Part shown: positions 1 to 64,000 of the stretch, one piece after another
Layout: each line of letters begins with the position of its first letter
Position numbering within the stretch: the stretch's first letter is position 1
Assembly: GCF_900106585.1 (NCBI RefSeq)
Contig: NZ_FNWH01000006.1
Coordinates: 1,332,502-1,396,501, forward strand
Source of the DNA: Acidaminococcus timonensis
GTDB taxonomy: Bacteria; Bacillota; Negativicutes; Acidaminococcales; Acidaminococcaceae
Direction of reading: 5' to 3'
Length of the DNA: 64,000 nucleotides
The notes under the pieces: generated by a model
What the model saw: the letters and a program-made list of their open reading frames with translations, nothing else
Database searches by the model: none
What the model was told of the DNA's origin: nothing
Made by a program: the position numbers and the translations under genes

Positions 1-40
1 GGCTGTGAAAAAATGGATTTCCATTTCTTCACAGCCTCTT
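1..40 (+). terminator. Intrinsic terminator of a gene left of the window
   Basis: Arms GGCTGTGAA (1-9) and TTCACAGCC (28-36) form a perfect 9-bp stem followed by TCTTTT on the plus strand. It would end a plus-strand transcript that starts before the window. The stem may extend beyond base 1. Confidence 0.6.
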
Positions 41-81
41 TTGTCATACATGCCCCCTGCTCACTACCCACCAGCCACTGA

Positions 82-114
82 AAAAGGAACCGTGATTTTT
101 TTCACGGCTCCTTT
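82..114 (-). terminator. Intrinsic terminator of the 94-residue gene
   Basis: Read on the minus strand, AAAGGAgCCGTGA pairs with TCACGGtTCCTTT across an A-rich loop and is followed by TTC. The stop codon of the gene at 102-386 lies inside the stem, so the hairpin overlaps the coding end. Confidence 0.65.
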
Positions 115-386
115 GGTTCCCGATTGATCCATTCATTCACCTTGCGGTTATAATATTCGTTCTTTTTCTTCTGGACCCATTTGTCCCGTTCGTCGCAGAT
201 GGCCAGCATTTCATCCACCATTTCTTCTGCCGTAGGGGGCTGCACCCGCAGCACATACTGGAGCATCCGCTCCACCGTGCTTACCGTTCCCAGGTTCCGG
301 GCCATAAGAGCGCCCATCTCGGCAGGGTACCCAAGGTCGGTGACAGCGGAGATCAGTGCGTTGGTCAAAGATTCAAATCGGGGCAT
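102..386 (-). CDS. Small hypothetical protein, 94 residues
   Basis: I do not recognise this family. The product is soluble, charged and mostly helical in appearance. The N-terminal half has alternating hydrophobic residues (FESLTNALISAV, MGALMARNLG); the C-terminal third is rich in Lys, Glu and Asn (KWVQKKKNEYYNRKVNEW). There is no signal peptide or membrane segment. The start at 386 has an excellent ribosome site, AAAGGAGG, 6 bases upstream. A second in-frame ATG at 425 also has an AAAGGAG site and would add 13 residues (MAKIVTYNQRRNS), so the start is undecided. The gene stands alone, with its own terminator. Confidence 0.6.
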   Translation of the reverse strand: MPRFESLTNALISAVTDLGYPAEMGALMARNLGTVSTVERMLQYVLRVQPPTAEEMVDEMLAICDERDKWVQKKKNEYYNRKVNEWINREPKEP

Positions 387-575
387 AGAATTCCTCCTTT
401 GGTTATAAGTCACGATTTTTGCCATTCCGTCAACTCCTTTGCCATTGATTTCCTGGTAGATTCCTACGTTCTATGATACCAATTCCAATCGAACAAGCAA
501 CAATCGCATCCGATTTCACTTCACCAACCACCAATCACTATCCACCAGCCACTATGTGGATACCAGCAGCACCCT

Positions 576-1016
576 TCACCTCCCTCGCCATACTCTCCCG
601 AGGAGTGCCGCCACGGCGATTCCCAGGCTCACCCCTATGGCATCTACGCACACATCCTGCCAGGTGGCAGTGCGGCCGCCGGCAAAATACTGGATGGTTT
701 CATCCAGGGAGGCGATGACCACACCCAGGGCCAGGACGGCTTTTTTATACCCCCTGCCCCACCGGTGCCAGGCGCCCAGGCTGGCTGTCAGCCCAAAGGC
801 CCCGTATTCCGTCAAATGGGCCAGCCGCCGGACCCGGTTGTCCGTCAGCCAGTCCGTCACACCATTGTGCCCCAGCACTTCCCGGATCAGCCCCAGTACC
901 CGCCGGCTTTCCCCATGGGAAACGGTCCCGGGCTGCAGGGATTGCCCCCAGATAAAGGCAAGGAGCAGAAGCAGCAGGAGGCCGAAAAGCCAGGTAAAAG
1001 AAGATTGTTTGCGCAT
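576..1016 (-). CDS. VanZ-like integral membrane protein
   Basis: The 146-residue product has the VanZ-family layout: an N-terminal membrane segment (residues about 9-23), then VRRLAHLTEYGAFGL, a further hydrophobic span, the conserved block DETIQYFAGGRTATWQDVCVD, and a last hydrophobic segment (VSLGIAVAALLG). VanZ proteins are small membrane proteins; the founding member gives low-level teicoplanin resistance, but most chromosomal homologues have no proven role. A GGAGG site lies 10 bases before the ATG. No other glycopeptide-resistance gene is nearby, so a resistance role should not be assumed. Confidence 0.85.
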   Translation of the reverse strand: MRKQSSFTWLFGLLLLLLLAFIWGQSLQPGTVSHGESRRVLGLIREVLGHNGVTDWLTDNRVRRLAHLTEYGAFGLTASLGAWHRWGRGYKKAVLALGVVIASLDETIQYFAGGRTATWQDVCVDAIGVSLGIAVAALLGRVWRGR

Positions 1017-2096
1017 GGATGGAAGGCCTCCGAAACAGGATTGTCGTTCGTCGTTCGTCGTTATGTTTAATATTTTACCACAAATGGGTGGGGTACTGTA
1101 TCATTGTATGATTTTTTACATTTTTCTTGCTTTTTCGGATATTTTTGATATAATCATATTATCTGATATTTTCTACCAACCAGTCCTCTTCTATTCACCA
1201 GCATTGGAGTGATCCCATTGGCTCTCGCAAACTCCCAGAATCACCACTTCCGGCAGCACCTATTCCGTATCGCTAATTCCATTGTCCATACCACGTTTTG
1301 CCGTTTCAAATACAATCATTTCCAGGATTCCTATCGACCATTTTGAACCTGTGTAAGGAAGCTGATGCCTTCCCGGTACATGGGCTGTTTTGTGTCCCCC
1401 TTCGCAAAGCCGTTTCTGTACTGTTGCACAGGTATTTTTTATGCCCTTTGGGTTTACAAATCGATAGGAATTCTGTTTTTTATGATCGGTTATTGTTTCA
1501 GCCAAAAACAAAAACCCCGACCCCTGTTTTTTTGCACCCATTTTCGGATGCACCCAAACCATCTTCACTCTTGAAAGGAGTCTTTGTCCATGGCTTACCG
1601 TCGTACGTTGTTGCAAGAGCTGAAAACTCTTTTGCATGTGGAGTCCATCCTGGCCTTTTCTTCCCTTGTGATCCTGATCATAAACGGGTGCCGGCACAAC
1701 CGGATCCGCAAAGATCGGTATCGTGCCCGTATCCTTACAGGGAGACATCGTATTACAAAGTTCAGTAACAAGTTCTATAAAGTTCTTTGGAATGTAAATA
1801 TCATTGCAACCAACCCGCAACCACCTGTCAGACAGATGGTTGCCACCCTGACAACCGGTCCGACGCCAGCCTGGATGACAACCGTCTGCCAAATGGTTGA
1901 CGACTGGTTGTCAATCGGTTGCCCTGTCCTATTTCCCGATTCCGGAAAAAATGCCGCAGACCCGCATCCAGCCTGTCCTGCAACCGGATGGCAACCATCT
2001 GGCAACCATCTGCGTGCACAGGTTAGGATAGTATAGGTTAGGATAGTCTAGAAGAGAAAGTGATTAAAGAGAAAAATCCTGGTTGTCAACTGGTTG
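1017..2096. other. Gene-poor, probably decayed stretch
   Basis: No confident gene. The plus strand has three short open frames in a row, each with a plausible ribosome site: TTG start at 1219 (42 codons, GGAG 8 bases upstream), ATG at 1365 (69 codons, hydrophobic), and ATG at 1590 (to 2036, GAAAGGAG upstream). None resembles a family I know. From about 1800 to 2100 the bases are dominated by degenerate copies of GGTTGtCA and its complement. In one frame these read as Asn/Gln/Thr/Cys-rich peptide, reminiscent of linkers in phage or plasmid replication proteins, but interrupted by stops. A 13-bp direct repeat AGGTTAGGATAGT lies near 2021-2047. A 7-bp tandem (TCGTTCG) lies at about 1045-1062. 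Confidence 0.35.
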
Positions 2097-2259
2097 TCAC
2101 TGTTCCCGTACAGAAGACACGAAAACCACCCCTACCCGAAACAGAACCTTTTCTTGAAAGGAGCCACTTATGAAAAAGGGGTATCCGCCCTTTTCAAGGG
2201 CGTAAGCAGGCGCCCGACCCTTTAGCGGCGTTGGCGGTCGCTTATGCCGTAGCTGGGGA

Positions 2260-2645
2260 CTATTGCGCAGCTCCTGGGGCGGGAGAGGGTTCAGATGCTC
2301 TGCAGTCAATTCCTGCAGAGGGATTTTCCCTGTAGTCCCATGCTTTTTGCCGTTCACATGCTGGCACCATTGAAGAGCCTATCGGTTCAGGTCGTACAGA
2401 TCGGTGAAACGTCTTCCGGGCAGGAAGTTTTCTTTGAGATAGCGGACAGAACGTTCTACCTTCCCTTTTGTCTGGGGCCGACGTACCCTGCAGGTAGAAG
2501 GCTTAAAGGGATCTAAGATAGAACCTCTCTTATGAACCGGTTCCGGAAGAGTACCCACTTGCATATACTTCCTGGCAGTGTTCTTGGAAATATTCTGCTC
2601 TTTGCCGATCGCATATGCGCTCTTGCCTTTTCTTGCACCCCGCAA
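2260..2645 (-). pseudogene. IS21-family transposase (IstA-like) remnant
   Basis: The minus-strand reading begins with the helix-turn-helix end typical of IS21 transposases (KSAYAIGKEQNISKNTARKYM). After ILDPFK it jumps straight into the C-terminal part of the integrase core (QTKGKVERSVRYLKENFLPG, where E is the third catalytic acid). The stretch that should carry the first two catalytic Asp residues is missing, so the gene has a large internal deletion. Reading then meets an in-frame TAG at 2377-2379 after DLNR, and the homology continues beyond it (ALQWCQHVNGKKHGTTGKIPL), suggesting a CAG-to-TAG change. No partner IstB gene or element ends were found. Clearly non-functional. Confidence 0.75.
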
Positions 2646-3112
2646 TGAATCGACCCTTCAGCCGGGAGGAAAGCCCGGTCGTCACCGGCAAAAGGCTCAC
2701 AGCCTAGAGCTGCGCCTTGAATGGAAGGGGCAGTAGCAGTGGCTACGGTCGAGGAAGACGAAGGGAAGCAACCGCGAGTCCCGATTGCAATAAGACTCCT
2801 GTCGATGTTGTTTTGCCAGTTTCTCTCGTGCCTCCCTCCCGTCTCCAGGGGTGATGGCGTATACGCAAACTGTATCATGATTTCGGTGGCAGCGAAGCCA
2901 GCACTGTTTCAACGCACCATTTCAGCCTTTTCTTAACATTGCTTTCCCAAAAACGCAGGACTAGCCAGCTCATTTCAGACGGTTCGTTATTGATTTCCTT
3001 GTCTCTTTGTACATTGTATTTCAATTTGGGAACCCAATATTCACACCGTCAGGATTTCTCGCCTGTTTGGAGTACTTGTAGGGCTGACGGCACCGTCAGA
3101 TAGTATAGAACC
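2646..3112. other. Unassigned sequence upstream of the IS21 remnant
   Basis: Short open frames exist on the minus strand (for example 2697-2912), but neither their products nor their ribosome sites are convincing, and I recognise no family. A small palindrome (CCGGG/CCCGG) lies near 2660-2680. The stretch is probably insertion-element debris next to the broken transposase. Confidence 0.3.
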
Positions 3113-3159
3113 AAAAAAGGTATTGTATGTGTGCCATTTCACACATACAATACCTTTTC
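3113..3159 (-). terminator. Strong terminator of the autotransporter gene
   Basis: A perfect 19-bp inverted repeat (3115-3133 with 3140-3158, loop of 6) is followed on the minus strand by TTTTTTGG. It lies about 45 bases after the autotransporter stop codon. Confidence 0.85.
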
Positions 3160-3201
3160 CTCAAGTACTATCAAATTGTAATTTAGAGTACTATCTATCG
3201 C

Positions 3202-5463
3202 TTAGAAGGAGTATCTAACACCAAGACTCCATTGCCATGGTGTTGCCACGTCGCCGCCATAGTTCTTTTCTACATCCATGTACAGATGTGTTGCCTTGCT
3301 CAGGTTCAAGTTGGCACCCAGGCCGACTTCCCACCAGCCACCGCCAATATCATCTTTGTAATTTTCCTTCAGGCCATTATAGCTCATAGCCACATTGGTA
3401 TCTCCATCGAAATCATACAGATAGGAAGCTCTCACATAGAGATGGCCTGCTTTGATATCTTTTCCTGCGGAAAAGCCCAGACGGCCAACTAGACTGTCCA
3501 TGCTGTCGTGATGGATATGGGCTCCCCGGGTAGATGTATAATCAGCCGAATCGACCCGCCCATACGTCAGTTCAGCCTGAGGTTCGATCCAGAATCCCTG
3601 CTGTCCATGGAACCGTTTCCCATATTCGGCGCTGAAACTATAGGCATTGGTATCATAATCCCCATCTCCGACACCGCCGACGACATGATAATCCGTATCC
3701 AGACGGGCATATTTACCAATCAGATCCACAAAACTTCCGTCATCGCTGAGATAAGAACCATAGAGAGCTACACCATTGTGATCATTGTCACTCTTGCCCC
3801 GGCTGAAAGTGGTATTCCCGTCCGTCTTGCTGTAGGCAGCCCCAACGGTCCAGTTTTTACCGGCTTTGATATCATACCCTACCTGGTAATAATTGTACTG
3901 GTTCTTCATATTGCGAGCGCCATATTTAGCTTCACCACGTGCCATCCGAGCCCAAACGCCTTCCTGTCCTTCACTGTCCCGGAGTTCGCCCAAACGTTTA
4001 TTCATATCATTGTTTTCCTGGCGCCAGGTCATGAGATTCATTGTTGCCATGGAAGCAATGCCAACATTGGTCACATTCGGAGTATAGGTGCTGTGTGGCA
4101 TATCTACCTTGCCATCGGTCACTTTAAGGTTATAGGTCCCTGCCAGTACCCCTTCATCCGTGGTAATCTGGTTGGCCACCGATTGATCTGTATCCGCCAT
4201 GACTGCCACATTGGCCAGTTTCTGTGCATTGCTGTTATCTCTGGCAATGGAATCGGCGATAGCACCTGTGCCGTGGATGGTCAGATTCTTTGCATCACTT
4301 TGTTTGCTGACCCGCAATTGGTTGTCCAGACTGGCCGTATTGATGGTAGCATCATTTCCACTTAAAGATTCCACATTGATAAGCTGGTTGGTACCTTCAA
4401 AGTTCAGCGTGGAGCGATTAAGATTCATCGTGTTGCTGTTCATTCTCGTCATTGCAGGTTTTACATTAATCGTACTGCTGTCTGCCTGTAAATTGCCCAT
4501 GATGGTATCACCTGTTACGTTCCAGGTTGCACCGTCATTCATAGTCAAATTAAGGTGAGTATCTTCACCTACATATTCATTCCCTGATAAGTGTTCACTT
4601 TCTTCTTCGGAACCCTCGTCCTTATACTTTTCGTAAGCACGTCCATTCCAGACAGATTCCGTTCCATTCAAATTCAGATTGACATTGGCATCGATATCAT
4701 TTCCACTATTATGTGGATTGGATTTTGTAGCCGGCGTCTCAAATTCGATATTCCCATTGATTACCGCACTATGTTTCCCATCCGTATTGATGTTCGTCGT
4801 GGAATAACCGCGGGCAGAAATAGCCGTAGGTGCCGACAACGTCAAGTCGCCATTAATATTAATCTGCCCATTGGAATAATTCACGATGCCCAGGTTGGGA
4901 GCCGTAATGGAAATTGTATCCCCATTCAAAGAAACGGAAGCCGCATCTTTAGGAGCTACTTTATCGGAAGTATTGTTCTGTGCCCAGACGGCTCCAGAAT
5001 ACGAATTTTCAGACTTTGTGCTGATAGCGATATTTTTTGCCTGAACCGTGACCTTGGCTCCCTGGCCATAGGCCATAATCCCGTATTGGCCCCATGCTGA
5101 TTCAGAGGCAACCGGATTCCCTGTGATTGTCACTGTATCCGTATTGCCATTGCCAGCCTGCAGGTTAGAACCGAGGGCTGCCATCATGGCAGAACTGTCA
5201 ACTTTTTTCCCTAATACATCGACTTTCTGGTCACCGACCAGGAAAAAGCTGTACGGGTCCTCCCCTGCCATCTTTCCAATGGAAACTACACTTTCCTCTT
5301 TACCCAAAGTCGCCACAGCACCTTCTTTGGTGACTTCCGCTGCAGTCCCATCCAACGTTACTGGCCCGATGTTAGTTGTAGCTGCTCCAGCTACACCAAA
5401 AACAGTCATGGACAAGATACTTCCCAAAATGAGTCCTTCCAGTGTTGCTTTTTTTCCGTACAT
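3202..5463 (-). CDS. Autotransporter (type Va) outer-membrane protein
   Basis: The 753-residue product starts with a signal peptide (MYGKKATLEG, then a hydrophobic stretch ending in VAGAA). A passenger follows to about residue 480, rich in Asn, Thr and Ser with repeated short beta-strands (VTITGNP, ININGDLTLSAP, STINVKPAM), as expected for a beta-helix. An alpha-helical linker (MNLMTWRQENNDMNKRLGEL) leads into a C-terminal beta-barrel of about 260 residues, ending WQWSLGVRYSF with the terminal Phe used in outer-membrane assembly. No protease triad or other catalytic motif was seen in the passenger, so an adhesin or surface-structure role is the safest inference. The gene is monocistronic with its own terminator. 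AAGGAG precedes the ATG by 9 bases. It lies in an accessory zone full of mobile-element debris. Confidence 0.9.
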   Translation of the reverse strand: MYGKKATLEGLILGSILSMTVFGVAGAATTNIGPVTLDGTAAEVTKEGAVATLGKEESVVSIGKMAGEDPYSFFLVGDQKVDVLGKKVDSSAMMAALGSNLQAGNGNTDTVTITGNPVASESAWGQYGIMAYGQGAKVTVQAKNIAISTKSENSYSGAVWAQNNTSDKVAPKDAASVSLNGDTISITAPNLGIVNYSNGQININGDLTLSAPTAISARGYSTTNINTDGKHSAVINGNIEFETPATKSNPHNSGNDIDANVNLNLNGTESVWNGRAYEKYKDEGSEEESEHLSGNEYVGEDTHLNLTMNDGATWNVTGDTIMGNLQADSSTINVKPAMTRMNSNTMNLNRSTLNFEGTNQLINVESLSGNDATINTASLDNQLRVSKQSDAKNLTIHGTGAIADSIARDNSNAQKLANVAVMADTDQSVANQITTDEGVLAGTYNLKVTDGKVDMPHSTYTPNVTNVGIASMATMNLMTWRQENNDMNKRLGELRDSEGQEGVWARMARGEAKYGARNMKNQYNYYQVGYDIKAGKNWTVGAAYSKTDGNTTFSRGKSDNDHNGVALYGSYLSDDGSFVDLIGKYARLDTDYHVVGGVGDGDYDTNAYSFSAEYGKRFHGQQGFWIEPQAELTYGRVDSADYTSTRGAHIHHDSMDSLVGRLGFSAGKDIKAGHLYVRASYLYDFDGDTNVAMSYNGLKENYKDDIGGGWWEVGLGANLNLSKATHLYMDVEKNYGGDVATPWQWSLGVRYSF

Positions 5464-5530
5464 AGAAAATCAGCTCCTTAAAAAATTATTTAATCTGAGA
5501 CGCGACTGATAATGAAAAGATCATTACGAA

Positions 5531-5683
5531 CTATTTCAATATGCCGATCAGAGACTTTCTGAAAATCAAGGCATCCCTAATAAAGTCGACAAAGTGAGGG
5601 TATTGGCCAAACCTTCTGCTGCGGCTGCGGGACCCGTCATCTCCCTCGATGTCATATAATACATGGGAATGAAGATCGATCAT
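5531..5683 (-). pseudogene. 5' fragment of a CpsB/YwqE-type tyrosine phosphatase
   Basis: From the ATG at 5683 the reading MIDLHSHVLYDIEGDDGSRS matches the N terminus of PHP-type protein-tyrosine phosphatases (CpsB, YwqE), which open with MID-H-x-H-x-L and an acidic DDG block. Those His residues bind metal in this family. Homology stops after about 20 residues and the frame ends at 5531, whereas intact enzymes have about 250 residues. The upstream ribosome site is weak (AAAGAGA). It looks like the leftover start of a capsule or exopolysaccharide regulatory gene, cut by a rearrangement close to the IS3 element. Confidence 0.55.
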
Positions 5684-5828
5684 GGGATTCTCTTTCTGTC
5701 AACGGGATACTGGAACGATCTGTTCATCCAGAAAAAACAAAAAGGGCCAGGCAAATGCCTGTACCCTGATGTGACCCCAAAAAGTTAGACCTTAGTAACG
5801 AGATGGTTTTTACCGTCTCGTTACTTTT

Positions 5829-6674
5829 TTATGCTGCCTGCAAGGAAAGCCTGTATTGAACAGGACTTTTCCAGCCCAGTTTTTCCTTGATTCTTTGCTC
5901 GTTATAGTATTTGATGTATCGTTCGATAGCGCCTTTTAATTCTTTGTAGCTGTAGTAGGTCACTCCGTAATATATTTCCTGCTTCAGTAAGCCGAAGAAG
6001 TTTTCCATTACAGCGTTATCATGACAGTTGCCTTTTCGAGACATGCTCTGAAAAATTCGTTCGTTTTTTAGTCTTTTGGTATAGAATTTCATTTGGTATG
6101 CCCAGCCCTGATCGGAGTGAAATGTTCTTCGATACGGACAATCAGCAGTAATTTTGATTGCTTTGGCTTGAGCTTCCAGTATGCTGTTAGCCGAAGGATA
6201 TTTGGCTATTCCATAGCTGATGATTTCATTATTGAACATGTCCAGGAAAGGATCCAGATAAAGCTTGCGCAGAGTCAAATGTCCCTGTGAATCTGCTTCA
6301 TAGTATTTGAATTCTGAAGTGTCGGTCGTAATCTTCTGGTGAGGGATATTCGTCTCAAAACGACGATGTATCCTATTTGGAGCAATGGTTCCTACCTTAC
6401 CCTTATAGGAGCTGTATTTACGGCTCTTCCGGGTAAAAGATGTTACCTGAAGGCTCAGTTTCTGCATGATACGTTGAACTTTCTTCTTGTTCACGCAAAT
6501 CCCTTGGTTCTTTAGCTCACCGGTCATGCGACGGTATCCATAATCTTTATGCTGGCTGCGGATTTCCTGTATTTTCTCCTCTACTTCCTGGTCTGGATTC
6601 TCGCGGTCAAACCGTTTCTGCCAGTACATATAGGTTGCTTTGGGCATTTGCGTATAGGAGAGAATGTCTTTCAA
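5829..6674 (-). CDS. IS3-family transposase OrfB (DDE integrase core)
   Basis: The 281-residue reading has the HTH_21 region (QEIRSQHKDYGYRRMTGELKNQG) and an rve integrase core with the three acidic residues in TTDTSEF, FHSDQGW and MENFFGLLKQEI. It ends with the usual YNEQRIKEKLGWKSPVQYR block. If independently started it would use TTG at 6674, overlapping the orfA stop by 4 bases. The frame stays open upstream to 6767, however, so it is more likely made as an OrfAB fusion by -1 frameshifting at T_TTT_TTA (6767-6761). All catalytic residues are present, so the element could be active. Confidence 0.9.
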   Translation of the reverse strand: MKDILSYTQMPKATYMYWQKRFDRENPDQEVEEKIQEIRSQHKDYGYRRMTGELKNQGICVNKKKVQRIMQKLSLQVTSFTRKSRKYSSYKGKVGTIAPNRIHRRFETNIPHQKITTDTSEFKYYEADSQGHLTLRKLYLDPFLDMFNNEIISYGIAKYPSANSILEAQAKAIKITADCPYRRTFHSDQGWAYQMKFYTKRLKNERIFQSMSRKGNCHDNAVMENFFGLLKQEIYYGVTYYSYKELKGAIERYIKYYNEQRIKEKLGWKSPVQYRLSLQAA

Positions 6675-7252
6675 CTTGAATGATCCTCGGAGACTGGAGA
6701 TGATTTTCGCAACTCTCTCATTTTTGCTTCGTCCTCTAAACGCAGTCTCCTCAGTTCTTTTAAAAAAGCATTCTCTATTCGGAGTTTAAGGTTTTCATTC
6801 TCTAACTCCTGGACATGTTCCACACTGATGTTGACCATCGGTTGTTGAACCTGGGTATCTGTTTTTTTGGGTTTTGATTGGCTCAAAGTCTTTTTCCTAC
6901 CTTTTTTATGTGACCGTAACGCATCCGGCCCCGCAATTTTAAATTCATTGACCCATCTGGAAATCAATGACGGATTGTTGATTCCTACACGAATTGCCAA
7001 TTCCTGATATGAGATTTCATTTGTTAAGTAAGACTCTACCACAGAAAGTTTTTCTTTGAAAGAGTATATTTTTTGAGAGCGAGATCTCTTCAGACCATTA
7101 TCTCCAAATGCCTTGTAAGCAGCAGCCCACTTTAGCAGCTGGCTGCTACTTGCCATCCCATATTTACGTGAAATAGAAATACACCCTTTGTCACTGTTCA
7201 AGTATTCCAGTACTATTTTTTTCTTAAATTCATAGCTGTGTCTTGCCATAAA
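6671..7252 (-). CDS. IS3-family transposase OrfA (DNA-binding protein)
   Basis: The product carries two helix-turn-helix segments (FKKKIVLEYLNSDKGCISISRKYG and SYQELAIRVGINNPSLISRWVNEF), a basic linker (KKGRKKTLSQSKPKK) and a C-terminal leucine-zipper-like coiled coil (VQELENENLKLRIENAFLKEL). This is the standard IS150-group OrfA plan. The family start MARHSYEFKKK corresponds to the ATG near 7249; the frame is open upstream to 7267, so five or six extra residues are possible. Near the end the zero frame reads GCT TTT TTA, providing the T_TTT_TTA slippery heptamer. Confidence 0.88.
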   Translation of the reverse strand, partial: FMARHSYEFKKKIVLEYLNSDKGCISISRKYGMASSSQLLKWAAAYKAFGDNGLKRSRSQKIYSFKEKLSVVESYLTNEISYQELAIRVGINNPSLISRWVNEFKIAGPDALRSHKKGRKKTLSQSKPKKTDTQVQQPMVNISVEHVQELENENLKLRIENAFLKELRRLRLEDEAKMRELRKSSPVSEDHSS

Positions 7253-7260
7253 AAAACTAA

Positions 7261-7297
7261 CCCCCAATTGTTAGATTTTTGGTCTAACAATTGGGGG
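7261..7297. repeat. Perfect hairpin at the right end of the IS3 element
   Basis: A 15-bp perfect inverted repeat, CCCCCAATTGTTAGA (7261-7275) and TCTAACAATTGGGGG (7283-7297), encloses a 7-base loop. The outer arm is the terminal inverted repeat itself; the inner arm is a second, inverted copy located between the end and orfA. Confidence 0.85.
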
Positions 7298-7351
7298 TCA
7301 GCTCACCCCCCCGAACAAATTTTCACTTTATCCGAGTCCAGTAACCATTGA

Positions 7352-7531
7352 ACCAAATTCGCCGGGCCATTTCCCCAGAGGGTGACCTGGCAGGATAAGG
7401 AATATTTTCATGAAGATGGGATGAGTGACAAATTTATGGATTTACAGTTTAAGTATAGCAATTTCCCTTTCTCTTGGCAACTGATTTCCAGGCTTCCTAT
7501 CTTTTCAGGCAAAAAAGAAGACCGTTCCTGA
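7352..7531 (+). pseudogene. 3' remnant of an unidentified gene
   Basis: An open frame of 59 codons without a convincing start ends at TGA 7529-7531. Its product (FAGPFPQRVTWQDKEYF, then MSDKFMDLQFKYSNFPFSW) looks like real protein, and its base composition is AT-richer than the housekeeping genes nearby. It lies just outside the right end of the IS3 element. It may be the tail of a gene lost by rearrangement, possibly from the same locus as the phosphatase fragment on the other side. No family was recognised. Confidence 0.3.
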
Positions 7532-7545
7532 CAACGGTCTTCTCA
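7509..7545 (-). terminator. Terminator of the arginine operon
   Basis: An 11-bp stem, AGAAGACCGTT with AACGGTCTTCT (7516-7526 and 7533-7543), is followed on the minus strand by a T run. It lies just after the argH stop codon. Confidence 0.85.
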
Positions 7546-7560
7546 CCATTCAACAACGTG

Positions 7561-8979
7561 TTATAATTTTTGTTTCAAGTCTTCCAGCACAGCCTGCTGC
7601 TTTGCCAGGGCTTCTTTCCCCAATTGCACCTGTTGGGCATTGTTCTCAGGGGCCGGCCCGCCGTAGCTGGTCCGGGCGGCCACACAGTTTTCCGGTTTCA
7701 GGCATTCCAGGAGATCGGCTTCGAACAGGGGGCTCAGCTCCTTGTATTCAGCCAGGGTCAGCTGGCCCAGCAGCTTGTGTTCTGCAATGGCCTTGGCCAC
7801 GGCCTTCCCCACCACTCCATGGGCTTTCCGGAAGGGCAGGCCCTTGCGCACCAGGTAATCGGCCAGATCGGTGGCATTGGAGAAGTCCTTGTGGACGGCT
7901 TCCGCCATCCGCTCCTCGTTCACTTTTGTGGTCAGGACCATGTCCCGGTATACCTGCAGGGAGAACTTCACCGTATCGATGGCATCGAAGAAGCCTTCCT
8001 TATCCTCCTGCAGATCTTTGTTGTACGCCAGGGGCAGGCCCTTCAGGGTGGTCAGCAGAGCCGTGAGATGGCCATACACCCGGCCGGTCTTTCCCCGCAC
8101 CAGTTCAGAGATGTCCGGATTCTTTTTCTGGGGCATCATGGAAGAACCGGTGGCAAAGGCGTCATCCAGCTCGATGAAGCCAAATTCCGTGGAAGACCAC
8201 AGGCACATTTCTTCACTGAGCCGGGACAGGTGCATCATCAACACGGAAGCAAAGCCCAAAAATTCCAGCACGTAGTCCCGGTCGCTGACAGCATCCATGC
8301 TGTTGCCGTACACCTGGGAGAAGTGCAGTTCCTTCGCCACCTGGAACCGGTCGATGGGCAGGGTGGTCCCGGCCACGGCACCGGCGCCCAGGGGCATGAT
8401 ATCCGCCCCTTCCCATACGCCCTGGAGCCGGCGGAAATCCCGGCGGAGCATATTGAAGTAGGCCAGCATATGATGGGCAAAGGTAATGGGCTGGGCCCGC
8501 TGGAGATGGGTGTAGCCGGGCATCAGGGTCTTCAGATGCTTTTCAGCCATGGTCAGCAGGGCCTGTTCGAACTGGATCAGCAGATCCATGATTTCGGTGA
8601 CCTCTTTTTTCATGTACATGTGCATGTCCAGGGCCACCTGGTCGTTCCGGCTGCGGGCGGTGTGGAGCCGGGCTCCCGCATCCCCGATTTTTTCCGTCAG
8701 GGCGGCTTCCACGTTCATGTGGATGTCTTCCAGTTCCGTGGAGAACTGGAAGGTCCCTTCCTGGATTTCCTTCAGGATCTCCTTCAGGCCCTTTTCAATG
8801 GCCCGGGCATCCTCCTCGCTGATGATGCCGCAGGTTGCCAGCATATGGGCGTGGGCGATGCTGCCCCGGATGTCCTCATGGTACAGCCGCTTGTCGTAAT
8901 CGATGGAGGCGTTGAAGGCGTCCACCAGGGCATTGGTGTCCTTGCTGAACCGGCCTCCCCACAATTTCGTCTTGTTCAT
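7561..8979 (-). CDS. argH: Argininosuccinate lyase
   Basis: It splits argininosuccinate into arginine and fumarate, the last step of arginine synthesis. The 472-residue product has the family length and opens [25 protein letters not shown]. It carries the fumarase/lyase signature GSSMMPQKKNPD, with the flexible catalytic-serine loop, and HTARSRNDQVALD. Its ATG overlaps the argG stop by one base (TAATG), so the two are translationally coupled. It is the last gene of the arg operon and is followed by a terminator. Confidence 0.97.
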   Translation of the reverse strand: MNKTKLWGGRFSKDTNALVDAFNASIDYDKRLYHEDIRGSIAHAHMLATCGIISEEDARAIEKGLKEILKEIQEGTFQFSTELEDIHMNVEAALTEKIGDAGARLHTARSRNDQVALDMHMYMKKEVTEIMDLLIQFEQALLTMAEKHLKTLMPGYTHLQRAQPITFAHHMLAYFNMLRRDFRRLQGVWEGADIMPLGAGAVAGTTLPIDRFQVAKELHFSQVYGNSMDAVSDRDYVLEFLGFASVLMMHLSRLSEEMCLWSSTEFGFIELDDAFATGSSMMPQKKNPDISELVRGKTGRVYGHLTALLTTLKGLPLAYNKDLQEDKEGFFDAIDTVKFSLQVYRDMVLTTKVNEERMAEAVHKDFSNATDLADYLVRKGLPFRKAHGVVGKAVAKAIAEHKLLGQLTLAEYKELSPLFEADLLECLKPENCVAARTSYGGPAPENNAQQVQLGKEALAKQQAVLEDLKQKL

Positions 8980-10199
8980 TATTTCAGCTTCCCTTGTTTC
9001 ATCAACGCTCTCACCGTCAGCGGCAGGCCAAACAGGTTGATGAATCCCTGGGCATCGGCCTGGTTGTACACTTCGTCTTCCCCGAAGGTCACATATTCCT
9101 TGCTGTACAGGGAGTACGGGCTGGTGGAACCGGCGGAGATGATGTTGCCCTTGTACAGTTTCATCTTCACGGTACCGGTAACGGTCTTCTGGGTTTCATC
9201 CACGAAGGCCTGCAGGGCTTCCCGCAGCGGGGAGAACCACATACCATCGTAAACCAGTTCTGCGTACCGGATGCCGATCTGTTCCTTATAGTTGTAGGTA
9301 GCCCGGTCCAGGCACAGGTTTTCCAGTTCGTTATGGGCGTAATAGATGAGGGTGCCACCAGGGGTCTCATACACACCCCGGTCCTTCATGCCCACCAGAC
9401 GGTTTTCCACCATATCGGCAATGCCGATGCCGTTCCGTTTGCCGATTTCGTTCAGCAGTTCCATCATGGGAACGGGATCCATCTTCTTGCCGTTGACGGC
9501 CACAGGAACGCCCTGTTCGAAGTCCAGGGTCAGATATTCATCTTTGTCCGGAGCGGCTTCCGGGGTCTGGCTCATGATGTAGATTTCGGATTTGGGTTCG
9601 TTGGAGGGATCTTCCAGTTCACTGCCTTCATGGGACAGGTGCCAGATGTTCCGGTCCATGCTATAGTCCTTTTTCTTGGTGACAGGCACGGGGATGTTGT
9701 GGGCGGCCGCATAGTCGATGGCGTCATCCCGGGATTTGATCTGCCATTCTCTCCAGGGAGCGATGACCTTCAGCTGGGGAGCCAGGGCCTTGATGCCCAG
9801 TTCGAACCGGACCTGGTCGTTGCCCTTGCCGGTAGCCCCATGGGCAATGGCGTCAGCCCCTTCCTTCAGGGCGATATCCACCAGGTATTTGGCAATGATG
9901 GGCCGGGCAATGGAGGTACCCAGCAGGTATTTCTTTTCATACACGGCGCCGGATTTCACCATGGGCCATGCATATTCCCGCAGGAATTCGTCCCGCAGAT
10001 CCAGGATGTAGGCTTTGCTGGCACCGGATTTGATGGCTTTGTCATGAACCGGAGCCACTTCTTCGCCCTGGCCGATATCGGCGGTGACGGTGATGACTTC
10101 ACAGTTGTTGTAGTTTTCCTTCAGCCAGGGAATGATGCAGGAGGTATCCAGGCCGCCGGAATAAGCCAGTACTACTTTTTTAATGTCTTTTTTATCCAT
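8979..10199 (-). CDS. argG: Argininosuccinate synthase
   Basis: It condenses citrulline and aspartate, with ATP, to argininosuccinate. The 406-residue protein has the ATP-binding PP-motif AYSGGLDTS at residues 12-20 and the conserved [14 protein letters not shown] block that binds citrulline and aspartate. It has the usual length. It sits between argF (gap of about 75 bases) and argH, to which it is coupled by a one-base overlap. An AAAGGAGAG site precedes the ATG. Confidence 0.97.
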
Positions 10200-10275
10200 G
10201 AGTATCTCTCCTTTGGGTTGTTGACTATGAAATGGATGACTTGTGTCCCCTTCCCCTTCTGGGAAGGGCAGCGCT

Positions 10276-11217
10276 TTACAGCACGGCGTCGCTCATCAGC
10301 AGGGCCATGATGGCTTTCTGGACGTGCAGACGGTTTTCCGCCTCGTCGAATACCGCCGAATGAGGTCCTTCGATCACATCGTCGGTGATTTCCTCGCCCC
10401 GGTGGGCCGGCAGGCAGTGCAGCACCATGGCATCGGGCCGGGCCAGATCCAGCAGGTGCTGGTTGATCTGGTAATCGTGGAGGGCCTTCATCCGCACCTC
10501 CCGCTCATTTTCTTCGCCCATGCTGGCCCACACATCGGTGTACAGCACATCGGCGCCCTTGGCGGCTTCTTCCATATCTTCCGTCACCGTAATGGTGGCG
10601 CCGGTGATGGAGGCATCCACCTTGGCTTCCGCTACGATCCTGGGATTGGGCTGGTAGCCCTTCGGGCTGGCACACACCATGTTCATGCCCACCTTGGCGC
10701 AGGCGAACATCAGGCTGTGGGCCATGTTGTTGCCGTCGCCCACATAGACCAGTTTCCGGCCCTTGAGCACGTCCTTGTATTCCAGGATGGTGAACATATC
10801 CGTCAGGGCCTGGCAGGGATGGAGCAGGTCGGTCAGGCCGTTGATCACAGGAACCGTGGCGTAATCGGCCAGTTCTTTCACTGCTTCATGGGAGTAGGTC
10901 CGGATCATGATGCCGTCCACGAAACGGGACAGTACCCGGGCAGTATCTTTGACCGGTTCCCCCCGGCCGATTTGGGATGTGGCTTCACTCATATAGATGG
11001 GATGTCCGCCCAGTTGGTGGAACCCCGTTTCGAATGAGACCCGTGTACGGGTAGAAGCTTTGGAAAAGATCATGGCCAGCGTTTTCCCTTTCAGGTACTC
11101 GTGCGGCTCGCCCAGCTTCTGCTTTTTCTTCAGTTTTCTGCTTACATCCAAGATGGTGGCAACTTCCCCCACCGACAGGTCATGGATGGAAATCAAATCC
11201 TTATTTCTTAAAGCCAT
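10276..11217 (-). CDS. argF: Ornithine carbamoyltransferase, anabolic
   Basis: It transfers carbamoyl phosphate to ornithine to give citrulline. The 313-residue protein has the carbamoyl-phosphate site STRTR (residues 55-59), the [10 protein letters not shown] block and the ornithine-binding [11 protein letters not shown] near the C terminus. Its place between argD and argG, with no arcA or arcC nearby, points to the biosynthetic enzyme rather than the catabolic one. Confidence 0.96.
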
Positions 11218-11234
11218 GTTATTCCCTCTTCTTC

Positions 11235-12434
11235 TCAGAATTCTGCCAAAAGCTCGTCCAGTCCTTTCAGCAGTGTGTCGATTTCAGCTTCTCCGATCAC
11301 CAGCGGCGGCACGAACCGGAGCACGTTGCCGGAGGTGCAGTTGATAATCAGTCCCTTATCCAGTGCTTTGGTGACCAGGCTGGCACCGGGTTTCGCCAGT
11401 TCCATGCCCAGGATCAGGCCCATGCCCCGAACGTCCGTGACTTTGTCCGGATGTTTGGCTTTCAGGGCTTCCAGGCCTTTCTTGAAGTATTCCCCGGTCT
11501 TGCGGGCTTTCTTGTCCAGTTCCAGTTCTTTCATGGCCTTGATGGCTGCATAGCAGGAGGCGCAGGAAAGGGCATTGCCGCCGAAGGTGGAACCGTGGTC
11601 GCCGGGCTTGAACACATGGGCCAGGCGTTCCGTCACCACAAAGGCGCCCATGGGGAACCCGCCGCCGATGGCCTTGGCCAGGGTCATCACATCGGGTTTC
11701 ACGCCACTGTGCATCCAGGCGAACCAGTAGCCGGTACGGCACACGCCGGTCTGGATTTCATCGAAGATCAGCAGGGCGTTGTGCTTGTCGCACAGTTCCC
11801 GGGCTTTTTCCAGATACCCGGCAGGCGGTACGTGGACACCGCCTTCGCCCTGGATGGGTTCCAGCAGCAGGCCGCATACATCGTCGTCCATGGCTTTTTC
11901 CAGGGCGTCCCCATCGCCGAAGGGCACGTATTCGAACCCGGCAGGCAGGGGAGACAGTCCTTCATGGTAGTGTTCCTGGCCGGTGGCAGTCAGGGTTTCC
12001 ATGGTCCGTCCATGGAAGGAATCCAGGGCGGTGATGATCTTGAATTTTTTGGGGCTGATGGCATCCCCGTATTTCCGGGCCAGTTTGATGGCCCCTTCAT
12101 TGGCTTCTGCACCACTGTTGGCAAAGAACACCCGGTCGAACGTGGTGACTTCGCACAGCTGCTTGGCCGCTTTGGCCTGGACTTCGTAGTAGAACAGGTT
12201 GGATCCGTGCATGATCTTGGCAGCCTGTTCGCTGACGGCCTTGACCAGGGGCGGATAATCATACCCCAGGGCGTTCACCGCAATCCCGTCCAGGAAATCG
12301 ATGTATTTCTTTCCGTCCGTATCGTATAAATAGACCCCTTCCCCATGATCCAGTGCAATGGGAAGACGGCCGAACACCGGCAGATAGTACTTGTCGGTGG
12401 TCTCCATGATTTCTTTTGTATCCATTTCTTCCAT
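11235..12434 (-). CDS. argD: Acetylornithine aminotransferase
   Basis: This PLP enzyme converts N-acetylglutamate semialdehyde to N-acetylornithine. The 399-residue protein has the class-III aminotransferase features FANSGAEANEGAIKLAR, LIFDEIQTGVCRTG and TLAKAIGGGFPMGA, the last holding the PLP-binding Lys. Two start codons 9 bases apart (12434 and 12425) share one AAAGGAAGAG site. It follows argB by 9 bases, so both are on one transcript. In some organisms it also acts in lysine synthesis. Confidence 0.95.
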   Translation of the reverse strand: MEEMDTKEIMETTDKYYLPVFGRLPIALDHGEGVYLYDTDGKKYIDFLDGIAVNALGYDYPPLVKAVSEQAAKIMHGSNLFYYEVQAKAAKQLCEVTTFDRVFFANSGAEANEGAIKLARKYGDAISPKKFKIITALDSFHGRTMETLTATGQEHYHEGLSPLPAGFEYVPFGDGDALEKAMDDDVCGLLLEPIQGEGGVHVPPAGYLEKARELCDKHNALLIFDEIQTGVCRTGYWFAWMHSGVKPDVMTLAKAIGGGFPMGAFVVTERLAHVFKPGDHGSTFGGNALSCASCYAAIKAMKELELDKKARKTGEYFKKGLEALKAKHPDKVTDVRGMGLILGMELAKPGASLVTKALDKGLIINCTSGNVLRFVPPLVIGEAEIDTLLKGLDELLAEF

Positions 12435-12443
12435 CTCTTCCTT

Positions 12444-13331
12444 TCAGTCTCTGACAACTTCCGTACCCACACCCTCGTCGGAGAAGATTTCCTGGAGGAT
12501 GGAGTGTTCCTGCCGGCCGTCGATGATGTGGGTCTTGACGGCACCGCCGCTCAGGGCGGAGATGCAGGCTTTCACCTTGGGGATCATGCCCCCGTCGATG
12601 CTGCCCTTTACGATCAGCTCCTGGGCCTTTTCAAAGGTCAGGGTGGAAATGAAAGTGCTGGGATCGTTGTGGTCTTCGAAGATCCCTTTCACATCAGTGA
12701 GCATCAGCAGTTTCTCGGCTTTCAGGGCACCGGCTACTTCACCGGCCACGCTGTCCGCATTGATGTTGTAGGTTTCGCCGTCCGGTCCGATGCCTGTGGG
12801 AGCGATCACCGGGATGTAATCGTTGGTGATCAGCAGGTTGATCAGGTCGGTGTTGACCTTTTCCACCGTGCCCACATACCCGATATCCACCAGATTGACC
12901 TGGCCGTTCTCATAGACATCGGCCAGATGTTTGCGGGCTTCGATGAGTTTGGCATCCTTGCCGTTCAAGCCCACCGCATTGCCGCCCAGGATGTTCAGGC
13001 GTCGCACCAGATCGGTGTTGGTCTTGCCCACCAGGGCCAGTTCGGCGATTCCCACCGTTTCCTTGTCGGTGACCCGCAGGCCACTGACGAATTCGGACTT
13101 TTTACCGGCAGCCTTCAGCATGGCCGTGATTTCCGGGCCGCCGCCGTGGACCACCACCGGGTGCATACCTGCGCAGCGGAGGAAAACGATATCCTCCAGG
13201 ACTTTATTTTTCAAGTCGTCATTGAGCATGGCGTTTCCGCCATATTTCACGACCACCGTTTTCCCTTTAAAAGCGCTTAAGTATGGCAGTGCTTCAACTA
13301 ATATATTCATCTCGTTGTTCTTGATCTGCAT
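12444..13331 (-). CDS. argB: Acetylglutamate kinase
   Basis: It phosphorylates N-acetylglutamate, usually the arginine-feedback-controlled step. The 295-residue product has the amino-acid-kinase fold signatures VVKYGGNAM near the start, VVVHGGGPEI, and GGMIPKVKACISALSGGA towards the end. It is the first recognisable gene of the operon. The ribosome site GGAGGAA overlaps the stop codon of a possible 37-codon leader ORF. argC, argJ and argA are not in this window and must lie elsewhere if the pathway is complete. Confidence 0.96.
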   Translation of the reverse strand: MQIKNNEMNILVEALPYLSAFKGKTVVVKYGGNAMLNDDLKNKVLEDIVFLRCAGMHPVVVHGGGPEITAMLKAAGKKSEFVSGLRVTDKETVGIAELALVGKTNTDLVRRLNILGGNAVGLNGKDAKLIEARKHLADVYENGQVNLVDIGYVGTVEKVNTDLINLLITNDYIPVIAPTGIGPDGETYNINADSVAGEVAGALKAEKLLMLTDVKGIFEDHNDPSTFISTLTFEKAQELIVKGSIDGGMIPKVKACISALSGGAVKTHIIDGRQEHSILQEIFSDEGVGTEVVRD

Positions 13332-13342
13332 TGCATTTCCTC

Positions 13343-13456
13343 CTACTCCATTTTCATTTGCAGGGATTTTCGTTTCCGGAAACCGGAAGCAACCATAGTA
13401 CGCTTTATCAGTCCATGACTTCGGAAAACGGCTTTCCCCTCATGGATTTGTTCCAA
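13343..13456 (-). CDS. Possible 37-residue leader ORF of the arg operon
   Basis: Between the arg promoter and argB lies a TTG-started frame of 37 codons with a very strong ribosome site (AAAGGAGGG, 8 bases upstream). Its TAG stop sits directly at the argB ribosome site (TAGGAGGAAATG). The peptide is basic (4 Arg, 6 Lys), starts EQIHEGKAVFRSHG and contains GFRKRKS. It matches no family I know. It could be a leader peptide coupling argB translation, a small protein, or chance. The spacing to both promoter and argB is what makes it worth listing. Confidence 0.35.
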   Translation of the reverse strand: MEQIHEGKAVFRSHGLIKRTMVASGFRKRKSLQMKME

Positions 13457-13483
13457 GCCGCCGTCCCTCCTTTATGCTGCATT

Positions 13484-13512
13484 ATTATACGCTCATGTGT
13501 ATAATATTGCAA
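13484..13512 (-). promoter_or_regulatory. Promoter and likely operator of the arg operon
   Basis: On the minus strand a -35 box TTGCAA (13507-13512) is 17 bases from a -10 box TATAAT (13484-13489). A 7-bp perfect inverted repeat, ATTATAC (13484-13490) and GTATAAT (13499-13505), covers the -10 box and part of the spacer, a good place for a repressor. It resembles the AT-rich half-sites of ArgR boxes, but assignment to ArgR is inference. Confidence 0.7.
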
Positions 13513-13689
13513 CTCTTTTTTGGATTTCCATTTCTGGCAAGTCTTCTGTCCTGATATAAATCCATTATAGTACGAAAGCCGTTCCCCCTGCCACCATTTT
13601 TTGTCCGGGAATGGGATATTTTTGTGACAGGGCGGGAGTGAGTAAGTGATTAAGTGATTAGTAAGTAGTGGTTAGGGGGTAGGGGGTAG

Positions 13690-14395
13690 TGGTGGAACCC
13701 ACCACCATTGCGCTGGCGCGCAACGGTCCCCCGCCCTTATAAAGGGCGGATATTCGGGTTGCCAGGGTGCTACGTTGCTTTGCGGAACCCTCCACTGCCC
13801 TTGTAATGGGCGGATATTCGTGTTGCCAGGGTACTGCGTTGCTTTGTGGAACCCTCCACTGCCCTTGTAATGGGCGGATATTCGTGTTGCCAGGGTGCTG
13901 CGTTGCTTTGCGGAACCCTCCTCCGTCCTTGTAAAGGGCGGATATTCGTGTTGCCAGGTGCTGCGTTGCTTTGTGGAACCCTCCACCCTTGCGCTGATGC
14001 GCAACGGTCCCCCGCCCTTATAAAGGGCGGATATTCGTGTTGCCAGGGTAATGCGTGCTTTACGGAACCCTCCACCGTCCTTGTAAAGGGCGGATATTCG
14101 TGTTATCAGGGTGCTGCGTTGCTTGAGCAGGGACGATTTGAATCAGCAAAATCCTGAAGGATCCATTCCTGAAATTCGACAAGTACCGCCCCTCATTCGA
14201 TCACAGGGATATCCGCCCTTTTCAAGGGCGGATATCCCTGTTACCAGGGTGATGCGTTGCTTAAGCAAGGACGATTTGAATCAGCAAAATCCTGAAGGAT
14301 CCTTTCCTGAAATTCGACAAGTACCGCCCCACATTCGATCATAGGGATATCCGCCCTTTTCAAGGGCGGGGGACCAGCCGAAGGCTGGTGGTGGG
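13690..14395. repeat. Composite block of tandem and palindromic repeats
   Basis: The block has two parts. At 13744-14110 six copies of a GGGCGGATATTCG(T)GTTGCCAGGG unit start at 13744, 13808, 13872, 13936, 14025 and 14088, so the period is 63-64 bases, with one 25-base insertion carrying a TTGCGC-TGAT-GCGCAA hairpin. At 14118-14368 two copies of a different 138-base unit contain GACGATTTGAATCAGCAAAA and end in CGCCCTTTTCAAGGGCG. The block is bounded by GAACCCACCACC (about 13695) and its inverted copy GGTGGTGGGTTC (about 14387), and by small hairpins (TTGCGC-TGGC-GCGCAA; CCAGCC-GAA-GGCTGG). It holds no credible gene. Part of the palindrome recurs at about 2179-2202. Confidence 0.85.
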
Positions 14396-14468
14396 TTCTG
14401 CCCCTGTGGATTTTTTCTGTCTTTTCGCTTACAATGGTAGGTAGTTACTTGATTGGGAGGCGATGGGC

Positions 14469-15254
14469 GTGCGGAAACTTCTGGTGGTACTGGTGATCCT
14501 GGCCGGGGCCCTTTGTTTTTATGTGACCCGGCCGTCCACCATCCATGAAAAGGTGGGCGGAGACGCGGCCCCTGTGGTATCCCAGGCCCCCACCCGTCTT
14601 TCCGTCGGCGCCTCCCTGTCCCGGCCCCTGCAGCTGGTCGGTGAGGCCTGGGACATCCGCAGCGCAGCCCGTCAGCGGATTCCCCGGGCAGACTGGGTAC
14701 CCCTGCGTGATATATCTCCCTGGCTGCCCAAGGCCCAGGTTGCCGTGGAAGACAAGAGGTTCTACTCCCATCACGGTGTGGATCCGGACGGCATCATCCG
14801 GGCCACCCTGATCAACATCCAGAACGACGAAGTGGTGGAAGGCGGCAGCACCCTCACCCAGCAGCTGGTAAAGAACCTGCTGCTAACCTCAGACCGGACC
14901 ATGGGACGGAAGGCCCTGGTGGAAATGGGCCTGGCCCTGATTGTGGAAGCCCGATGCAGCAAGGAAGAGATCCTGGAGATGTATCTGAATACCACCTTCC
15001 TGGGGGCCGGTGCCACCGGGGTGAAGCAGGCCAGCCAGGTGTATTTCGGAAAACAGCCCAGGGATCTGTCCCTGCCCCAGGCAGCCCTGCTGGCGGGCCT
15101 GCCCTATGCGCCCACGGCCCTGAACCCCTACAACAACTGGCGGGGGGCCAAAAAGCGCCGGAACCTGGTGCTCCAGCGCATGTATGAACAACAGATGATC
15201 ACCGACACCCAATTGGAAGAGGCCACTTCTGAACCTCTGAAAATCGGAAACTGA
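14469..15254 (+). CDS. Monofunctional peptidoglycan glycosyltransferase (GT51)
   Basis: It polymerises lipid II into glycan chains at the outer face of the inner membrane. After a single N-terminal membrane anchor (LLVVLVILAGALCFYV) come the GT51 motifs in order: VEDKRFYSHHGVD (catalytic Glu), GGSTLTQQLVKN, RKALVEMGLALIVE, and KEEILEMYLNTTFLG. There is no transpeptidase domain: the protein stops after the glycosyltransferase fold, at about 260 residues. An ATG at 14463 is only 2 bases from the GGGAGG site, whereas the in-frame GTG at 14469 is 8 bases away, so I prefer GTG. The gene is convergent with pgi, with terminators between them. Confidence 0.9.
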   Translation: MRKLLVVLVILAGALCFYVTRPSTIHEKVGGDAAPVVSQAPTRLSVGASLSRPLQLVGEAWDIRSAARQRIPRADWVPLRDISPWLPKAQVAVEDKRFYSHHGVDPDGIIRATLINIQNDEVVEGGSTLTQQLVKNLLLTSDRTMGRKALVEMGLALIVEARCSKEEILEMYLNTTFLGAGATGVKQASQVYFGKQPRDLSLPQAALLAGLPYAPTALNPYNNWRGAKKRRNLVLQRMYEQQMITDTQLEEATSEPLKIGN

Positions 15255-15258
15255 AAAG

Positions 15259-15288
15259 GGGGTGTGAAAAAATGTTTTTTCACACCCC
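15259..15288. terminator. Hairpin after the GT51 gene
   Basis: An 8-bp GC-rich stem GGGGTGTG/CACACCCC extended by A/T pairs. It is followed by a short T run only on the minus strand (CTTTTC), so it could back up the pgi terminator; on the plus strand it may just protect the mRNA end. Confidence 0.5.
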
Positions 15289-15310
15289 GTCACTAGTCAC
15301 TAGTCACCAG

Positions 15311-15335
15311 CCGATGGAAGCCAGCTGACGCTGGC
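15311..15335. repeat. REP-like palindrome, copy 1
   Basis: Contains GGAAGCCAGCTGACGCTGGC, whose GCCAGC-TGAC-GCTGGC core folds as a small hairpin. It is preceded by a tract of TCACTAG type and followed by a terminator. The same unit recurs at 18070 and 24803. Confidence 0.85.
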
Positions 15336-15340
15336 GAAAT

Positions 15341-15377
15341 AAAGGCGCTGTGAATGATTTTTTCACAGCGCCTTTTT
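15341..15377. terminator. Bidirectional terminator between the GT51 gene and pgi
   Basis: AAAGGCGCTGTGAA (15341-15354) pairs with TTCACAGCGCCTTT (15362 on). It is followed by T runs on both strands, so it can end the GT51 transcript and the convergent pgi transcript. Confidence 0.8.
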
Positions 15378-15387
15378 ACCGTTCCGT

Positions 15388-16806
15388 TCACCGTTTCAGC
15401 TTGGCTTTCATGATTTTCTTATAGATTTCCACTCCGGGCTGGTCATAGGCATCCACATCGGCCAATTCCCCTTCGTAGGCGATGCTGAGCATCAGGAAGT
15501 AGAACAACTGTCCCAGGGTATATTCGCTGAGTTCCGGCAGGGTGTACAGGGCATTCAGCCGATTGTCGCTGCTCAGGGCTTCTTCATTGGCTTCCATGGC
15601 GGCCTGCAGGGCATCGGCTGCATCCAGTCCCTCATATCCCTGGTATTCGGCGATTTCCGGGAAGGGATTGTGTACGGTCAGTTTCCCCTTCCAGCTTTCC
15701 ACGAACAGGAACTGGACCACTTTATCCCGGCGCCCTTCCTGGTGCATCTGGGTCTGGGCGTGCATGTCCGTGGTGCCGATGGCTACCACCGGAGTACGGC
15801 CATAGAATACGGTCTCCCCTTCCCGGTTTTTCCGTTTGCCCAGGGATTCTGCCAGCAGCTGTACATACCATTCGCCCAGGGCCTTCAGCCGCATGGCATA
15901 TGGCATGATCACTTCGATGGTGGCCCCATGGCTGGCGGCGGACACATACTTCAGCGTGGCATTGAACAAGGCCGGGTTGGTCTCGATATCCCCGCTCCTG
16001 CAGGCTTCATCCATGTCCCGGGCGCCCCGGAGCAGTTCCGGCAGATCCAGCCCCAGCACGGCTCCCACCACCATACCGGGGGTGGACAGCACGCTGAACC
16101 GGCCACCGATCCCCACGGGCACATCAAACATGGGCCAGCCGAATTTCCGGGCCAGACGGTTCAGGGGCCCGCTTTCCAGCAATTTGTCCGTAACCACGGC
16201 TCCATGGACTTCGAACCGGTCGGGATGACTGGACAGATACTCATAGAAATACAGGAAAGCCGTGGTGGTTTCCATGGTGGTACCGGATTTGGAAATGGGC
16301 ACCAGGAGCACCTTCAGCGGCTTTTTGTTCCGGGCCAGCACTTCCAGCCATTCCCGGATTTCCGTCATGTCTTCCGAATCCACGTTGTTGCCGCTGAAGA
16401 AAATGGACGGCAGCGGATCACACCGATGGGGCCAGAATTCACTGCTGGCGCAGTCGTACAGGACTTTCCCTCCCAGGTAGGAACCGCCCACTCCGCAGAA
16501 GATCACCGCATCTTCATTTTGACGCACCGATTCCCCGAAGGCTTTCAGCTGGTCCAGCAGCTCCGGGGTATTGGGAGACTGTTCCCCGGGATAGGGCAGC
16601 CGGGGAAAATAGACGGGTTCAGGATTGCCGTCCTTGGAAAAATGGTTTTTGGCCTTGCCGGTTCGGCGGATATCATCCACAGCCGCTGCGGCCCGGGCGA
16701 TACGTGGTGCCAGCTGGTGCAGTTCCTGTTCCGTGATCCGGCCCTCGCCCAACATATTGGTCCCATCAAAAGAAAAGCCGGAAGGCAACGTGATTTTTTG
16801 CTTCAT
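15388..16806 (-). CDS. pgi: Glucose-6-phosphate isomerase
   Basis: It interconverts glucose 6-phosphate and fructose 6-phosphate. The product has the two SIS-type sugar-phosphate regions: CGVGGSYLGGKVLYD and PISKSGTTMETTTAFLY, the latter holding the phosphate-binding SKSGTT. It also has GIGGRFSVLS and a C-terminal active-site Lys region. From the ATG at 16806 it has 472 residues. The frame is open upstream to a TTG at 16842, but the ribosome site AAAGGAG lies between the two, so the shorter form is correct. Convergent with GT51 and divergent from the WYL regulator. Confidence 0.95.
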   Translation of the reverse strand: MKQKITLPSGFSFDGTNMLGEGRITEQELHQLAPRIARAAAAVDDIRRTGKAKNHFSKDGNPEPVYFPRLPYPGEQSPNTPELLDQLKAFGESVRQNEDAVIFCGVGGSYLGGKVLYDCASSEFWPHRCDPLPSIFFSGNNVDSEDMTEIREWLEVLARNKKPLKVLLVPISKSGTTMETTTAFLYFYEYLSSHPDRFEVHGAVVTDKLLESGPLNRLARKFGWPMFDVPVGIGGRFSVLSTPGMVVGAVLGLDLPELLRGARDMDEACRSGDIETNPALFNATLKYVSAASHGATIEVIMPYAMRLKALGEWYVQLLAESLGKRKNREGETVFYGRTPVVAIGTTDMHAQTQMHQEGRRDKVVQFLFVESWKGKLTVHNPFPEIAEYQGYEGLDAADALQAAMEANEEALSSDNRLNALYTLPELSEYTLGQLFYFLMLSIAYEGELADVDAYDQPGVEIYKKIMKAKLKR

Positions 16807-16872
16807 GGCAGATGATGCTCCTTTTGTCCCATTTTTTTGCAATTTGTTCGCATTTTATTCTATAATGAATCC

Positions 16873-16901
16873 ATCATATCATGTTCTATTCGTCCATGCA
16901 A
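16873..16901 (-). promoter_or_regulatory. Promoter of pgi
   Basis: Minus-strand boxes TTGCAT (16896-16901) and TATGAT (16873-16878) are separated by 17 bases and lie about 70 bases before the pgi ATG. Confidence 0.55.
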
Positions 16902-16994
16902 TAAAAAGGCAAAAGTCTTTTGGATTTACTAGAGTCTATACATAAAAGGGATAAAAACGTTACAATCTGCGGGTAGCTACCCAGGAGGCGCTCC

Positions 16995-17987
16995 ATGACC
17001 AAAGGCATCAACCAGAAACTGAAAATGCTGTACCTGAAGGACATCTTTGAAAAAGAAACGGACGACAACCACTGCCTGAGCCTTTCGGAAATCATGGAAA
17101 AACTGAAGGCCAGAGGAGTCAATGCCGACCGGAAGACCCTGTATGCCGACTTCCAGGAACTGCGGAACTACGGTCTGGACATCCTGAATTCCAACAGCGG
17201 CCGGGGCTGCGTGTACCATCTGGGCAACCGGAATTTCGAGCTGCCCGAGCTGAAACTGCTGGTGGATTCTGTACAGGCAGCCCGTTTCATTTCGGACACC
17301 AAGTCCCGGGAGCTGATCGAGAAACTGGGGCGGCTGATCAGCCATGACCAGGCAGACAGCCTGAAACGCCAGGTGGTACTGGCCGGACGGGTCAAGACCA
17401 TGAACCGGAGCGTATACCTGACCGTGGATAAGCTGCACCAGGCCATCAACCAGAAAATCCAGGTCCGTTTCCATTATATGAAGTGGGATACCCGGAAGAA
17501 CCTGGTCCCCCGAAACGGAGGCAACTGGTTCCAGGTCAGCCCCTGGCTGATGATCCTGTCCGATGAAAACTACTATCTGGCGGCCTACTACGTGGAGACC
17601 CATGAGATCCGCCATTACCGGGTGGACAAGATCAAGGATCTGCAGCTGCTGCCGGACCAGCCCCAGCAGGGCTACCCCGCCTTCCGGAAACTGGACATCG
17701 CCCGGTACGCCGACACCCATTTCGGGATGTTCAACGGAGAACAGACCCCGGTGGAAATCAGGGTCACCAATGAAAAAGCGGGCATCTTCATCGACCGGTT
17801 CGGCAAGGATATCATGCTGATTCCCCAGGGGCCCCATGCGGTGACCACCACCATCCAGGTGGAAGTCAGCGACCAGTTCCTGGGGTGGATCATGGCCCTG
17901 GGGGAGGGTGTGGAGATCCTGGCGCCCCACTGGGTACGGAAAAGGATGCGGGATGCCGGGCAGCGCCTGATGGAAGTGTACAGGTAG
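16995..17987 (+). CDS. WYL-domain transcriptional regulator
   Basis: The 330-residue protein has an N-terminal winged helix-turn-helix (LSEIMEKLKARGVNADRKTLYADFQELRNYG) and a central WYL domain (QKIQVRFHYMKWD, then FQVSPWLMILSDENYYLAAYY, then IRHYRVDKI). A C-terminal extension domain (VTNEKAGIFIDRFGKDI) follows. WYL proteins usually sense nucleic-acid or nucleotide ligands and control stress, defence or metabolic genes. No target gene is adjacent on the same strand; it is followed by a terminator and the tRNA cluster. Start: AGGAGG 6 bases before ATG 16995. Confidence 0.85.
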   Translation: MTKGINQKLKMLYLKDIFEKETDDNHCLSLSEIMEKLKARGVNADRKTLYADFQELRNYGLDILNSNSGRGCVYHLGNRNFELPELKLLVDSVQAARFISDTKSRELIEKLGRLISHDQADSLKRQVVLAGRVKTMNRSVYLTVDKLHQAINQKIQVRFHYMKWDTRKNLVPRNGGNWFQVSPWLMILSDENYYLAAYYVETHEIRHYRVDKIKDLQLLPDQPQQGYPAFRKLDIARYADTHFGMFNGEQTPVEIRVTNEKAGIFIDRFGKDIMLIPQGPHAVTTTIQVEVSDQFLGWIMALGEGVEILAPHWVRKRMRDAGQRLMEVYR

Positions 17988-18011
17988 TCCGCCATCGATG
18001 GCCTGCCAAAG

Positions 18012-18040
18012 GGGATGTGAAAAATGCTTTTTCACATCCC
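18012..18040. terminator. Hairpin after the WYL regulator gene
   Basis: GGGATGTGAAAAA pairs perfectly with TTTTTCACATCCC (18012-18024 and 18028-18040). It lies soon after the stop codon. The run of T is inside the stem rather than after it, and a second hairpin follows at 18101. Confidence 0.55.
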
Positions 18041-18069
18041 GTCACTAGTCACCAGTCTCTAGTCACTAG

Positions 18070-18094
18070 CCGATGGAAGCCAGCTGACGCTGGC
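18070..18094. repeat. REP-like palindrome, copy 2
   Basis: CCGATGGAAGCCAGCTGACG then CTGGC, identical over 25 bases to the copy at 15311. It is again preceded by a TCACTAG tract and followed by a CTGTG-type terminator hairpin. Confidence 0.85.
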
Positions 18095-18100
18095 AAATTT

Positions 18101-18136
18101 AAGGCGCTGTGGATGAATTTTCACAGCGCCTTTTTG
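18101..18136 (+). terminator. Terminator downstream of the WYL regulator gene
   Basis: AAGGCGCTGTG pairs with CACAGCGCCTT and is followed by a T run on the plus strand. Confidence 0.7.
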
Positions 18137-18148
18137 TGGGCATAACGA

Positions 18149-18180
18149 GAAAAAGCATGTTGCTTTCGCAACATGCTTTT
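18149..18180 (-). terminator. Terminator of the tRNA-Leu cluster
   Basis: A 13-bp perfect stem, AAAAGCATGTTGC with GCAACATGCTTTT (18151-18163 and 18168-18180), loop TTTC, is followed by TTTTTCTC on the minus strand. Confidence 0.85.
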
Positions 18181-18190
18181 GGTGTTTGAA

Positions 18191-18277
18191 TGGTGCGGGC
18201 AAGAGGACTTGAACCTCCACGGGGTTGCCCCCACTAGCTCCTGAAGCTAGCGCGTCTGCCAATTCCGCCATGCCCGC
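18191..18277 (-). tRNA. tRNA-Leu (anticodon CAG), copy 2
   Basis: The minus strand folds as a class II tRNA of 87 bases including an encoded CCA end. Acceptor GCGGGCA pairs with TGCCCGC; the anticodon loop TTCAGGA gives anticodon CAG; there is a long variable arm (TGGGGGCAACCCCGT) and T arm GAGGTTCAAGTCCTC. It is identical to the copy at 18437-18523. Confidence 0.95.
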
Positions 18278-18317
18278 ATATGAAATTTTGTTGTCCGACC
18301 TACGTCCGTAAATGAGT

Positions 18318-18403
18318 TGGTGCGGTTGGCGGGACTTGAACCCGCATGAGGTTTCCCTCACCAGCCCCTCAAGCTGACGCGTCTGCCTTTCCGCCACAAC
18401 CGC
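18318..18403 (-). tRNA. tRNA-Leu (anticodon GAG)
   Basis: A class II tRNA of 86 bases with encoded CCA. Acceptor GCGGTTG pairs with CAACCGC; the anticodon loop TTGAGGG gives anticodon GAG; a long variable arm is present. It lies between two identical tRNA-Leu(CAG) genes. Confidence 0.94.
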
Positions 18404-18436
18404 AAAGTTGTGTGTGACTCCTGAGGTTAGAAAAGT

Positions 18437-18523
18437 TGGTGCGGGCAAGAGGACTTGAACCTCCACGGGGTTGCCCCCACTAGCTCCTGAAGCTAGCGCG
18501 TCTGCCAATTCCGCCATGCCCGC
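18437..18523 (-). tRNA. tRNA-Leu (anticodon CAG), copy 1
   Basis: First gene of the cluster in transcription order; same sequence as 18191-18277 over all 87 bases. Anticodon CAG reads CTG, a frequent Leu codon in the neighbouring genes. Confidence 0.95.
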
Positions 18524-18563
18524 TTTTCAATTTTTCCTTGTTCCCTCTGTCGGCAACAAAGAT

Positions 18564-18592
18564 ATAATATCACTTATTGGAACTTTCGTCAA
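18564..18592 (-). promoter_or_regulatory. Promoter of the tRNA-Leu cluster
   Basis: Near-consensus minus-strand boxes: TTGACG (18587-18592), a 17-base spacer, and TATTAT (18564-18569), about 40 bases before the first tRNA. The -35 box overlaps the stop codon of the lytic transglycosylase gene. Confidence 0.8.
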
Positions 18593-19191
18593 TAGTCTTT
18601 TAACGTTTTTTTATAAAGATTTTGGTAGTTGTTCCGATCGTTCAAAACCTTCTGTACGTAGATCCGGGTATCGCTGAAGGGAATCTGGGAAACATCGCTG
18701 AAATCGTAGCCCCAGCCATAGTCCTTCATCCACTCTTTCACCGTGCCCCGGCCTGCGTTGTAGGCAGCCAGCATCAGCACCTCGTTGTTCTGGAATTCAT
18801 TTTCCAGTTCAGCCAGGTACCAGCAGCCGAATTTGATGTTCAATTCCGGTTTCAGCAGCAGATTGTCCCGGAAGTTGGGAAAATCGGTGCATTTGGCGAT
18901 CCAGGCACCGGTCTCAGGGGTGATCTGCATAAGCCCCAGGGCCCCGGCCTTGGATTTGGCCTCCGGTTTGAAATTGCTTTCATTTTTGATCACAGCTACG
19001 GCCAGGAAGGGATCCACCCGATATTGGGCACTGTACAGATGGATTTCCCGGGCGTAGGGCCAGTTGTACACGAAACGACGCTGGGCCGTATCGGATTTCC
19101 ATCCAAAGTAGCCGGCCACCAGGAGCAGGATGAATACCAGCACCACCGGCAGGCAGCCCGGCCGTTTCGTTTTTCTTTTCTGTTCCAACAC
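18589..19191 (-). CDS. Membrane-anchored lytic transglycosylase (SLT family)
   Basis: It cleaves glycan strands of peptidoglycan in the periplasm. The 200-residue protein has one N-terminal membrane anchor (LPVVLVFILLLVAGYFG) and an SLT domain: VAVIKNESNFKPEAKSKAGA with the catalytic Glu, then GLMQITPETG and AAYNAGRGTVKEW. The start is TTG (19191), with GAGGG 6 bases upstream. It is downstream of coaE by about 100 bases in the same direction. Confidence 0.9.
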   Translation of the reverse strand: MLEQKRKTKRPGCLPVVLVFILLLVAGYFGWKSDTAQRRFVYNWPYAREIHLYSAQYRVDPFLAVAVIKNESNFKPEAKSKAGALGLMQITPETGAWIAKCTDFPNFRDNLLLKPELNIKFGCWYLAELENEFQNNEVLMLAAYNAGRGTVKEWMKDYGWGYDFSDVSQIPFSDTRIYVQKVLNDRNNYQNLYKKTLKDY

Positions 19192-19298
19192 AATCCCTCA
19201 CAATATAGAAGACAAGAGCCGGAAGCGAAGGGCTCCAGGCTGAAGATTTCTTTTTATCTTTATATCATATCAAATCGAGGGTTGGAAGTCCAATGGAG

Positions 19299-19886
19299 TT
19301 ACGCGGACAAGCCCCTCAGTGCCTTCTCCACCTTTTGGTACAGCTCCTCCAGGGTCCCGCTGTTGTCGATGATGGTGTCGGCCTTTTTCCGTTTTTCTTC
19401 CAAAGGCATCTGCCGGTTGATCCGGTCCACCACTTCCTGTCTGGTCATGCCGGAGCGCTTCATGGCCCGCTGGATCTGCTGTTCCGGATCGATGTCCACC
19501 AGCCACACGGTGTCCGCCTTCTTCTCCCAGCCGCACTCCAGCAGCAGCGGGGCATCCAGCACCACCACGGCATCCCCGGCGTGATCCGCCAGGAATCGGT
19601 CCCGCCTGTCCTCCACCGCCCTGTGGACAATGGCATTCAGCTGCTGGAGGGCCCGGGGATCGTGGAAGGCCAGCCGGGCCATGTGGCTCCGGTCCAGCTC
19701 TCCCTCGGGGGTCAGGATCCCTTTTCCGAAGGCTTCCACCAGCTGCTGCAGACAGGGCTGCCCGGCCTTTTCCACTTCCCAGGCCGAAGCATCCGCATCG
19801 AACACAGGGATGCCCTTTTCCTTTAAATAGGCACTGACGGTACTTTTTCCCGAGGCGATACCCCCGGTCAGTCCAATGACAGTCAT
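19299..19886 (-). CDS. coaE: Dephospho-CoA kinase
   Basis: It makes the last step of coenzyme A synthesis. The 195-residue protein has the P-loop GLTGGIASGKST near the start, the FDAD block, and LLLECGWEKKADTVWLVD. The ATG at 19886, with AAGGGA upstream, gives the standard N terminus MTVIGLTGG; the frame is open further upstream but those residues are not family-like. The start lies inside the mutM end: the genes overlap by 16 relative to mutM's stop at 19903, with the coaE ribosome site in mutM. Confidence 0.94.
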   Translation of the reverse strand: MTVIGLTGGIASGKSTVSAYLKEKGIPVFDADASAWEVEKAGQPCLQQLVEAFGKGILTPEGELDRSHMARLAFHDPRALQQLNAIVHRAVEDRRDRFLADHAGDAVVVLDAPLLLECGWEKKADTVWLVDIDPEQQIQRAMKRSGMTRQEVVDRINRQMPLEEKRKKADTIIDNSGTLEELYQKVEKALRGLSA

Positions 19887-19902
19887 CCTGTTCCCTTCTT
19901 TC

Positions 19903-20724
19903 CTATTTCTGGCAGTGGGGGCAGTACACACTGCCCCGGCCGCTGACTTTGATCTGTTTCAGCAGGGTGCCACAGCGCAGGCAGGGCAGCCCCTTCCGGT
20001 GGTACACCTGCAGGTAGCGGCTGTTGTCCCCCATATGCCCGTCTGCGTCCTGGTAGTTGCGGAAGGTGGTCCCATGGTGGGCCAGTCCCTGGGCAATGAC
20101 CCTCTTGATGGCCAGGGTCAGGGCCTCCCACTCCTTCCGGGTAACCCGGTTCACCCGGCGGGTGGGCCGCATCCCGGCGGCGAACAGGGCCTCATCCACA
20201 TAGATGTTCCCCAGCCCGGCGATGACGCTCTGGTCCAGCAGGAAGGCCTTCAGCACCGCAGTTTTGCCCCGGGCTTTTTCTTTCAGGTACTGGGGTGTCA
20301 GCTCCCCGTCCAGAGGCTCCGGCCCCAGGGACGCATACCCTTTGTCCTGGTACCCGTCCCTGCCCATCAGGGCCACCACCCCGAATTTCCGGATATCGGT
20401 GAAGTACAGGTTCTCCGGCCCGTCCAGCTGGAAGACCAGATGGGTGAACCGGGGTTCCGGCAGTTCCTTCTTCACCGCCAGCAGCGCCCCGGTCATCCGC
20501 AGATGGACCAGCAGCCAGCTGCCGTCATCCAGTTCCAGCCGCAGGTATTTGCCCCGCCGCCCCACTCCGGTGATGGTCCGCCCCGCCAGGTTTTTCCGGA
20601 ATTCCTCCACCCCGGGATGGCGTACCATCTTGGCCACATCCACCTGCACAGCGGTGATGGTCCGCCCCACCACATGGGGCACCAGGCTGATCCGCACCTG
20701 TTCCACTTCCGGCAGTTCCGGCAT
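19903..20724 (-). CDS. mutM: Formamidopyrimidine-DNA glycosylase
   Basis: It removes 8-oxoguanine and other oxidised purines from DNA. After Met the protein starts PELPEVEQVR, giving the catalytic N-terminal Pro and Glu. It has the helix-two-turn-helix part (LLDQSVIAGLGNIYVDEALF) and the C-terminal zinc finger CLRCG...CPHC. Its 273 residues match the family length. It lies 12 bases after polA in the same direction, a common pairing in Firmicutes. Confidence 0.96.
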   Translation of the reverse strand: MPELPEVEQVRISLVPHVVGRTITAVQVDVAKMVRHPGVEEFRKNLAGRTITGVGRRGKYLRLELDDGSWLLVHLRMTGALLAVKKELPEPRFTHLVFQLDGPENLYFTDIRKFGVVALMGRDGYQDKGYASLGPEPLDGELTPQYLKEKARGKTAVLKAFLLDQSVIAGLGNIYVDEALFAAGMRPTRRVNRVTRKEWEALTLAIKRVIAQGLAHHGTTFRNYQDADGHMGDNSRYLQVYHRKGLPCLRCGTLLKQIKVSGRGSVYCPHCQK

Positions 20725-20736
20725 ACCAATCCCCTC

Positions 20737-23358
20737 CTATTTGGCCCTGGCCCAGTTCTCACCGGTGGCCACATCGGCCACCAGAGGCACTTCCAGGGGC
20801 ACGGCCTGTTCCATGGTGGTCTTCACGATTTCCGCCACCTGGTCTTTTTCCTCTTTGGGCACTTCCAGCACCAGTTCGTCGTGGACCTGGAGCAGGACCC
20901 GGCTCTTCACGCCGGCTTCCTTCAATTTCTGGGCCACCTTCAGCATGGCGATCTTGATGATGTCCGCGGCAGTGCCCTGGATGGGCGTGTTGATGGCAGT
21001 GCGCTCGGCAAAGCTGCGCCGGTTGAAGTTCCTGGCCTTGATATCCGGCAGGTACCGGCGCCGTCCGAACAGGGTCTCCACGTAGCCAAGATCCCGGGCC
21101 TTCTGCTTTTCCCGTTCCATATAGGCCTTCACTCCGGTATACCGGGCAAAATAACTTTCGATATACTGGGCGGCTTCACTGCGGGATACGCCCAGCTGCC
21201 GGGCCAGACCGAAATCACTGATGCCGTAGATGATGCCGAAGTTTACGGTCTTGGCCTTGCTGCGCATATAGTGGGTCACCTGGTCCAGGGGCACTCCAAA
21301 GATTTCAGAAGCGGTCCGGGCGTGGACATCCTGGCCGTGGCGGAAGGAATCCAGCAGCAGCTCATCGTTGGCGATGCTGGCCATGACCCGCAGTTCCACC
21401 TGGGAATAGTCGCAGCTCATCAGAAGGTCGTAGCCCTCTCCGGGCACGAACATCTCCCGCATGCGCCTGCCCACGTCCGTCCGGGTGGGGATGTTCTGCA
21501 GGTTGGGTTCCGTACTGGACAGCCGGCCGGTGACCGTGGCCATCTGATTGAAATGGGTGTGGATGCGGCCGGTGTTGGGATTGATCAGCGGGTGGAGACC
21601 CAGCAGGTACGTGGACAGCAGCTTGGACAGCTGGCGGTAGGCGATCAGGGTCTCGATGATGGGATGCTCCCCCTGGAGGGCCTCCAGCACGGACACATCG
21701 GTGGAATAGCCGGTCTTGGTCTTTTTGATGATGGGCAGCCCCAGTTTTTCGAACAGCAGCACGCCCAGCTGTTTGGGAGAATTCAGGTTGAACTCCTCCC
21801 CGGCCTGGTCCCAGGCCTGCTGTTCCAGGGCACTGACCTTCTTCTTCATTTCGTCGGTGACTTCGTCCAGCATGGCCTGATCGATGGTAATTCCGTTGAA
21901 TTCCATCTCAGCCAGGTTCTCGGTCAGGGGCAGTTCGATATTCTCATATAAATTGGTAAGTTCCCGGTCCTTCAGCTTTTCCCGAAGGACCGGCACAAGG
22001 GCCGCCGTATCCTGGGCTCCTTCTCCGCTGGCGGCAGGCAGGAATTCCTCGCCCAGGTTCGTCAGGCTGTAACTGGTGGCGCCAGGTTCGTACAGATAGC
22101 CGGCCAGAGCAGGATCGTCAGTGACGCCCCGGAGCATGCTCCCCTGCCCCAGCATATATTTGTACAGTTCCTTGGGATCAGCGATGGCCTTGGAGACGGA
22201 AGCATCGGCCAGCAGCTCCAGCAGCATGGTCTTCCCGGCCAGTTCCGGCTGGAAATGATAGTGTTTGTTTTCAAAGGCCAAGTCCACGGCATCCAGATTC
22301 AATTGGGGCAGCAGGCCACTGGTTTTATAAGCCAGGGCCACCTGGGATTTTTTCTTTCGGATGTCCTCCAGCAGCTTTTCTGCCTGGGCATTGTCCGTGA
22401 TTTCCACCGTTACCCAGGTTTCTGCCGCAGTTGGGGCCCCGAACAGGGCCATGGGATCGTTGGAACCGGGGTCTTCCGTGCCTGCGGCCAGGCCCAGCAC
22501 CGGAACAAAACGATCCCACAGGTTCTTGAACTGGAGTTCCTGCATCATATGGTGGCTATCGGAGGTGAGCCCGGTGAGGGGATAGGCCGACGGGGCTTTG
22601 TCGATGGGTACAGAGAGGCAGATGGTAGCCAGGTCTTTGGACAGCAGGGCCTGTTCCTTATAGGTCTTTAATTTTTCCTGGAGGGATTTGCCCTTCACTT
22701 CGTCCGCATGGTCCAGCACATTTTCCACACTTTGATAGGCTGTGAGCAGCTTCATGGCGGTTTTGGGGCCTACCCCGGGCACCCCGGGAATGTTATCACT
22801 GGTATCCCCCATGAGCCCTTTCAGATCGATGATCTGTTTCGGCACCAGGCCCTGGTACTCTTCCCCGAAGGCTTTTTCATCATAAACAGCAATGTTGGAA
22901 ATCCCTTTTTTGGTGAACAGCACCTCCACATTGCCTTTGATCAGCTGGAATTCGTCCCGGTCGCCGGTGACGATTTTTACTTCCACAGCTTCAGGGGCGG
23001 CTGCGGACAGGGTCCCGATGATATCATCGGCTTCATAGTTATCCAGTTCCAGGGTGGGGATGCCCATGGTCTGGAGCAGTTCGATGGACAGGGGAAACTG
23101 TTCTTTCAGCTCCGGCGGAGTGGCTTTCCGCTGTCCTTTATATTCGGCAAATTTTTCGGTCCGGAAGCTTTTCCGGGATTTGTCGAAGGCCACCAGCATG
23201 TACCTGGGCTGGATCTCCTGGAGCAGCTTCAGCAGCATATTGCACAGGCCATACACGGCGCCGGTATTGACGCCCGCTTTGTTGGTCAGCGGCGGCAGAG
23301 CAAAAAAGGCCCGGTGGAGCAGGCTGCTGCCGTCGATCAGAAGGAATTTCTCGCTCAT
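20737..23358 (-). CDS. polA: DNA polymerase I
   Basis: The 873-residue protein has an N-terminal 5'-3' exonuclease domain (LLIDGSSLLHRAFFALPPL, GDRDEFQLI, GLMGDTSDNIPGVPGVGPKTA). A middle domain of 3'-5' exonuclease type follows, then a C-terminal polymerase domain (motif A SCDYSQVELRVMA, O-helix RSKAKTVNFGIIYG, motif C QVHDELVLEVP). In the middle domain the expected acidic metal-binding pairs are not visible (VALAYKTSG in place of the DxE motif), so proofreading is probably lost, as in many Firmicutes. The start at 23358 has AAGGA upstream; the open frame extends 7 codons further. It heads polA-mutM-coaE. Confidence 0.96.
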   Translation of the reverse strand: MSEKFLLIDGSSLLHRAFFALPPLTNKAGVNTGAVYGLCNMLLKLLQEIQPRYMLVAFDKSRKSFRTEKFAEYKGQRKATPPELKEQFPLSIELLQTMGIPTLELDNYEADDIIGTLSAAAPEAVEVKIVTGDRDEFQLIKGNVEVLFTKKGISNIAVYDEKAFGEEYQGLVPKQIIDLKGLMGDTSDNIPGVPGVGPKTAMKLLTAYQSVENVLDHADEVKGKSLQEKLKTYKEQALLSKDLATICLSVPIDKAPSAYPLTGLTSDSHHMMQELQFKNLWDRFVPVLGLAAGTEDPGSNDPMALFGAPTAAETWVTVEITDNAQAEKLLEDIRKKKSQVALAYKTSGLLPQLNLDAVDLAFENKHYHFQPELAGKTMLLELLADASVSKAIADPKELYKYMLGQGSMLRGVTDDPALAGYLYEPGATSYSLTNLGEEFLPAASGEGAQDTAALVPVLREKLKDRELTNLYENIELPLTENLAEMEFNGITIDQAMLDEVTDEMKKKVSALEQQAWDQAGEEFNLNSPKQLGVLLFEKLGLPIIKKTKTGYSTDVSVLEALQGEHPIIETLIAYRQLSKLLSTYLLGLHPLINPNTGRIHTHFNQMATVTGRLSSTEPNLQNIPTRTDVGRRMREMFVPGEGYDLLMSCDYSQVELRVMASIANDELLLDSFRHGQDVHARTASEIFGVPLDQVTHYMRSKAKTVNFGIIYGISDFGLARQLGVSRSEAAQYIESYFARYTGVKAYMEREKQKARDLGYVETLFGRRRYLPDIKARNFNRRSFAERTAINTPIQGTAADIIKIAMLKVAQKLKEAGVKSRVLLQVHDELVLEVPKEEKDQVAEIVKTTMEQAVPLEVPLVADVATGENWARAK

Positions 23359-23409
23359 GATACACCATCCTTGGTTCAAGCTTGCACTTTACGATTTCAA
23401 ATCCTATCT

Positions 23410-23418
23410 ATTATACCA
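23410..23418 (-). promoter_or_regulatory. Extended -10 promoter of polA
   Basis: On the minus strand TGGTATAAT forms an extended -10 element about 50 bases before the polA start. No good -35 box is evident. Confidence 0.5.
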
Positions 23419-23595
23419 TACTTACAAAAGCTGTGCTTTTTGTATCAAACGAAACACTTAAAAGCATATTGCATTCTGTATACCAGCTCTTCAAATTCTG
23501 AGCTTGACGATTTTCCGTAGCCGGTGATAGCATTAACGGGATGAATTTCGCCCCTGCAGAAAAGGTTTTTACAGGGACAAGAGGAGGTTTTTTTG

Positions 23596-24789
23596 ATGGA
23601 ATATAAATTTGCGGAACGGATGAGCGGCATGCAGGCTTCCGCTGTGCGGGAAATCCTGAAAGTGACCCAGCGTCCGGAAGTGATCTCTTTTGCAGGTGGG
23701 CTGCCGGCACCGGAACTGTTCCCAGTGGAGGAGATCAGCAAGGTGTGCACAGAAGTATGCGCCACTGAAGGCCGGAAGGTACTGCAATATGCCACTACAG
23801 AAGGCCGTCCCACCCTGCGGGCCAAGATTGCTGCCCGGATGAACCGCAACTATAAAACGAGCCTGACGGCGGACAATATCCTGATCACCACTGGCAGCCA
23901 GCAGAACCTGGATATGGCCGGCAAGATCTTTCTGGACAAAGGCGACGTGGTGTTGATGGAAAGCCCCACCTATCTGGCTGCCATCAACGCTTTCAAAGCT
24001 TACCAGCCTGAATTCAAGGAAGTCCCTACGGATGACAAGGGCATGATCCCGGAGGAACTGGACAAAATCCTGGCCGCTACGCCGAACGTCAAACTGATTT
24101 ACGTGATTCCGGATTTCCAGAACCCCACCGGCATCTGCTGGAGTCTGGAACGGCGGAAGGCATTTATGGAAGTAGTCAGCAAATACGAAATCCCGGTACT
24201 GGAAGACAATCCCTACGGGGAACTGCGATATGAAGGGGTAACCCTGCCCAGCCTGCAGAGCCTGGATACCAAAGAACTGGTTATGGACATGGGCACGTTC
24301 TCCAAGACGTTCTGCCCGGGCCTGCGGATTGGCTGGCTGGCCGCTCCGGTGAAGCTCATGAAGGAATTCGTGAAGGTCAAACAGAGTGCTGACCTTCATA
24401 CCTCCGCTTTCGATCAGGCCATCATCGACCGGTATATGGACGAATACAGTCTGGACGAACATGTACGGGAAATCAACAAACTGTACAAGCATCGTCGGGA
24501 CCTGTTGCTGAACACCATGAAGGAAACCTTCACGGACGGCACCACCTGGACCCATCCGGAAGGGGGGCTGTTTCTGTGGCTGACCTTCCCGGAGGGAGTC
24601 AGCGCCCGGAAGGTGTTCGACAAGTGCATCGAAAAGAACGTGGCCGGGGTGCTGGGAGAATTCTTCTACCCCAACGCCAAAAACGACCGTCACATGCGCA
24701 TCAACTACTCCAACATGCCGGATGACCGGATCATAGAAGGGGTCAGACGGATGGCCGAAGCACTGAAAGAGATTAAAGAAGGAAAATGA
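23596..24789 (+). CDS. PLP-dependent aminotransferase (class I, MocR/LysN-like)
   Basis: The 397-residue product is a fold-type I aminotransferase close to the 2-aminoadipate/aromatic group: ISFAGGLPAPELFPVEE, LITTGSQQNLDMAGKIF, YVIPDFQNPTGICW, EDNPYGELRYEG and GTFSKTFCPGLRIGW, whose Lys binds PLP. The substrate cannot be read from sequence; branched-chain, aromatic or 2-aminoadipate are all possible. The ATG at 23596 follows GAGGAGG by 9 bases; a preceding in-frame TTG is unlikely. Monocistronic, with a bidirectional terminator. Confidence 0.88.
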   Translation: MEYKFAERMSGMQASAVREILKVTQRPEVISFAGGLPAPELFPVEEISKVCTEVCATEGRKVLQYATTEGRPTLRAKIAARMNRNYKTSLTADNILITTGSQQNLDMAGKIFLDKGDVVLMESPTYLAAINAFKAYQPEFKEVPTDDKGMIPEELDKILAATPNVKLIYVIPDFQNPTGICWSLERRKAFMEVVSKYEIPVLEDNPYGELRYEGVTLPSLQSLDTKELVMDMGTFSKTFCPGLRIGWLAAPVKLMKEFVKVKQSADLHTSAFDQAIIDRYMDEYSLDEHVREINKLYKHRRDLLLNTMKETFTDGTTWTHPEGGLFLWLTFPEGVSARKVFDKCIEKNVAGVLGEFFYPNAKNDRHMRINYSNMPDDRIIEGVRRMAEALKEIKEGK

Positions 24790-24802
24790 AGGCAGTCACT
24801 AA

Positions 24803-24827
24803 CCGCTGGAAGCCAGCTGACGCTGGC
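24803..24827. repeat. REP-like palindrome, copy 3
   Basis: CCGCTGGAAGCCAGCTGACG then CTGGC, one base different from the copies at 15311 and 18070. Again it lies between a TCACTAA tract and a terminator hairpin. Confidence 0.85.
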
Positions 24828-24831
24828 CATG

Positions 24832-24866
24832 AAAAAGGAGCTGTGCAAAAGCACAACTCCTTTTTT
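24832..24866. terminator. Bidirectional terminator
   Basis: AAAAAGGAGcTGTGC pairs with GCACAaCTCCTTTTTT around loop AAAA. It serves the aminotransferase (plus) and the convergent symporter (minus). Confidence 0.85.
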
Positions 24867-24871
24867 GTATG

Positions 24872-26401
24872 CTATTTTTTTCTCGGCCAGCAGGGCGTTT
24901 CGATGCCCAGGATTTTCTGGCCGTCGAAAGGCTCGGTGCTTTCGCTGACAAAGTGTTCTTTTGCCTTCAGCACATATTTGAATCCCTTGTACAGCAACGG
25001 AATGTTGCAGTAGACCATGACGATATTGGCCAGGTCGGAGAAAGCCCACAGGTTGCCCAGGTCGTACCCGGCAATGTTCACCAGCACCCCGAAGGTGGCC
25101 ACTGCCAGGCACAGGCACCGGACGATGACGATGACTTTGGGATCCCTGCTCAGCCGGGCAGAAGCGATTTCCGAGAAGGAGATCATGCCAATGAGGCAGG
25201 TGTAGGCAAACAGGCAGAAGCACAGGGTCAGGGCCAGGGTCACCACCAGGTTCAGGCCCGGTGTATGGGTCAGATCGGTGACGGCCATCAGGTACCTGGG
25301 CAGCTTGCCGGCCGCTTTCCAGGCAGCCGGCTGCTGCAGCCAGCTGTGGGCCATGATGATGATGAATCCGGTCATGGTGCAGATGATGTGGGTATCCAGG
25401 AACACCCCGGCAGCGGACAGCAGTCCCTGTTCACAGGGATGCCGGTCATCGGCAGAGGCGGCGGACATGGTGATGGTTCCCTGCCCGGCCTCGTTGCTCA
25501 TCAGGCCCCGTTTCACACCCTGGACCAGGACGGTGCCGAACACACCGCCAAAAAAGGCATCAGGCCGGAAGGCCCCTCCGAACACCGCTTTGAAGAAGAA
25601 GGGAATGGAATCCACGTTGGCCACAATCAGCAGGATGGTGGTGGCTACATACACCACGGCCATCACCGGCACCATGGCATTGGTGATCTTCGTGACCTTC
25701 CGGATGCCCCCGAAGGACAGGATGGCGGTGCCGATCAGGACCACTGCAGCCGTACCATAGTAGAAGAAGGATTTCGTGGGGATTTCCACCCCGCCCAGCA
25801 TGGAGCCGATGGCCCCGATGGAGGAGACTACGTTGAACCCCTGGGCGGGCAGACAGCCCAGGGCGTAAAAGATGTACAGCAGGGAAAGGAAGATCCCCAC
25901 ACCCCGGCTGCCCCGGAACAGAGCCCGGCCATAGAAGGGCAGGCCGCCTACGAATTCCCCGTTCCGTTTTTCCTTGAAGATCTGGGCCAGGGTGGCTTCC
26001 ACGAAGGCTGTGGCCATACCGAAGAAACCCGAGATCCACATCCAGAACAGGGCCCCGGGCCCTCCCACAGAAATCGCACCGGTGACCCCCAGGATGTTCC
26101 CGGGTCCCACCCGCATAGCCGAACTGAGCATGAAGGCTGCCAATGGTGAAATCCCCGTTTCCGCACTGCGCCGGTTGGCCAGGATGTAAAGGGCCTGCCC
26201 CATGTGGGTCAATTGGATGAAATGGAGCCGCAGGGAAAAATAGATCCCTGAACCCACCAGAATGACAATGGCGAACGAAAAGCTTCCCAGCAGAGGGATG
26301 TTTTTGTACCATCCAAACATGGTAGGAACATCCCAGAAGAAGTCAGACAGCGGGCTTACAAATTTCAGGACGGAGTTGATCCAGGCAAACAAATTTTCCA
26401 T
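24872..26401 (-). CDS. Sodium:alanine symporter (AGCS family)
   Basis: The 509-residue inner-membrane protein has about 10-11 hydrophobic spans and the AGCS hallmarks: RVGPGNILGVTGAISVGGPGALFWMWISGFFGM near the N terminus and MSNEAGQGTITMSAASADD in the middle. Members import alanine or glycine with Na+. It is single-gene, divergent from the antiporter gene. AGGGGAG lies 7 bases before the ATG, and an extended -10 TGTTATAAT lies on the minus strand at 26435-26443. Confidence 0.92.
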   Translation of the reverse strand: MENLFAWINSVLKFVSPLSDFFWDVPTMFGWYKNIPLLGSFSFAIVILVGSGIYFSLRLHFIQLTHMGQALYILANRRSAETGISPLAAFMLSSAMRVGPGNILGVTGAISVGGPGALFWMWISGFFGMATAFVEATLAQIFKEKRNGEFVGGLPFYGRALFRGSRGVGIFLSLLYIFYALGCLPAQGFNVVSSIGAIGSMLGGVEIPTKSFFYYGTAAVVLIGTAILSFGGIRKVTKITNAMVPVMAVVYVATTILLIVANVDSIPFFFKAVFGGAFRPDAFFGGVFGTVLVQGVKRGLMSNEAGQGTITMSAASADDRHPCEQGLLSAAGVFLDTHIICTMTGFIIIMAHSWLQQPAAWKAAGKLPRYLMAVTDLTHTPGLNLVVTLALTLCFCLFAYTCLIGMISFSEIASARLSRDPKVIVIVRCLCLAVATFGVLVNIAGYDLGNLWAFSDLANIVMVYCNIPLLYKGFKYVLKAKEHFVSESTEPFDGQKILGIETPCWPRKK

Positions 26402-26434
26402 ATGTATCTCCCCTATTCGATTTGTTATGGAACC

Positions 26435-26443
26435 ATTATAACA
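26435..26443 (-). promoter_or_regulatory. Extended -10 promoter of the AGCS symporter gene
   Basis: TGTTATAAT on the minus strand, about 35 bases before the ATG; the -35 region (TTCAAA) is weak. Confidence 0.5.
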
Positions 26444-26477
26444 TAGTACGGAGTTTTTTGAAGAAATTGCAGAAAAG

Positions 26478-26506
26478 TTGTGAATTCCACCCTAAAATAT
26501 GATAAA
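26478..26506 (+). promoter_or_regulatory. Candidate promoter of the NhaC-type gene
   Basis: TTGTGA (26478-26483), 17 bases, then GATAAA (26501-26506), about 60 bases before the ATG. Moderate match only. Confidence 0.35.
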
Positions 26507-26567
26507 ATAATACAGATTTTTAGCCATTTATCCAACACAACTGTAGACAAACATAAAGGAGACCATC

Positions 26568-28106
26568 ATGCAACCTGTAGACGTAGGGATCCTGTCCCTC
26601 CTTCCCCCCATCATTGCCATATCCCTGGCACTCATTACCAAAGAAGTCATTTCCTCCCTGATGCTGGGCATCCTGTCCGGCGGCCTGATCTACGCCGCAG
26701 CCAGCGGTGGCGGTCTGGTGGCCATGAGCCTGTCCGCTTTCGAAATCATGGCCAAGACCGTAGGCACCCCGGATAAGTTCAACATCATCCTGTTCCTGGC
26801 CCTCCTGGGTTCCCTGGTAGCCGTGGTGAACAAGGCCGGCGGTTCCCGGGCCTATGGCCAGTGGGCCACCCGGAAGATCCGGAACAAGCGGGCCGCCGAG
26901 CTGGCTACCAGCGTGCTGGGGATGCTGATTTTCATCGACGATTATTTCAATTGCCTCACCGTGGGGACCGTCATGAAACCGGTCACAGACAAGTACCGGG
27001 TGTCCCGGGCCAAACTGGCCTATATCATCGATACCACTGCCGCCCCGGTGTGCATCATTGCTCCCGTTTCCAGCTGGGCCGCCGCCGTCGGCTCCACCCT
27101 GTACGAAACCGGAGCCTTTCCCAACGAAATGGCCGCCTTCCTGGCCACCATCCCCTACAATATGTACGCCATCCTGAGCATCCTGATCGTACTGGTGCTT
27201 TCCTTCAGCGACCTGGAATTCGGCCCCATGGCGGACGCGGAATACAAAGCGGAGACCACCGGTGAACTGGGCTCCATCGATAAAAAATTCGAGAAAGAGG
27301 AAGCCGCCGTCACCAGCAGGGGGACGGTCTGGGACCTGCTGATCCCCATCGGTGCCCTGATCGTTTTCACCATCCTGGCCATGCTGTACACCGGTGGATA
27401 CTGGGAAAAGGGCCTGACCTTCCAGGAAGCCATCGGCGCCAGCAACTCCTCGGCTTCCCTGGTGCTGGGCAGCTTCTGGGCCCTGATTGTGGCCTTTGTC
27501 CTGTTCCTGCCCCGGAAACTGCTGACCTTCAGAGAATTCATGGACAGCATCGGTACCGGCATCAACACCATGGTGCCGGCCTACATCATCCTGACCCTGG
27601 CCTGGACCATCGGCACCCTGTGCCAGAAGTACCTGGGCACCGGTCACTACATCGGCATGCTGGTGCAGACCAGCAACCTGCCCATGGAACTGCTGCCGGC
27701 CATTGTCTTCCTGGTGGCCGCCGGGCTTTCCTTCTCCATCGGTACGGCCTGGGGGACCTTCGGACTGTTCATCCCCATCGTGGTGTTCATCTGCCAGAAT
27801 GCCACGCCGGAAATCATGACGGTGACCCTGTCCGCCACTCTGGCCGGGGCCGTGTTCGGGGATCACTGTTCCCCCATTTCGGATACCACCATCCTGTCTT
27901 CCTCCGGGGCCGGATGCAACCACATGCAGCACGTCAGTACCCAGATTCCCTACGCCTGCCTGGTGGCAGCCTGCTGTTTCGTCAGCTACCTGGTGGCAGG
28001 GTTCAGCGGCGGCAGCGCCCTGTTGACGGTGCTCAGCGGCATCATCCTGCTGATGGGGGCCCTGCTGGTATTGCACAAGAGAGCGCGGGCAAGATTGAGT
28101 CATTAA
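26568..28106 (+). CDS. NhaC-family Na+/H+ antiporter-like transporter
   Basis: The 512-residue membrane protein has about 11-12 spans and typical NhaC-family blocks: ALLGSLVAVVNKAGG, LIFIDDYFNCLTVGTVMKPVTD, DTTAAPVCIIAPVSSWAA and FGDHCSPISDTTILSSSGAGCNH. The family exchanges Na+ for protons or, in some members, organic ions or amino acids, so the cargo is not certain. AAAGGAGA precedes the ATG by 6 bases. A strong terminator follows. Confidence 0.9.
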   Translation: MQPVDVGILSLLPPIIAISLALITKEVISSLMLGILSGGLIYAAASGGGLVAMSLSAFEIMAKTVGTPDKFNIILFLALLGSLVAVVNKAGGSRAYGQWATRKIRNKRAAELATSVLGMLIFIDDYFNCLTVGTVMKPVTDKYRVSRAKLAYIIDTTAAPVCIIAPVSSWAAAVGSTLYETGAFPNEMAAFLATIPYNMYAILSILIVLVLSFSDLEFGPMADAEYKAETTGELGSIDKKFEKEEAAVTSRGTVWDLLIPIGALIVFTILAMLYTGGYWEKGLTFQEAIGASNSSASLVLGSFWALIVAFVLFLPRKLLTFREFMDSIGTGINTMVPAYIILTLAWTIGTLCQKYLGTGHYIGMLVQTSNLPMELLPAIVFLVAAGLSFSIGTAWGTFGLFIPIVVFICQNATPEIMTVTLSATLAGAVFGDHCSPISDTTILSSSGAGCNHMQHVSTQIPYACLVAACCFVSYLVAGFSGGSALLTVLSGIILLMGALLVLHKRARARLSH

Positions 28107-28140
28107 AAAAGTGGTGTCGCAGCTGCGGCACCACTTTTTT
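28105..28140 (+). terminator. Terminator of the NhaC-type gene
   Basis: AAAAAAGTGGTGtCGCAG pairs with CTGCGgCACCACTTTTTT, directly after the stop codon. Confidence 0.85.
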
Positions 28141-28191
28141 GGTGGTTAGTGGGTAGTGATTAGTGGTTAGTGGCCAGTGGAACAAGGAAAT

Positions 28192-28223
28192 ACAGGGAGG
28201 GCGCAAGGTTGCGTCCTCCCTGT
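28192..28223 (-). terminator. Terminator of the last universal stress gene
   Basis: ACAGGGAGGgCGCAA pairs with TTGCGtCCTCCCTGT with one mismatch; the minus-strand tail TATTTCC is a weak T run. Confidence 0.6.
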
Positions 28224-28225
28224 TT

Positions 28226-28660
28226 TCATTTCACAATGGTCACCGGGCAATGGGCACTTTGGGATACTTTGGTGCTTACGCTGCCCAGGAAGAACCCGGC
28301 CAGCACACCCATGCCCCGGTTGCCCATGACAATCAGGTCCACATCGTCCTTTTCGGCCTCGGCGCAGATCCGTTCAGCCGGATCGATATCCACCACTTTC
28401 TTGAATTTGATCGCAGTGTAAGAGGCTTTGTCGGCCACCCGCTTGGCTTCTTCCACCGGTGTGGGTACCACCACTTCCGGCGGGACAATATTGCCATTCT
28501 TGTCCTTGTGAGGAGGTTTGATGCGGCTCAGATCATAGGGCACATCGATGTTGACCACCAGGATCTGAGAATCGAATTTGCGTCCGATTTCCATGGCGAA
28601 TTCCAACGCCCGCAGGGCAATCTTCGAACCATCCACCGGTACCAGAATTTTGTTGATCAT
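28226..28660 (-). CDS. Universal stress protein, paralogue 4
   Basis: 144 residues with the UspA fold: NKILVPVDGSKIALRALEFAMEIG at the N terminus and the ATP-binding motif GNRGMGVLAGFFLGSVS (G-x2-G-x9-G-S) near the C terminus. It is the most divergent of the four copies here, with an insertion rich in Pro and charged residues (IKPPHKDKNGNIVPPEVVVP). GGAGG lies upstream of the ATG. Confidence 0.93.
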   Translation of the reverse strand: MINKILVPVDGSKIALRALEFAMEIGRKFDSQILVVNIDVPYDLSRIKPPHKDKNGNIVPPEVVVPTPVEEAKRVADKASYTAIKFKKVVDIDPAERICAEAEKDDVDLIVMGNRGMGVLAGFFLGSVSTKVSQSAHCPVTIVK

Positions 28661-28696
28661 ACGCTTTCCTCCTTACTTCCAGAAATCCGTTTCCTG

Positions 28697-29134
28697 TTAT
28701 TTTACAATCAGTACAGGAACATCGGCGTATTGGGACACCTTGCTGCTGACACTGCCCAGGAAGAATTCCGCAATGCCGCTCAGGCCCCGGCTGCCGATGA
28801 CGATGGCAGTGCATTTCTTTTCCTTGCACACGGCCAGCACCCGTTCAGAAGGATGGCCCACTTCCAGGTCAAAATCTTTCTTGCCCTTGAAGTCCTTCAG
28901 TTTTTCCCGTGCGGTATCCAGCACTCCATTGCCGATTTTTGTCAGTTCGTTGTTGCCCTGGTTGATGGTTGCCTGATCCAGAGGAACCACCAGCATGGCC
29001 GAATTGTTGTAGGGCTGGATCACGTTGATGACCAACAATTCACCATTGAACGCTTCTGCCAGTTCCCTGGCTTCTGCCAACGCCCGCCAGGACGTTTCAG
29101 ACCCGTCCACCGGTACCAAGATTTTTTCAAACAT
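28697..29134 (-). CDS. Universal stress protein, paralogue 3
   Basis: 145 residues; FEKILVPVDGSETSWRALAEA at the start and GSRGLSGIAEFFLGSVSSKV near the end, the nucleotide-binding G-x2-G-x9-G-S motif. It closely resembles the two copies upstream. It is separated from them by a terminator, and from paralogue 4 by 36 bases. Confidence 0.93.
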   Translation of the reverse strand: MFEKILVPVDGSETSWRALAEARELAEAFNGELLVINVIQPYNNSAMLVVPLDQATINQGNNELTKIGNGVLDTAREKLKDFKGKKDFDLEVGHPSERVLAVCKEKKCTAIVIGSRGLSGIAEFFLGSVSSKVSQYADVPVLIVK

Positions 29135-29229
29135 ACAATCACCTCCAGGGGATGCTTTACAGTATTCTCCTTCTTATTTCTATTATTCGCCAATGGACTG
29201 TAAAATCCTGCTAGAATTTCAAAAAAAAT

Positions 29230-29265
29230 GAAAAGGGGAAGTGAACTGCATCACCTCCCCTTTTC
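29230..29265 (-). terminator. Terminator between universal stress genes 2 and 3
   Basis: GAAAAGGGGAaGTGA pairs with TCACcTCCCCTTTTC and is followed by CATTTTTTTT on the minus strand. Confidence 0.8.
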
Positions 29266-29266
29266 G

Positions 29267-29704
29267 TCATTTCACCACGACCACCGGTACCTTGGCGTAT
29301 TGGGACACCTTGCTGCTGACACTGCCCAGCAGGAATTCTTCCACGCCGCTCAGGCCCCGGCTGCCAATGACGATGGTATCGCACTTCTCTGCCTTGCACA
29401 GATCCAGGATCTGCTCGGCCGGGTTGCCGATTTCCTCTTTGTATTCCACTGCACCCTTGTACCCAGCCAGTTTCTCTTTGGCCATATCCAGGGTGGCGTA
29501 GCCTGCCTTCTTCATGGCGGCATTATTCTGGTCGATCAGGGTCTGGTCCAGGGACATCTGCAGCAGATTGCCTGCCCCATAGGGAACCATCACGTTGGTC
29601 ACCAGCAAACTGCCCCCGTACTTTTCAGCCAGGGACTCAGCGGTTTCCAGGGCCTTCCAGGACGTTTCAGACCCATCCACCGGAACCAAGATCTTTTGGA
29701 ACAT
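29267..29704 (-). CDS. Universal stress protein, paralogue 2
   Basis: 145 residues; FQKILVPVDGSETSWKALETA and GSRGLSGVEEFLLGSVSSKV. It follows paralogue 1 by 27 bases and is followed by a terminator, so these two form one transcript. AAAGGGGGAG precedes the ATG. Confidence 0.93.
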   Translation of the reverse strand: MFQKILVPVDGSETSWKALETAESLAEKYGGSLLVTNVMVPYGAGNLLQMSLDQTLIDQNNAAMKKAGYATLDMAKEKLAGYKGAVEYKEEIGNPAEQILDLCKAEKCDTIVIGSRGLSGVEEFLLGSVSSKVSQYAKVPVVVVK

Positions 29705-29731
29705 ATCATCACTCCCCCTTTGGAATGTACA

Positions 29732-30175
29732 CTATTTCACAATGAACACAGGGATTTCAGCGTACTGGGACACTTTGCTGCTGACACTGCCCAGGAAGAA
29801 TTCCGCAATGCCGCTCAGGCCCCGGCTTCCCATGACAATGGCATCACAGTTGTCCTTTTTGGCCTTTTTCAGGATCAGTTTGGCCGGATTGCCATCCATT
29901 TCCACATACTCGGCCTTGCCGGTGAATCCATACTCTTTGACTTTCCCTTTGGCAGCTTCCAGCACACCCATACTGGCTTTTTTCATTTCTCCCAGGTTGC
30001 TGGCCATGATTTTAGGGTCAAGGTTCATGGACATGGAACCGATGGCATCATAAGGTTCCATCACTGTCATGACCAACAGTTCTCCATCAAACTTTTCCGC
30101 CAGCACAGCAGCCGTTTTCAAGGCTTTCCAGGCTGTATTGGAGCCATCCACCGGTACTAAGATTTTCTGGAACAT
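29732..30175 (-). CDS. Universal stress protein, paralogue 1
   Basis: 147 residues from the ATG at 30175 (GGAGGG about 10 bases upstream): FQKILVPVDGSNTAWKALKTA and GSRGLSGIAEFFLGSVSSKV. The frame is open for another 80 codons upstream, but those residues overlap the next gene and are not family-like. It follows the small membrane protein gene by 67 bases. Confidence 0.93.
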   Translation of the reverse strand: MFQKILVPVDGSNTAWKALKTAAVLAEKFDGELLVMTVMEPYDAIGSMSMNLDPKIMASNLGEMKKASMGVLEAAKGKVKEYGFTGKAEYVEMDGNPAKLILKKAKKDNCDAIVMGSRGLSGIAEFFLGSVSSKVSQYAEIPVFIVK

Positions 30176-30242
30176 GATATCATCCCTCCTCCATATTCCT
30201 TTCTTTATGGAACTTATTCGCTTTCGGAGGGAAAATCCCTTT

Positions 30243-30614
30243 TTATTTTTTCGATTTTTTTGAATGGCGTCCCGTTTCCTGTTTCTGGTGGTGCCGGGCT
30301 GCCTTATGGGCGCTCTCCTGCCGGCCATTCTGCTTCCGGGCCAGTTCCATGGGCGTGGGCGCCGGCTCAGCGTACTTGAATCTGGCATAGAGCAGCATCC
30401 CGGCCACGGCCACAATGGGCAGGGCCCCCAGGATCGGCCGGGCCATGCCGTTACGGGTAATCACCAGGAAGTTCCACCCCACCACCGCAAGGGGCGTAAT
30501 GATCCACTGGGCCACCTTGGACCCGTTGAAGAATTTCAGCGTCAGGCCATAGCACAGGATGACCACGCAGAAAGAAATAACAGAAAGCAACAGGACAAAA
30601 ATGAAAAATGCCAT
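30243..30614 (-). CDS. Small membrane protein, unknown
   Basis: 123 residues with three predicted membrane segments: FFIFVLLLSVISFCVVILCYG, WIITPLAVVGWNFLVI, and ILGALPIVAVAGMLLYA. A basic cytoplasmic tail (KQNGRQESAHKAARHHQKQE) follows. I recognise no family. It lies 65 bases after the large zinc-ribbon gene in the same direction, with no clear terminator between, so it may be co-transcribed with it. Confidence 0.6.
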   Translation of the reverse strand: MAFFIFVLLLSVISFCVVILCYGLTLKFFNGSKVAQWIITPLAVVGWNFLVITRNGMARPILGALPIVAVAGMLLYARFKYAEPAPTPMELARKQNGRQESAHKAARHHQKQETGRHSKKSKK

Positions 30615-30679
30615 ATCACCATACCCTTTCTACTACATTCCCAGTCAGCAACACAGACTTCTTTGTCCGGTGCTGCCTC

Positions 30680-33600
30680 CTATTTCTTAACGATTTCATT
30701 AAAGAACTGGACAAACAGCGTCTGTTCGTCGCTGGGAGGCATATTTGCAATCTCCACATCCTGGGGCATCAGGATCACTTTGCTGTCCGTCATCCCTTTG
30801 GCAGGAATGATTTCCCCACATTCCTCCAGGGCAAAGCTCCCCGTCGGGGCAACCAGCCGGTCCGCCGTCAGCAGGAAGCCTTCTTTGGCACTGCCGAACA
30901 AGGTACAGTCACAGAGCACCAGTACATCTTCCGGCCGGATTCCGCCCCGGGTCCCATAGCTTGCCATGGCGTTCCGCAATTTTTTCTCCGGAATATGGGG
31001 CGTGCAGCGGAAATAGTACGGGGTGGAAATTTTTTCCTGGAATTCCCGGCAGAAAGCCAGGATCGCCTCCCTGTGGTCCTTCCCTGGAGGGTTTTTCCCC
31101 TGCCCTTCTGCGGGGCTGGCTTCCGGAACTCCCTGAGACTCCAGCGGATTGCCGCATTGGTCACAGAATCGTGCCCCTGGCTTGACGGGAGCCCCGCACC
31201 GGGAGCATACCCGTTTCTCCTCCGATCCTGGAACCGGCCGGGCTGCAGGTGGTTCTTCCCGCGGGGCAGAAGGCTCCGCTGCTTCCTGTTTTTCCGGATG
31301 GGGCAGCAGGACGATTTCATTGAACAGACTGCAGAAATCCTCATCTCCCAGGTCCTGGGTCTTGAAGTGAGCCAGTACCGTACCGGAAGCAGCTTCCACC
31401 AAGGCGTTGTTCTCGTACTCCACCGGTCCCATCTGATCCAGAGAGATCCGGATTCCCCGGGAGCTGACCAGCTGTCCGTTGCGGGTGATCAGGAATCCCT
31501 GTTCGCCCTTCCCCCACAGGACAGAATGGGTGGAATCGCAGAGGAGCACCACCTGGTCCCGCTGGACGCCGCCGCTGCTCCCATAGGCCTGCATGGCATT
31601 GTCCAGGGGACCGGAAAGCCGATTTCCCACATAATAAAAAGGAAATTCTTCCTGGTCCTGTTCGACTTTTTCCGTCAGGCAGGCCACCCGATCTGCCAGA
31701 GGCACCCGGGCTTTCCGATCATTCCATTCTTCCTGGACAGCATCCGGCTGCCGGGACGCCCGGATGGCCTTCCGATAACAATCCAGAGCCTTCCCCAAAT
31801 CGTATGTTTCCTTTTGCGGATCCACCCGGAGCCGAGCCGCCTGGAGCCGTGCGTCCTGGCTGTCCAGCGCCATGGATTCCTCGTAAAAGGCCAGGGCTTC
31901 CTGATCCCGGCCCTGCTGCTCCCTTTCTTTGCCAAGGGCCAGCGCCAGGTCCCTGACTTTTTCCATGGCCCCATCCTGTTCCTGTGCCTGGGCCTTCCGG
32001 TAATATTCCAGAGCCAGCATTCTGTCTTGGAAGGCCTGATTCCCAGTTCCATTCCCGGCTTTTTCTTCTGCCTGCTGTCCCAGGGAAAAGGCCAGTTCCC
32101 CCAGATTCTTCCTGGCATCTTCACAACCGTATTCCACGGCTTTCTCATACCATTCCAGGGCTTTTCCAGCATCTTTTTCCGCGCCTTCTCCCTGGCTGAC
32201 CATCCATCCCAGACGGAGACAGGCTGTTCCGTCTTTTTCTTCTGCCAGCTTTCGGTACCAGGCGATGGCTTCGGTATAGTTCTCGCTGATTTCCAGATCC
32301 CTGACCGCTTCCGCCGCCAGTTTCAGGAAGACCCGGCTCTGTTCCGGCCTGACTGCCTTCAGCATCTGGTACACCTGCCAGGCGGCTTCCTTTTTTCCCA
32401 GCACGGCAGCTTCCACAAAAGCCCATTCCGCCGCTGCTTCCTGCTTCTGTTCCTGATGGAGCAGGCCGGCCTGATAGGCGGCTTCCCCGCTTCCCCATTC
32501 CCGGGCAGCCGTAAAAGCCGCCAGGGCTTTCTCTTTTTCCCCGGCCTCCAAGGCTTTTTGGGCTGCCTGCAGTTTTTCTGTCTGTTCCTTTTCTGCCCAA
32601 TCCCCGGCTTCCCCGGCAAAATCCACCAGATGGAAATGGACGTCCTGGCCGGCCCAATCGGTCTTTTCCGGCTGTTCCAGCTCCAGGACTGCACAGCTCT
32701 TTTCCATGCCCCAGAAATTGATGTGTTCCGCCCAGGAAGGAATCCAGTAATGATCCGGGGTCCCCATCAGTGCGATATCCACCCTTCCGTCCTGGTTTTG
32801 ATCGAAATCTCCCGGGTCTTCACGGAGGAGGATCAGCGTAGCTTCCAGCATGCCGGGACCATAGACGGGATACACATGCAGAGGAAGATTTTGGGGCATC
32901 CAATCCGGGACCTTGAACTTTTTCACGATTTCCCGGTTGTCGATATATTCGTCCCGGATCCGGCGGGCCAGAGACAGTTCATACCCCTCTGCCGCCGCCA
33001 TCTGGAACACATCCCTGGCTGCTTCCGGATCCAGGAGGATCATCTGTTCATAGACAGGCAGCGAATTCCCTGTGATTTCCAGACAACGGCAGAAGCCCTC
33101 CATCATCTCTTCCTGGGTGATTTTTCCCCCTGCGAACCGTTCCAGCAGATTTTTCCGCCGGCTGTCCGCCTTGTGGGTATCAAAGTGGGTGGCCGGGACA
33201 CTGCCCTTTTCCACCAGCATTCTGTGGACCAGGGCGAACAGGTCATACCGGCAGATCCCGCTGATGAAATCCCAGGCCATCTCCGGATAATCCCACTGGC
33301 TGATCCGTTCCTTGATGAACCGCTGGAGTCGGGCAGAATACGAATTGCCGGTGAGGGTCCGTCCCAGAGAGCTGAGTGCGTCCTGGGCCGTATTGAGCAT
33401 CTGGGCTTTGATGGCTCCCTTGATAGCCCCGGTGATCCCGAAGCCCCCGCCCTGCCAGTTGGCTTTATTGGCCTGAGCTTCCACCGCCAGCTCCTGCTGG
33501 TATGCCTGGATGGCTTCCTGGTCCTCCTGCATGGCATGGACCAGATCCGTTTTTCCCATGGTCTCTACCAGCTTGTCACGGAGATCGTCTTTGGTGACAT

Positions 33601-34093
33601 AATCAATGCCATATTCCAGGAGCAGATCCACGGCTTTTTCAAAAAACGGATCACAGGCCGCCATACAGTACTGCAGCACCCGGGAAGAAAACTCCACCGG
33701 ATTGTCCACTTCATGTTCCTTCAGGTGGTTGCTCAGTTCCTCCTGGGCCCGATCGGCCGCCCGCAGCCCTTCCCGGTTAAAAGGCGCCCACAGCTGGTTG
33801 TACAGCGCCGTGGCCCGGGGGAGTTCCACCTGGTACGTCCCCAGCACCGTGAAATGGCTGCCGGGCACTTCCTGGTCTGCCGCCGGCAGGGCATTTTCTG
33901 CAGCTGCAGGCGCTTCCTCCGGAACTGCAGGTTCCACGGGAACAGCGCTTTGCGAAGCAGCAGGAGCCGATGGCTCCGGGCTTTCCGGGGCGGCCGCGCC
34001 CTCCGGTCCCAAGCCTTCCGGGATCTTCGCTCCGCAGTTATAACAGAATTTGGCGTTATCCGGCAGTTTGGTGCCGCAGTTCATACAAAACAT
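30680..34093 (-). CDS. Large zinc-ribbon/Sel1-repeat mosaic protein, unknown
   Basis: 1137 residues, no signal peptide or membrane span. In order: a zinc ribbon (C3-x2-C6, C17-x2-C20); a Pro/Ala/Glu-rich linker (about 27-75); a helical region (about 85-400) of no family I know; an EF-hand-like loop D431-x-N-x-D435-G-x-x-D439; Sel1/TPR-like repeats (about 475-790, such as AIAWYRKLAEEKDGTACLRLG and ALEWYEKAVEYGCEDARKNLG); a first copy of a module YY-x-N/C...LxNAMxxYGxxGGxxxxxVLLCD ending LFNEIV (about 830-945); a second zinc ribbon CSRCG...CDQCG (about 960-985); and a second copy of the module to the C terminus (about 1021-1137, ending FFNEIVKK). It follows the zinc-ribbon membrane protein gene by 32 bases, so they form an operon. 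A scaffold or sensor role is conceivable, but no function can be assigned. Confidence 0.8.
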   Translation of the reverse strand: MFCMNCGTKLPDNAKFCYNCGAKIPEGLGPEGAAAPESPEPSAPAASQSAVPVEPAVPEEAPAAAENALPAADQEVPGSHFTVLGTYQVELPRATALYNQLWAPFNREGLRAADRAQEELSNHLKEHEVDNPVEFSSRVLQYCMAACDPFFEKAVDLLLEYGIDYVTKDDLRDKLVETMGKTDLVHAMQEDQEAIQAYQQELAVEAQANKANWQGGGFGITGAIKGAIKAQMLNTAQDALSSLGRTLTGNSYSARLQRFIKERISQWDYPEMAWDFISGICRYDLFALVHRMLVEKGSVPATHFDTHKADSRRKNLLERFAGGKITQEEMMEGFCRCLEITGNSLPVYEQMILLDPEAARDVFQMAAAEGYELSLARRIRDEYIDNREIVKKFKVPDWMPQNLPLHVYPVYGPGMLEATLILLREDPGDFDQNQDGRVDIALMGTPDHYWIPSWAEHINFWGMEKSCAVLELEQPEKTDWAGQDVHFHLVDFAGEAGDWAEKEQTEKLQAAQKALEAGEKEKALAAFTAAREWGSGEAAYQAGLLHQEQKQEAAAEWAFVEAAVLGKKEAAWQVYQMLKAVRPEQSRVFLKLAAEAVRDLEISENYTEAIAWYRKLAEEKDGTACLRLGWMVSQGEGAEKDAGKALEWYEKAVEYGCEDARKNLGELAFSLGQQAEEKAGNGTGNQAFQDRMLALEYYRKAQAQEQDGAMEKVRDLALALGKEREQQGRDQEALAFYEESMALDSQDARLQAARLRVDPQKETYDLGKALDCYRKAIRASRQPDAVQEEWNDRKARVPLADRVACLTEKVEQDQEEFPFYYVGNRLSGPLDNAMQAYGSSGGVQRDQVVLLCDSTHSVLWGKGEQGFLITRNGQLVSSRGIRISLDQMGPVEYENNALVEAASGTVLAHFKTQDLGDEDFCSLFNEIVLLPHPEKQEAAEPSAPREEPPAARPVPGSEEKRVCSRCGAPVKPGARFCDQCGNPLESQGVPEASPAEGQGKNPPGKDHREAILAFCREFQEKISTPYYFRCTPHIPEKKLRNAMASYGTRGGIRPEDVLVLCDCTLFGSAKEGFLLTADRLVAPTGSFALEECGEIIPAKGMTDSKVILMPQDVEIANMPPSDEQTLFVQFFNEIVKK

Positions 34094-34125
34094 GGAATCA
34101 CCCTTTCCTTTTCTGGACAGGAAAC

Positions 34126-34947
34126 TTACAGCGTGATATTGTGGGCGTTGGCATTTTCGTGGAGGGCCTGCATTTCCGTCAGGACCAGATTGGCCAGGTC
34201 CACATGGCGCTGTTCCTTGAGAACATCCTGGTAATGGGAAGGTCGTGCGCCCCGTCCCGTATTCAGCATCCCCGGGACCACCCGGCCCTCTCCGTCGAAA
34301 GAATACTGGGCATAGATGGGGATCACATGGCTGGTCCCATCCCAGTACCCTTCTTTTTCATCCTCTCCGGGCTTCTCGTTGAGGACCCGCATCTGGAAGG
34401 TCACAGGCGGCCGGCTACCGGTACGGTTATCGATGAAGCGGTACAGCTGGGAGGTGGCTTCCACAAACGCCTTCTGGTGATTTTTTTCATCGATGACCAG
34501 AAGACGGCGTCCCTTACCCCCGATCAGGCTCAGGCTGCCCTGGGAATCATGGCCATAGGAGGTGGCCATCACTTTCCCTGAAAGACCTTCCTGATCCATG
34601 ATCTTCTGGACGGCAGCAATGGGATCTTTGGTGTCCTGGATATCCGCCGGCTTTTCCTTCTTTTCCTGATTCGCTTCCTGGGCCGCTATGGCTGCAGCTT
34701 GGGAAGCCTCCCGAGATTTCTGCTGCTGAAGATAAAAAGCGCCTCCTCCCAGGAGAATCAGTACGATGAGTCCGCCTGCCAGGATCCTGTTCCTTGCACC
34801 AGAAGGAGATTTCCCTCCGGCCGGTGCAGAGGTCCGCCCCCCCGCTGCCGTTTTGCTCTTTATTTTCTCAACCTCTTTCCCACAGGAAGGGCAGAACCGA
34901 TTCCCCGGCTCCAAGGCCTTCCCGCAATGAGGACAAAATTTGACCAT
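34126..34947 (-). CDS. Zinc-ribbon membrane protein, unknown
   Basis: 273 residues from the ATG at 34947 (GGGAGG 9 bases upstream; an in-frame TTG three codons earlier is unlikely). It has an N-terminal zinc ribbon (C5-x2-C8, C19-x2-C22), a Lys/Gly/Ser linker, one membrane span (about 54-72, LAGGLIVLILLGGGAFYL), an Ala/Gln/Glu-rich coiled stretch, then a soluble domain outside the membrane (SYGHDSQGSLSLIGGKGRRL, FQMRVLNEKPGEDEKEGYWD) of no known family. The zinc ribbon faces the cytoplasm. It is the first gene of the operon with the 1137-residue protein, which has the same kind of N-terminal ribbon. Confidence 0.75.
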   Translation of the reverse strand: MVKFCPHCGKALEPGNRFCPSCGKEVEKIKSKTAAGGRTSAPAGGKSPSGARNRILAGGLIVLILLGGGAFYLQQQKSREASQAAAIAAQEANQEKKEKPADIQDTKDPIAAVQKIMDQEGLSGKVMATSYGHDSQGSLSLIGGKGRRLLVIDEKNHQKAFVEATSQLYRFIDNRTGSRPPVTFQMRVLNEKPGEDEKEGYWDGTSHVIPIYAQYSFDGEGRVVPGMLNTGRGARPSHYQDVLKEQRHVDLANLVLTEMQALHENANAHNITL

Positions 34948-34979
34948 CTTTTCCAACCTCCCATCATCGATTCCTGTTT

Positions 34980-34988
34980 ATTATAGCA
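34980..34988 (-). promoter_or_regulatory. Extended -10 promoter of the zinc-ribbon operon
   Basis: On the minus strand TGCTATAAT directly follows the poly-T tail of the preceding terminator, about 35 bases before the ATG. The same arrangement occurs at 37119-37127. Confidence 0.55.
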
Positions 34989-35031
34989 AAAAGTCGGGGG
35001 TGTTGCATACAACGTGCAACAACCCCCGACT
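34988..35031 (-). terminator. Terminator of the SLC13-type transporter gene
   Basis: AGTCGGGGGTgTTGCA pairs with TGCAACaACCCCCGACT, with a short loop and a minus-strand TTTTTG tail. Confidence 0.85.
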
Positions 35032-35046
35032 CCATGCTTTTGACTT

Positions 35047-36504
35047 TTATCCCAAAATCAGCGCCCCAATGGGATAACCTACAAAGGTCATGGCCAAAAT
35101 AGCCAGCACCGCGAATACGCCACCCCACACGAACATATCCCGGGCGCTGGTCCAGCCGGACCCGATGGCTACGGTGTTGATGGTGGACTGACCAGCCGGA
35201 GTCATGTTGCAGATCCCTGCGCCGAACCCGATCAGGCACACCACGGCACCCACGGAGATGGTCCCGGCCGGAAGGGCCTGGCACACGGACAGGGCCACAG
35301 CGCTGACCACGGTGGTGGTAACGATGTTGGAAGAGAAATTGGTCTCCAGCACGCACCATGCGAAGAAGAACAGGATCAGTCCCAGGATGGGCAGGCCGCT
35401 GGCCACCGGTGCCAAAAGGCCGCTGAGCCAGGCCTTGATCCCCATTTCGTTATGGGTCAGAGCGGAACCCAGCATGGTGGCGGCACCGGTCATGACGATG
35501 GACGCCCACAGGACCCCTTTGGTCATGACTTCTTTGAAGTCCATGATGGGCTTGCCTTCATGACGGGTGATGAACAGGATGATGCAGCCCAGCAGCGGCG
35601 GCATGGCCGTCGTACACTTGCTGATGGCCTTGTACAGGCCGGGGTGGATGCCCTTCACCAGGCTTGGCCCCACCCACAGCAGGACCACCAGTGCCATGGT
35701 CCCCAGGATGATCCATTCCCGGGCATCCGCCTTGGGTACCATGCCCCGGAGGCTCATGGCCTTCTGGGGATTGATGGTATGGATGTCATCGGGACGATAC
35801 AGGAATTTGAACACCAGCAGCAGAAGCACCACCAGCAGGATCCCGGTGGGGATGCCCATGGCCATGTACTGGAACTGGTTCACATCCCGGCCGGTAGCCG
35901 CCGTATAGTACCCGATGGCCATGGTGGGCCACACGTGGCCGATGGCGGTCATACCGGAGGACAGGCTGATGCAGAAGGCCGTTCCCAGCATGATCATGTT
36001 GGCAGAGGGACTCCCTTTCTTCAGCTCCAGCACCTGGAAGATATCCTCCAGAAAAGGCATGAAGGCCACGAACAGTACAGAGGGCGAGATGAACAGGCCC
36101 ATGAAGGTGACTGCGAAGAACAGGAAGCTGACAAAGGACCAGGGACCCCGCCGGGCAATGGCATTGGTAATGAAGGTCACGGTGCAGCGCCGGACAAAGT
36201 GGGTCTTGGACAGGGGGTATACCAGCATGAAAGTAAACAGCAGGAAAGCCACAGTGGTATTCCCGAAGGTCCCTTTCAGCGTACCCGCAAAACCGAAATG
36301 GGGCAAAAAGCCCAGCAGGAAAATGGTGATCAGGCTGGGCCAGTCGATGGAAATGGTGATCCACATGAGCAGGGAGCTGAGGAAGATGCCCAGCACCGCC
36401 AGCCCTTCCGGAGTCAGGGGAGATGGTGCCGGAAAGAGGCGCACAGCGAATCCGGCCGCCAGAGAGATCACCAGCCAGAGCCAATCTTTCGTGGATTTGC
36501 TCAT
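35047..36504 (-). CDS. Na+-coupled anion symporter (SLC13/DASS type)
   Basis: The 485-residue membrane protein has about 11-12 spans and resembles the divalent anion:Na+ symporters (di- and tricarboxylates, sulfate): SPLTPEGLAVLGIFLSSLLMW near the start, SANMIMLGTAFCISLSSGMTAIGH in the middle, and ETNFSSNIVTTTVVSAV, with the SNTxT-like substrate-site motif in variant form. It starts 9 bases after the chorismate mutase-ACT gene and is on the same transcript. The substrate is not readable from sequence. Confidence 0.85.
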   Translation of the reverse strand: MSKSTKDWLWLVISLAAGFAVRLFPAPSPLTPEGLAVLGIFLSSLLMWITISIDWPSLITIFLLGFLPHFGFAGTLKGTFGNTTVAFLLFTFMLVYPLSKTHFVRRCTVTFITNAIARRGPWSFVSFLFFAVTFMGLFISPSVLFVAFMPFLEDIFQVLELKKGSPSANMIMLGTAFCISLSSGMTAIGHVWPTMAIGYYTAATGRDVNQFQYMAMGIPTGILLVVLLLLVFKFLYRPDDIHTINPQKAMSLRGMVPKADAREWIILGTMALVVLLWVGPSLVKGIHPGLYKAISKCTTAMPPLLGCIILFITRHEGKPIMDFKEVMTKGVLWASIVMTGAATMLGSALTHNEMGIKAWLSGLLAPVASGLPILGLILFFFAWCVLETNFSSNIVTTTVVSAVALSVCQALPAGTISVGAVVCLIGFGAGICNMTPAGQSTINTVAIGSGWTSARDMFVWGGVFAVLAILAMTFVGYPIGALILG

Positions 36505-36513
36505 GGCCGCCCC

Positions 36514-37080
36514 TTACTCACAGGCCAGGATCTTAAAGTCCTGGCTTTCTTTGGACAGCTGGAACATGAGCTTCTGCATGTTGGTTTCGCTGAGATTGCC
36601 CAGAATGGTCAGGTCGAAGGTGACCGTCTTCTCGGGCCGGTTGAAACTCAGGAGCTGCATATACTGCATGTTGTAGCCGTAATCCCCCACCATATTCAGG
36701 ATGCTGCTCATGGCATTGGGCTGATCCGGACGGGTCATGCGCACCACCACTTTGGTCCCGTCGGCTTTGATCTGGATATCCCTGGCCAGGTCAGCGAACA
36801 GCTGGGGATTCCAGTCGAACAGCATGCCGTACTGGTACATGCGGCTGGTTTCCATGATCTTGCGCACCACGGCCAGGTATTCGGGCTTGCGGTCCTCCGG
36901 CACACCCTGGCTCAGGCGCTGCAGGATGGCCTGTTCCCGGTCGGCCCGGTAGATATTGGTTTCGCCGGCGGCCTGTTTGGCCTCAGCCACCAGTTTGGAG
37001 CAGTCCATCCGTTCCATCAGCAGCTGCCGCAGCTGGGGATCGATGGCATCGATTTTTTTGCGTACGTCTTCCAGTTTCAT
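36514..37080 (-). CDS. Chorismate mutase (AroQ type) with ACT-like domain
   Basis: 188 residues. The first 85 or so form an AroQ chorismate mutase (LEDVRKKIDAIDPQLRQLLMERMDCSKLVAEAKQ, YRADREQAILQRL). The rest is ACT-like (KVVVRMTRPDQPNAMSSILNMVGDYGYNMQYMQLLSF), normally a site for aromatic amino-acid feedback. The prephenate dehydratase domain that usually lies between the two in PheA is absent, so this enzyme should only convert chorismate to prephenate. An AAGGGAAGG site precedes the ATG. It shares an operon with the SLC13-type transporter. Confidence 0.82.
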   Translation of the reverse strand: MKLEDVRKKIDAIDPQLRQLLMERMDCSKLVAEAKQAAGETNIYRADREQAILQRLSQGVPEDRKPEYLAVVRKIMETSRMYQYGMLFDWNPQLFADLARDIQIKADGTKVVVRMTRPDQPNAMSSILNMVGDYGYNMQYMQLLSFNRPEKTVTFDLTILGNLSETNMQKLMFQLSKESQDFKILACE

Positions 37081-37118
37081 AAGAATCCTTCCCTTCTGCT
37101 TTTCTACAAATCTTCCTT

Positions 37119-37127
37119 ATTATAGCA
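37119..37127 (-). promoter_or_regulatory. Extended -10 promoter of the chorismate mutase operon
   Basis: Minus-strand TGCTATAAT follows a T-run that is the tail of the upstream terminator, about 40 bases before the ATG. Compare 34980-34988. Confidence 0.5.
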
Positions 37128-37159
37128 AAAAAAAGCTGTGAAAAAAATATTTCCACAGC
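37128..37159 (-). terminator. Terminator of the radical SAM gene
   Basis: GCTGTG and CACAGC, extended by A/T pairs around an A/T-rich loop, are followed by eight T on the minus strand. Confidence 0.75.
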
Positions 37160-37167
37160 GTTTCCAG

Positions 37168-38148
37168 TTACATGGCGGTACAGGGTTCAGCCTGCAGCAG
37201 CTCTTCCTTTTCCTCTTCGATCTGTTTGGGAGATACCCGCTCCAGCCACTTCAAATCGTAGGGTTCGAATTTGCAGCGGGCATAGGCATCCAGATCCATG
37301 ACCGTACCATCCCAGTCGGAATCGATCCGACCGTTCTGCTTGATCAGGATATCGTACAGGATGGCATATACTTTGCCGTCTTCCGGATCTTTTTCCACAA
37401 TGGTGCTGTACGGCAATGTCTTGTGGTACACCAGTTCCAGGTCCTTGTACCTGAAATGGAACCCGCACCGCATCCGGCAGCCGTCCAGGCCCGTATAGCA
37501 GGCCACCTGTTTCAGATCTTTCAGGATCTGGTCATGGGGCTCGTCATACAGATTCTCCGGGGTGGTCTCCGTGTAATCGAACCGGAACTGGATGGAAGGT
37601 GCATGGACTCGGCGGAACCGTTCCATGAAGGGGATCAGCTGTTCCCGGGGATACTTCTTGTACAGCACGCAGTTGATCCGGAACCGTACCGGCAGTTTGG
37701 CCAGCAGGGCATCGTTGGATTCTTCCACGTAATGCTGCATATGGCGGGAAATGTTCAGGCAGCTGATCTTGTCGGCGTTACGGTCCAGGAACGCCAGCAG
37801 TTCCGCCTCGGTCTGATGGACATTTACCGGCAGGGTGGTGTTGATGTAGATGTGATGGGTGGGCGACACCTTGTCCAGCATCACCTGCAGGCTTTTCAGA
37901 TTGGCCAGAGGCTCACCCCCGGTAAAGACGAAATCACAGTAGGGGGTCATCTTGTCCATGGTCTCAATGCTGTGGCAGATGGCCTCCAGGGAAAAGCCGG
38001 TGGCATCGGCATATTCTTCTTTATTGACACAGAAGGGGCAGTGGTTCTGACAGTCGTACGGCACGAATACCGTAACGGTGGCTCCCCCTGTCCGCGTCTT
38101 ATACGGATGGAACTCCGCTTCCAAGGCAGTTTTTTCTCTCTTGATCAT
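37168..38148 (-). CDS. Radical SAM enzyme of unknown specificity
   Basis: 326 residues from the ATG at 38148 (GAGGGG 6 bases upstream). The iron-sulfur motif is C33-x3-C37-x2-C40 in VPYDCQNHCPFCVN, followed by the SAM-binding FVFTGGEPL. Further Cys residues lie in the C-terminal half (CYTGLDGCRMRCGFHFRYKD), but whether they bind a second cluster is unclear. The plan resembles the MoaA/PqqE-type class. No peptide substrate gene is adjacent. It is divergent from a FliB-like cysteine-cluster gene, 170 bases away. Confidence 0.82.
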   Translation of the reverse strand: MIKREKTALEAEFHPYKTRTGGATVTVFVPYDCQNHCPFCVNKEEYADATGFSLEAICHSIETMDKMTPYCDFVFTGGEPLANLKSLQVMLDKVSPTHHIYINTTLPVNVHQTEAELLAFLDRNADKISCLNISRHMQHYVEESNDALLAKLPVRFRINCVLYKKYPREQLIPFMERFRRVHAPSIQFRFDYTETTPENLYDEPHDQILKDLKQVACYTGLDGCRMRCGFHFRYKDLELVYHKTLPYSTIVEKDPEDGKVYAILYDILIKQNGRIDSDWDGTVMDLDAYARCKFEPYDLKWLERVSPKQIEEEKEELLQAEPCTAM

Positions 38149-38318
38149 ACAAATCCCCTCGTACTTCTCTGGCTGTTTCTTATGAAACAAGTCATGACTC
38201 ACAATTCACTAGCTTATATTTTACCATACATCGTCAAGAAAATTCCAATGTTTTCCCCAAGTGCCGGGATTTTTCATGATATAATGGATTCCATCACATA
38301 GGAAAAGAGGCTGGGCTT

Positions 38319-39230
38319 ATGATTTCTCTGATTCCGGACGGATTCAACGATTTCCACTGCAAGGGAGGTGCCTGCCGGCACACCTGCTGCCAGGTTTGGA
38401 TCATCGACATCGACGAGGATACGGCTGCCTATTACCAGCACCTGGAGGGACCTCTGGGCGAAAAGTTGCGGGCTTCCATGGAGAAAAGCCGGGAAGGATG
38501 GCATTTCAGGCTGAATGACAGGGGCTTCTGCCCCCTGCTGGAACCGGACGGACTGTGCCAGGTGGTGAAGGAACTGGGGGACGATGCCCTGTGTGACATC
38601 TGCGCCGTCCATCCCCGGTTCTTCACCCACGTGGACGACGAAATCGAGGAATACACCCTGTGCGGAACCGGGTTGTGCTGCGAGGAGACCTGTGAAATCC
38701 TGGGCAGACTGAAGGGGCCCATCCAGTTCCGGAATGAAGATACGGGAGAGCGCTGCACCCTTCCGGAACTGCTGGAGGACATGGGCTGGGGTCCCATCCC
38801 GGCGGAACTGGATCATTTCAGGCCCATCCTTACGGAAGCAGAAACAAAAAAAATCTTACAGCAGCTGGCGGAAACAGAGCCCATCGACCCTGCCTGGACC
38901 AGGGAAATGGAGCAGCTGCCGGAACAGCTTCCCCTCCTGATGACCCGGCAGCAGGCTTACACGGCAACCTGTGATCCCGACCTGTTTGACCGGTTCTACC
39001 ATTTCATCCTCTACCGCCAGCTGGACAAGCTGGACGCGTACGGGCCGGAAACCCTGATCCAGTATGCCCGCCAGAGCACCCAGTACATCTTCCTGAAGGC
39101 GGCCCTCACCGGCGACCCGCTGGAAGCCGCCCGCCGCTGGTCGGAACAGATCGAGTACGATACGGAGAATGTGGAGAAATTGCTGGAAGGGATCGAACCG
39201 TCCCAGCCGCAGATGGACGACAAAAAATGA
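38319..39230 (+). CDS. FliB-like (flagellin lysine-N-methylase-type) cysteine-cluster protein
   Basis: 303 residues. The N-terminal half carries a Cys-rich cluster (C14, C19, C23, C24 in FHCKGGACRHTCCQVWIID), then GFCPLLEPDGLCQVVKELG and LCDICAVHPRF, and TLCGTGLCCEETCEIL, as in the FliB/YkgJ families. These probably bind a metal or Fe-S centre. Some relatives methylate flagellin lysines, but no flagellar gene is seen here, so that role is doubtful. The ATG at 38319 lacks a strong ribosome site (GAGGCTGGGCTT upstream). Monocistronic. Confidence 0.75.
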   Translation: MISLIPDGFNDFHCKGGACRHTCCQVWIIDIDEDTAAYYQHLEGPLGEKLRASMEKSREGWHFRLNDRGFCPLLEPDGLCQVVKELGDDALCDICAVHPRFFTHVDDEIEEYTLCGTGLCCEETCEILGRLKGPIQFRNEDTGERCTLPELLEDMGWGPIPAELDHFRPILTEAETKKILQQLAETEPIDPAWTREMEQLPEQLPLLMTRQQAYTATCDPDLFDRFYHFILYRQLDKLDAYGPETLIQYARQSTQYIFLKAALTGDPLEAARRWSEQIEYDTENVEKLLEGIEPSQPQMDDKK

Positions 39231-39257
39231 GACTGTCCTCAGACAGTCTCATTTTTT
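39222..39257. terminator. Bidirectional terminator
   Basis: AAAAAATGAGACTGTC pairs perfectly with GACAGTCTCATTTTTT around CTCA. It serves the FliB-like gene (plus) and the convergent rpiB-to-deaminase operon (minus). Confidence 0.9.
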
Positions 39258-39710
39258 TCATTTCTTATGGAATTCTTCCAGCTGCAATGCCGTGTCGCTG
39301 TGGAGCATTTCCTGGGCCAGCTTGTCCGGATAGGGATGGGCGTACACGATCCGTTTGATCCCGGCGTTGATCAGGATTTTGGAGCACACCACACAGGGCT
39401 GATGGGTACAGTAGAGTGTGGCCCCCTGGGTGGATACCCCGTTGACCGCCGCCTGGATCACCGCGTTCTGTTCCGCATGGATGCCCCGGCACAGTTCATG
39501 GTTCTGTCCACTGGGCACATGGAGTTTCTCCCGCAGGCACCCCACTTCTTCGCAGTGGGGCAGGCCCTTGGGGGTCCCGTTATACCCGGTGGCCAGGATC
39601 TGCCGATCCTTCACCAGCACAGCGCCCACCTTCCGTCTCAGACAGGTGGATCGTTTGGAAACCACCTCGGCGATTTCCATAAAGTAACTATCCCAATCGG
39701 GTCTGTCCAT
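39258..39710 (-). CDS. Deoxycytidylate (dCMP) deaminase
   Basis: It converts dCMP to dUMP, feeding thymidylate synthesis. 150 residues with the zinc and catalytic motif [13 protein letters not shown] (HAE) and [15 protein letters not shown] (PCxxC), and the N-terminal [16 protein letters not shown]. It is the last gene of the rpiB operon, 2 bases after upp, followed by a terminator. Confidence 0.94.
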
Positions 39711-39712
39711 TT

Positions 39713-40339
39713 TTATTCCACCGTTCCGAATACCCGGTCCCCGGCATCGCCCAGGCCCGGTACAATGTAACCATGTTCATTCAGATGGTCATCCAGGGCA
39801 GCCGTATAGATGGGCACGTCCGGATGTTCCCTGTTCACCAGTTCCACCCCTTCCGGTGCAGCCACCAGACACATGAAGCGGAAGTGTTTATACCCGTCCG
39901 CTTTCAGCATGGTCAGGGCCGCAGCGGCACTGCCGCCGGTTGCCAGCATGGGGTCGATCAGGATGATCTCCGCATCCTTGTCCTTGGGGATCTTGCAATA
40001 GTATTTGATGGGTTCCAGTGTCTCCTCGTCCCGGGTCAGGCCGATGTGTCCTACCCGTGCTTCGGGGATCAGATCCAGCACCGCATCCAGGAATCCCAGA
40101 CCGGCCCGCAGGATGGGTACTACCGTGATGCCGCTGACCGCCAGTTCATATCCGGTGGTTTCCGCCAGAGGCGTGGTCACTTTCGTTTCCCGCAGGGGCA
40201 GATCCCGGGTCACTTCGAACAGCAGCAGCTGGGCAATTTCGTCCAGCAGGCGCCGGAAGTTCCGGGGCTGGGTCTTTTTATCCCGCAAATGGGTCATCTT
40301 TTCTTTGATCAGGGGATGGTTCACAACATGGACTTGCAT
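39713..40339 (-). CDS. upp: Uracil phosphoribosyltransferase
   Basis: It salvages uracil to UMP with PRPP. 208 residues from the ATG at 40339 (AAAGGAG upstream): [40 protein letters not shown], the PRPP loop [14 protein letters not shown] and the C-terminal [17 protein letters not shown] that binds uracil. It lies between glyA and the dCMP deaminase gene; glyA-upp is a conserved pair in Firmicutes. Confidence 0.96.
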
Positions 40340-40361
40340 GGATTTCGGGCTCCTTTCCCAA

Positions 40362-41609
40362 TTACAGATTCGGATACAGGGGATATTTTTCACACAGGGC
40401 AGCCACCCGGCCGGCTGCTTCTTTCTGGGCTTCTTCCCTGCCGGGATTGCTCAGCACCAGGCCGATGATCCTGGCCACTTCCCGGAAATCGTCTTCCTTG
40501 AAGCCGCGGGTGGTGGCAGCAGGGGCACCCAGACGGATACCGCTGGTGACGAAGGGGCTTTCCGGATCGTTGGGGATGGTGTTCTTGTTGCAGGTGATGC
40601 CAATGGCATCCAGCATATGTTCCGCATCCTTGCCGGTCAGGTTCTTGGACCGGGTATCCACCAGCACCAGATGGTTGTCGGTGCCGCCGGAAACCAGCCG
40701 CAGTCCCTGTTTCGTCAGTTCATCCGCCATGGCAGCGGCGTTTTTGATGATCTGTTTCTGGTATTCCTTGAATTCCGGTTTCAGGGCTTCTCCCAGCGCA
40801 ACGGCCTTGGCTGCAATGATGTGCATCAGCGGGCCGCCCTGGGTGCCGGGGAATACTGCCTTGTCAACCTGCTTGGCATATTTTTCCGGGCACAGGATCA
40901 TGCCGCCCCGGGGCCCGCGCAGGGTCTTGTGGGTGGTGGTGGTCACCACGTCCGCATAGGGAACCGGGCTGGGATGCAGTCCGGCAGCCACCAGGCCGGC
41001 AATGTGGGCCATATCGATCATCAGGACGGCGTCCACTTCATGGGCGATGGCCGCCATCCGTTCAAAGTCGATGATCCGGGGATAGGCGCTGGCACCACCG
41101 ATGATCATCTTCGGCCGGCATTCTTTCGCAATCTTTTCCAGTTTGTCATAGTCGATCCGTTCCGTTTCCGGATCCACGCCGTAGAGAACGATATGGAAGT
41201 ATTTGCCGGAAATGTTGACAGGGGATCCGTGGGACAGGTGCCCGCCTTCGGACAGATTCATGCCCATGACCGTATCACCGGGCTTCACAAAGGCGAAGAA
41301 GGCAGCCAGGTTGGCGTTGGCGCCGCAGTGGGGCTGTACGTTGGCATGTTCCGCACCGAACAGCTGGCAGGCTCTCTGCCGGGCCAGTTCTTCCACTTTA
41401 TCCACGAATTCGCAGCCGCCATAGTACCGGTGGCCGGGATATCCTTCCGCATATTTGTTGGTGAGGACAGTCCCCATGGCCTGCATCACAGCCGGAGAGA
41501 CGAAGTTCTCCGATGCGATCAGTTCGATCTTATGCCGTTGTCTTCCCAGTTCTTCTCCGATAGCTGCCGCTACCTGAGGATCAGCCTGATTCAAAGGTTG
41601 TTGATTCAT
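40362..41609 (-). CDS. glyA: Serine hydroxymethyltransferase
   Basis: It interconverts serine and glycine, loading one-carbon units on tetrahydrofolate. 415 residues with [37 protein letters not shown] and the PLP-Lys motif [15 protein letters not shown]. Standard length. AGGAGG lies before the ATG. In an operon with rpiB and the TIGR01440 gene upstream and upp downstream. Confidence 0.97.
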
Positions 41610-41655
41610 GTCGTTCCTCCTCCAATGGAATGTCCCGCTGGACCAGCCGGAAACT

Positions 41656-42210
41656 TTATTTGTAGACGGCCCGTTCCCCGCCGATCAGAGGCGGACGGGT
41701 GCGTGCTGCCGTAAGGATGGCACTGCCCAGTTTCTTCCGGGACAGCCGTACCGGGACGGCCACCCGTTTCAGGTGCATGCCGATCAGGGTCTGGCCGATA
41801 TCCAGTCCCAGATCGGCCTGGATTTCTTCCACCACCACCGGGTTCTTCAGTTCATTGTAGGCATTGGCTGCAAAAGCGCCGCCGGCGTGTTCGATGGGCC
41901 GTACGGTGACCTGCTGCCAGCCGAATTTTTCCATGGCCTTCCGGTCCACCACCAGGGCCCGGTTCAGATGCTCACAGCACTGGGCTGCCAGGATCAACTT
42001 GTGTTTGCGGCAGACCTTGTGCAAGGTGGTATACAGCACCCTGGCCAGCTTCATGGAGCCGCCGGTGCCGATTCTGTTGCCCAGCACTTCACTGCTGCTG
42101 CAGCCCACCACGAAGACCTGACCGGATCTGGCCTTGGCTACGCTGATCAGTTCTTCCGCATCTTCCTCGATTTCCTGTGCGATTTTTTCCAGATTCATGG
42201 TTTCGCTCAT
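41656..42210 (-). CDS. TIGR01440/UPF0340 family protein (YwlG-like)
   Basis: 184 residues: [21 protein letters not shown] near the N terminus, [16 protein letters not shown], and [12 protein letters not shown]. The family is conserved in Firmicutes between rpiB and glyA, as here, but its biochemical role is not established. The gap to rpiB is 15 bases. Confidence 0.9.
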
Positions 42211-42225
42211 ACGATCACCCGCTTT

Positions 42226-42669
42226 TTATTTCTCCAGGGCCATGATCTTTTCTACCCGCTGGGTATGGTAACTGCCCAGGAAGGAAGCGCCCAGATAGGC
42301 GTCCACGATCTGTTCGGCCAGGCCGGTGCCCAGGACCCGTGCGCCCAGGCACAGGATGTTGGCATTGTTGTGTTCCCGGGCCTTTTCGGCGCTGTAGCAG
42401 TCCCCGCAGACAGCGGCCCGGATGCCGTGGATCTTATTGGCAGCGATGCTCATGCCCAGGCCGGTGCCGCAGATCAGGATGCCCTGTTCTGCCTTGCCGG
42501 CCGCCACTGCTTTGCCCACTTTTTCAGCATAGTCCGGATAGTCCACCCGCTCCGGGGTGTAGGACCCGGCATCTTCCACTTCATAGCCTTTGTCCTGCAG
42601 GTATTTGATCAGTACCTGCTTCAATTCAAAACCGCCGTGATCACAGCCGATCATAATTTTCATATCCAT
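42226..42669 (-). CDS. rpiB: Ribose-5-phosphate isomerase B
   Basis: It interconverts ribose 5-phosphate and ribulose 5-phosphate. 147 residues: KIMIGCDHGGFELKQVLIKYL, DYPDYAEKVGKAVAAG, GILICGTGLGMSIAANKIHGIRAAVC with the active-site Cys, and EHNNANILCLGARV. Two starts, 42669 and 42663, share the AGGGGG site. It is the first gene of its operon, just after the terminator of the preceding one. Confidence 0.95.
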   Translation of the reverse strand: MDMKIMIGCDHGGFELKQVLIKYLQDKGYEVEDAGSYTPERVDYPDYAEKVGKAVAAGKAEQGILICGTGLGMSIAANKIHGIRAAVCGDCYSAEKAREHNNANILCLGARVLGTGLAEQIVDAYLGASFLGSYHTQRVEKIMALEK

Positions 42670-42726
42670 TGGCCCCCTTATTTTCATCCAAATGCATTCC
42701 TGCATATCAGGAATATTGTATCACAA

Positions 42727-42760
42727 AAAGGGAACTGGCGCACCTTGTACGTCAGTTCCC
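42727..42760 (-). terminator. Terminator of the yqhQ-prfA-prmC-ywlC operon
   Basis: GGGAACTG and CAGTTCCC (42730-42737, 42753-42760) form the stem; TTTTTG follows on the minus strand. Confidence 0.75.
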
Positions 42761-42765
42761 CTGAT

Positions 42766-43872
42766 TCATTCCAGCATGGCCTGGAGGAATTCCGGTGCCT
42801 GGCCGCTCTGGAGACGGTACAGGCCGTTTTCGTACACCAGGATATTGTGCCCGGCGCTCTTGCGCATCCGGTTCATGATGGCCAGTCCCAGGTCATGGGT
42901 AGCCACCCCTTCACCCAGGATCACATCCACCTGCTGCCGGTCGAATTCCCGCAGCTCCGTGTACAGGTTCTCCGCCAGGGAAGCCAGGTCATGGCCCCCG
43001 TCACAGATCACCAGATTGGGATGGACCCGGGGCAGGTGTTTGATGGTCTCATCCAGGGCCAGCACCCCCACCTTCAGGCCGCCGGCTTCCGCCAGTATGG
43101 CTGCCCGGATCACTCCCAGTCCGGCTTCCGGTCCTTCGATCAGGTACATGGGCGCCTTGGGCGCATAATGACGGTACTTCATCCCCGGGGCTTTGGGCTT
43201 CTGATCAGGACGCACCAGCCCCGGATCCAGCTTCACGTCCCCCATGACCTCCTGGATCATTTCTTCGGTGATGCCGCCCGGGCGGAGGATCACCGGAACA
43301 GGACCGGTGGTATCGATGATGGTGCTCTCCACCCCGATGTCACAGCTGCCGCCGTCCAGCACGCCGCCGATGACCCCGTCCATATCCTGGAGAACATCCC
43401 GGGCATTGGTGGGACTGGGCTTGCCGCTTTTGTTGGCAGAAGGCGCTGCAATGGGCCGGCCGGCCAGATGGATCAGTTTCCGGGCCACCTGGTTGCTGGG
43501 GAACCGGACTGCCACCGTTTCCTGGCCTGCCGTCACCACTTCCGGGATGATGGAGGACTTGGGTACGATCAGGGTCATGGGCCCTGGCCAGAAAGCCGCC
43601 ATCAGCTTCTTCGCCATGGGAGACAGCCCGGAGGTCAGGGGCTCGATTTCCTCCATTTCGCTGATGTGCAGGATCAGCGGATTGTCCGCCGGCCGCCCCT
43701 TGGCTGCATAGATTTTCCGGCAGGCATCCCCGTTCAGGCCGTCAGCTCCCAGACCGTAAACGGTCTCTGTAGGGAACGCCACCACTTCGCCTTCCCGCAG
43801 CAGCTGGGCAGCCTGCTCCAGCTGAGGTTCCAGCGGTTCATCGTTCTTTAATTTCCAGTATTTCGTGACCAT
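42766..43872 (-). CDS. ywlC: Threonylcarbamoyl-AMP synthase (Sua5/YwlC)
   Basis: It makes threonylcarbamoyl-AMP from threonine, bicarbonate and ATP for the t6A modification of ANN-reading tRNAs. 368 residues: a YrdC domain (LREGEVVAFPTETVYGLGADG, KGRPADNPLILHI, RPIAAPSANKSGKPSPT) plus the C-terminal Sua5 domain (APGMKYRHYAPKAPMYLIEG). The start is ATG 43872 (AAAGGGGA upstream), which overlaps the end of prmC by 35 bases. Confidence 0.94.
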   Translation of the reverse strand: MVTKYWKLKNDEPLEPQLEQAAQLLREGEVVAFPTETVYGLGADGLNGDACRKIYAAKGRPADNPLILHISEMEEIEPLTSGLSPMAKKLMAAFWPGPMTLIVPKSSIIPEVVTAGQETVAVRFPSNQVARKLIHLAGRPIAAPSANKSGKPSPTNARDVLQDMDGVIGGVLDGGSCDIGVESTIIDTTGPVPVILRPGGITEEMIQEVMGDVKLDPGLVRPDQKPKAPGMKYRHYAPKAPMYLIEGPEAGLGVIRAAILAEAGGLKVGVLALDETIKHLPRVHPNLVICDGGHDLASLAENLYTELREFDRQQVDVILGEGVATHDLGLAIMNRMRKSAGHNILVYENGLYRLQSGQAPEFLQAMLE

Positions 43873-44746
43873 AGTCCGAATCCCCTTTCCCGGCAAAGAC
43901 CATCCGTTCCACATCACCATAGTCTCTGCAGACTTTCACACAATCGAAACCGGCTTTCCGGCACAATTCCGCCACCGGCTCCCCTTCATGGATGCCGATT
44001 TCAAAGGCCACCATGCCTCTGGGGTCCAGTACCTGCCAGATGTCCTCCAGGATCCGCCGATAGAAATCCAGCCCATCTTTTCCCCCGTCCAGGGCAGCCC
44101 GGGGTTCCTTCTGCACTTCCTGCTGCAGCCCTGGCAGATCTCCTTCCGGGATATAGGGCGGATTGGAGACCACCACCTGGAATTTGGGCTCTCGGGGCAC
44201 CCTGGCATACAGGTCGGAAACCAGCACTTCCAGCCGGTCCGCCACCCCGATGGTTTCTGCGTTCTCCCGGGTCACCGCCACGGCGCCGGGATTGATGTCC
44301 ACGGCCATCCCGGTGGCTTCCGGCAAACCGCCCAGCAGGGAGTCGATGATGGCCCCGCTGCCGCAGCCCAGATCCAGGATCCGCCGGGGTCCCTTCTCTC
44401 TGTTGAGCCGGATCAGGTTCTCCACCAGCAGCTCGGTTTCCGGCCGGGGGATCAGGGTATCCCTGGTCACCTTGAACTCATAGTCCATGAAGCCCTTTTT
44501 CCCCAGGATGTAGGCCACCGGTTCCCGGGCGGCCCGCCGGGCCACGTAGGTCCGATACTGCTTCAGTTCGTTTTCCTGCAGGGGCTCGTCGAAATTGGTG
44601 TACAGCTGGATCCGGCTTTTGCGGAGCACCGCACAAAGCAGCACTTCCGCATCCAGGCGCGGGTTCTCCACCCCTTTGGAGGCAAAGTACTGCCGGGTCC
44701 AGTCCAGGATCTTCAAAATGGTCCAAACCGTCTTCTGTTCCTGCAT
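43838..44746 (-). CDS. prmC: Release factor glutamine methyltransferase
   Basis: It methylates the GGQ glutamine of release factors. 302 residues: an N-terminal helical domain, the SAM site RRILDLGCGSGAI, and the NPPY motif in VVSNPPYIPEGDL that positions the Gln. Its ATG directly abuts the prfA stop codon (TAA-ATG), and prfA encodes its substrate, so the two are tightly coupled. Confidence 0.96.
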   Translation of the reverse strand: MQEQKTVWTILKILDWTRQYFASKGVENPRLDAEVLLCAVLRKSRIQLYTNFDEPLQENELKQYRTYVARRAAREPVAYILGKKGFMDYEFKVTRDTLIPRPETELLVENLIRLNREKGPRRILDLGCGSGAIIDSLLGGLPEATGMAVDINPGAVAVTRENAETIGVADRLEVLVSDLYARVPREPKFQVVVSNPPYIPEGDLPGLQQEVQKEPRAALDGGKDGLDFYRRILEDIWQVLDPRGMVAFEIGIHEGEPVAELCRKAGFDCVKVCRDYGDVERMVFAGKGDSDYGHEILEIKER

Positions 44747-45823
44747 TTATTTCACCTGCTGCAGTTTTTTGACCTGCTCGGCATTCATAAGAGCGCCCAG
44801 CAGCTCGTCCAGATCCCCGTTGATGATGTCCGTCAGTTTGTGCAGGGTCAGACCGATCCGGTGATCGGTGACCCTGCCCTGGGGATAGTTGTAGGTCCGG
44901 ATCCGTTCACTCCGGTCCCCGGTCCCCACCTGGCTCTTCCGGTCCGCATCCAGGGCCTCCTGCTGTTTTTCCGTTTCCATCTCATAGAGCCGTGCCCGCA
45001 GCATCTGCATGCATTTTTCCCGGTTCTGGAGCTGGCTCCGTTCGTTCTGGCACTGGACCACGATGCCCGTGGGCAGATGGGTCATCCGCACAGCGGAAGA
45101 CGTTTTGTTCACGTGCTGGCCGCCGGCACCGCTGGCCCGGTAATAGTCCACCCGCACGTCATTCATGTTCAGGTCCACATCCACTTCCTGGGCCTCGGGC
45201 ATGACGGCCACCGTCACCGTGGACGTGTGCACCCGGCCCTGGGCTTCCGTTTCCGGTACCCGCTGCACCCGATGGACACCGCTTTCGAACTTCATGTGGC
45301 TGTACACATCGGTACCACTGACCATGAACACCACTTCCTTGAAGCCGCCCAGTCCGGTGGGACTGGAGTCCATCAGTTCCACCTTCCATCCCTTCTGCTC
45401 GGCATAGCGGGTGTACATGCGGAACAGGTCCCCGGCGAACAGAGCTGCTTCATCGCCACCGGCCCCGGCCCGGATCTCCATGATGATGTTCTTCTCATCG
45501 TTGGGATCTTTGGGCAGCAGCAGGATGGTGAGCCTGTCTTCGTACGCTTCGATCTGTGGCTGGAGTTCCTTCAGCTCCTCTTCGGCCATGGCCGCCAGTT
45601 CCGGATCTTCCTTTGCCTTGACGATTTCCTGGTCTTCCTTCCAGGACTGGGCCAGTTTCTTGTATTCCCGATACACCGTGACAATCTCTGTCAGTTTGGA
45701 ATGGGCCCGGGTATATTTCTGCCACTGGTCCTGCCGGGCAATGATCTCCGGATCGCTGATCTTGGCTTCCAGATCCAGATACTTGTCTTCCAGCTCCTGC
45801 AGTTTATCCATATTCTCAAACAT
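44747..45823 (-). CDS. prfA: Peptide chain release factor 1
   Basis: It recognises UAA and UAG and triggers peptide release. 358 residues, with the codon-recognition region [17 protein letters not shown] (PET, as in other Firmicutes RF1s) and the catalytic GGQ in [21 protein letters not shown]. Upstream yqhQ ends 12 bases away; prmC follows directly. Confidence 0.97.
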
Positions 45824-45835
45824 ATATATTCCCCA

Positions 45836-46714
45836 TTATTCAATGATTTCTTCCGGCGGCAGCACCGCTTTCAGAGAAGCGATGGCCACCTCGATCTGAT
45901 CGTCGTCCGGCTGCCGGGTAGTCAGCTTCTGCAGGGCCAGCCCGGGCAGGATGGCCGTCCGCACCCAGGGCTTGTCCATGTGCTTACCGGCAAACCGGAT
46001 GATTTCGTAGCTGAGACCTGCCACCACCGGCATGAGCAGGATCCGGGAAAGGATCCGCTCCCACAGGCTGGGCCAGCCCAGGAACGTAAAGATGAAGATG
46101 CTGATGAGCATGACGATCATCAGGAAATTGGTGCCGCAGCGGGGGTGCAGCGTGGAAAAGGGCCGCACATTCTCCACCCGCAGGGGCAGTCCGTGTTCAT
46201 AGGTATAGATGGTCTTGTGCTCCGCTCCGTGGTACTGGAACACCCGCTGGATGTCTTTCTGGCGGGAGATTCCCCAGATGTAGAGCAGGAAAATGCAGAG
46301 CCGCAGCAACCCTTCGCACAGGTTCAGCACCACCGGATGCATCCCCGCATTCTGGAGCAGCTTCATGGCTCCCGTGGGCAGCACCACAAACAGCAGGATG
46401 GCCAGCCCCACAGAGAAGGCAATGGTCCCGGCCAGTTCCAGGCTGCTCATCTTTTCCTCCTCTTCCTCCCCGGAGGCCTGGGCCGAAAAAGACAGGGCCT
46501 TCATGCCGTAGACCAGGGATTCCACCAGGGAAACCACCCCCCGCAGGAAAGGTTTCTTCAGGATGGGATACCGGTCGCTGATGCTGCCGGCAGGTTTCAG
46601 GTCCACGGTAATCTCCCCATTGGGTTTGCGCACTGCCACGGCGATCTTCCCCGGTCCCCGCATCATCACGCCCTCGATGACCGCCTGGCCACCGACGCTC
46701 AATTTATGTCCCAT
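45836..46714 (-). CDS. yqhQ: DUF1385 membrane protein (YqhQ-like)
   Basis: 292 residues from the ATG at 46714 (AAAGGAG 5 bases upstream): KLSVGGQAVIEGVMMRGPGK at the N terminus, four or five membrane spans, and the conserved FQYHGAEHKTIYTYEHGLPL and HPRCGTNFLMIVMLIS. The family is common in Firmicutes next to prfA and rpmE, but its function is unknown. Confidence 0.92.
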   Translation of the reverse strand: MGHKLSVGGQAVIEGVMMRGPGKIAVAVRKPNGEITVDLKPAGSISDRYPILKKPFLRGVVSLVESLVYGMKALSFSAQASGEEEEEKMSSLELAGTIAFSVGLAILLFVVLPTGAMKLLQNAGMHPVVLNLCEGLLRLCIFLLYIWGISRQKDIQRVFQYHGAEHKTIYTYEHGLPLRVENVRPFSTLHPRCGTNFLMIVMLISIFIFTFLGWPSLWERILSRILLMPVVAGLSYEIIRFAGKHMDKPWVRTAILPGLALQKLTTRQPDDDQIEVAIASLKAVLPPEEIIE

Positions 46715-46745
46715 ACACGCTCCTTTATCCGCTTTCAGATACAAC

Positions 46746-46783
46746 AAAAGGAGTGCTGCAGCGTCTGCAAGTCACTCCTTTTC
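46746..46783 (-). terminator. Terminator of rpmE
   Basis: AAAAGGAGTG pairs with CACTCCTTTT over a loop with a further small stem (CTGCAG/CTGCA); the minus-strand tail is TTTTGTTG. Confidence 0.75.
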
Positions 46784-46795
46784 CGTGCGCTTTTT

Positions 46796-47002
46796 TTATT
46801 TTGCGTCTTTGCCGTACCGTTTGTTGAATTTCTGGATCCGGCCCTGAGCGCTCATATCACGCTGTTTGCCAGTGAAGAAAGGATGGCACTTGGAGCAAAC
46901 GTCCACGCGCAGTTCCTTTTTCACACTACCAGTTTTGAATGTATTCCCGCAGCCACAAATTACGGTGCATTCACCGTAGTTAGGATGAATTCCTTTTTTC
47001 AT
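46796..47002 (-). CDS. rpmE: Ribosomal protein L31, zinc-binding (C+) type
   Basis: 68 residues: [20 protein letters not shown], then [21 protein letters not shown]. The CxxC and paired Cys residues mark the zinc-containing form; the zinc-free paralogue is not in this window. It has its own promoter and terminator. Confidence 0.97.
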
Positions 47003-47060
47003 TCTTCAAACACCTCTTTCTCAAACTTGCATTAATATATCCCGACATTAACGCTTGACA

Positions 47061-47089
47061 ATTATATCATACTCCCCCATCCGGTGCAA
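47061..47089 (-). promoter_or_regulatory. Promoter of rpmE
   Basis: TTGCAC (47084-47089), 17 bases, TATAAT (47061-47066) on the minus strand, about 60 bases before the ATG. Confidence 0.75.
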
Positions 47090-47092
47090 GGG

Positions 47093-48022
47093 TCAGAGCG
47101 GTTTTTCCAGCAAATTCCCGGAGGATCTTCCCCCGGTTCCCCCGCCTTCCGGCCCCCCGGCCATGGAAAGGAACAGCTTCATGGCCTGGGTCAGCCATTT
47201 GTCCTTATGGTAGAACAGCTGCCGGTACATGTGCATGCGGAAATCCTTCACGTCCAGCACCTGGAGCTGGTCCCGATAGATGCTGTTCTCCACCACATAC
47301 TGGGGCAGGAAGGAAAGCCCCAGGTTCCGCTGGACCATGTCCAGGATGAACCCGGTATCGCTCACTTCCAGGAGAGGATCCAGGGCCAGCTGCCGGGCGG
47401 CCAGGTGCTGGTCCAGGCTCAGCCGATAGTTGTCGGCCTTTTCCGTCAGGAAAAAGGGCTGGCGGATCACCTCTTCCAGGGGGATGTCCTTCCGGGCGGC
47501 CAAAGGGGAATCAATGGAAGCGACGAATACGATATTTTCCCGGCGCTGGAACACTTTCACCCATTTTGTATCATAGAGAGGTTTGTCCAGCACATAGACC
47601 AGGTCCACCTTGTTGTGGTTCATGGCATCCAGCAGCACACTGGGGGAATCGATGGTGATGGTGATGTGGAGCTGGGGATAGTGCCGGGACACATAGTCCA
47701 CCATCTGTGGCATCCGGGCCTTGCACAGGCTTTCGATCATGCCCAGCCGCAGGGCCGCTGCCGGAGGCCGATCGTGCATGACCCCCTCCAGTTCGTCCAC
47801 TTCCTGGAGGATGGGCTGGGCCCTTCGGGACAGTTCTTCCCCGGGAGGTGTCAACGTCACCTGTCTGCCCATCCGATCAAACAGCTTCACCCCCAGTTCC
47901 TGTTCCAGAGAATGTATTTGTACACTCAGAGCGGACTGTGAGTATCCCATTTCTTTTGCTGCTTCTGAAAAACTTTGCACTTCCGCAATTTTCAGAAAGC
48001 TCTTTAACTGTCTTAGTTCCAT
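47093..48022 (-). CDS. LysR-type transcriptional regulator
   Basis: 309 residues from the ATG at 48022: an N-terminal HTH (LRQLKSFLKIAEVQSFSEAAKEMGYSQSALSVQIHSLEQELGVKLF) and a substrate-binding domain (LRLGMIESLCKARMPQMVDY, VDLVYVLDKPLYDTKWVKV). It is divergent from the DAACS symporter gene, the normal layout for a LysR protein controlling its neighbour, with a palindrome between them. The ligand is unknown; serine or a dicarboxylate would fit the neighbours. Confidence 0.92.
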   Translation of the reverse strand: MELRQLKSFLKIAEVQSFSEAAKEMGYSQSALSVQIHSLEQELGVKLFDRMGRQVTLTPPGEELSRRAQPILQEVDELEGVMHDRPPAAALRLGMIESLCKARMPQMVDYVSRHYPQLHITITIDSPSVLLDAMNHNKVDLVYVLDKPLYDTKWVKVFQRRENIVFVASIDSPLAARKDIPLEEVIRQPFFLTEKADNYRLSLDQHLAARQLALDPLLEVSDTGFILDMVQRNLGLSFLPQYVVENSIYRDQLQVLDVKDFRMHMYRQLFYHKDKWLTQAMKLFLSMAGGPEGGGTGGRSSGNLLEKPL

Positions 48023-48062
48023 TTTGTCAAGGATTCCTTTCAATTATCAATTTTTTTCATCG

Positions 48063-48111
48063 AATCAATCGAGTTTATTAATTTGATTTATGCCTGTGCT
48101 CATAGTACACT
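48063..48111 (+). promoter_or_regulatory. Promoter of the DAACS gene with a LysR-type palindrome
   Basis: TTGATT (48083-48088), 17 bases, TACACT (48106-48111). The -35 box is the right half of AATCAA-N14-TTGATT (48063-48088), a likely binding site for the divergent LysR regulator. Confidence 0.5.
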
Positions 48112-48188
48112 GAATACACAGAAAAGTCAAACGCATCGTTCCCTGCCGGCGGGAATGAGGTTTGCAATTTCAGGGGAGGTTTATTTTC

Positions 48189-49379
48189 ATGAAACTCGGT
48201 CTTGTACCAAAAATTATCATTGCCATCATCATTGGTATCCTGATCGGACAGTATCTGCCCGAAGATGTATGCCGCACCGTCGTGACCTTATCCGGCATCT
48301 TCAGTAACTTTTTGAAATTCGTCATTCCCTTGATGATCCTGGCCTATGTGACCATGGGCATCGCGGACCTGAGCCAGGGCGCCGGCAAACTGCTGCTGAT
48401 CACTGCCTGCATCGCGTACGGTTCCACCCTGGTGGGCGGTACCTTCTCCTTCTTTGTGGCTGACAACCTGTTCCCGTCCTTCATCAGCGCCGGGGTACTG
48501 GATGAACTGGCCAAAACCGCCGGCAAGAGCCTGCCGCCGTTCTTCACCATTGCCATCCCGCCCATCCTGGACACCATTTCCGCTGTGGTGCTGGCCTTCA
48601 TCATCGGCCTGTGCCTGTCTTCCCTGCGGGGCAAGACCATCGGGGATACCCTGTATAACAGCTTCAAAGATTTCTCTGCCATCATCGACCAGGTCCTGAC
48701 CCACGCCATCGTCCCCCTGCTGCCGCTGTACATCTGCGGTACCTTTGTGGACATGACCCGTTCCGGCAAGACCTTCGTCATCCTGAGTGTATTATGGAAA
48801 GTTTTCCTGGTGGTCATCGCCATGCATCTGTTCCTGTTGTTCGTACAATTCATGGTGGCCGGCTCCTTCAGCGGCAAAAACCCCTTCACGCTGATGAAGA
48901 ACCAGATCCCCGGCTATACCACAGCCCTGGGGACCCAGTCTTCCGCCGCCACCATCCCTGTCAACCTGGAATGCTCCAAAGCGGATGGAGTCTGTGAACA
49001 GATCCGCAACTTCGTCATTCCCCTGTGCGCCAACATCCATATGTGCGGTTCCATGATCACCATTACAGCCTGTGCAACGGCGGTCTGTCTGATGTACCAG
49101 ATCCCCATCCACCTGGGCACGGTCGTACCCTTCATTATGACCCTGGGCGTTGCCATGGTGGCTTCTCCGGGTGCTCCCGGCGGCTCCATCATGACGGCCC
49201 TGCCCTTCCTGTGGATGATCTTCGGCAAAGAGCTGGGTGACCCCAACGGTCCCATCTGTGCCCTGATGGTTGCGCTGTACATCACCCAGGATTCCTTCGG
49301 GACTGCCTGCAACGTATCCGGAGATAATGCCATTGCCGTTGTGGTGGACAAAATCTACAAAACCTGGATCAAAAAATAA
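48189..49379 (+). CDS. Dicarboxylate/amino acid:cation symporter (DAACS family)
   Basis: 396 residues from the ATG at 48189 (GGGGAGG 9 bases upstream). About eight spans plus re-entrant loops: IAIIIGILIGQYLPE, FLKFVIPLMILAYVTMGIADLSQG, TALGTQSSAATIPVNLEC (the serine-rich loop) and GDNAIAVVVDKI. DAACS members carry glutamate, aspartate, serine or dicarboxylates. Serine is a reasonable guess because sdaAB and sdaAA follow. Confidence 0.9.
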   Translation: MKLGLVPKIIIAIIIGILIGQYLPEDVCRTVVTLSGIFSNFLKFVIPLMILAYVTMGIADLSQGAGKLLLITACIAYGSTLVGGTFSFFVADNLFPSFISAGVLDELAKTAGKSLPPFFTIAIPPILDTISAVVLAFIIGLCLSSLRGKTIGDTLYNSFKDFSAIIDQVLTHAIVPLLPLYICGTFVDMTRSGKTFVILSVLWKVFLVVIAMHLFLLFVQFMVAGSFSGKNPFTLMKNQIPGYTTALGTQSSAATIPVNLECSKADGVCEQIRNFVIPLCANIHMCGSMITITACATAVCLMYQIPIHLGTVVPFIMTLGVAMVASPGAPGGSIMTALPFLWMIFGKELGDPNGPICALMVALYITQDSFGTACNVSGDNAIAVVVDKIYKTWIKK

Positions 49380-49388
49380 TTTCTGCTG

Positions 49389-49520
49389 AAAACGCTCTGC
49401 TCTTTTCTCCCACTTTCTTTCATCCCTGCAGCGAATACTTGACACCGACTCCCTTCGTTGCTATCCTTTCTGACGTACAAGGACATTGCCAGGAAGCCAA
49501 AGAAAAGAGCAGAGCGTTTT
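49389..49520 (+). promoter_or_regulatory. sdaAB promoter framed by a 20-bp inverted repeat
   Basis: A perfect 20-bp inverted repeat, AAAACGCTCTGCTCTTTTCT (49389-49408) and its complement (49501-49520), encloses 92 bases. Inside lies a good promoter: TTGACA (49439-49444), 17 bases, TATCCT (49462-49467). Transcripts from the symporter gene could form the long stem; transcripts from the inner promoter could not. Confidence 0.65.
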
Positions 49521-49544
49521 TCTATTCCTTTCAGGAGGTACATC

Positions 49545-50213
49545 ATGAATATATTCGATATCATCGGACCGGTGATGATCGGTCCCTCCAGTTCCCATAC
49601 AGCCGGTGCCTGCCGGCTGGGGCGGGTGGCCAACAAGGTCATGAACAACGAAAAGCCCCAGGACGTGACAGTGGAACTGTCCGGTTCCTTTGCCCGTACC
49701 TACAAGGGCCATGGCACCGACCGGGCCCTGCTGGCCGGCGTGCTGGGCTACCACAGCTATTCCTCTGAAATCCGCAGTATCTTCAAGATTGCGGACCAGG
49801 AAGGCATTACCTACCACTTCATTCCAAAGGATATCCCCAACACCCATCCCAATACGGCCCGGATCATGGTGACCGGTGTGAACGGCACCAAATGCACGGT
49901 ACAGGGGGCCAGCATCGGCGGCGGCAACATCCGGGTGGATTACATCAACGGCATGAAGGTGGACTTCACCGGTGAACACAACACCATCCTGGTGCCCCAT
50001 TACGATCGTCCGGGGGTCATCGCAGCGGTGACCAACATCATGTGGCAAAAATACAAGGATGTGAACATCGGCAACTTCAAGCTGTCCCGTCCGGTGAAAG
50101 GCGGCATCGCCATGATGACCATTGAAATCGACGGCATGCCTCCTGCAGGGATGATCGATGATATCCGTTCCGTACAGAATGTCACCAACGTGATCCTGAT
50201 CCGTGCCATTTAA
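49545..50213 (+). CDS. sdaAB: L-serine dehydratase, beta subunit
   Basis: With the alpha subunit it forms the iron-sulfur enzyme that deaminates serine to pyruvate. 222 residues from the ATG at 49545 (AGGAGG 6 bases upstream): NIFDIIGPVMIGPSSSHTAGACRLG, GTDRALLAGVLGY, GASIGGGNIRV, and a C-terminal ACT-like domain (NTILVPHYDRPGVIAAVTNIM). sdaAA follows 10 bases later. Confidence 0.95.
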   Translation: MNIFDIIGPVMIGPSSSHTAGACRLGRVANKVMNNEKPQDVTVELSGSFARTYKGHGTDRALLAGVLGYHSYSSEIRSIFKIADQEGITYHFIPKDIPNTHPNTARIMVTGVNGTKCTVQGASIGGGNIRVDYINGMKVDFTGEHNTILVPHYDRPGVIAAVTNIMWQKYKDVNIGNFKLSRPVKGGIAMMTIEIDGMPPAGMIDDIRSVQNVTNVILIRAI

Positions 50214-50223
50214 GGAGGGCCCT

Positions 50224-51111
50224 ATGTTTAGCTATTCATCCATTGCAGAACTTGTAGAAGCCGCCGAAAAGAGCGGCCGGAAAATCAGCGAACTGGTACT
50301 GGCCGACCAGGCAGAAGCCCTGGAACAGCGGCCGGAGGAACTGTTCGATAAAATGTCCACGGACCTGGACGTGATGAGCGATGCCGTGAAATTCGGTTCC
50401 CGGAAGGACCAGAAGTCCACCTCCGGGCTCACCGGCGGCGAAGGCTGGAAAATGAACGAATACGTGAAACAGACCGGCGGCGGCCTGGCCGGCACCTTCC
50501 TCAATCACGCCATTGCCCGGGCTCTGTCCGTGGCCGGCTGCAACGCCTCCATGGGCCGGATCGTGGCCACCCCCACTGCCGGCAGCTGCGGCATCCTGCC
50601 CGGGTGCCTGCTGACCATGCTGGAAGAAAAAGGGGCGGATCGGAAGGACGTGATTATGTCCATCTTCACCGCCGGTGCCTTCGGCATGGTCATCGCCCAG
50701 AACGCCTGCATCGCCGGTGCCCAGGGCGGCTGCCAGGCTGAATGTGGCAGTGCCTCCGGGATGGCGGCAGCGGCTCTGGTAGAACTGGCCGGGGGAACGC
50801 CCCGGCAGGCAGCTGATGCCTGTGCCATGGCCATTGCCAACCAGCTGGGACTGGTATGCGACCCGGTGGCCGGACTGGTGGAAATCCCCTGCATCAAACG
50901 GAATGCCAGTGGCGTGGTCATCGCCTTCTCCTCCGCCGACATGGCCCTGTCCGGGATCCATTCCTGCATCCCTGTGGACGAATGCATCGAAGCCATGCAG
51001 GCGGTGGGCAATGCCCTGCCTGCCAGCCTGAAAGAAACCGCCGGCGGCGGCCTGGCTGTAACCAGGACGGGTAAGGCGCTGAAGGAAAAGGTGTTCGGGA
51101 AAGAAGAATAA
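50224..51111 (+). CDS. sdaAA: L-serine dehydratase, alpha subunit
   Basis: 295 residues from the ATG at 50224 (AAGGAGGG 5 bases upstream). Conserved Cys residues for the 4Fe-4S cluster lie in TPTAGSCGILPGCLLTM, GAQGGCQAECGSASGM and VCDPVAGLVEIPCIKRNA. Coupled to sdaAB; pyruvate from this reaction feeds fermentation. A terminator follows. Confidence 0.96.
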   Translation: MFSYSSIAELVEAAEKSGRKISELVLADQAEALEQRPEELFDKMSTDLDVMSDAVKFGSRKDQKSTSGLTGGEGWKMNEYVKQTGGGLAGTFLNHAIARALSVAGCNASMGRIVATPTAGSCGILPGCLLTMLEEKGADRKDVIMSIFTAGAFGMVIAQNACIAGAQGGCQAECGSASGMAAAALVELAGGTPRQAADACAMAIANQLGLVCDPVAGLVEIPCIKRNASGVVIAFSSADMALSGIHSCIPVDECIEAMQAVGNALPASLKETAGGGLAVTRTGKALKEKVFGKEE

Positions 51112-51119
51112 AAAACAAA

Positions 51120-51150
51120 AAAGGGGTTGTGAAAATCACAACCTCTTTTT
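51120..51150 (+). terminator. Terminator of sdaAB-sdaAA
   Basis: AAGgGGTTGTGA pairs with TCACAACCtCTT, ending in a T run on the plus strand. Confidence 0.8.
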
Positions 51151-51512
51151 CAGTGGCTGGTGGATAGTGGGTAGTGATTGGGAGAGAATTTTTTGCACGC
51201 CAGGCAGGTCTGTAAGCGGGTCGATCAGGACGATTGACCCCTACAGCGTTGAGATCATAGCGATACCGTACTCCCTCAGGCGGGCAGGGTGCCGCTGGCC
51301 GACCATGGAGCCGAGCGTAAAGCCATTTTCTGTTTCGCTCATCCGCCGTGAGCCTCGTTCAAGCGAAGCGCGTTGGCGGAAGGCGGATTGGAACGGCGAG
51401 GCAGAAAATGGCAGGGAGGCGACTTTGCGTCGGCAAGGGGTGCCCTGCCCGGCGGCGACAAGCCGGCTTGCTCCCCGGATGCTTCTCTTGTCATACTTGC
51501 TAAGGAACAAAA
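51151..51512. repeat. Gene-free stretch with a long imperfect palindrome
   Basis: No credible gene. At about 51269-51340 and 51382-51455 two arms of about 70 bases pair imperfectly: GGGCAGGG with CCCTGCCC, GCCATTTTCTG with CAGAAAATGGC, and ATCCGCC with GGCGGAT. The apex is GC-rich. The stretch begins with a TGGTGGATAGTGGGTAGTGATT tract of the kind seen elsewhere beside terminators (listed here in two parts: TGGTGGATAGTG and GGTAGTGATT). It could be a MITE-like element or a structured RNA. Confidence 0.5.
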
Positions 51513-51547
51513 AATAACCAGGATTCCTATTTGGAACCCTGGTTATT
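51513..51547 (-). terminator. Terminator of the divIC-like gene
   Basis: AATAACCAGGaTTCC pairs with GGAAcCCTGGTTATT; T runs lie on both sides. The stop codon of the divIC-like gene is inside the stem. Confidence 0.8.
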
Positions 51548-51823
51548 TTTTACCATGAACAGGGGAATTTCGTTCTTCCCTACCATATTGTGCTCATCCC
51601 GAGCCACTTTTTCAATATATTTCAGATCGCCCAGGTTTTGTTTTTCTTCTGCCAGGGCGGCATTTTCTTTTTTCAGTTTTTCGACTTTTTTCTCGGTCCG
51701 TACACTTTCCTGATGGATCTGGAAGATCCGGTAGCCCTGGTGGACTGCACTGACGATCAGTGGCAGGCAGCAGAACAGGACCAGGATCAGAAAGCGCTTC
51801 TGGGTCTTGTCTTTGGAAATCAT
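51527..51823 (-). CDS. Septum formation initiator family protein (FtsB/DivIC-like)
   Basis: 98 residues from the ATG at 51823. A short basic N terminus, one membrane span (FLILVLFCCLPLIVSAV), then a periplasmic coiled coil (QESVRTEKKVEKLKKENAAL) and the family end DLKYIEKVARDEHNMVGKNEIP. These proteins link the division machinery in the septum. In Firmicutes divIC lies at the end of the mfd-to-mazG cluster, as here. Confidence 0.88.
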   Translation of the reverse strand: MISKDKTQKRFLILVLFCCLPLIVSAVHQGYRIFQIHQESVRTEKKVEKLKKENAALAEEKQNLGDLKYIEKVARDEHNMVGKNEIPLFMVKNNQGSK

Positions 51824-51870
51824 ACGCTTGCCCTTCCCTCTTGAGACAATATCCGTCATGCTGCCTGGAT

Positions 51871-51904
51871 AAAAAAGCAACCTGATGCCGGGGCATCAGG
51901 TTGC
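51871..51904 (-). terminator. Terminator of hup
   Basis: GCAACCTGATGCC pairs perfectly with GGCATCAGGTTGC and is followed by six T on the minus strand. Confidence 0.9.
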
Positions 51905-51916
51905 GGAGTCTGCCTC

Positions 51917-52192
51917 TTATTTGTTGACGGCATCCTTGAAAGCCTTGCCAGCTTTGAAAGCAGGAACATTGGCTTCTGCGATTTTAATGGTTTCGCCAGT
52001 GCGAGGATTCTTCCCGTTGCGGGCGTTGCGTACACGAGCTTCAAACGTGCCGAAGCCGATCAGCTGTACTTTATCTTTGTTGGCAACCGCTTCTTTTACC
52101 GTATCGATGAAGGCGTTGACAGCTTTTTCAGCATCTTTTTTGGGCAGTGCGGTTTTAGACGCAACTTCAGAGATCAATTCACTTTTGTTCAT
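51917..52192 (-). CDS. hup: HU-family DNA-binding protein
   Basis: 91 residues: MNKSELISEVASKTALPKKD, GFGTFEARVRNARNGKNPRTGE (the DNA-gripping arm) and VPAFKAGKAFKDAVN. It bends and compacts DNA as a dimer. TAGGAGGA precedes the ATG by about 8 bases. It has its own terminator. Confidence 0.97.
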   Translation of the reverse strand: MNKSELISEVASKTALPKKDAEKAVNAFIDTVKEAVANKDKVQLIGFGTFEARVRNARNGKNPRTGETIKIAEANVPAFKAGKAFKDAVNK

Positions 52193-52332
52193 AAGAAAAT
52201 CCTCCTAAATAGGTATTGCGCCTACGTTGTGGCGCCTGACTATGGTCATATTAGCACAAACACTGGAAAATTGCACGCCTTTTTTGGGAAAATCTTGAAA
52301 AACCCGCATGGGAACAGGGTTTCAGGGGATTG

Positions 52333-53148
52333 TCAAGGGCGTTTCGAGACTTTTTTGGCCTGCTGCCAGCGATTTTCCAGCTCTTCCAGGGAAAGTTCCT
52401 TCCAATCCTTTCCTTCGGCCTTCACCTGGGCTTCCAGGGCTTCGAACCGTTTCTGGAACTTATTGTTGGCCCGGTTCAGGGTGGTTTCCGGTTCCAGGTC
52501 CAGTTTGCGGGTGTACACGGCCAGGGCGAAGAACAGATCGCCCAGTTCCTCCTCTGTGGCATCTCTGTCAGAGGCTGCAACTGCCTGCTGGAGCTCTTTT
52601 TCCTCTTCCTGCACCTTCTTCCAGGCAGAGGCTGCATCCGGCCAGTCAAAACCGGTTTTCGCGGCCCTGGCACAGAGCTTGTACGCCCGCATGAGCGCCG
52701 GCAGCCCTTTGGCGATGCCATCCAGGGCATGGGTCCGTTCGGTCTTTTCCTGGGCCTTCAGGGTCTCCCAGTTCTCCATGACCTCACCGGCGCCGCTGAC
52801 CCGGGTATGGCCGAATACATGGGGGTGCCGGTGGACCAGTTTCTTCACCACGTCGTCGATCACGTCCTGCATGGTAAACAGGCCCTCTTCCTCGGCCAGG
52901 CGGGCATGGAACACCACCTGGAGGAGCACATCCCCCATTTCTTCCCGCATGCCGGCCACATTGTCATCGTCGATGGCTTCCAGCATTTCGTATACTTCTT
53001 CCACCAGCTCCCGGCGCATGGTGGCATGGGTCTGCACACGGTCCCAGGGACAGCCCCCGGGTTCCCGCAGCACCCGCACCAGTTCGATGAGCGGCCGAAG
53101 GTCCAGCACCCCTTTTTCGTGGATGCCTTTTTCATGGAGTGTTTTCAT
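52333..53148 (-). CDS. mazG: Nucleoside triphosphate pyrophosphohydrolase MazG
   Basis: It hydrolyses NTPs to NMPs, a house-cleaning role. 271 residues from the ATG at 53148, which overlaps the flippase stop by 4 bases (ATGA). There are two MazG domains: CPWDRVQTHATMRRELVEEVYEMLEAI with EEMGDVLLQVVFHARL (ExxE...EExD metal site), and a second with EEELGDLFFALAVYTRKL. This is the full two-domain form. Confidence 0.94.
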   Translation of the reverse strand: MKTLHEKGIHEKGVLDLRPLIELVRVLREPGGCPWDRVQTHATMRRELVEEVYEMLEAIDDDNVAGMREEMGDVLLQVVFHARLAEEEGLFTMQDVIDDVVKKLVHRHPHVFGHTRVSGAGEVMENWETLKAQEKTERTHALDGIAKGLPALMRAYKLCARAAKTGFDWPDAASAWKKVQEEEKELQQAVAASDRDATEEELGDLFFALAVYTRKLDLEPETTLNRANNKFQKRFEALEAQVKAEGKDWKELSLEELENRWQQAKKVSKRP

Positions 53149-54695
53149 GGTTGTTCTCTCCTCTTGAAATCTGAAATCCGCAGCTCCCGGGTCAATACCA
53201 GCATCAGGCCGTAGACCCCAGCCCCCAGCATCACTTCCGCCATGAGCCACAGGATCCTGTTGGAAAGCACCCCGCTGAGCATCGGACCCAGCGCGTACAC
53301 TGCTCCGCCCATGACCACAGCCGAAACTGTGATACGGACCAGGTCCTTCCAGGGCAGGGTCAGCCGGTCGGTGTAGTAGAGAAAACCCAGGTTGGCCAGC
53401 CCGGCGGCTGCCAGGTTGGCATCCGTAGCCCAGGCGGCGCCCCGGATGTTATAAGCCGGTATGGCCGTCAGGGTCCACAGCAGTCCCACCTTTACGATCA
53501 GGCTCAACAGCATGTTGCACATGGGTACCCGGGTATGGCCCAGCCCCTGGAGCAGGGCCGTGGACACCTGGTGGAGCCCCAGGAACAGGATGGCCGGGGC
53601 CAGGGCCGTAATGGCCGGCCCGGCGAACCGGGTCCCGTACAATACCTGGGAAATGGGCGTGCCCAGCAGGTACACTCCCACCGCCGCCGGTACGTTCAGC
53701 AGCAGGAAGAACCGGAAAGCCCGTTTCGTCTTGTTCTCCAGCAGGTCCCTCCGGCCTTTGGCTTTGGCTTCCGCCACGGCGGGCACCACAGAGGCCGCCA
53801 GGGAATTGGTGGGGATTGTCCCCATGTTCACCAGAGGCATGGCCATCCCGGAAAGGTAGCCCAGCCCCCGTGTGGAGGCTGCCACCGTAAATCCGGCGGC
53901 CAGCAGCCGGTCCGGTACCAGGATCATCTCGATGCCGCTGACCACGGGCACCATCAGATTGGCGCAGGTCACCGGCAGTGCCAGGGAAATCAGCTGCCAG
54001 GCCGTGGAACCCAGGGACAGCTCTTCCGAAGGTCCCGGGCACAGCTCCTCCTGCCGCCAGCGCTGCTGCTGCCGGTAATAGAACCACAGCAGGATCCCCA
54101 GGCTGGCCACGGCACCGGGGACAGCCCCGAAAGCTGCTCCGGCCGCTCCCATGGCCAGTCCCTGAGGCAGCAGCAGCCAGGCCAGGACCACCATGGAAAC
54201 CACCCGGGTGAACTGTTCCAGGATCTGGGAAACAGCCGTGGGCGTCATTTCCTGGAACCCCTGGAAATACCCCCGGAAGCAGGCCACCGGAATGGACAGG
54301 CCGATGGCGGGCACCAGGGCCAGCATGGCCATCCTGGCCCGCCCGTCCTTGACGATACCTCCGTCGATCAGCCAGGGAACCAGCACCCAGGCCAGGGCCG
54401 CAAAGGCCACTCCGGCCAGGGCCATGAGCCCGGTGGAAATCCCCAGGATGCGCCGGGCCCCTTTCCGGTCATTCACTGCCGCCCGGCGGGAAATCAGGAT
54501 GGACATGGCCGCCGGGACCCCGGCGGAGGACAGGGCTACCAGAAGCAGGTACAGGGGATAGGCGATCTGGTACAACCCGATGCCCTCCCCGCCCAACAGC
54601 CGGGAAAGCAGGATCCGATTCACGGACCCCAGGATTTTCACCAGCAGCCCGGCAGCCGTCAGGATCAGTGTCCCTTTCATAAAGCGGTCAGCCAT
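53145..54695 (-). CDS. MOP-superfamily lipid flippase (SpoVB/MurJ type)
   Basis: 516 residues with about 14 membrane spans: GTLILTAAGLLVKILGSVNRILLSRLLGGEGIGLYQ at the start, ISTGLMALAGVAFAALAW, and LGHTRVPMCNMLLSLIVKVG. The N terminus is that of the SpoVB/YabM polysaccharide export subgroup. In a non-sporulating organism a role in moving lipid II or another lipid-linked sugar is more likely. Coupled to mazG by a 4-base overlap. Confidence 0.88.
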   Translation of the reverse strand: MADRFMKGTLILTAAGLLVKILGSVNRILLSRLLGGEGIGLYQIAYPLYLLLVALSSAGVPAAMSILISRRAAVNDRKGARRILGISTGLMALAGVAFAALAWVLVPWLIDGGIVKDGRARMAMLALVPAIGLSIPVACFRGYFQGFQEMTPTAVSQILEQFTRVVSMVVLAWLLLPQGLAMGAAGAAFGAVPGAVASLGILLWFYYRQQQRWRQEELCPGPSEELSLGSTAWQLISLALPVTCANLMVPVVSGIEMILVPDRLLAAGFTVAASTRGLGYLSGMAMPLVNMGTIPTNSLAASVVPAVAEAKAKGRRDLLENKTKRAFRFFLLLNVPAAVGVYLLGTPISQVLYGTRFAGPAITALAPAILFLGLHQVSTALLQGLGHTRVPMCNMLLSLIVKVGLLWTLTAIPAYNIRGAAWATDANLAAAGLANLGFLYYTDRLTLPWKDLVRITVSAVVMGGAVYALGPMLSGVLSNRILWLMAEVMLGAGVYGLMLVLTRELRISDFKRREQP

Positions 54696-54698
54696 GTT

Positions 54699-54798
54699 TC
54701 TCTCCTCTCAGCGGGCCGGCCCGAAGCAGCCCCTCCAGTTTTTATAGCAGTCACTAGCCACTAATCACTAATCACTAATCACACACACGCTCCCCGGA
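54699..54798. repeat. Gap between mfd and the flippase gene with short tandem repeats
   Basis: ACTAATC is repeated three times within CACTAGCCACTAATCACTAA and the bases that follow (54755-54782). It belongs to the dispersed TAGTGATTAG-type tracts in this window. Confidence 0.6.
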
Positions 54799-57700
54799 TT
54801 ATACCATACGGGAAACGTTCTTTTCCAGCCATTGCAGGGGTTCTTCCTTCAAGCCCCGGGTTTTCAGGATGAACTGGGGCTGGGGTCCCATCTTCAGCGT
54901 GGCACGGGGCACGTATTCCCGGATCAGTGCCTGGAGCACATCCGGATTGGCCTTGCTGTGGGGGTCGAACGTAATCCGGATTTCACCGGGCCGCACAGCG
55001 ATGCCGGTGATCTTCAGTTTCCGGCACAGATCCCGCAGCGCCGCCACCCGCCACAGGTTCACCACCTGCTGGGGCGGATTGCCGAACCGGTCGATGATTT
55101 CATCCATCAGGTCGTTCCGGTCTTCATATTTCATATCTCCGAAGCGATGGTACAGTTCCAGCTTGTACCGGGGATTGTCGATGTACCCATCGGGGATGTA
55201 GGCATCCAGCTTCATTTCGATCACCGGATCCGGTGCCACCGGTTCGTCGGGGTTGCCTCCGTTCTGCAGGGTGTTGATGGTCTTTTCCAGCAGCCGGCAG
55301 TACAGGTCGAAGCCTACACCGGCGATCTGACCGTGCTGTTCGGCGCCCAGCAGGTTGCCGGCACCCCGGATCTCCAGATCCCGCATGGCAATCTTGAATC
55401 CGGCACCCAGTTCCGTGAAATCACGGATGGCCTGCAGCCGTTTCTGGGCCACTTCACTGAGCACCCTATCCTTCTTGTACAGGAAATAGGCATAGGCCAG
55501 CCGGGAGGAACGGCCCACCCGGCCCCGCATCTGGTACAGCTGGGACAGCCCGAAGTTCTCGGCTCCATCGATGATGATGGTGTTGGCCAGGGGTACATCC
55601 AACCCGTTTTCGATGATGGTGGTGCACAGGAGCACATCGAAGTCTCCATGATAGAAGCCTAGCATCACATCTTCCAGCTCGTCCTCGGTCATCCGCCCGT
55701 GAGCGATGCCGATGGTGATGCCCGGCACCAGTTCCCGCAGATGGGCGGCGATCCGGGAAAGGCCTTCGATGCGGTTGTGGACGTAGTAGATCCGTCCGCC
55801 CCGGCGGATTTCCCGCTCCAGAGCCTCCCGCACCATGCCATCATCGTATTCGGCCACATAGGTCTCCACCGGCAGCCGGTCCTCCGGAGGGGATTCGATG
55901 ATACTCATATCCCGGCCTTTCACCAGGGCCAGATGCAGCGTCCGGGGAATGGGCGTGGCCGACAGGGTCAGCACATCGATCCCTGCACTGCGCTGCTTGA
56001 TTTTTTCCTTCTGGGCCACCCCGAAGCGCTGCTCCTCGTCGATGATCAGCAGCCCCAGATCGTGGAACTCCACATCCGGATTCAGGATCCGGTGGGTGCC
56101 GATGAGCACATCGATCTTGCCCTCAGCCAGCCGGTCCATGATTTCTTTTTGCTGTTTGGGCGTGCGGAACCGGCTGAGCATCTCCACCCGCACCCCGAAA
56201 GAGCCCATGCGCTGGCTGAAGGTAAGCAAATGCTGCTGAGCCAGCACCGTGGTGGGCGCCAGTACGGCCACCTGCTTGCCGTCCATGACCGCCTTGAAGG
56301 CCGCCCGGATGGCCACTTCTGTTTTTCCGTAGCCCACGTCCCCGCACAGCAGCCGTTCCATGGGGACGGGCTTTTCCATATCTGCCTTGATTTCGGCAAT
56401 GGCCTTCAGCTGGTCCGGGGTCTCTTCAAAGGGGAAACTGGCCTCAAATTCCTTCTGCCAGTGGGTATCCGGCGCAAAGGCATGGCCCGGCGTGATCTTC
56501 CGCTGGGCATACAGCCGCAGCAGTTCCGTGGCCAGGATGGTGATGGCCTTCTGGGCCTTCTTCGTGGCCTTCTGCCAGTCCTTGCGGCCCATGTTGGACA
56601 GCTTGGGCGGTGTGCCCTCATTGCCCACGTATTTGTGGAGCAGGCCCACCTGTTCCACGGGCACATGGAGCTTGTCCCCCTTGGCATACTGCAGCTGCAG
56701 ATAATCCCGATGGACCCCGTCGATTTCAATGGTCTCCACGCCCATATACCGGCCGATGCCCTGGACGTCGTGGACCACGTAATCTCCCACTTTGATGTCA
56801 GAGAAATAGTTCAGAGCCGGTCCTTTGCCCTTCTGTTTGGCCAGCCGGCGTTTTTTCTGCATCCCGAAGATATCGCTTTCGGTGATCAGGAGCCAGGACT
56901 GGTCCCAGAAATAGAACCCGTTGGTCAAGCTGCCCGTGAACACCACGCCACCCTTTTCCGGCAGCAGGGGCGGCTGATTCCGGTAGACCATGTCCAGACC
57001 GTTCCCCTTCAGGCTCTCCGCCAGGCCGGCCGCCTTATCCGCCGTCCCCATCATGATCAGAGGATGGACGCCCTTGTCCAGCCAGCCCTTCAGGTCCTTC
57101 TGGAGCAGGTCCGTGTTCTTGTTGTAGGGAGCCATGGCCCGCACCTGGACGTGGAGCTTGGGCGCCTCCGGAAAATGGGGATGGCCCAGATCGCTGACCA
57201 GGAGGCTGTGGGTCTTTCCGGTCTGCTGGATCATGGTTTCCGGTTCCAGCAGCTGGTCGGCGAATTCCCGGTTGTCCCCGTAGCTTTTTTTACATTCTTC
57301 AAAGAAGCCAGCCGGCTCATCGATGATCACCAGCTGTTCCGGAGAAAAGTACTGGAACAGGGAGGCATTAGCTTCCTGGTTCTCCACCGCCAGGGGCATG
57401 ATAGCCACTTGCTTCAGGGTCCCGGTACTGCGCTGGGTATCCAGGTCGAACCGTTTCACCACGTCGATGGTGTTGTCGAACCATTCAATCCGCACCGGAT
57501 CCTTGCCGTTGATGGGGAATACATCCAGGATGTCCCCCCGTACGGCCAGCTGCCCCAGGGTATCCACCTGCTCCGTCCGTTCATAACCGGCCTTCACCAG
57601 TTTTTCCACCACTAGGGTCTGTTCGATTTCCTGATCTGGAGCCAGTTTGATGTTCTCCCGTACCAGGCTGTCAGGCTGGGGCAGCTTCTGGATGGCTGCC

Positions 57701-58077
57701 TCTGCCGTGACAAAAATGATCCCCGGTTCTTTTCTATAGATCATCTCCAGGGCGGCCGCCCGTTCCGCCAGCACCTGTTCGTTGCGGGTATCCACCTGAC
57801 CGTGGATCAGGCTGGCCGGGTACAGTTCCCGCATGGCCAGATCCGGATAGAAATAGGCCAGTTCCCGGCGGAGGCCCCGGATGGCTTCCCGGTTCACCGT
57901 CAGGAAAATCAGAGGCGGAGCCGCCTTCGTCATTTCCTGCAGAGCACACAAAAAGCCGGCTTTCACCGATGCGGTAAGGCCGGTCAGATTCACAGGTCCT
58001 GTTGCTTTCTTCCACAGCTCCCCTGCTTCCTGTACATTTTTTTCCTGGAGCAGTAATTTCGTCAGTTCATTTGCCAT
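54799..58077 (-). CDS. mfd: Transcription-repair coupling factor
   Basis: It removes RNA polymerase stalled at DNA damage and recruits UvrA. 1092 residues: UvrB-like N-terminal domains, an RNA-polymerase interacting domain (VGDYVVHDVQGIGRYMGVETIEIDG), helicase motifs (GDVGYGKTEVAIRAAF Walker A, LLIIDEEQRFGVAQKEKIK, TLSATPIPRTLHLAL, QMRGRVGRSSRLAYAYFLY) and the C-terminal TRCF domain. Slightly shorter than E. coli Mfd. It precedes the flippase gene in the same direction. Confidence 0.97.
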   Translation of the reverse strand: MANELTKLLLQEKNVQEAGELWKKATGPVNLTGLTASVKAGFLCALQEMTKAAPPLIFLTVNREAIRGLRRELAYFYPDLAMRELYPASLIHGQVDTRNEQVLAERAAALEMIYRKEPGIIFVTAEAAIQKLPQPDSLVRENIKLAPDQEIEQTLVVEKLVKAGYERTEQVDTLGQLAVRGDILDVFPINGKDPVRIEWFDNTIDVVKRFDLDTQRSTGTLKQVAIMPLAVENQEANASLFQYFSPEQLVIIDEPAGFFEECKKSYGDNREFADQLLEPETMIQQTGKTHSLLVSDLGHPHFPEAPKLHVQVRAMAPYNKNTDLLQKDLKGWLDKGVHPLIMMGTADKAAGLAESLKGNGLDMVYRNQPPLLPEKGGVVFTGSLTNGFYFWDQSWLLITESDIFGMQKKRRLAKQKGKGPALNYFSDIKVGDYVVHDVQGIGRYMGVETIEIDGVHRDYLQLQYAKGDKLHVPVEQVGLLHKYVGNEGTPPKLSNMGRKDWQKATKKAQKAITILATELLRLYAQRKITPGHAFAPDTHWQKEFEASFPFEETPDQLKAIAEIKADMEKPVPMERLLCGDVGYGKTEVAIRAAFKAVMDGKQVAVLAPTTVLAQQHLLTFSQRMGSFGVRVEMLSRFRTPKQQKEIMDRLAEGKIDVLIGTHRILNPDVEFHDLGLLIIDEEQRFGVAQKEKIKQRSAGIDVLTLSATPIPRTLHLALVKGRDMSIIESPPEDRLPVETYVAEYDDGMVREALEREIRRGGRIYYVHNRIEGLSRIAAHLRELVPGITIGIAHGRMTEDELEDVMLGFYHGDFDVLLCTTIIENGLDVPLANTIIIDGAENFGLSQLYQMRGRVGRSSRLAYAYFLYKKDRVLSEVAQKRLQAIRDFTELGAGFKIAMRDLEIRGAGNLLGAEQHGQIAGVGFDLYCRLLEKTINTLQNGGNPDEPVAPDPVIEMKLDAYIPDGYIDNPRYKLELYHRFGDMKYEDRNDLMDEIIDRFGNPPQQVVNLWRVAALRDLCRKLKITGIAVRPGEIRITFDPHSKANPDVLQALIREYVPRATLKMGPQPQFILKTRGLKEEPLQWLEKNVSRMV

Positions 58078-58103
58078 AGGATTCTCTCTTTACCAGCAAC
58101 AAG

Positions 58104-58136
58104 CAAAACCGAAAGCCGTGATACCGGCTTTCGGTT
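58104..58136 (-). terminator. Terminator of glpX
   Basis: AACCGAAAGCCG pairs perfectly with CGGCTTTCGGTT and is followed by TTGC on the minus strand. Confidence 0.75.
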
Positions 58137-58163
58137 GTTTTGCTGCTATTCCGTTCTGATTTC

Positions 58164-59126
58164 TTACAGTTTGACGTTGATGTCGTCCCGATTAAAGGTA
58201 TGTACGGCATCCACGAACCGGACAGTGCCGGTGGCATACCGCATGGAAATGGTATCCGTCCGGGCACCATTGCCGAAGTAGTTGACACCCCGCAGGTTGT
58301 CACAGTTGGTGATGGCCGTTGCCGTGAACATGGCATCATCGCCCTTGACCAGATCGTCGATGGTCAGGATTTTCTTCGTATCTTCGATCCCCATCTTGCG
58401 GCACCGTTCCACCTGGTCCTCGTTTTCCGGAACCAGACGGGCCTGCATATCGCCACCCAGGCATTTCAGCCCGCAAGCAGCCAGTACGCCTTCCGGAGCG
58501 CCGCCCCGGCCGATGTACATATGCACGCCAGACCCTTCCAGGCCGGTTTCGATGATGGGATTCACATCGCCGTCGCTGATCAGACGGATCCGGGCACCTG
58601 CTGCACGGACTTCTTCAATGATCTTGCGGTGACGGGGACGATCCAGGGCAACCACCACCAGGTCGTTGACATTCCGGTGCATGGCCTTGGCAACCCGTTC
58701 CAGGTTCACAGCCACAGGATCGTCGATGTTGATGCAGCCTTTGGCACGGGGACCCACAGCGATCTTATCCATGTACATATCGGGAGCATGGAGCAGGCAG
58801 CCTTTCGGAGCAATGGCGATGACGGCAATGGCGCCGTTCTGGCCTTTGGCCACCAGGTTCGTGCCTTCTACAGGGTCCACAGCGATATCCACTTCCGGAC
58901 CGCCGGCCCCTACATGTTCACCGATATACAGCATCGGGGCTTCATCCATTTCCCCTTCGCCGATGACAACCGTACCACTGATGTTCACGGTGTCGAACAT
59001 TTTCCGCATGGCGTCTACAGCCAGCTGGTCAATGCCGTTCTTGTCCCCCAGGCCAACGCCACGACCACTGGCAATGGCGGCAGCTTCCGTTACGCGGACA
59101 AATTCCATGGATAATTCTCTATTCAT
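58164..59126 (-). CDS. glpX: Fructose-1,6-bisphosphatase, class II
   Basis: It dephosphorylates fructose 1,6-bisphosphate in gluconeogenesis. 320 residues: NRELSMEFVRVTEAAAIASG, VVIGEGEMDEAPMLYIGE, DIAVDPVEGTNLVAKGQNGA with the metal-binding acids, and the C-terminal GTVRFVDAVHTF. GGGAGG precedes the ATG. It lies about 70 bases downstream of pyrG. Confidence 0.96.
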   Translation of the reverse strand: MNRELSMEFVRVTEAAAIASGRGVGLGDKNGIDQLAVDAMRKMFDTVNISGTVVIGEGEMDEAPMLYIGEHVGAGGPEVDIAVDPVEGTNLVAKGQNGAIAVIAIAPKGCLLHAPDMYMDKIAVGPRAKGCINIDDPVAVNLERVAKAMHRNVNDLVVVALDRPRHRKIIEEVRAAGARIRLISDGDVNPIIETGLEGSGVHMYIGRGGAPEGVLAACGLKCLGGDMQARLVPENEDQVERCRKMGIEDTKKILTIDDLVKGDDAMFTATAITNCDNLRGVNYFGNGARTDTISMRYATGTVRFVDAVHTFNRDDINVKL

Positions 59127-59194
59127 TCACTACGCCTCCCATTAGTTCGGCAATTTTCATTGCCCTTTCATTGTACCTGCTATTCGTCCAGAAA

Positions 59195-62498
<3,304 letters not shown>

Positions 62499-62911
62499 GT
62501 CCACTGATTTTTTCCTCCTCGATCTCAATTCGCAAACAAATCCTTCCACTGGGCTGATTGTCCATTTCCAAATCGTAGGACAGCCCCACCTTCCAGCTGT
62601 GTTCCTGCCGGTCAATGGCCAGGCTGCGGGTGAACACCGTCATGGGCACAGTAAAATACGGGGTCCTGTATTGAAACGTACTGTTCCGGCCCCGTTCGTA
62701 CTGCTGCCGATGTTCATAACGGCCGTGCCGGATTACCGTCAGAGAATCCTCCGTCCATTTCAGGGTGGTACGGGTCCCCTCCATGCCGGTGACTTTGGTT
62801 TCTTCATACCGGACATAGGTGGTCCCATTCTTTTCCGTCAGCTGCCCGAAGGCCACCAGTGTAATGGGCTTCGTATCTCCCAGCCCCTGGCTTTCACTAT
62901 GGATGGTAATC

Positions 62912-63001
62912 TTAACTGGTGTCATGGCGTCTCCACAATAAGTAGAGGGTTGCCCCTGTGCAAGCCAGCACCATCAGCGCGGCGAAGGAGCAAGCCCTCA
63001 T
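62912..63001 (-). CDS. Possible 29-residue membrane peptide upstream of the DUF1934 gene
   Basis: Frame ATG 63001 to TAA 62912 encodes one hydrophobic span with basic ends (MRACSFAALMVLACTG, then ATLYLLWRRHDTS) and overlaps the DUF1934 start by 14 bases. There is no clear ribosome site, so it may be chance. Confidence 0.2.
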   Translation of the reverse strand: MRACSFAALMVLACTGATLYLLWRRHDTS

Positions 63002-63129
63002 TCGGATTTCGTTATGGTTGTTTTGTGCAGCAAAAAATGTAGTATCCTTGCCTTATTCTTGTTTATTTTATATTAATCCTCTCCAAAAGGCAAGAGGAAG
63101 CTCCGGGAAAGATGGAATTCTTTCCTTTG

Positions 63130-63159
63130 TTGCCACAATGATGGGTTCTATTATATAAT
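63130..63159 (+). promoter_or_regulatory. Promoter of the putP-like gene
   Basis: TTGCCA (63130-63135), an 18-base spacer, then TATAAT (63154-63159), 37 bases before the ATG. Confidence 0.65.
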
Positions 63160-63195
63160 GAAGGTTATTACGATATATGAAAGGAAGTGTGTCTA

Positions 63196-64000
63196 TGCAC
63201 ATCGCATTGAGCACGGTGATCGCCCTGGTCCTGTATTTTTCGGTCCTGATCGGGATCGGACTGATCACGTATAAAAAGGATGAGGACATGGAAGGCTACG
63301 CCCTAGGGGGACGGGCCCTGGGGCCCTGGGTCACTTCCATGAGTGCCGAAGCCTCGGACATGAGCGGCTGGATGCTCATGGGGCTGCCGGGCTATGCCTA
63401 CATGGCCGGCATCAGCGCCTTCTGGATTGCTCTAGGGCTGATCCTGGGCACCTGGGTGAACTGGGTGGTGATCGCCAAACGGCTGCGGATCTTCACCCGG
63501 GTCATGGGCAATGCCATCACCCTGCCGGAATACTTCGACAACCGGTTCTACGACAAACACAAAAAGCTGCGGATTGCTTCTGCCTTTTTCATTTTCATCT
63601 TTTTCCTGATCTACACCTCCTCCAGCTTTGTAGCCGGTGGCAAGCTGTTCAATACGGCTTTCGGGCTGGATTACCGGTATTCCCTGTTCCTGACGGCGGG
63701 CATCGTGGTGTTCTACACCCTGATGGGCGGTTTTGCAGCCGTATGCTGGACGGACCTGTTCCAGGGCTTTTTGATGTTCTTCTCCATCCTGGTGGTGCCC
63801 ATCACGGCCATGTACACCATCGGCGGGGTGGATGCCACCATGGAACGGCTGAATTCCATCAGCCCCAACTATTTCAACCTGTTCCAGGGCGCTGATGGCA
63901 GCATGCTGAGCCTGACCGCCATCATTTCCCTGCTGGCCTGGGGGCTGGGATATTTCGGCCAGCCCCATATCCTGGTGCGTTTCATGGCCATCCGGGATCC
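63196..64000 (+). CDS. Sodium:solute symporter (PutP-like), 3'-truncated by window end
   Basis: The frame opens at ATG 63196 (AAAGGAAG 7 bases upstream) and stays open to the window end, 268 codons. It reads as a sodium:proline symporter type: MEGYALGGRALGPWVTSMSA, EASDMSGWMLMGLPGYAYMA, TLPEYFDNRFYDKHKKLR, and LLAWGLGYFGQPHILVRFMA, which is the SSF signature region. Six or seven membrane spans are included. It belongs to the SSS family; proline is the likely but unproven substrate. Confidence 0.92.

Follow-up and report, generated by a model that had tools for sequence, protein, structure and literature searches.

P1, an 1137-residue mosaic protein of Acidaminococcus timonensis, seems on balance to be an accessory adaptor protein of the cytosol that probably moves horizontally, rather than one half of a fixed two-gene machine. 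The neighbouring gene, P2, mostly occurs without P1 and the two probably do not form a dedicated pair; their pairing looks ordinary or at most lineage-specific. On the best reading, P1 sits as an accessory in a row of genes made up of P2 and universal-stress-protein genes, and P2 is an envelope protein in its own right, made up of zinc ribbon, membrane helix and ectodomain and laid out like staphylococcal TcaA. A sequence-only reading of this DNA had described two adjacent genes whose products both start with a zinc ribbon, one crossing the membrane and the other large and soluble, and had proposed that they serve a dedicated complex. Its account of the architecture stood up; the dedicated pairing did not, although joint occurrence of the two genes is still above expectation.

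Both genes lie on the minus strand of the window, by which we mean the whole stretch of 64,000 nucleotides analysed. The gene order is P2, P1, a gene for a 123-aa hydrophobic protein and then four universal-stress-protein genes. P1 lies downstream of P2 on the same strand after a gap of 32 bases, both in the window and in A. massiliensis. To judge from spacing and strand, P1 probably shares a transcript with P2 and with the 123-aa and UspA genes. The features, by position in the window, are:

30243..30614, minus strand: gene for the 123-aa hydrophobic protein
30680..34093, minus strand: P1, 1137-aa mosaic protein without a membrane helix
30683..31057, minus strand: P1 C-terminal module copy 2, residues 1013-1137 (BnzA-N-like, PADLOC PDLC03833)
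31142..31216, minus strand: P1 second zinc ribbon, residues 960-984 or thereabouts (PF12773/PF13248)
31289..31651, minus strand: P1 C-terminal module copy 1, residues 815-935 (homologous to copy 2, hence BnzA-N)
31658..32614, minus strand: P1 alpha solenoid of Sel1/TPR-type repeats, residues 494-812 (PF08238, PDB Sel1 chains, fold searches)
32624..32881, minus strand: P1 small beta-containing stretch, residues 405-490 (AlphaFold2 secondary structure)
32909..33817, minus strand: P1 helical domain, residues 93-395 (AlphaFold2 model and alignments)
33392..33457, minus strand: glycine-rich motif of the P1 helical domain, residues 213-234 (11-sequence alignment)
34025..34090, minus strand: P1 N-terminal zinc ribbon, residues 2-23 (PF13240)
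34126..34947, minus strand: P2, 273-aa zinc-ribbon membrane protein, ATG at 34947
34129..34629, minus strand: P2 C-terminal domain, residues 107-273 (conserved in relatives)
34729..34785, minus strand: P2 membrane helix, residues 55-73 (Kyte-Doolittle 2.29)
34873..34938, minus strand: P2 zinc ribbon, residues 4-25 (PF13240)

An open reading frame longer than P1 (1208 aa, plus strand, 30608-34234) runs over it. We took this frame as antisense and P1 as the real gene, because P1 has full-length relatives in other species and a dN/dS of 0.20. That value, obtained against A. massiliensis, shows that purifying selection acts on P1; three comparisons of P2 gave 0.18-0.23. Genes in the neighbourhoods described below were picked as the longest ORFs, a choice that includes some antisense frames such as the one over P1. 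The four tandem universal-stress-protein-like genes, whose family name was given by eye, occupy 28226-30175 (minus strand) after the 123-aa gene, and A. massiliensis, G001 and G005 have UspA-like genes at the equivalent position. A GC-rich inverted repeat with a T-run, directly followed by TATAAT, was noticed by eye at about 34988-35030 (minus strand), in the gap that separates P2 from the transporter gene upstream; a simple scan did not list the repeat, and an Rfam scan of 28000-37500 gave nothing at the gathering threshold.

The zinc-ribbon family PF13240 (cut-off 25 bits) matched both proteins. P1, which begins MFCMNCG...FCYNCG, scored 59 bits over two stretches of the whole protein, and P2, which begins MVKFCPHCG...FCPSCG, scored 34 bits. 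In P2 a single 19-residue window, residues 55-73, is strongly hydrophobic (mean Kyte-Doolittle value 2.29), and P2 is the protein that crosses the membrane. The best such window of P1 has a mean of 1.4 and none reaches 1.5, as expected of the large soluble protein first described. Its Sel1-like repeats were borne out by a match of 33.1 bits against a Pfam cut-off of 30.7, and Sel1 was listed at E up to 1 in 10 of the 11 aligned P1-type proteins, P1 included. The solenoid at 494-812 is what P1 shares with Sel1-like repeat proteins (PF08238); unlike them, P1 flanks it with a glycine-motif helical domain and C-terminal modules. Further modules had been predicted and are present, although the second zinc ribbon and the duplication of the C-terminal domain had gone unnamed. 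One P1 relative (L083 6001-9267) has a long low-complexity stretch in place of the Sel1 part and no Sel1 match, while both ends, with the helical domain and both C-terminal modules, are retained.

The AlphaFold2 model of P1, built from 11 sequences, had a mean pLDDT of 80.7 and a pTM of 0.54. It gave low confidence to a proline- and alanine-rich linker after the N-terminal ribbon. At the other end of the protein it shows two units, each of seven strands with one helix before and one after them, and the second ribbon lies between these units. Fold searches with P1 say little about the helical domain and the C-terminal modules because solenoids filled the match lists. Neither P1 nor P2 matched any characterised family of Pfam, NCBIfam or PADLOC over its full length, and the PMC literature, judged by titles and the starts of abstracts, yielded nothing on P1 or its C-terminal module.

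BnzA belongs to the Bunzi anti-phage system, in which BnzB is its partner. Judged by profile and sequence comparison, the C-terminal module of P1 is homologous to the N-terminus of BnzA, at about profile positions 9-97. Compared as a pair of sequences, the two copies in P1 align over 123 columns with 28% identity and E=2e-12. The PADLOC model PDLC03833 (BnzA) matches P1 residues 1027-1081 with E=3e-10, and 10 of the 19 module copies collected match it at E up to 1, the best at 5.4e-12; copy 1 of the window alone gave no PADLOC match. Unlike BnzA, P1 carries two copies of the module at its C-terminus and has zinc ribbons, helical domain and solenoid instead of the remainder of BnzA. P1 covers only positions 19-71 of the 544 in the profile, far short of most of it, and the six-frame match of the BnzA model in the window genome covers positions 19-149. 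A search with this model found 2 of 199 phylum genomes (the window’s own and G151) and none of 14 control genomes. P2, the sole neighbour scanned with the BnzB partner in mind, matched nothing in PADLOC at E up to 1.

The module also occurs in other settings, and hhalign gave a profile-profile probability of 98.8% between it and four proteins of other architecture. These four are a DnaJ protein encoded on a Variovorax plasmid, a protein with GYF_2 and an M48 peptidase, a protein with GYF_2 and a helix-hairpin-helix, and a long BnzA relative, L196, on an Acetobacter plasmid (E=2.6e-83, positions 9-375 of 544). We found the module in 15 of 250 class genomes. Matches to PHROGs were weak, the best at E=0.047. 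The seven strands and C-terminal helix predicted for each copy resemble the order of a PH domain; hhalign of alignment A10 against six bPH_3 (PF14470) sequences gave 0.9%, which lends that fold no support. A weak PDB profile match of the module to the NAD glycohydrolase 4kt6_A (E=0.0086) was gone with a wider profile at E up to 1 and was put down to chance.

The helical domain carries the pattern GGGFG-x2-GA-x2-G-x3-A-x3-N, in which nine columns are invariant and one is nearly so across the 11-sequence alignment. The AlphaFold2 model has pLDDT below 50 at residues 212-230, which cover most of this motif. The glycine-motif region is common to P1 and six other proteins (L182, L183, L184, the 868-aa protein of L072, L267 and L093), and Pfam gave no model for it in any of those six. 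L182 also resembles P1 in its zinc ribbons, a Sel1 match over the cut-off and one C-terminal module; in four of the six, unlike in P1, a membrane helix lies close to the C-terminus. The glycine-motif core was found in 3 of 249 phylum genomes at E up to 0.001. At L072 12634-15240, in genome G006, relatives of P1 and P2 are followed by a gene for a ribbon with a tRNA_anti-like domain and by the gene for the 868-aa glycine-motif protein, whose membrane helix is C-terminal.

TcaA of Staphylococcus aureus is described in an excerpt of PMC10328498 as having a zinc ribbon, one membrane helix and a C-terminal domain. P2 has the same order of parts in its sequence, a zinc ribbon, one membrane helix and a larger C-terminal part, and this last domain would be extracytoplasmic. 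The layout is a common one and P2 is not TcaA: at 273 aa it scored 17.4 bits against a cut-off of 550 for the TcaA model NF053815, with similarity only over residues 3-95. An AlphaFold2 model of P2 came from a two-sequence alignment with a mean pLDDT of 43.7 and was left uninterpreted.

Genome counts for both proteins refer to one genome per species. A family search found a long P1-type match in 9 of 59 genomes (E of 1.4e-100 or lower, the window’s own included) and a full-length P2 in 6 of the 59. Across 250 genomes of the class, the helical domain of P1 was present in 13 (E below 1e-100), with weak matches only in six more, and P2 was matched in 43 at E up to 1e-10. The C-terminal domain is included in 34 of these P2 matches; the other 9 have the ribbon and membrane part only. 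Plasmid and phage collections held no place covering 80% of P1. The plasmid matches fall within residues 527-788 (best 20 of 32 records), as does the sole phage record, while viral contigs gave short N-terminal matches to P2 (four loci, residues 2-95) and to P1 (one locus, residues 1-55).

A block of transporter, P2, 123-aa gene and UspA-like genes in G001 (L077) and G005 (L078) is syntenic with the window, and in both genomes the 123-aa gene directly follows P2 with no P1 between. P1 is thus absent from the same site, and was either acquired by the lineage of the window or lost from the other one. Both genomes have P1 relatives elsewhere, far from P2 or on a different contig, which are 35-37% (G005) and, over two parts, 39-40% (G001) identical to the window P1. 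The G001 relative (L070 5382-9202) is split by a frameshift into two overlapping frames, through either decay or a sequencing error.

The A. massiliensis protein is 84% identical to the window P1, and the nearest P1 found beyond these two closest genomes comes from Mitsuokella and a MAG of another family. The window P1 shares 55-57% identity with the proteins of two Mitsuokella species and of a Selenomonadaceae MAG, and 35% with that of A. fermentans. In a midpoint-rooted tree of the helical domain, for which the program warned of the long branches L083 and L086, the window P1 falls in a group with RUG024, Mitsuokella and the Selenomonadaceae MAG that is separated from the A. fermentans clade (support 100/100). 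Support is 82/78 at the node where the window pair meets Mitsuokella and the MAG, and both P1 clades are present in Acidaminococcus. The tree and the identities together suggest that P1 has probably been transferred horizontally; an ancient duplication with losses could also give this distribution.

How far these data speak for a dedicated complex, in which the ribbon of P2 at the inner face of the membrane meets the ribbons and solenoid of P1 and relays a signal from the ectodomain to the scaffold, can be judged by how often the genes are found together. Close, same-strand neighbours in the window and A. massiliensis are what a complex would lead one to expect, and in G006 a P1 relative from the other clade adjoins a P2 relative with the order reversed. 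With 34 P2 and 13 P1 genomes among 250, 5 joint genomes were observed against 1.8 expected (p 0.020), and counting all 43 P2 matches gives 6 against 2.2 (p 0.012), both with kinship ignored. Adjacency in two arrangements, involving two P1 clades, and this excess of joint genomes are compatible with a functional link. However, a full-length P2 relative accompanies P1 in only 5 of 13 genomes (G000, G001, G004, G005 and G006), all in the window’s genus, and is absent from the other 8; in G282 a P2 match about 12 kb from P1 has the ribbon and membrane part only. The genes adjoin in 3 of the 13 (P2 then P1 in G000 and G004, P1 then P2 in G006), and of the 34 genomes whose P2 match includes the C-terminal domain, 29 have no P1. 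The conserved row of G001 and of G005 has P2 without P1, and the window genome holds another adjacent pair of zinc-ribbon genes. A dedicated complex thus seems fairly unlikely. That P1 instead belongs to the row and takes part in a stress response together with the UspA proteins is quite unlikely: four genomes in the genus, counting that of the window, have P2, 123-aa gene and UspA-like genes in synteny, and P1 lies within the row in two of them, but the row is complete without P1 in the other two, G001 and G005, and by eye ten further P1 loci have no such neighbours.

These ten loci, some of them cut by contig ends, bear on defence as well. Homology of the C-terminal modules to the BnzA N-terminus, patchy spread across families, and the type I restriction system and toxin-antitoxin genes near the Acetobacter plasmid BnzA relative would fit a single-gene anti-phage or stress-defence protein, whose BnzA-N-type modules sense while the rest executes. 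The ten loci lie, by eye, among housekeeping or unrelated genes with no defence island, a setting that favours a self-sufficient gene over membership of such an island. The module is also fused to DnaJ, to GYF_2 with M48 peptidase and to GYF_2 with helix-hairpin-helix. A TerB domain (PF05099) is tabulated for Bunzi in an excerpt of PMC10952713, but TerB is not among the Pfam matches of P1 at E up to 10, nor found in the Acetobacter relative at E up to 0.1, so its absence from P1 may carry little weight. We regard a defence role as improbable. A broader and equally speculative proposal, to which we give only a small chance, is that P1 founds a family of single-gene sensors: the tandem BnzA-N modules would detect a signal of infection or stress and the glycine-motif domain would act on the membrane, being anchored there directly in the membrane-bearing relatives, with BnzA-N a general, as yet unnamed bacterial sensing unit of defence, chaperone and protease proteins.

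If P1 is the accessory cytosolic adaptor we favour, its solenoid and zinc ribbons would bind partner proteins, while the helical domain with its glycine-rich motif and the two C-terminal modules would bind a membrane, a ligand or a partner. The paired modules and glycine motif may supply a switch or a membrane contact, and P1 could in this way deliver a client to a particular site according to the state of the cell.

The wider interest lies in two regions that the profile scans left without a model. The C-terminal module, for which Pfam and NCBIfam scans found no model, links BnzA, a little-understood anti-phage protein, with DnaJ, M48-peptidase, helix-hairpin-helix and solenoid proteins. The glycine-motif helical domain is the second. 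Defining both would allow the role of the BnzA N-terminus to be tested in simpler proteins.

Zinc ribbons are not confined to P1 and P2. The window genome has seven zinc-ribbon matches over the cut-off in five ORFs, with three more below it, and four of the five ORFs are arranged as two neighbouring pairs, one being P2/P1 and the other lying on contig C4. Among P2 loci other than those of the window and A. massiliensis, a zinc-ribbon ORF distinct from P1 lies near the P2 relative at 8 of 14 (seven of L255-L262, and L072) and was not found near P2 at L262, L268, L269, L077, L078 and L079. Examples include ribbons with a tRNA_anti-like domain (PF12869) and a ribbon with other membrane segments. 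By eye, the contig C4 pair (L058 1387-2803) encodes zinc-ribbon membrane proteins beside an L,D-transpeptidase-like protein, one with a double ribbon, a membrane helix and a C-terminal domain like that of PF12869 proteins, the other with a ribbon, a membrane helix and an SH3-like end.
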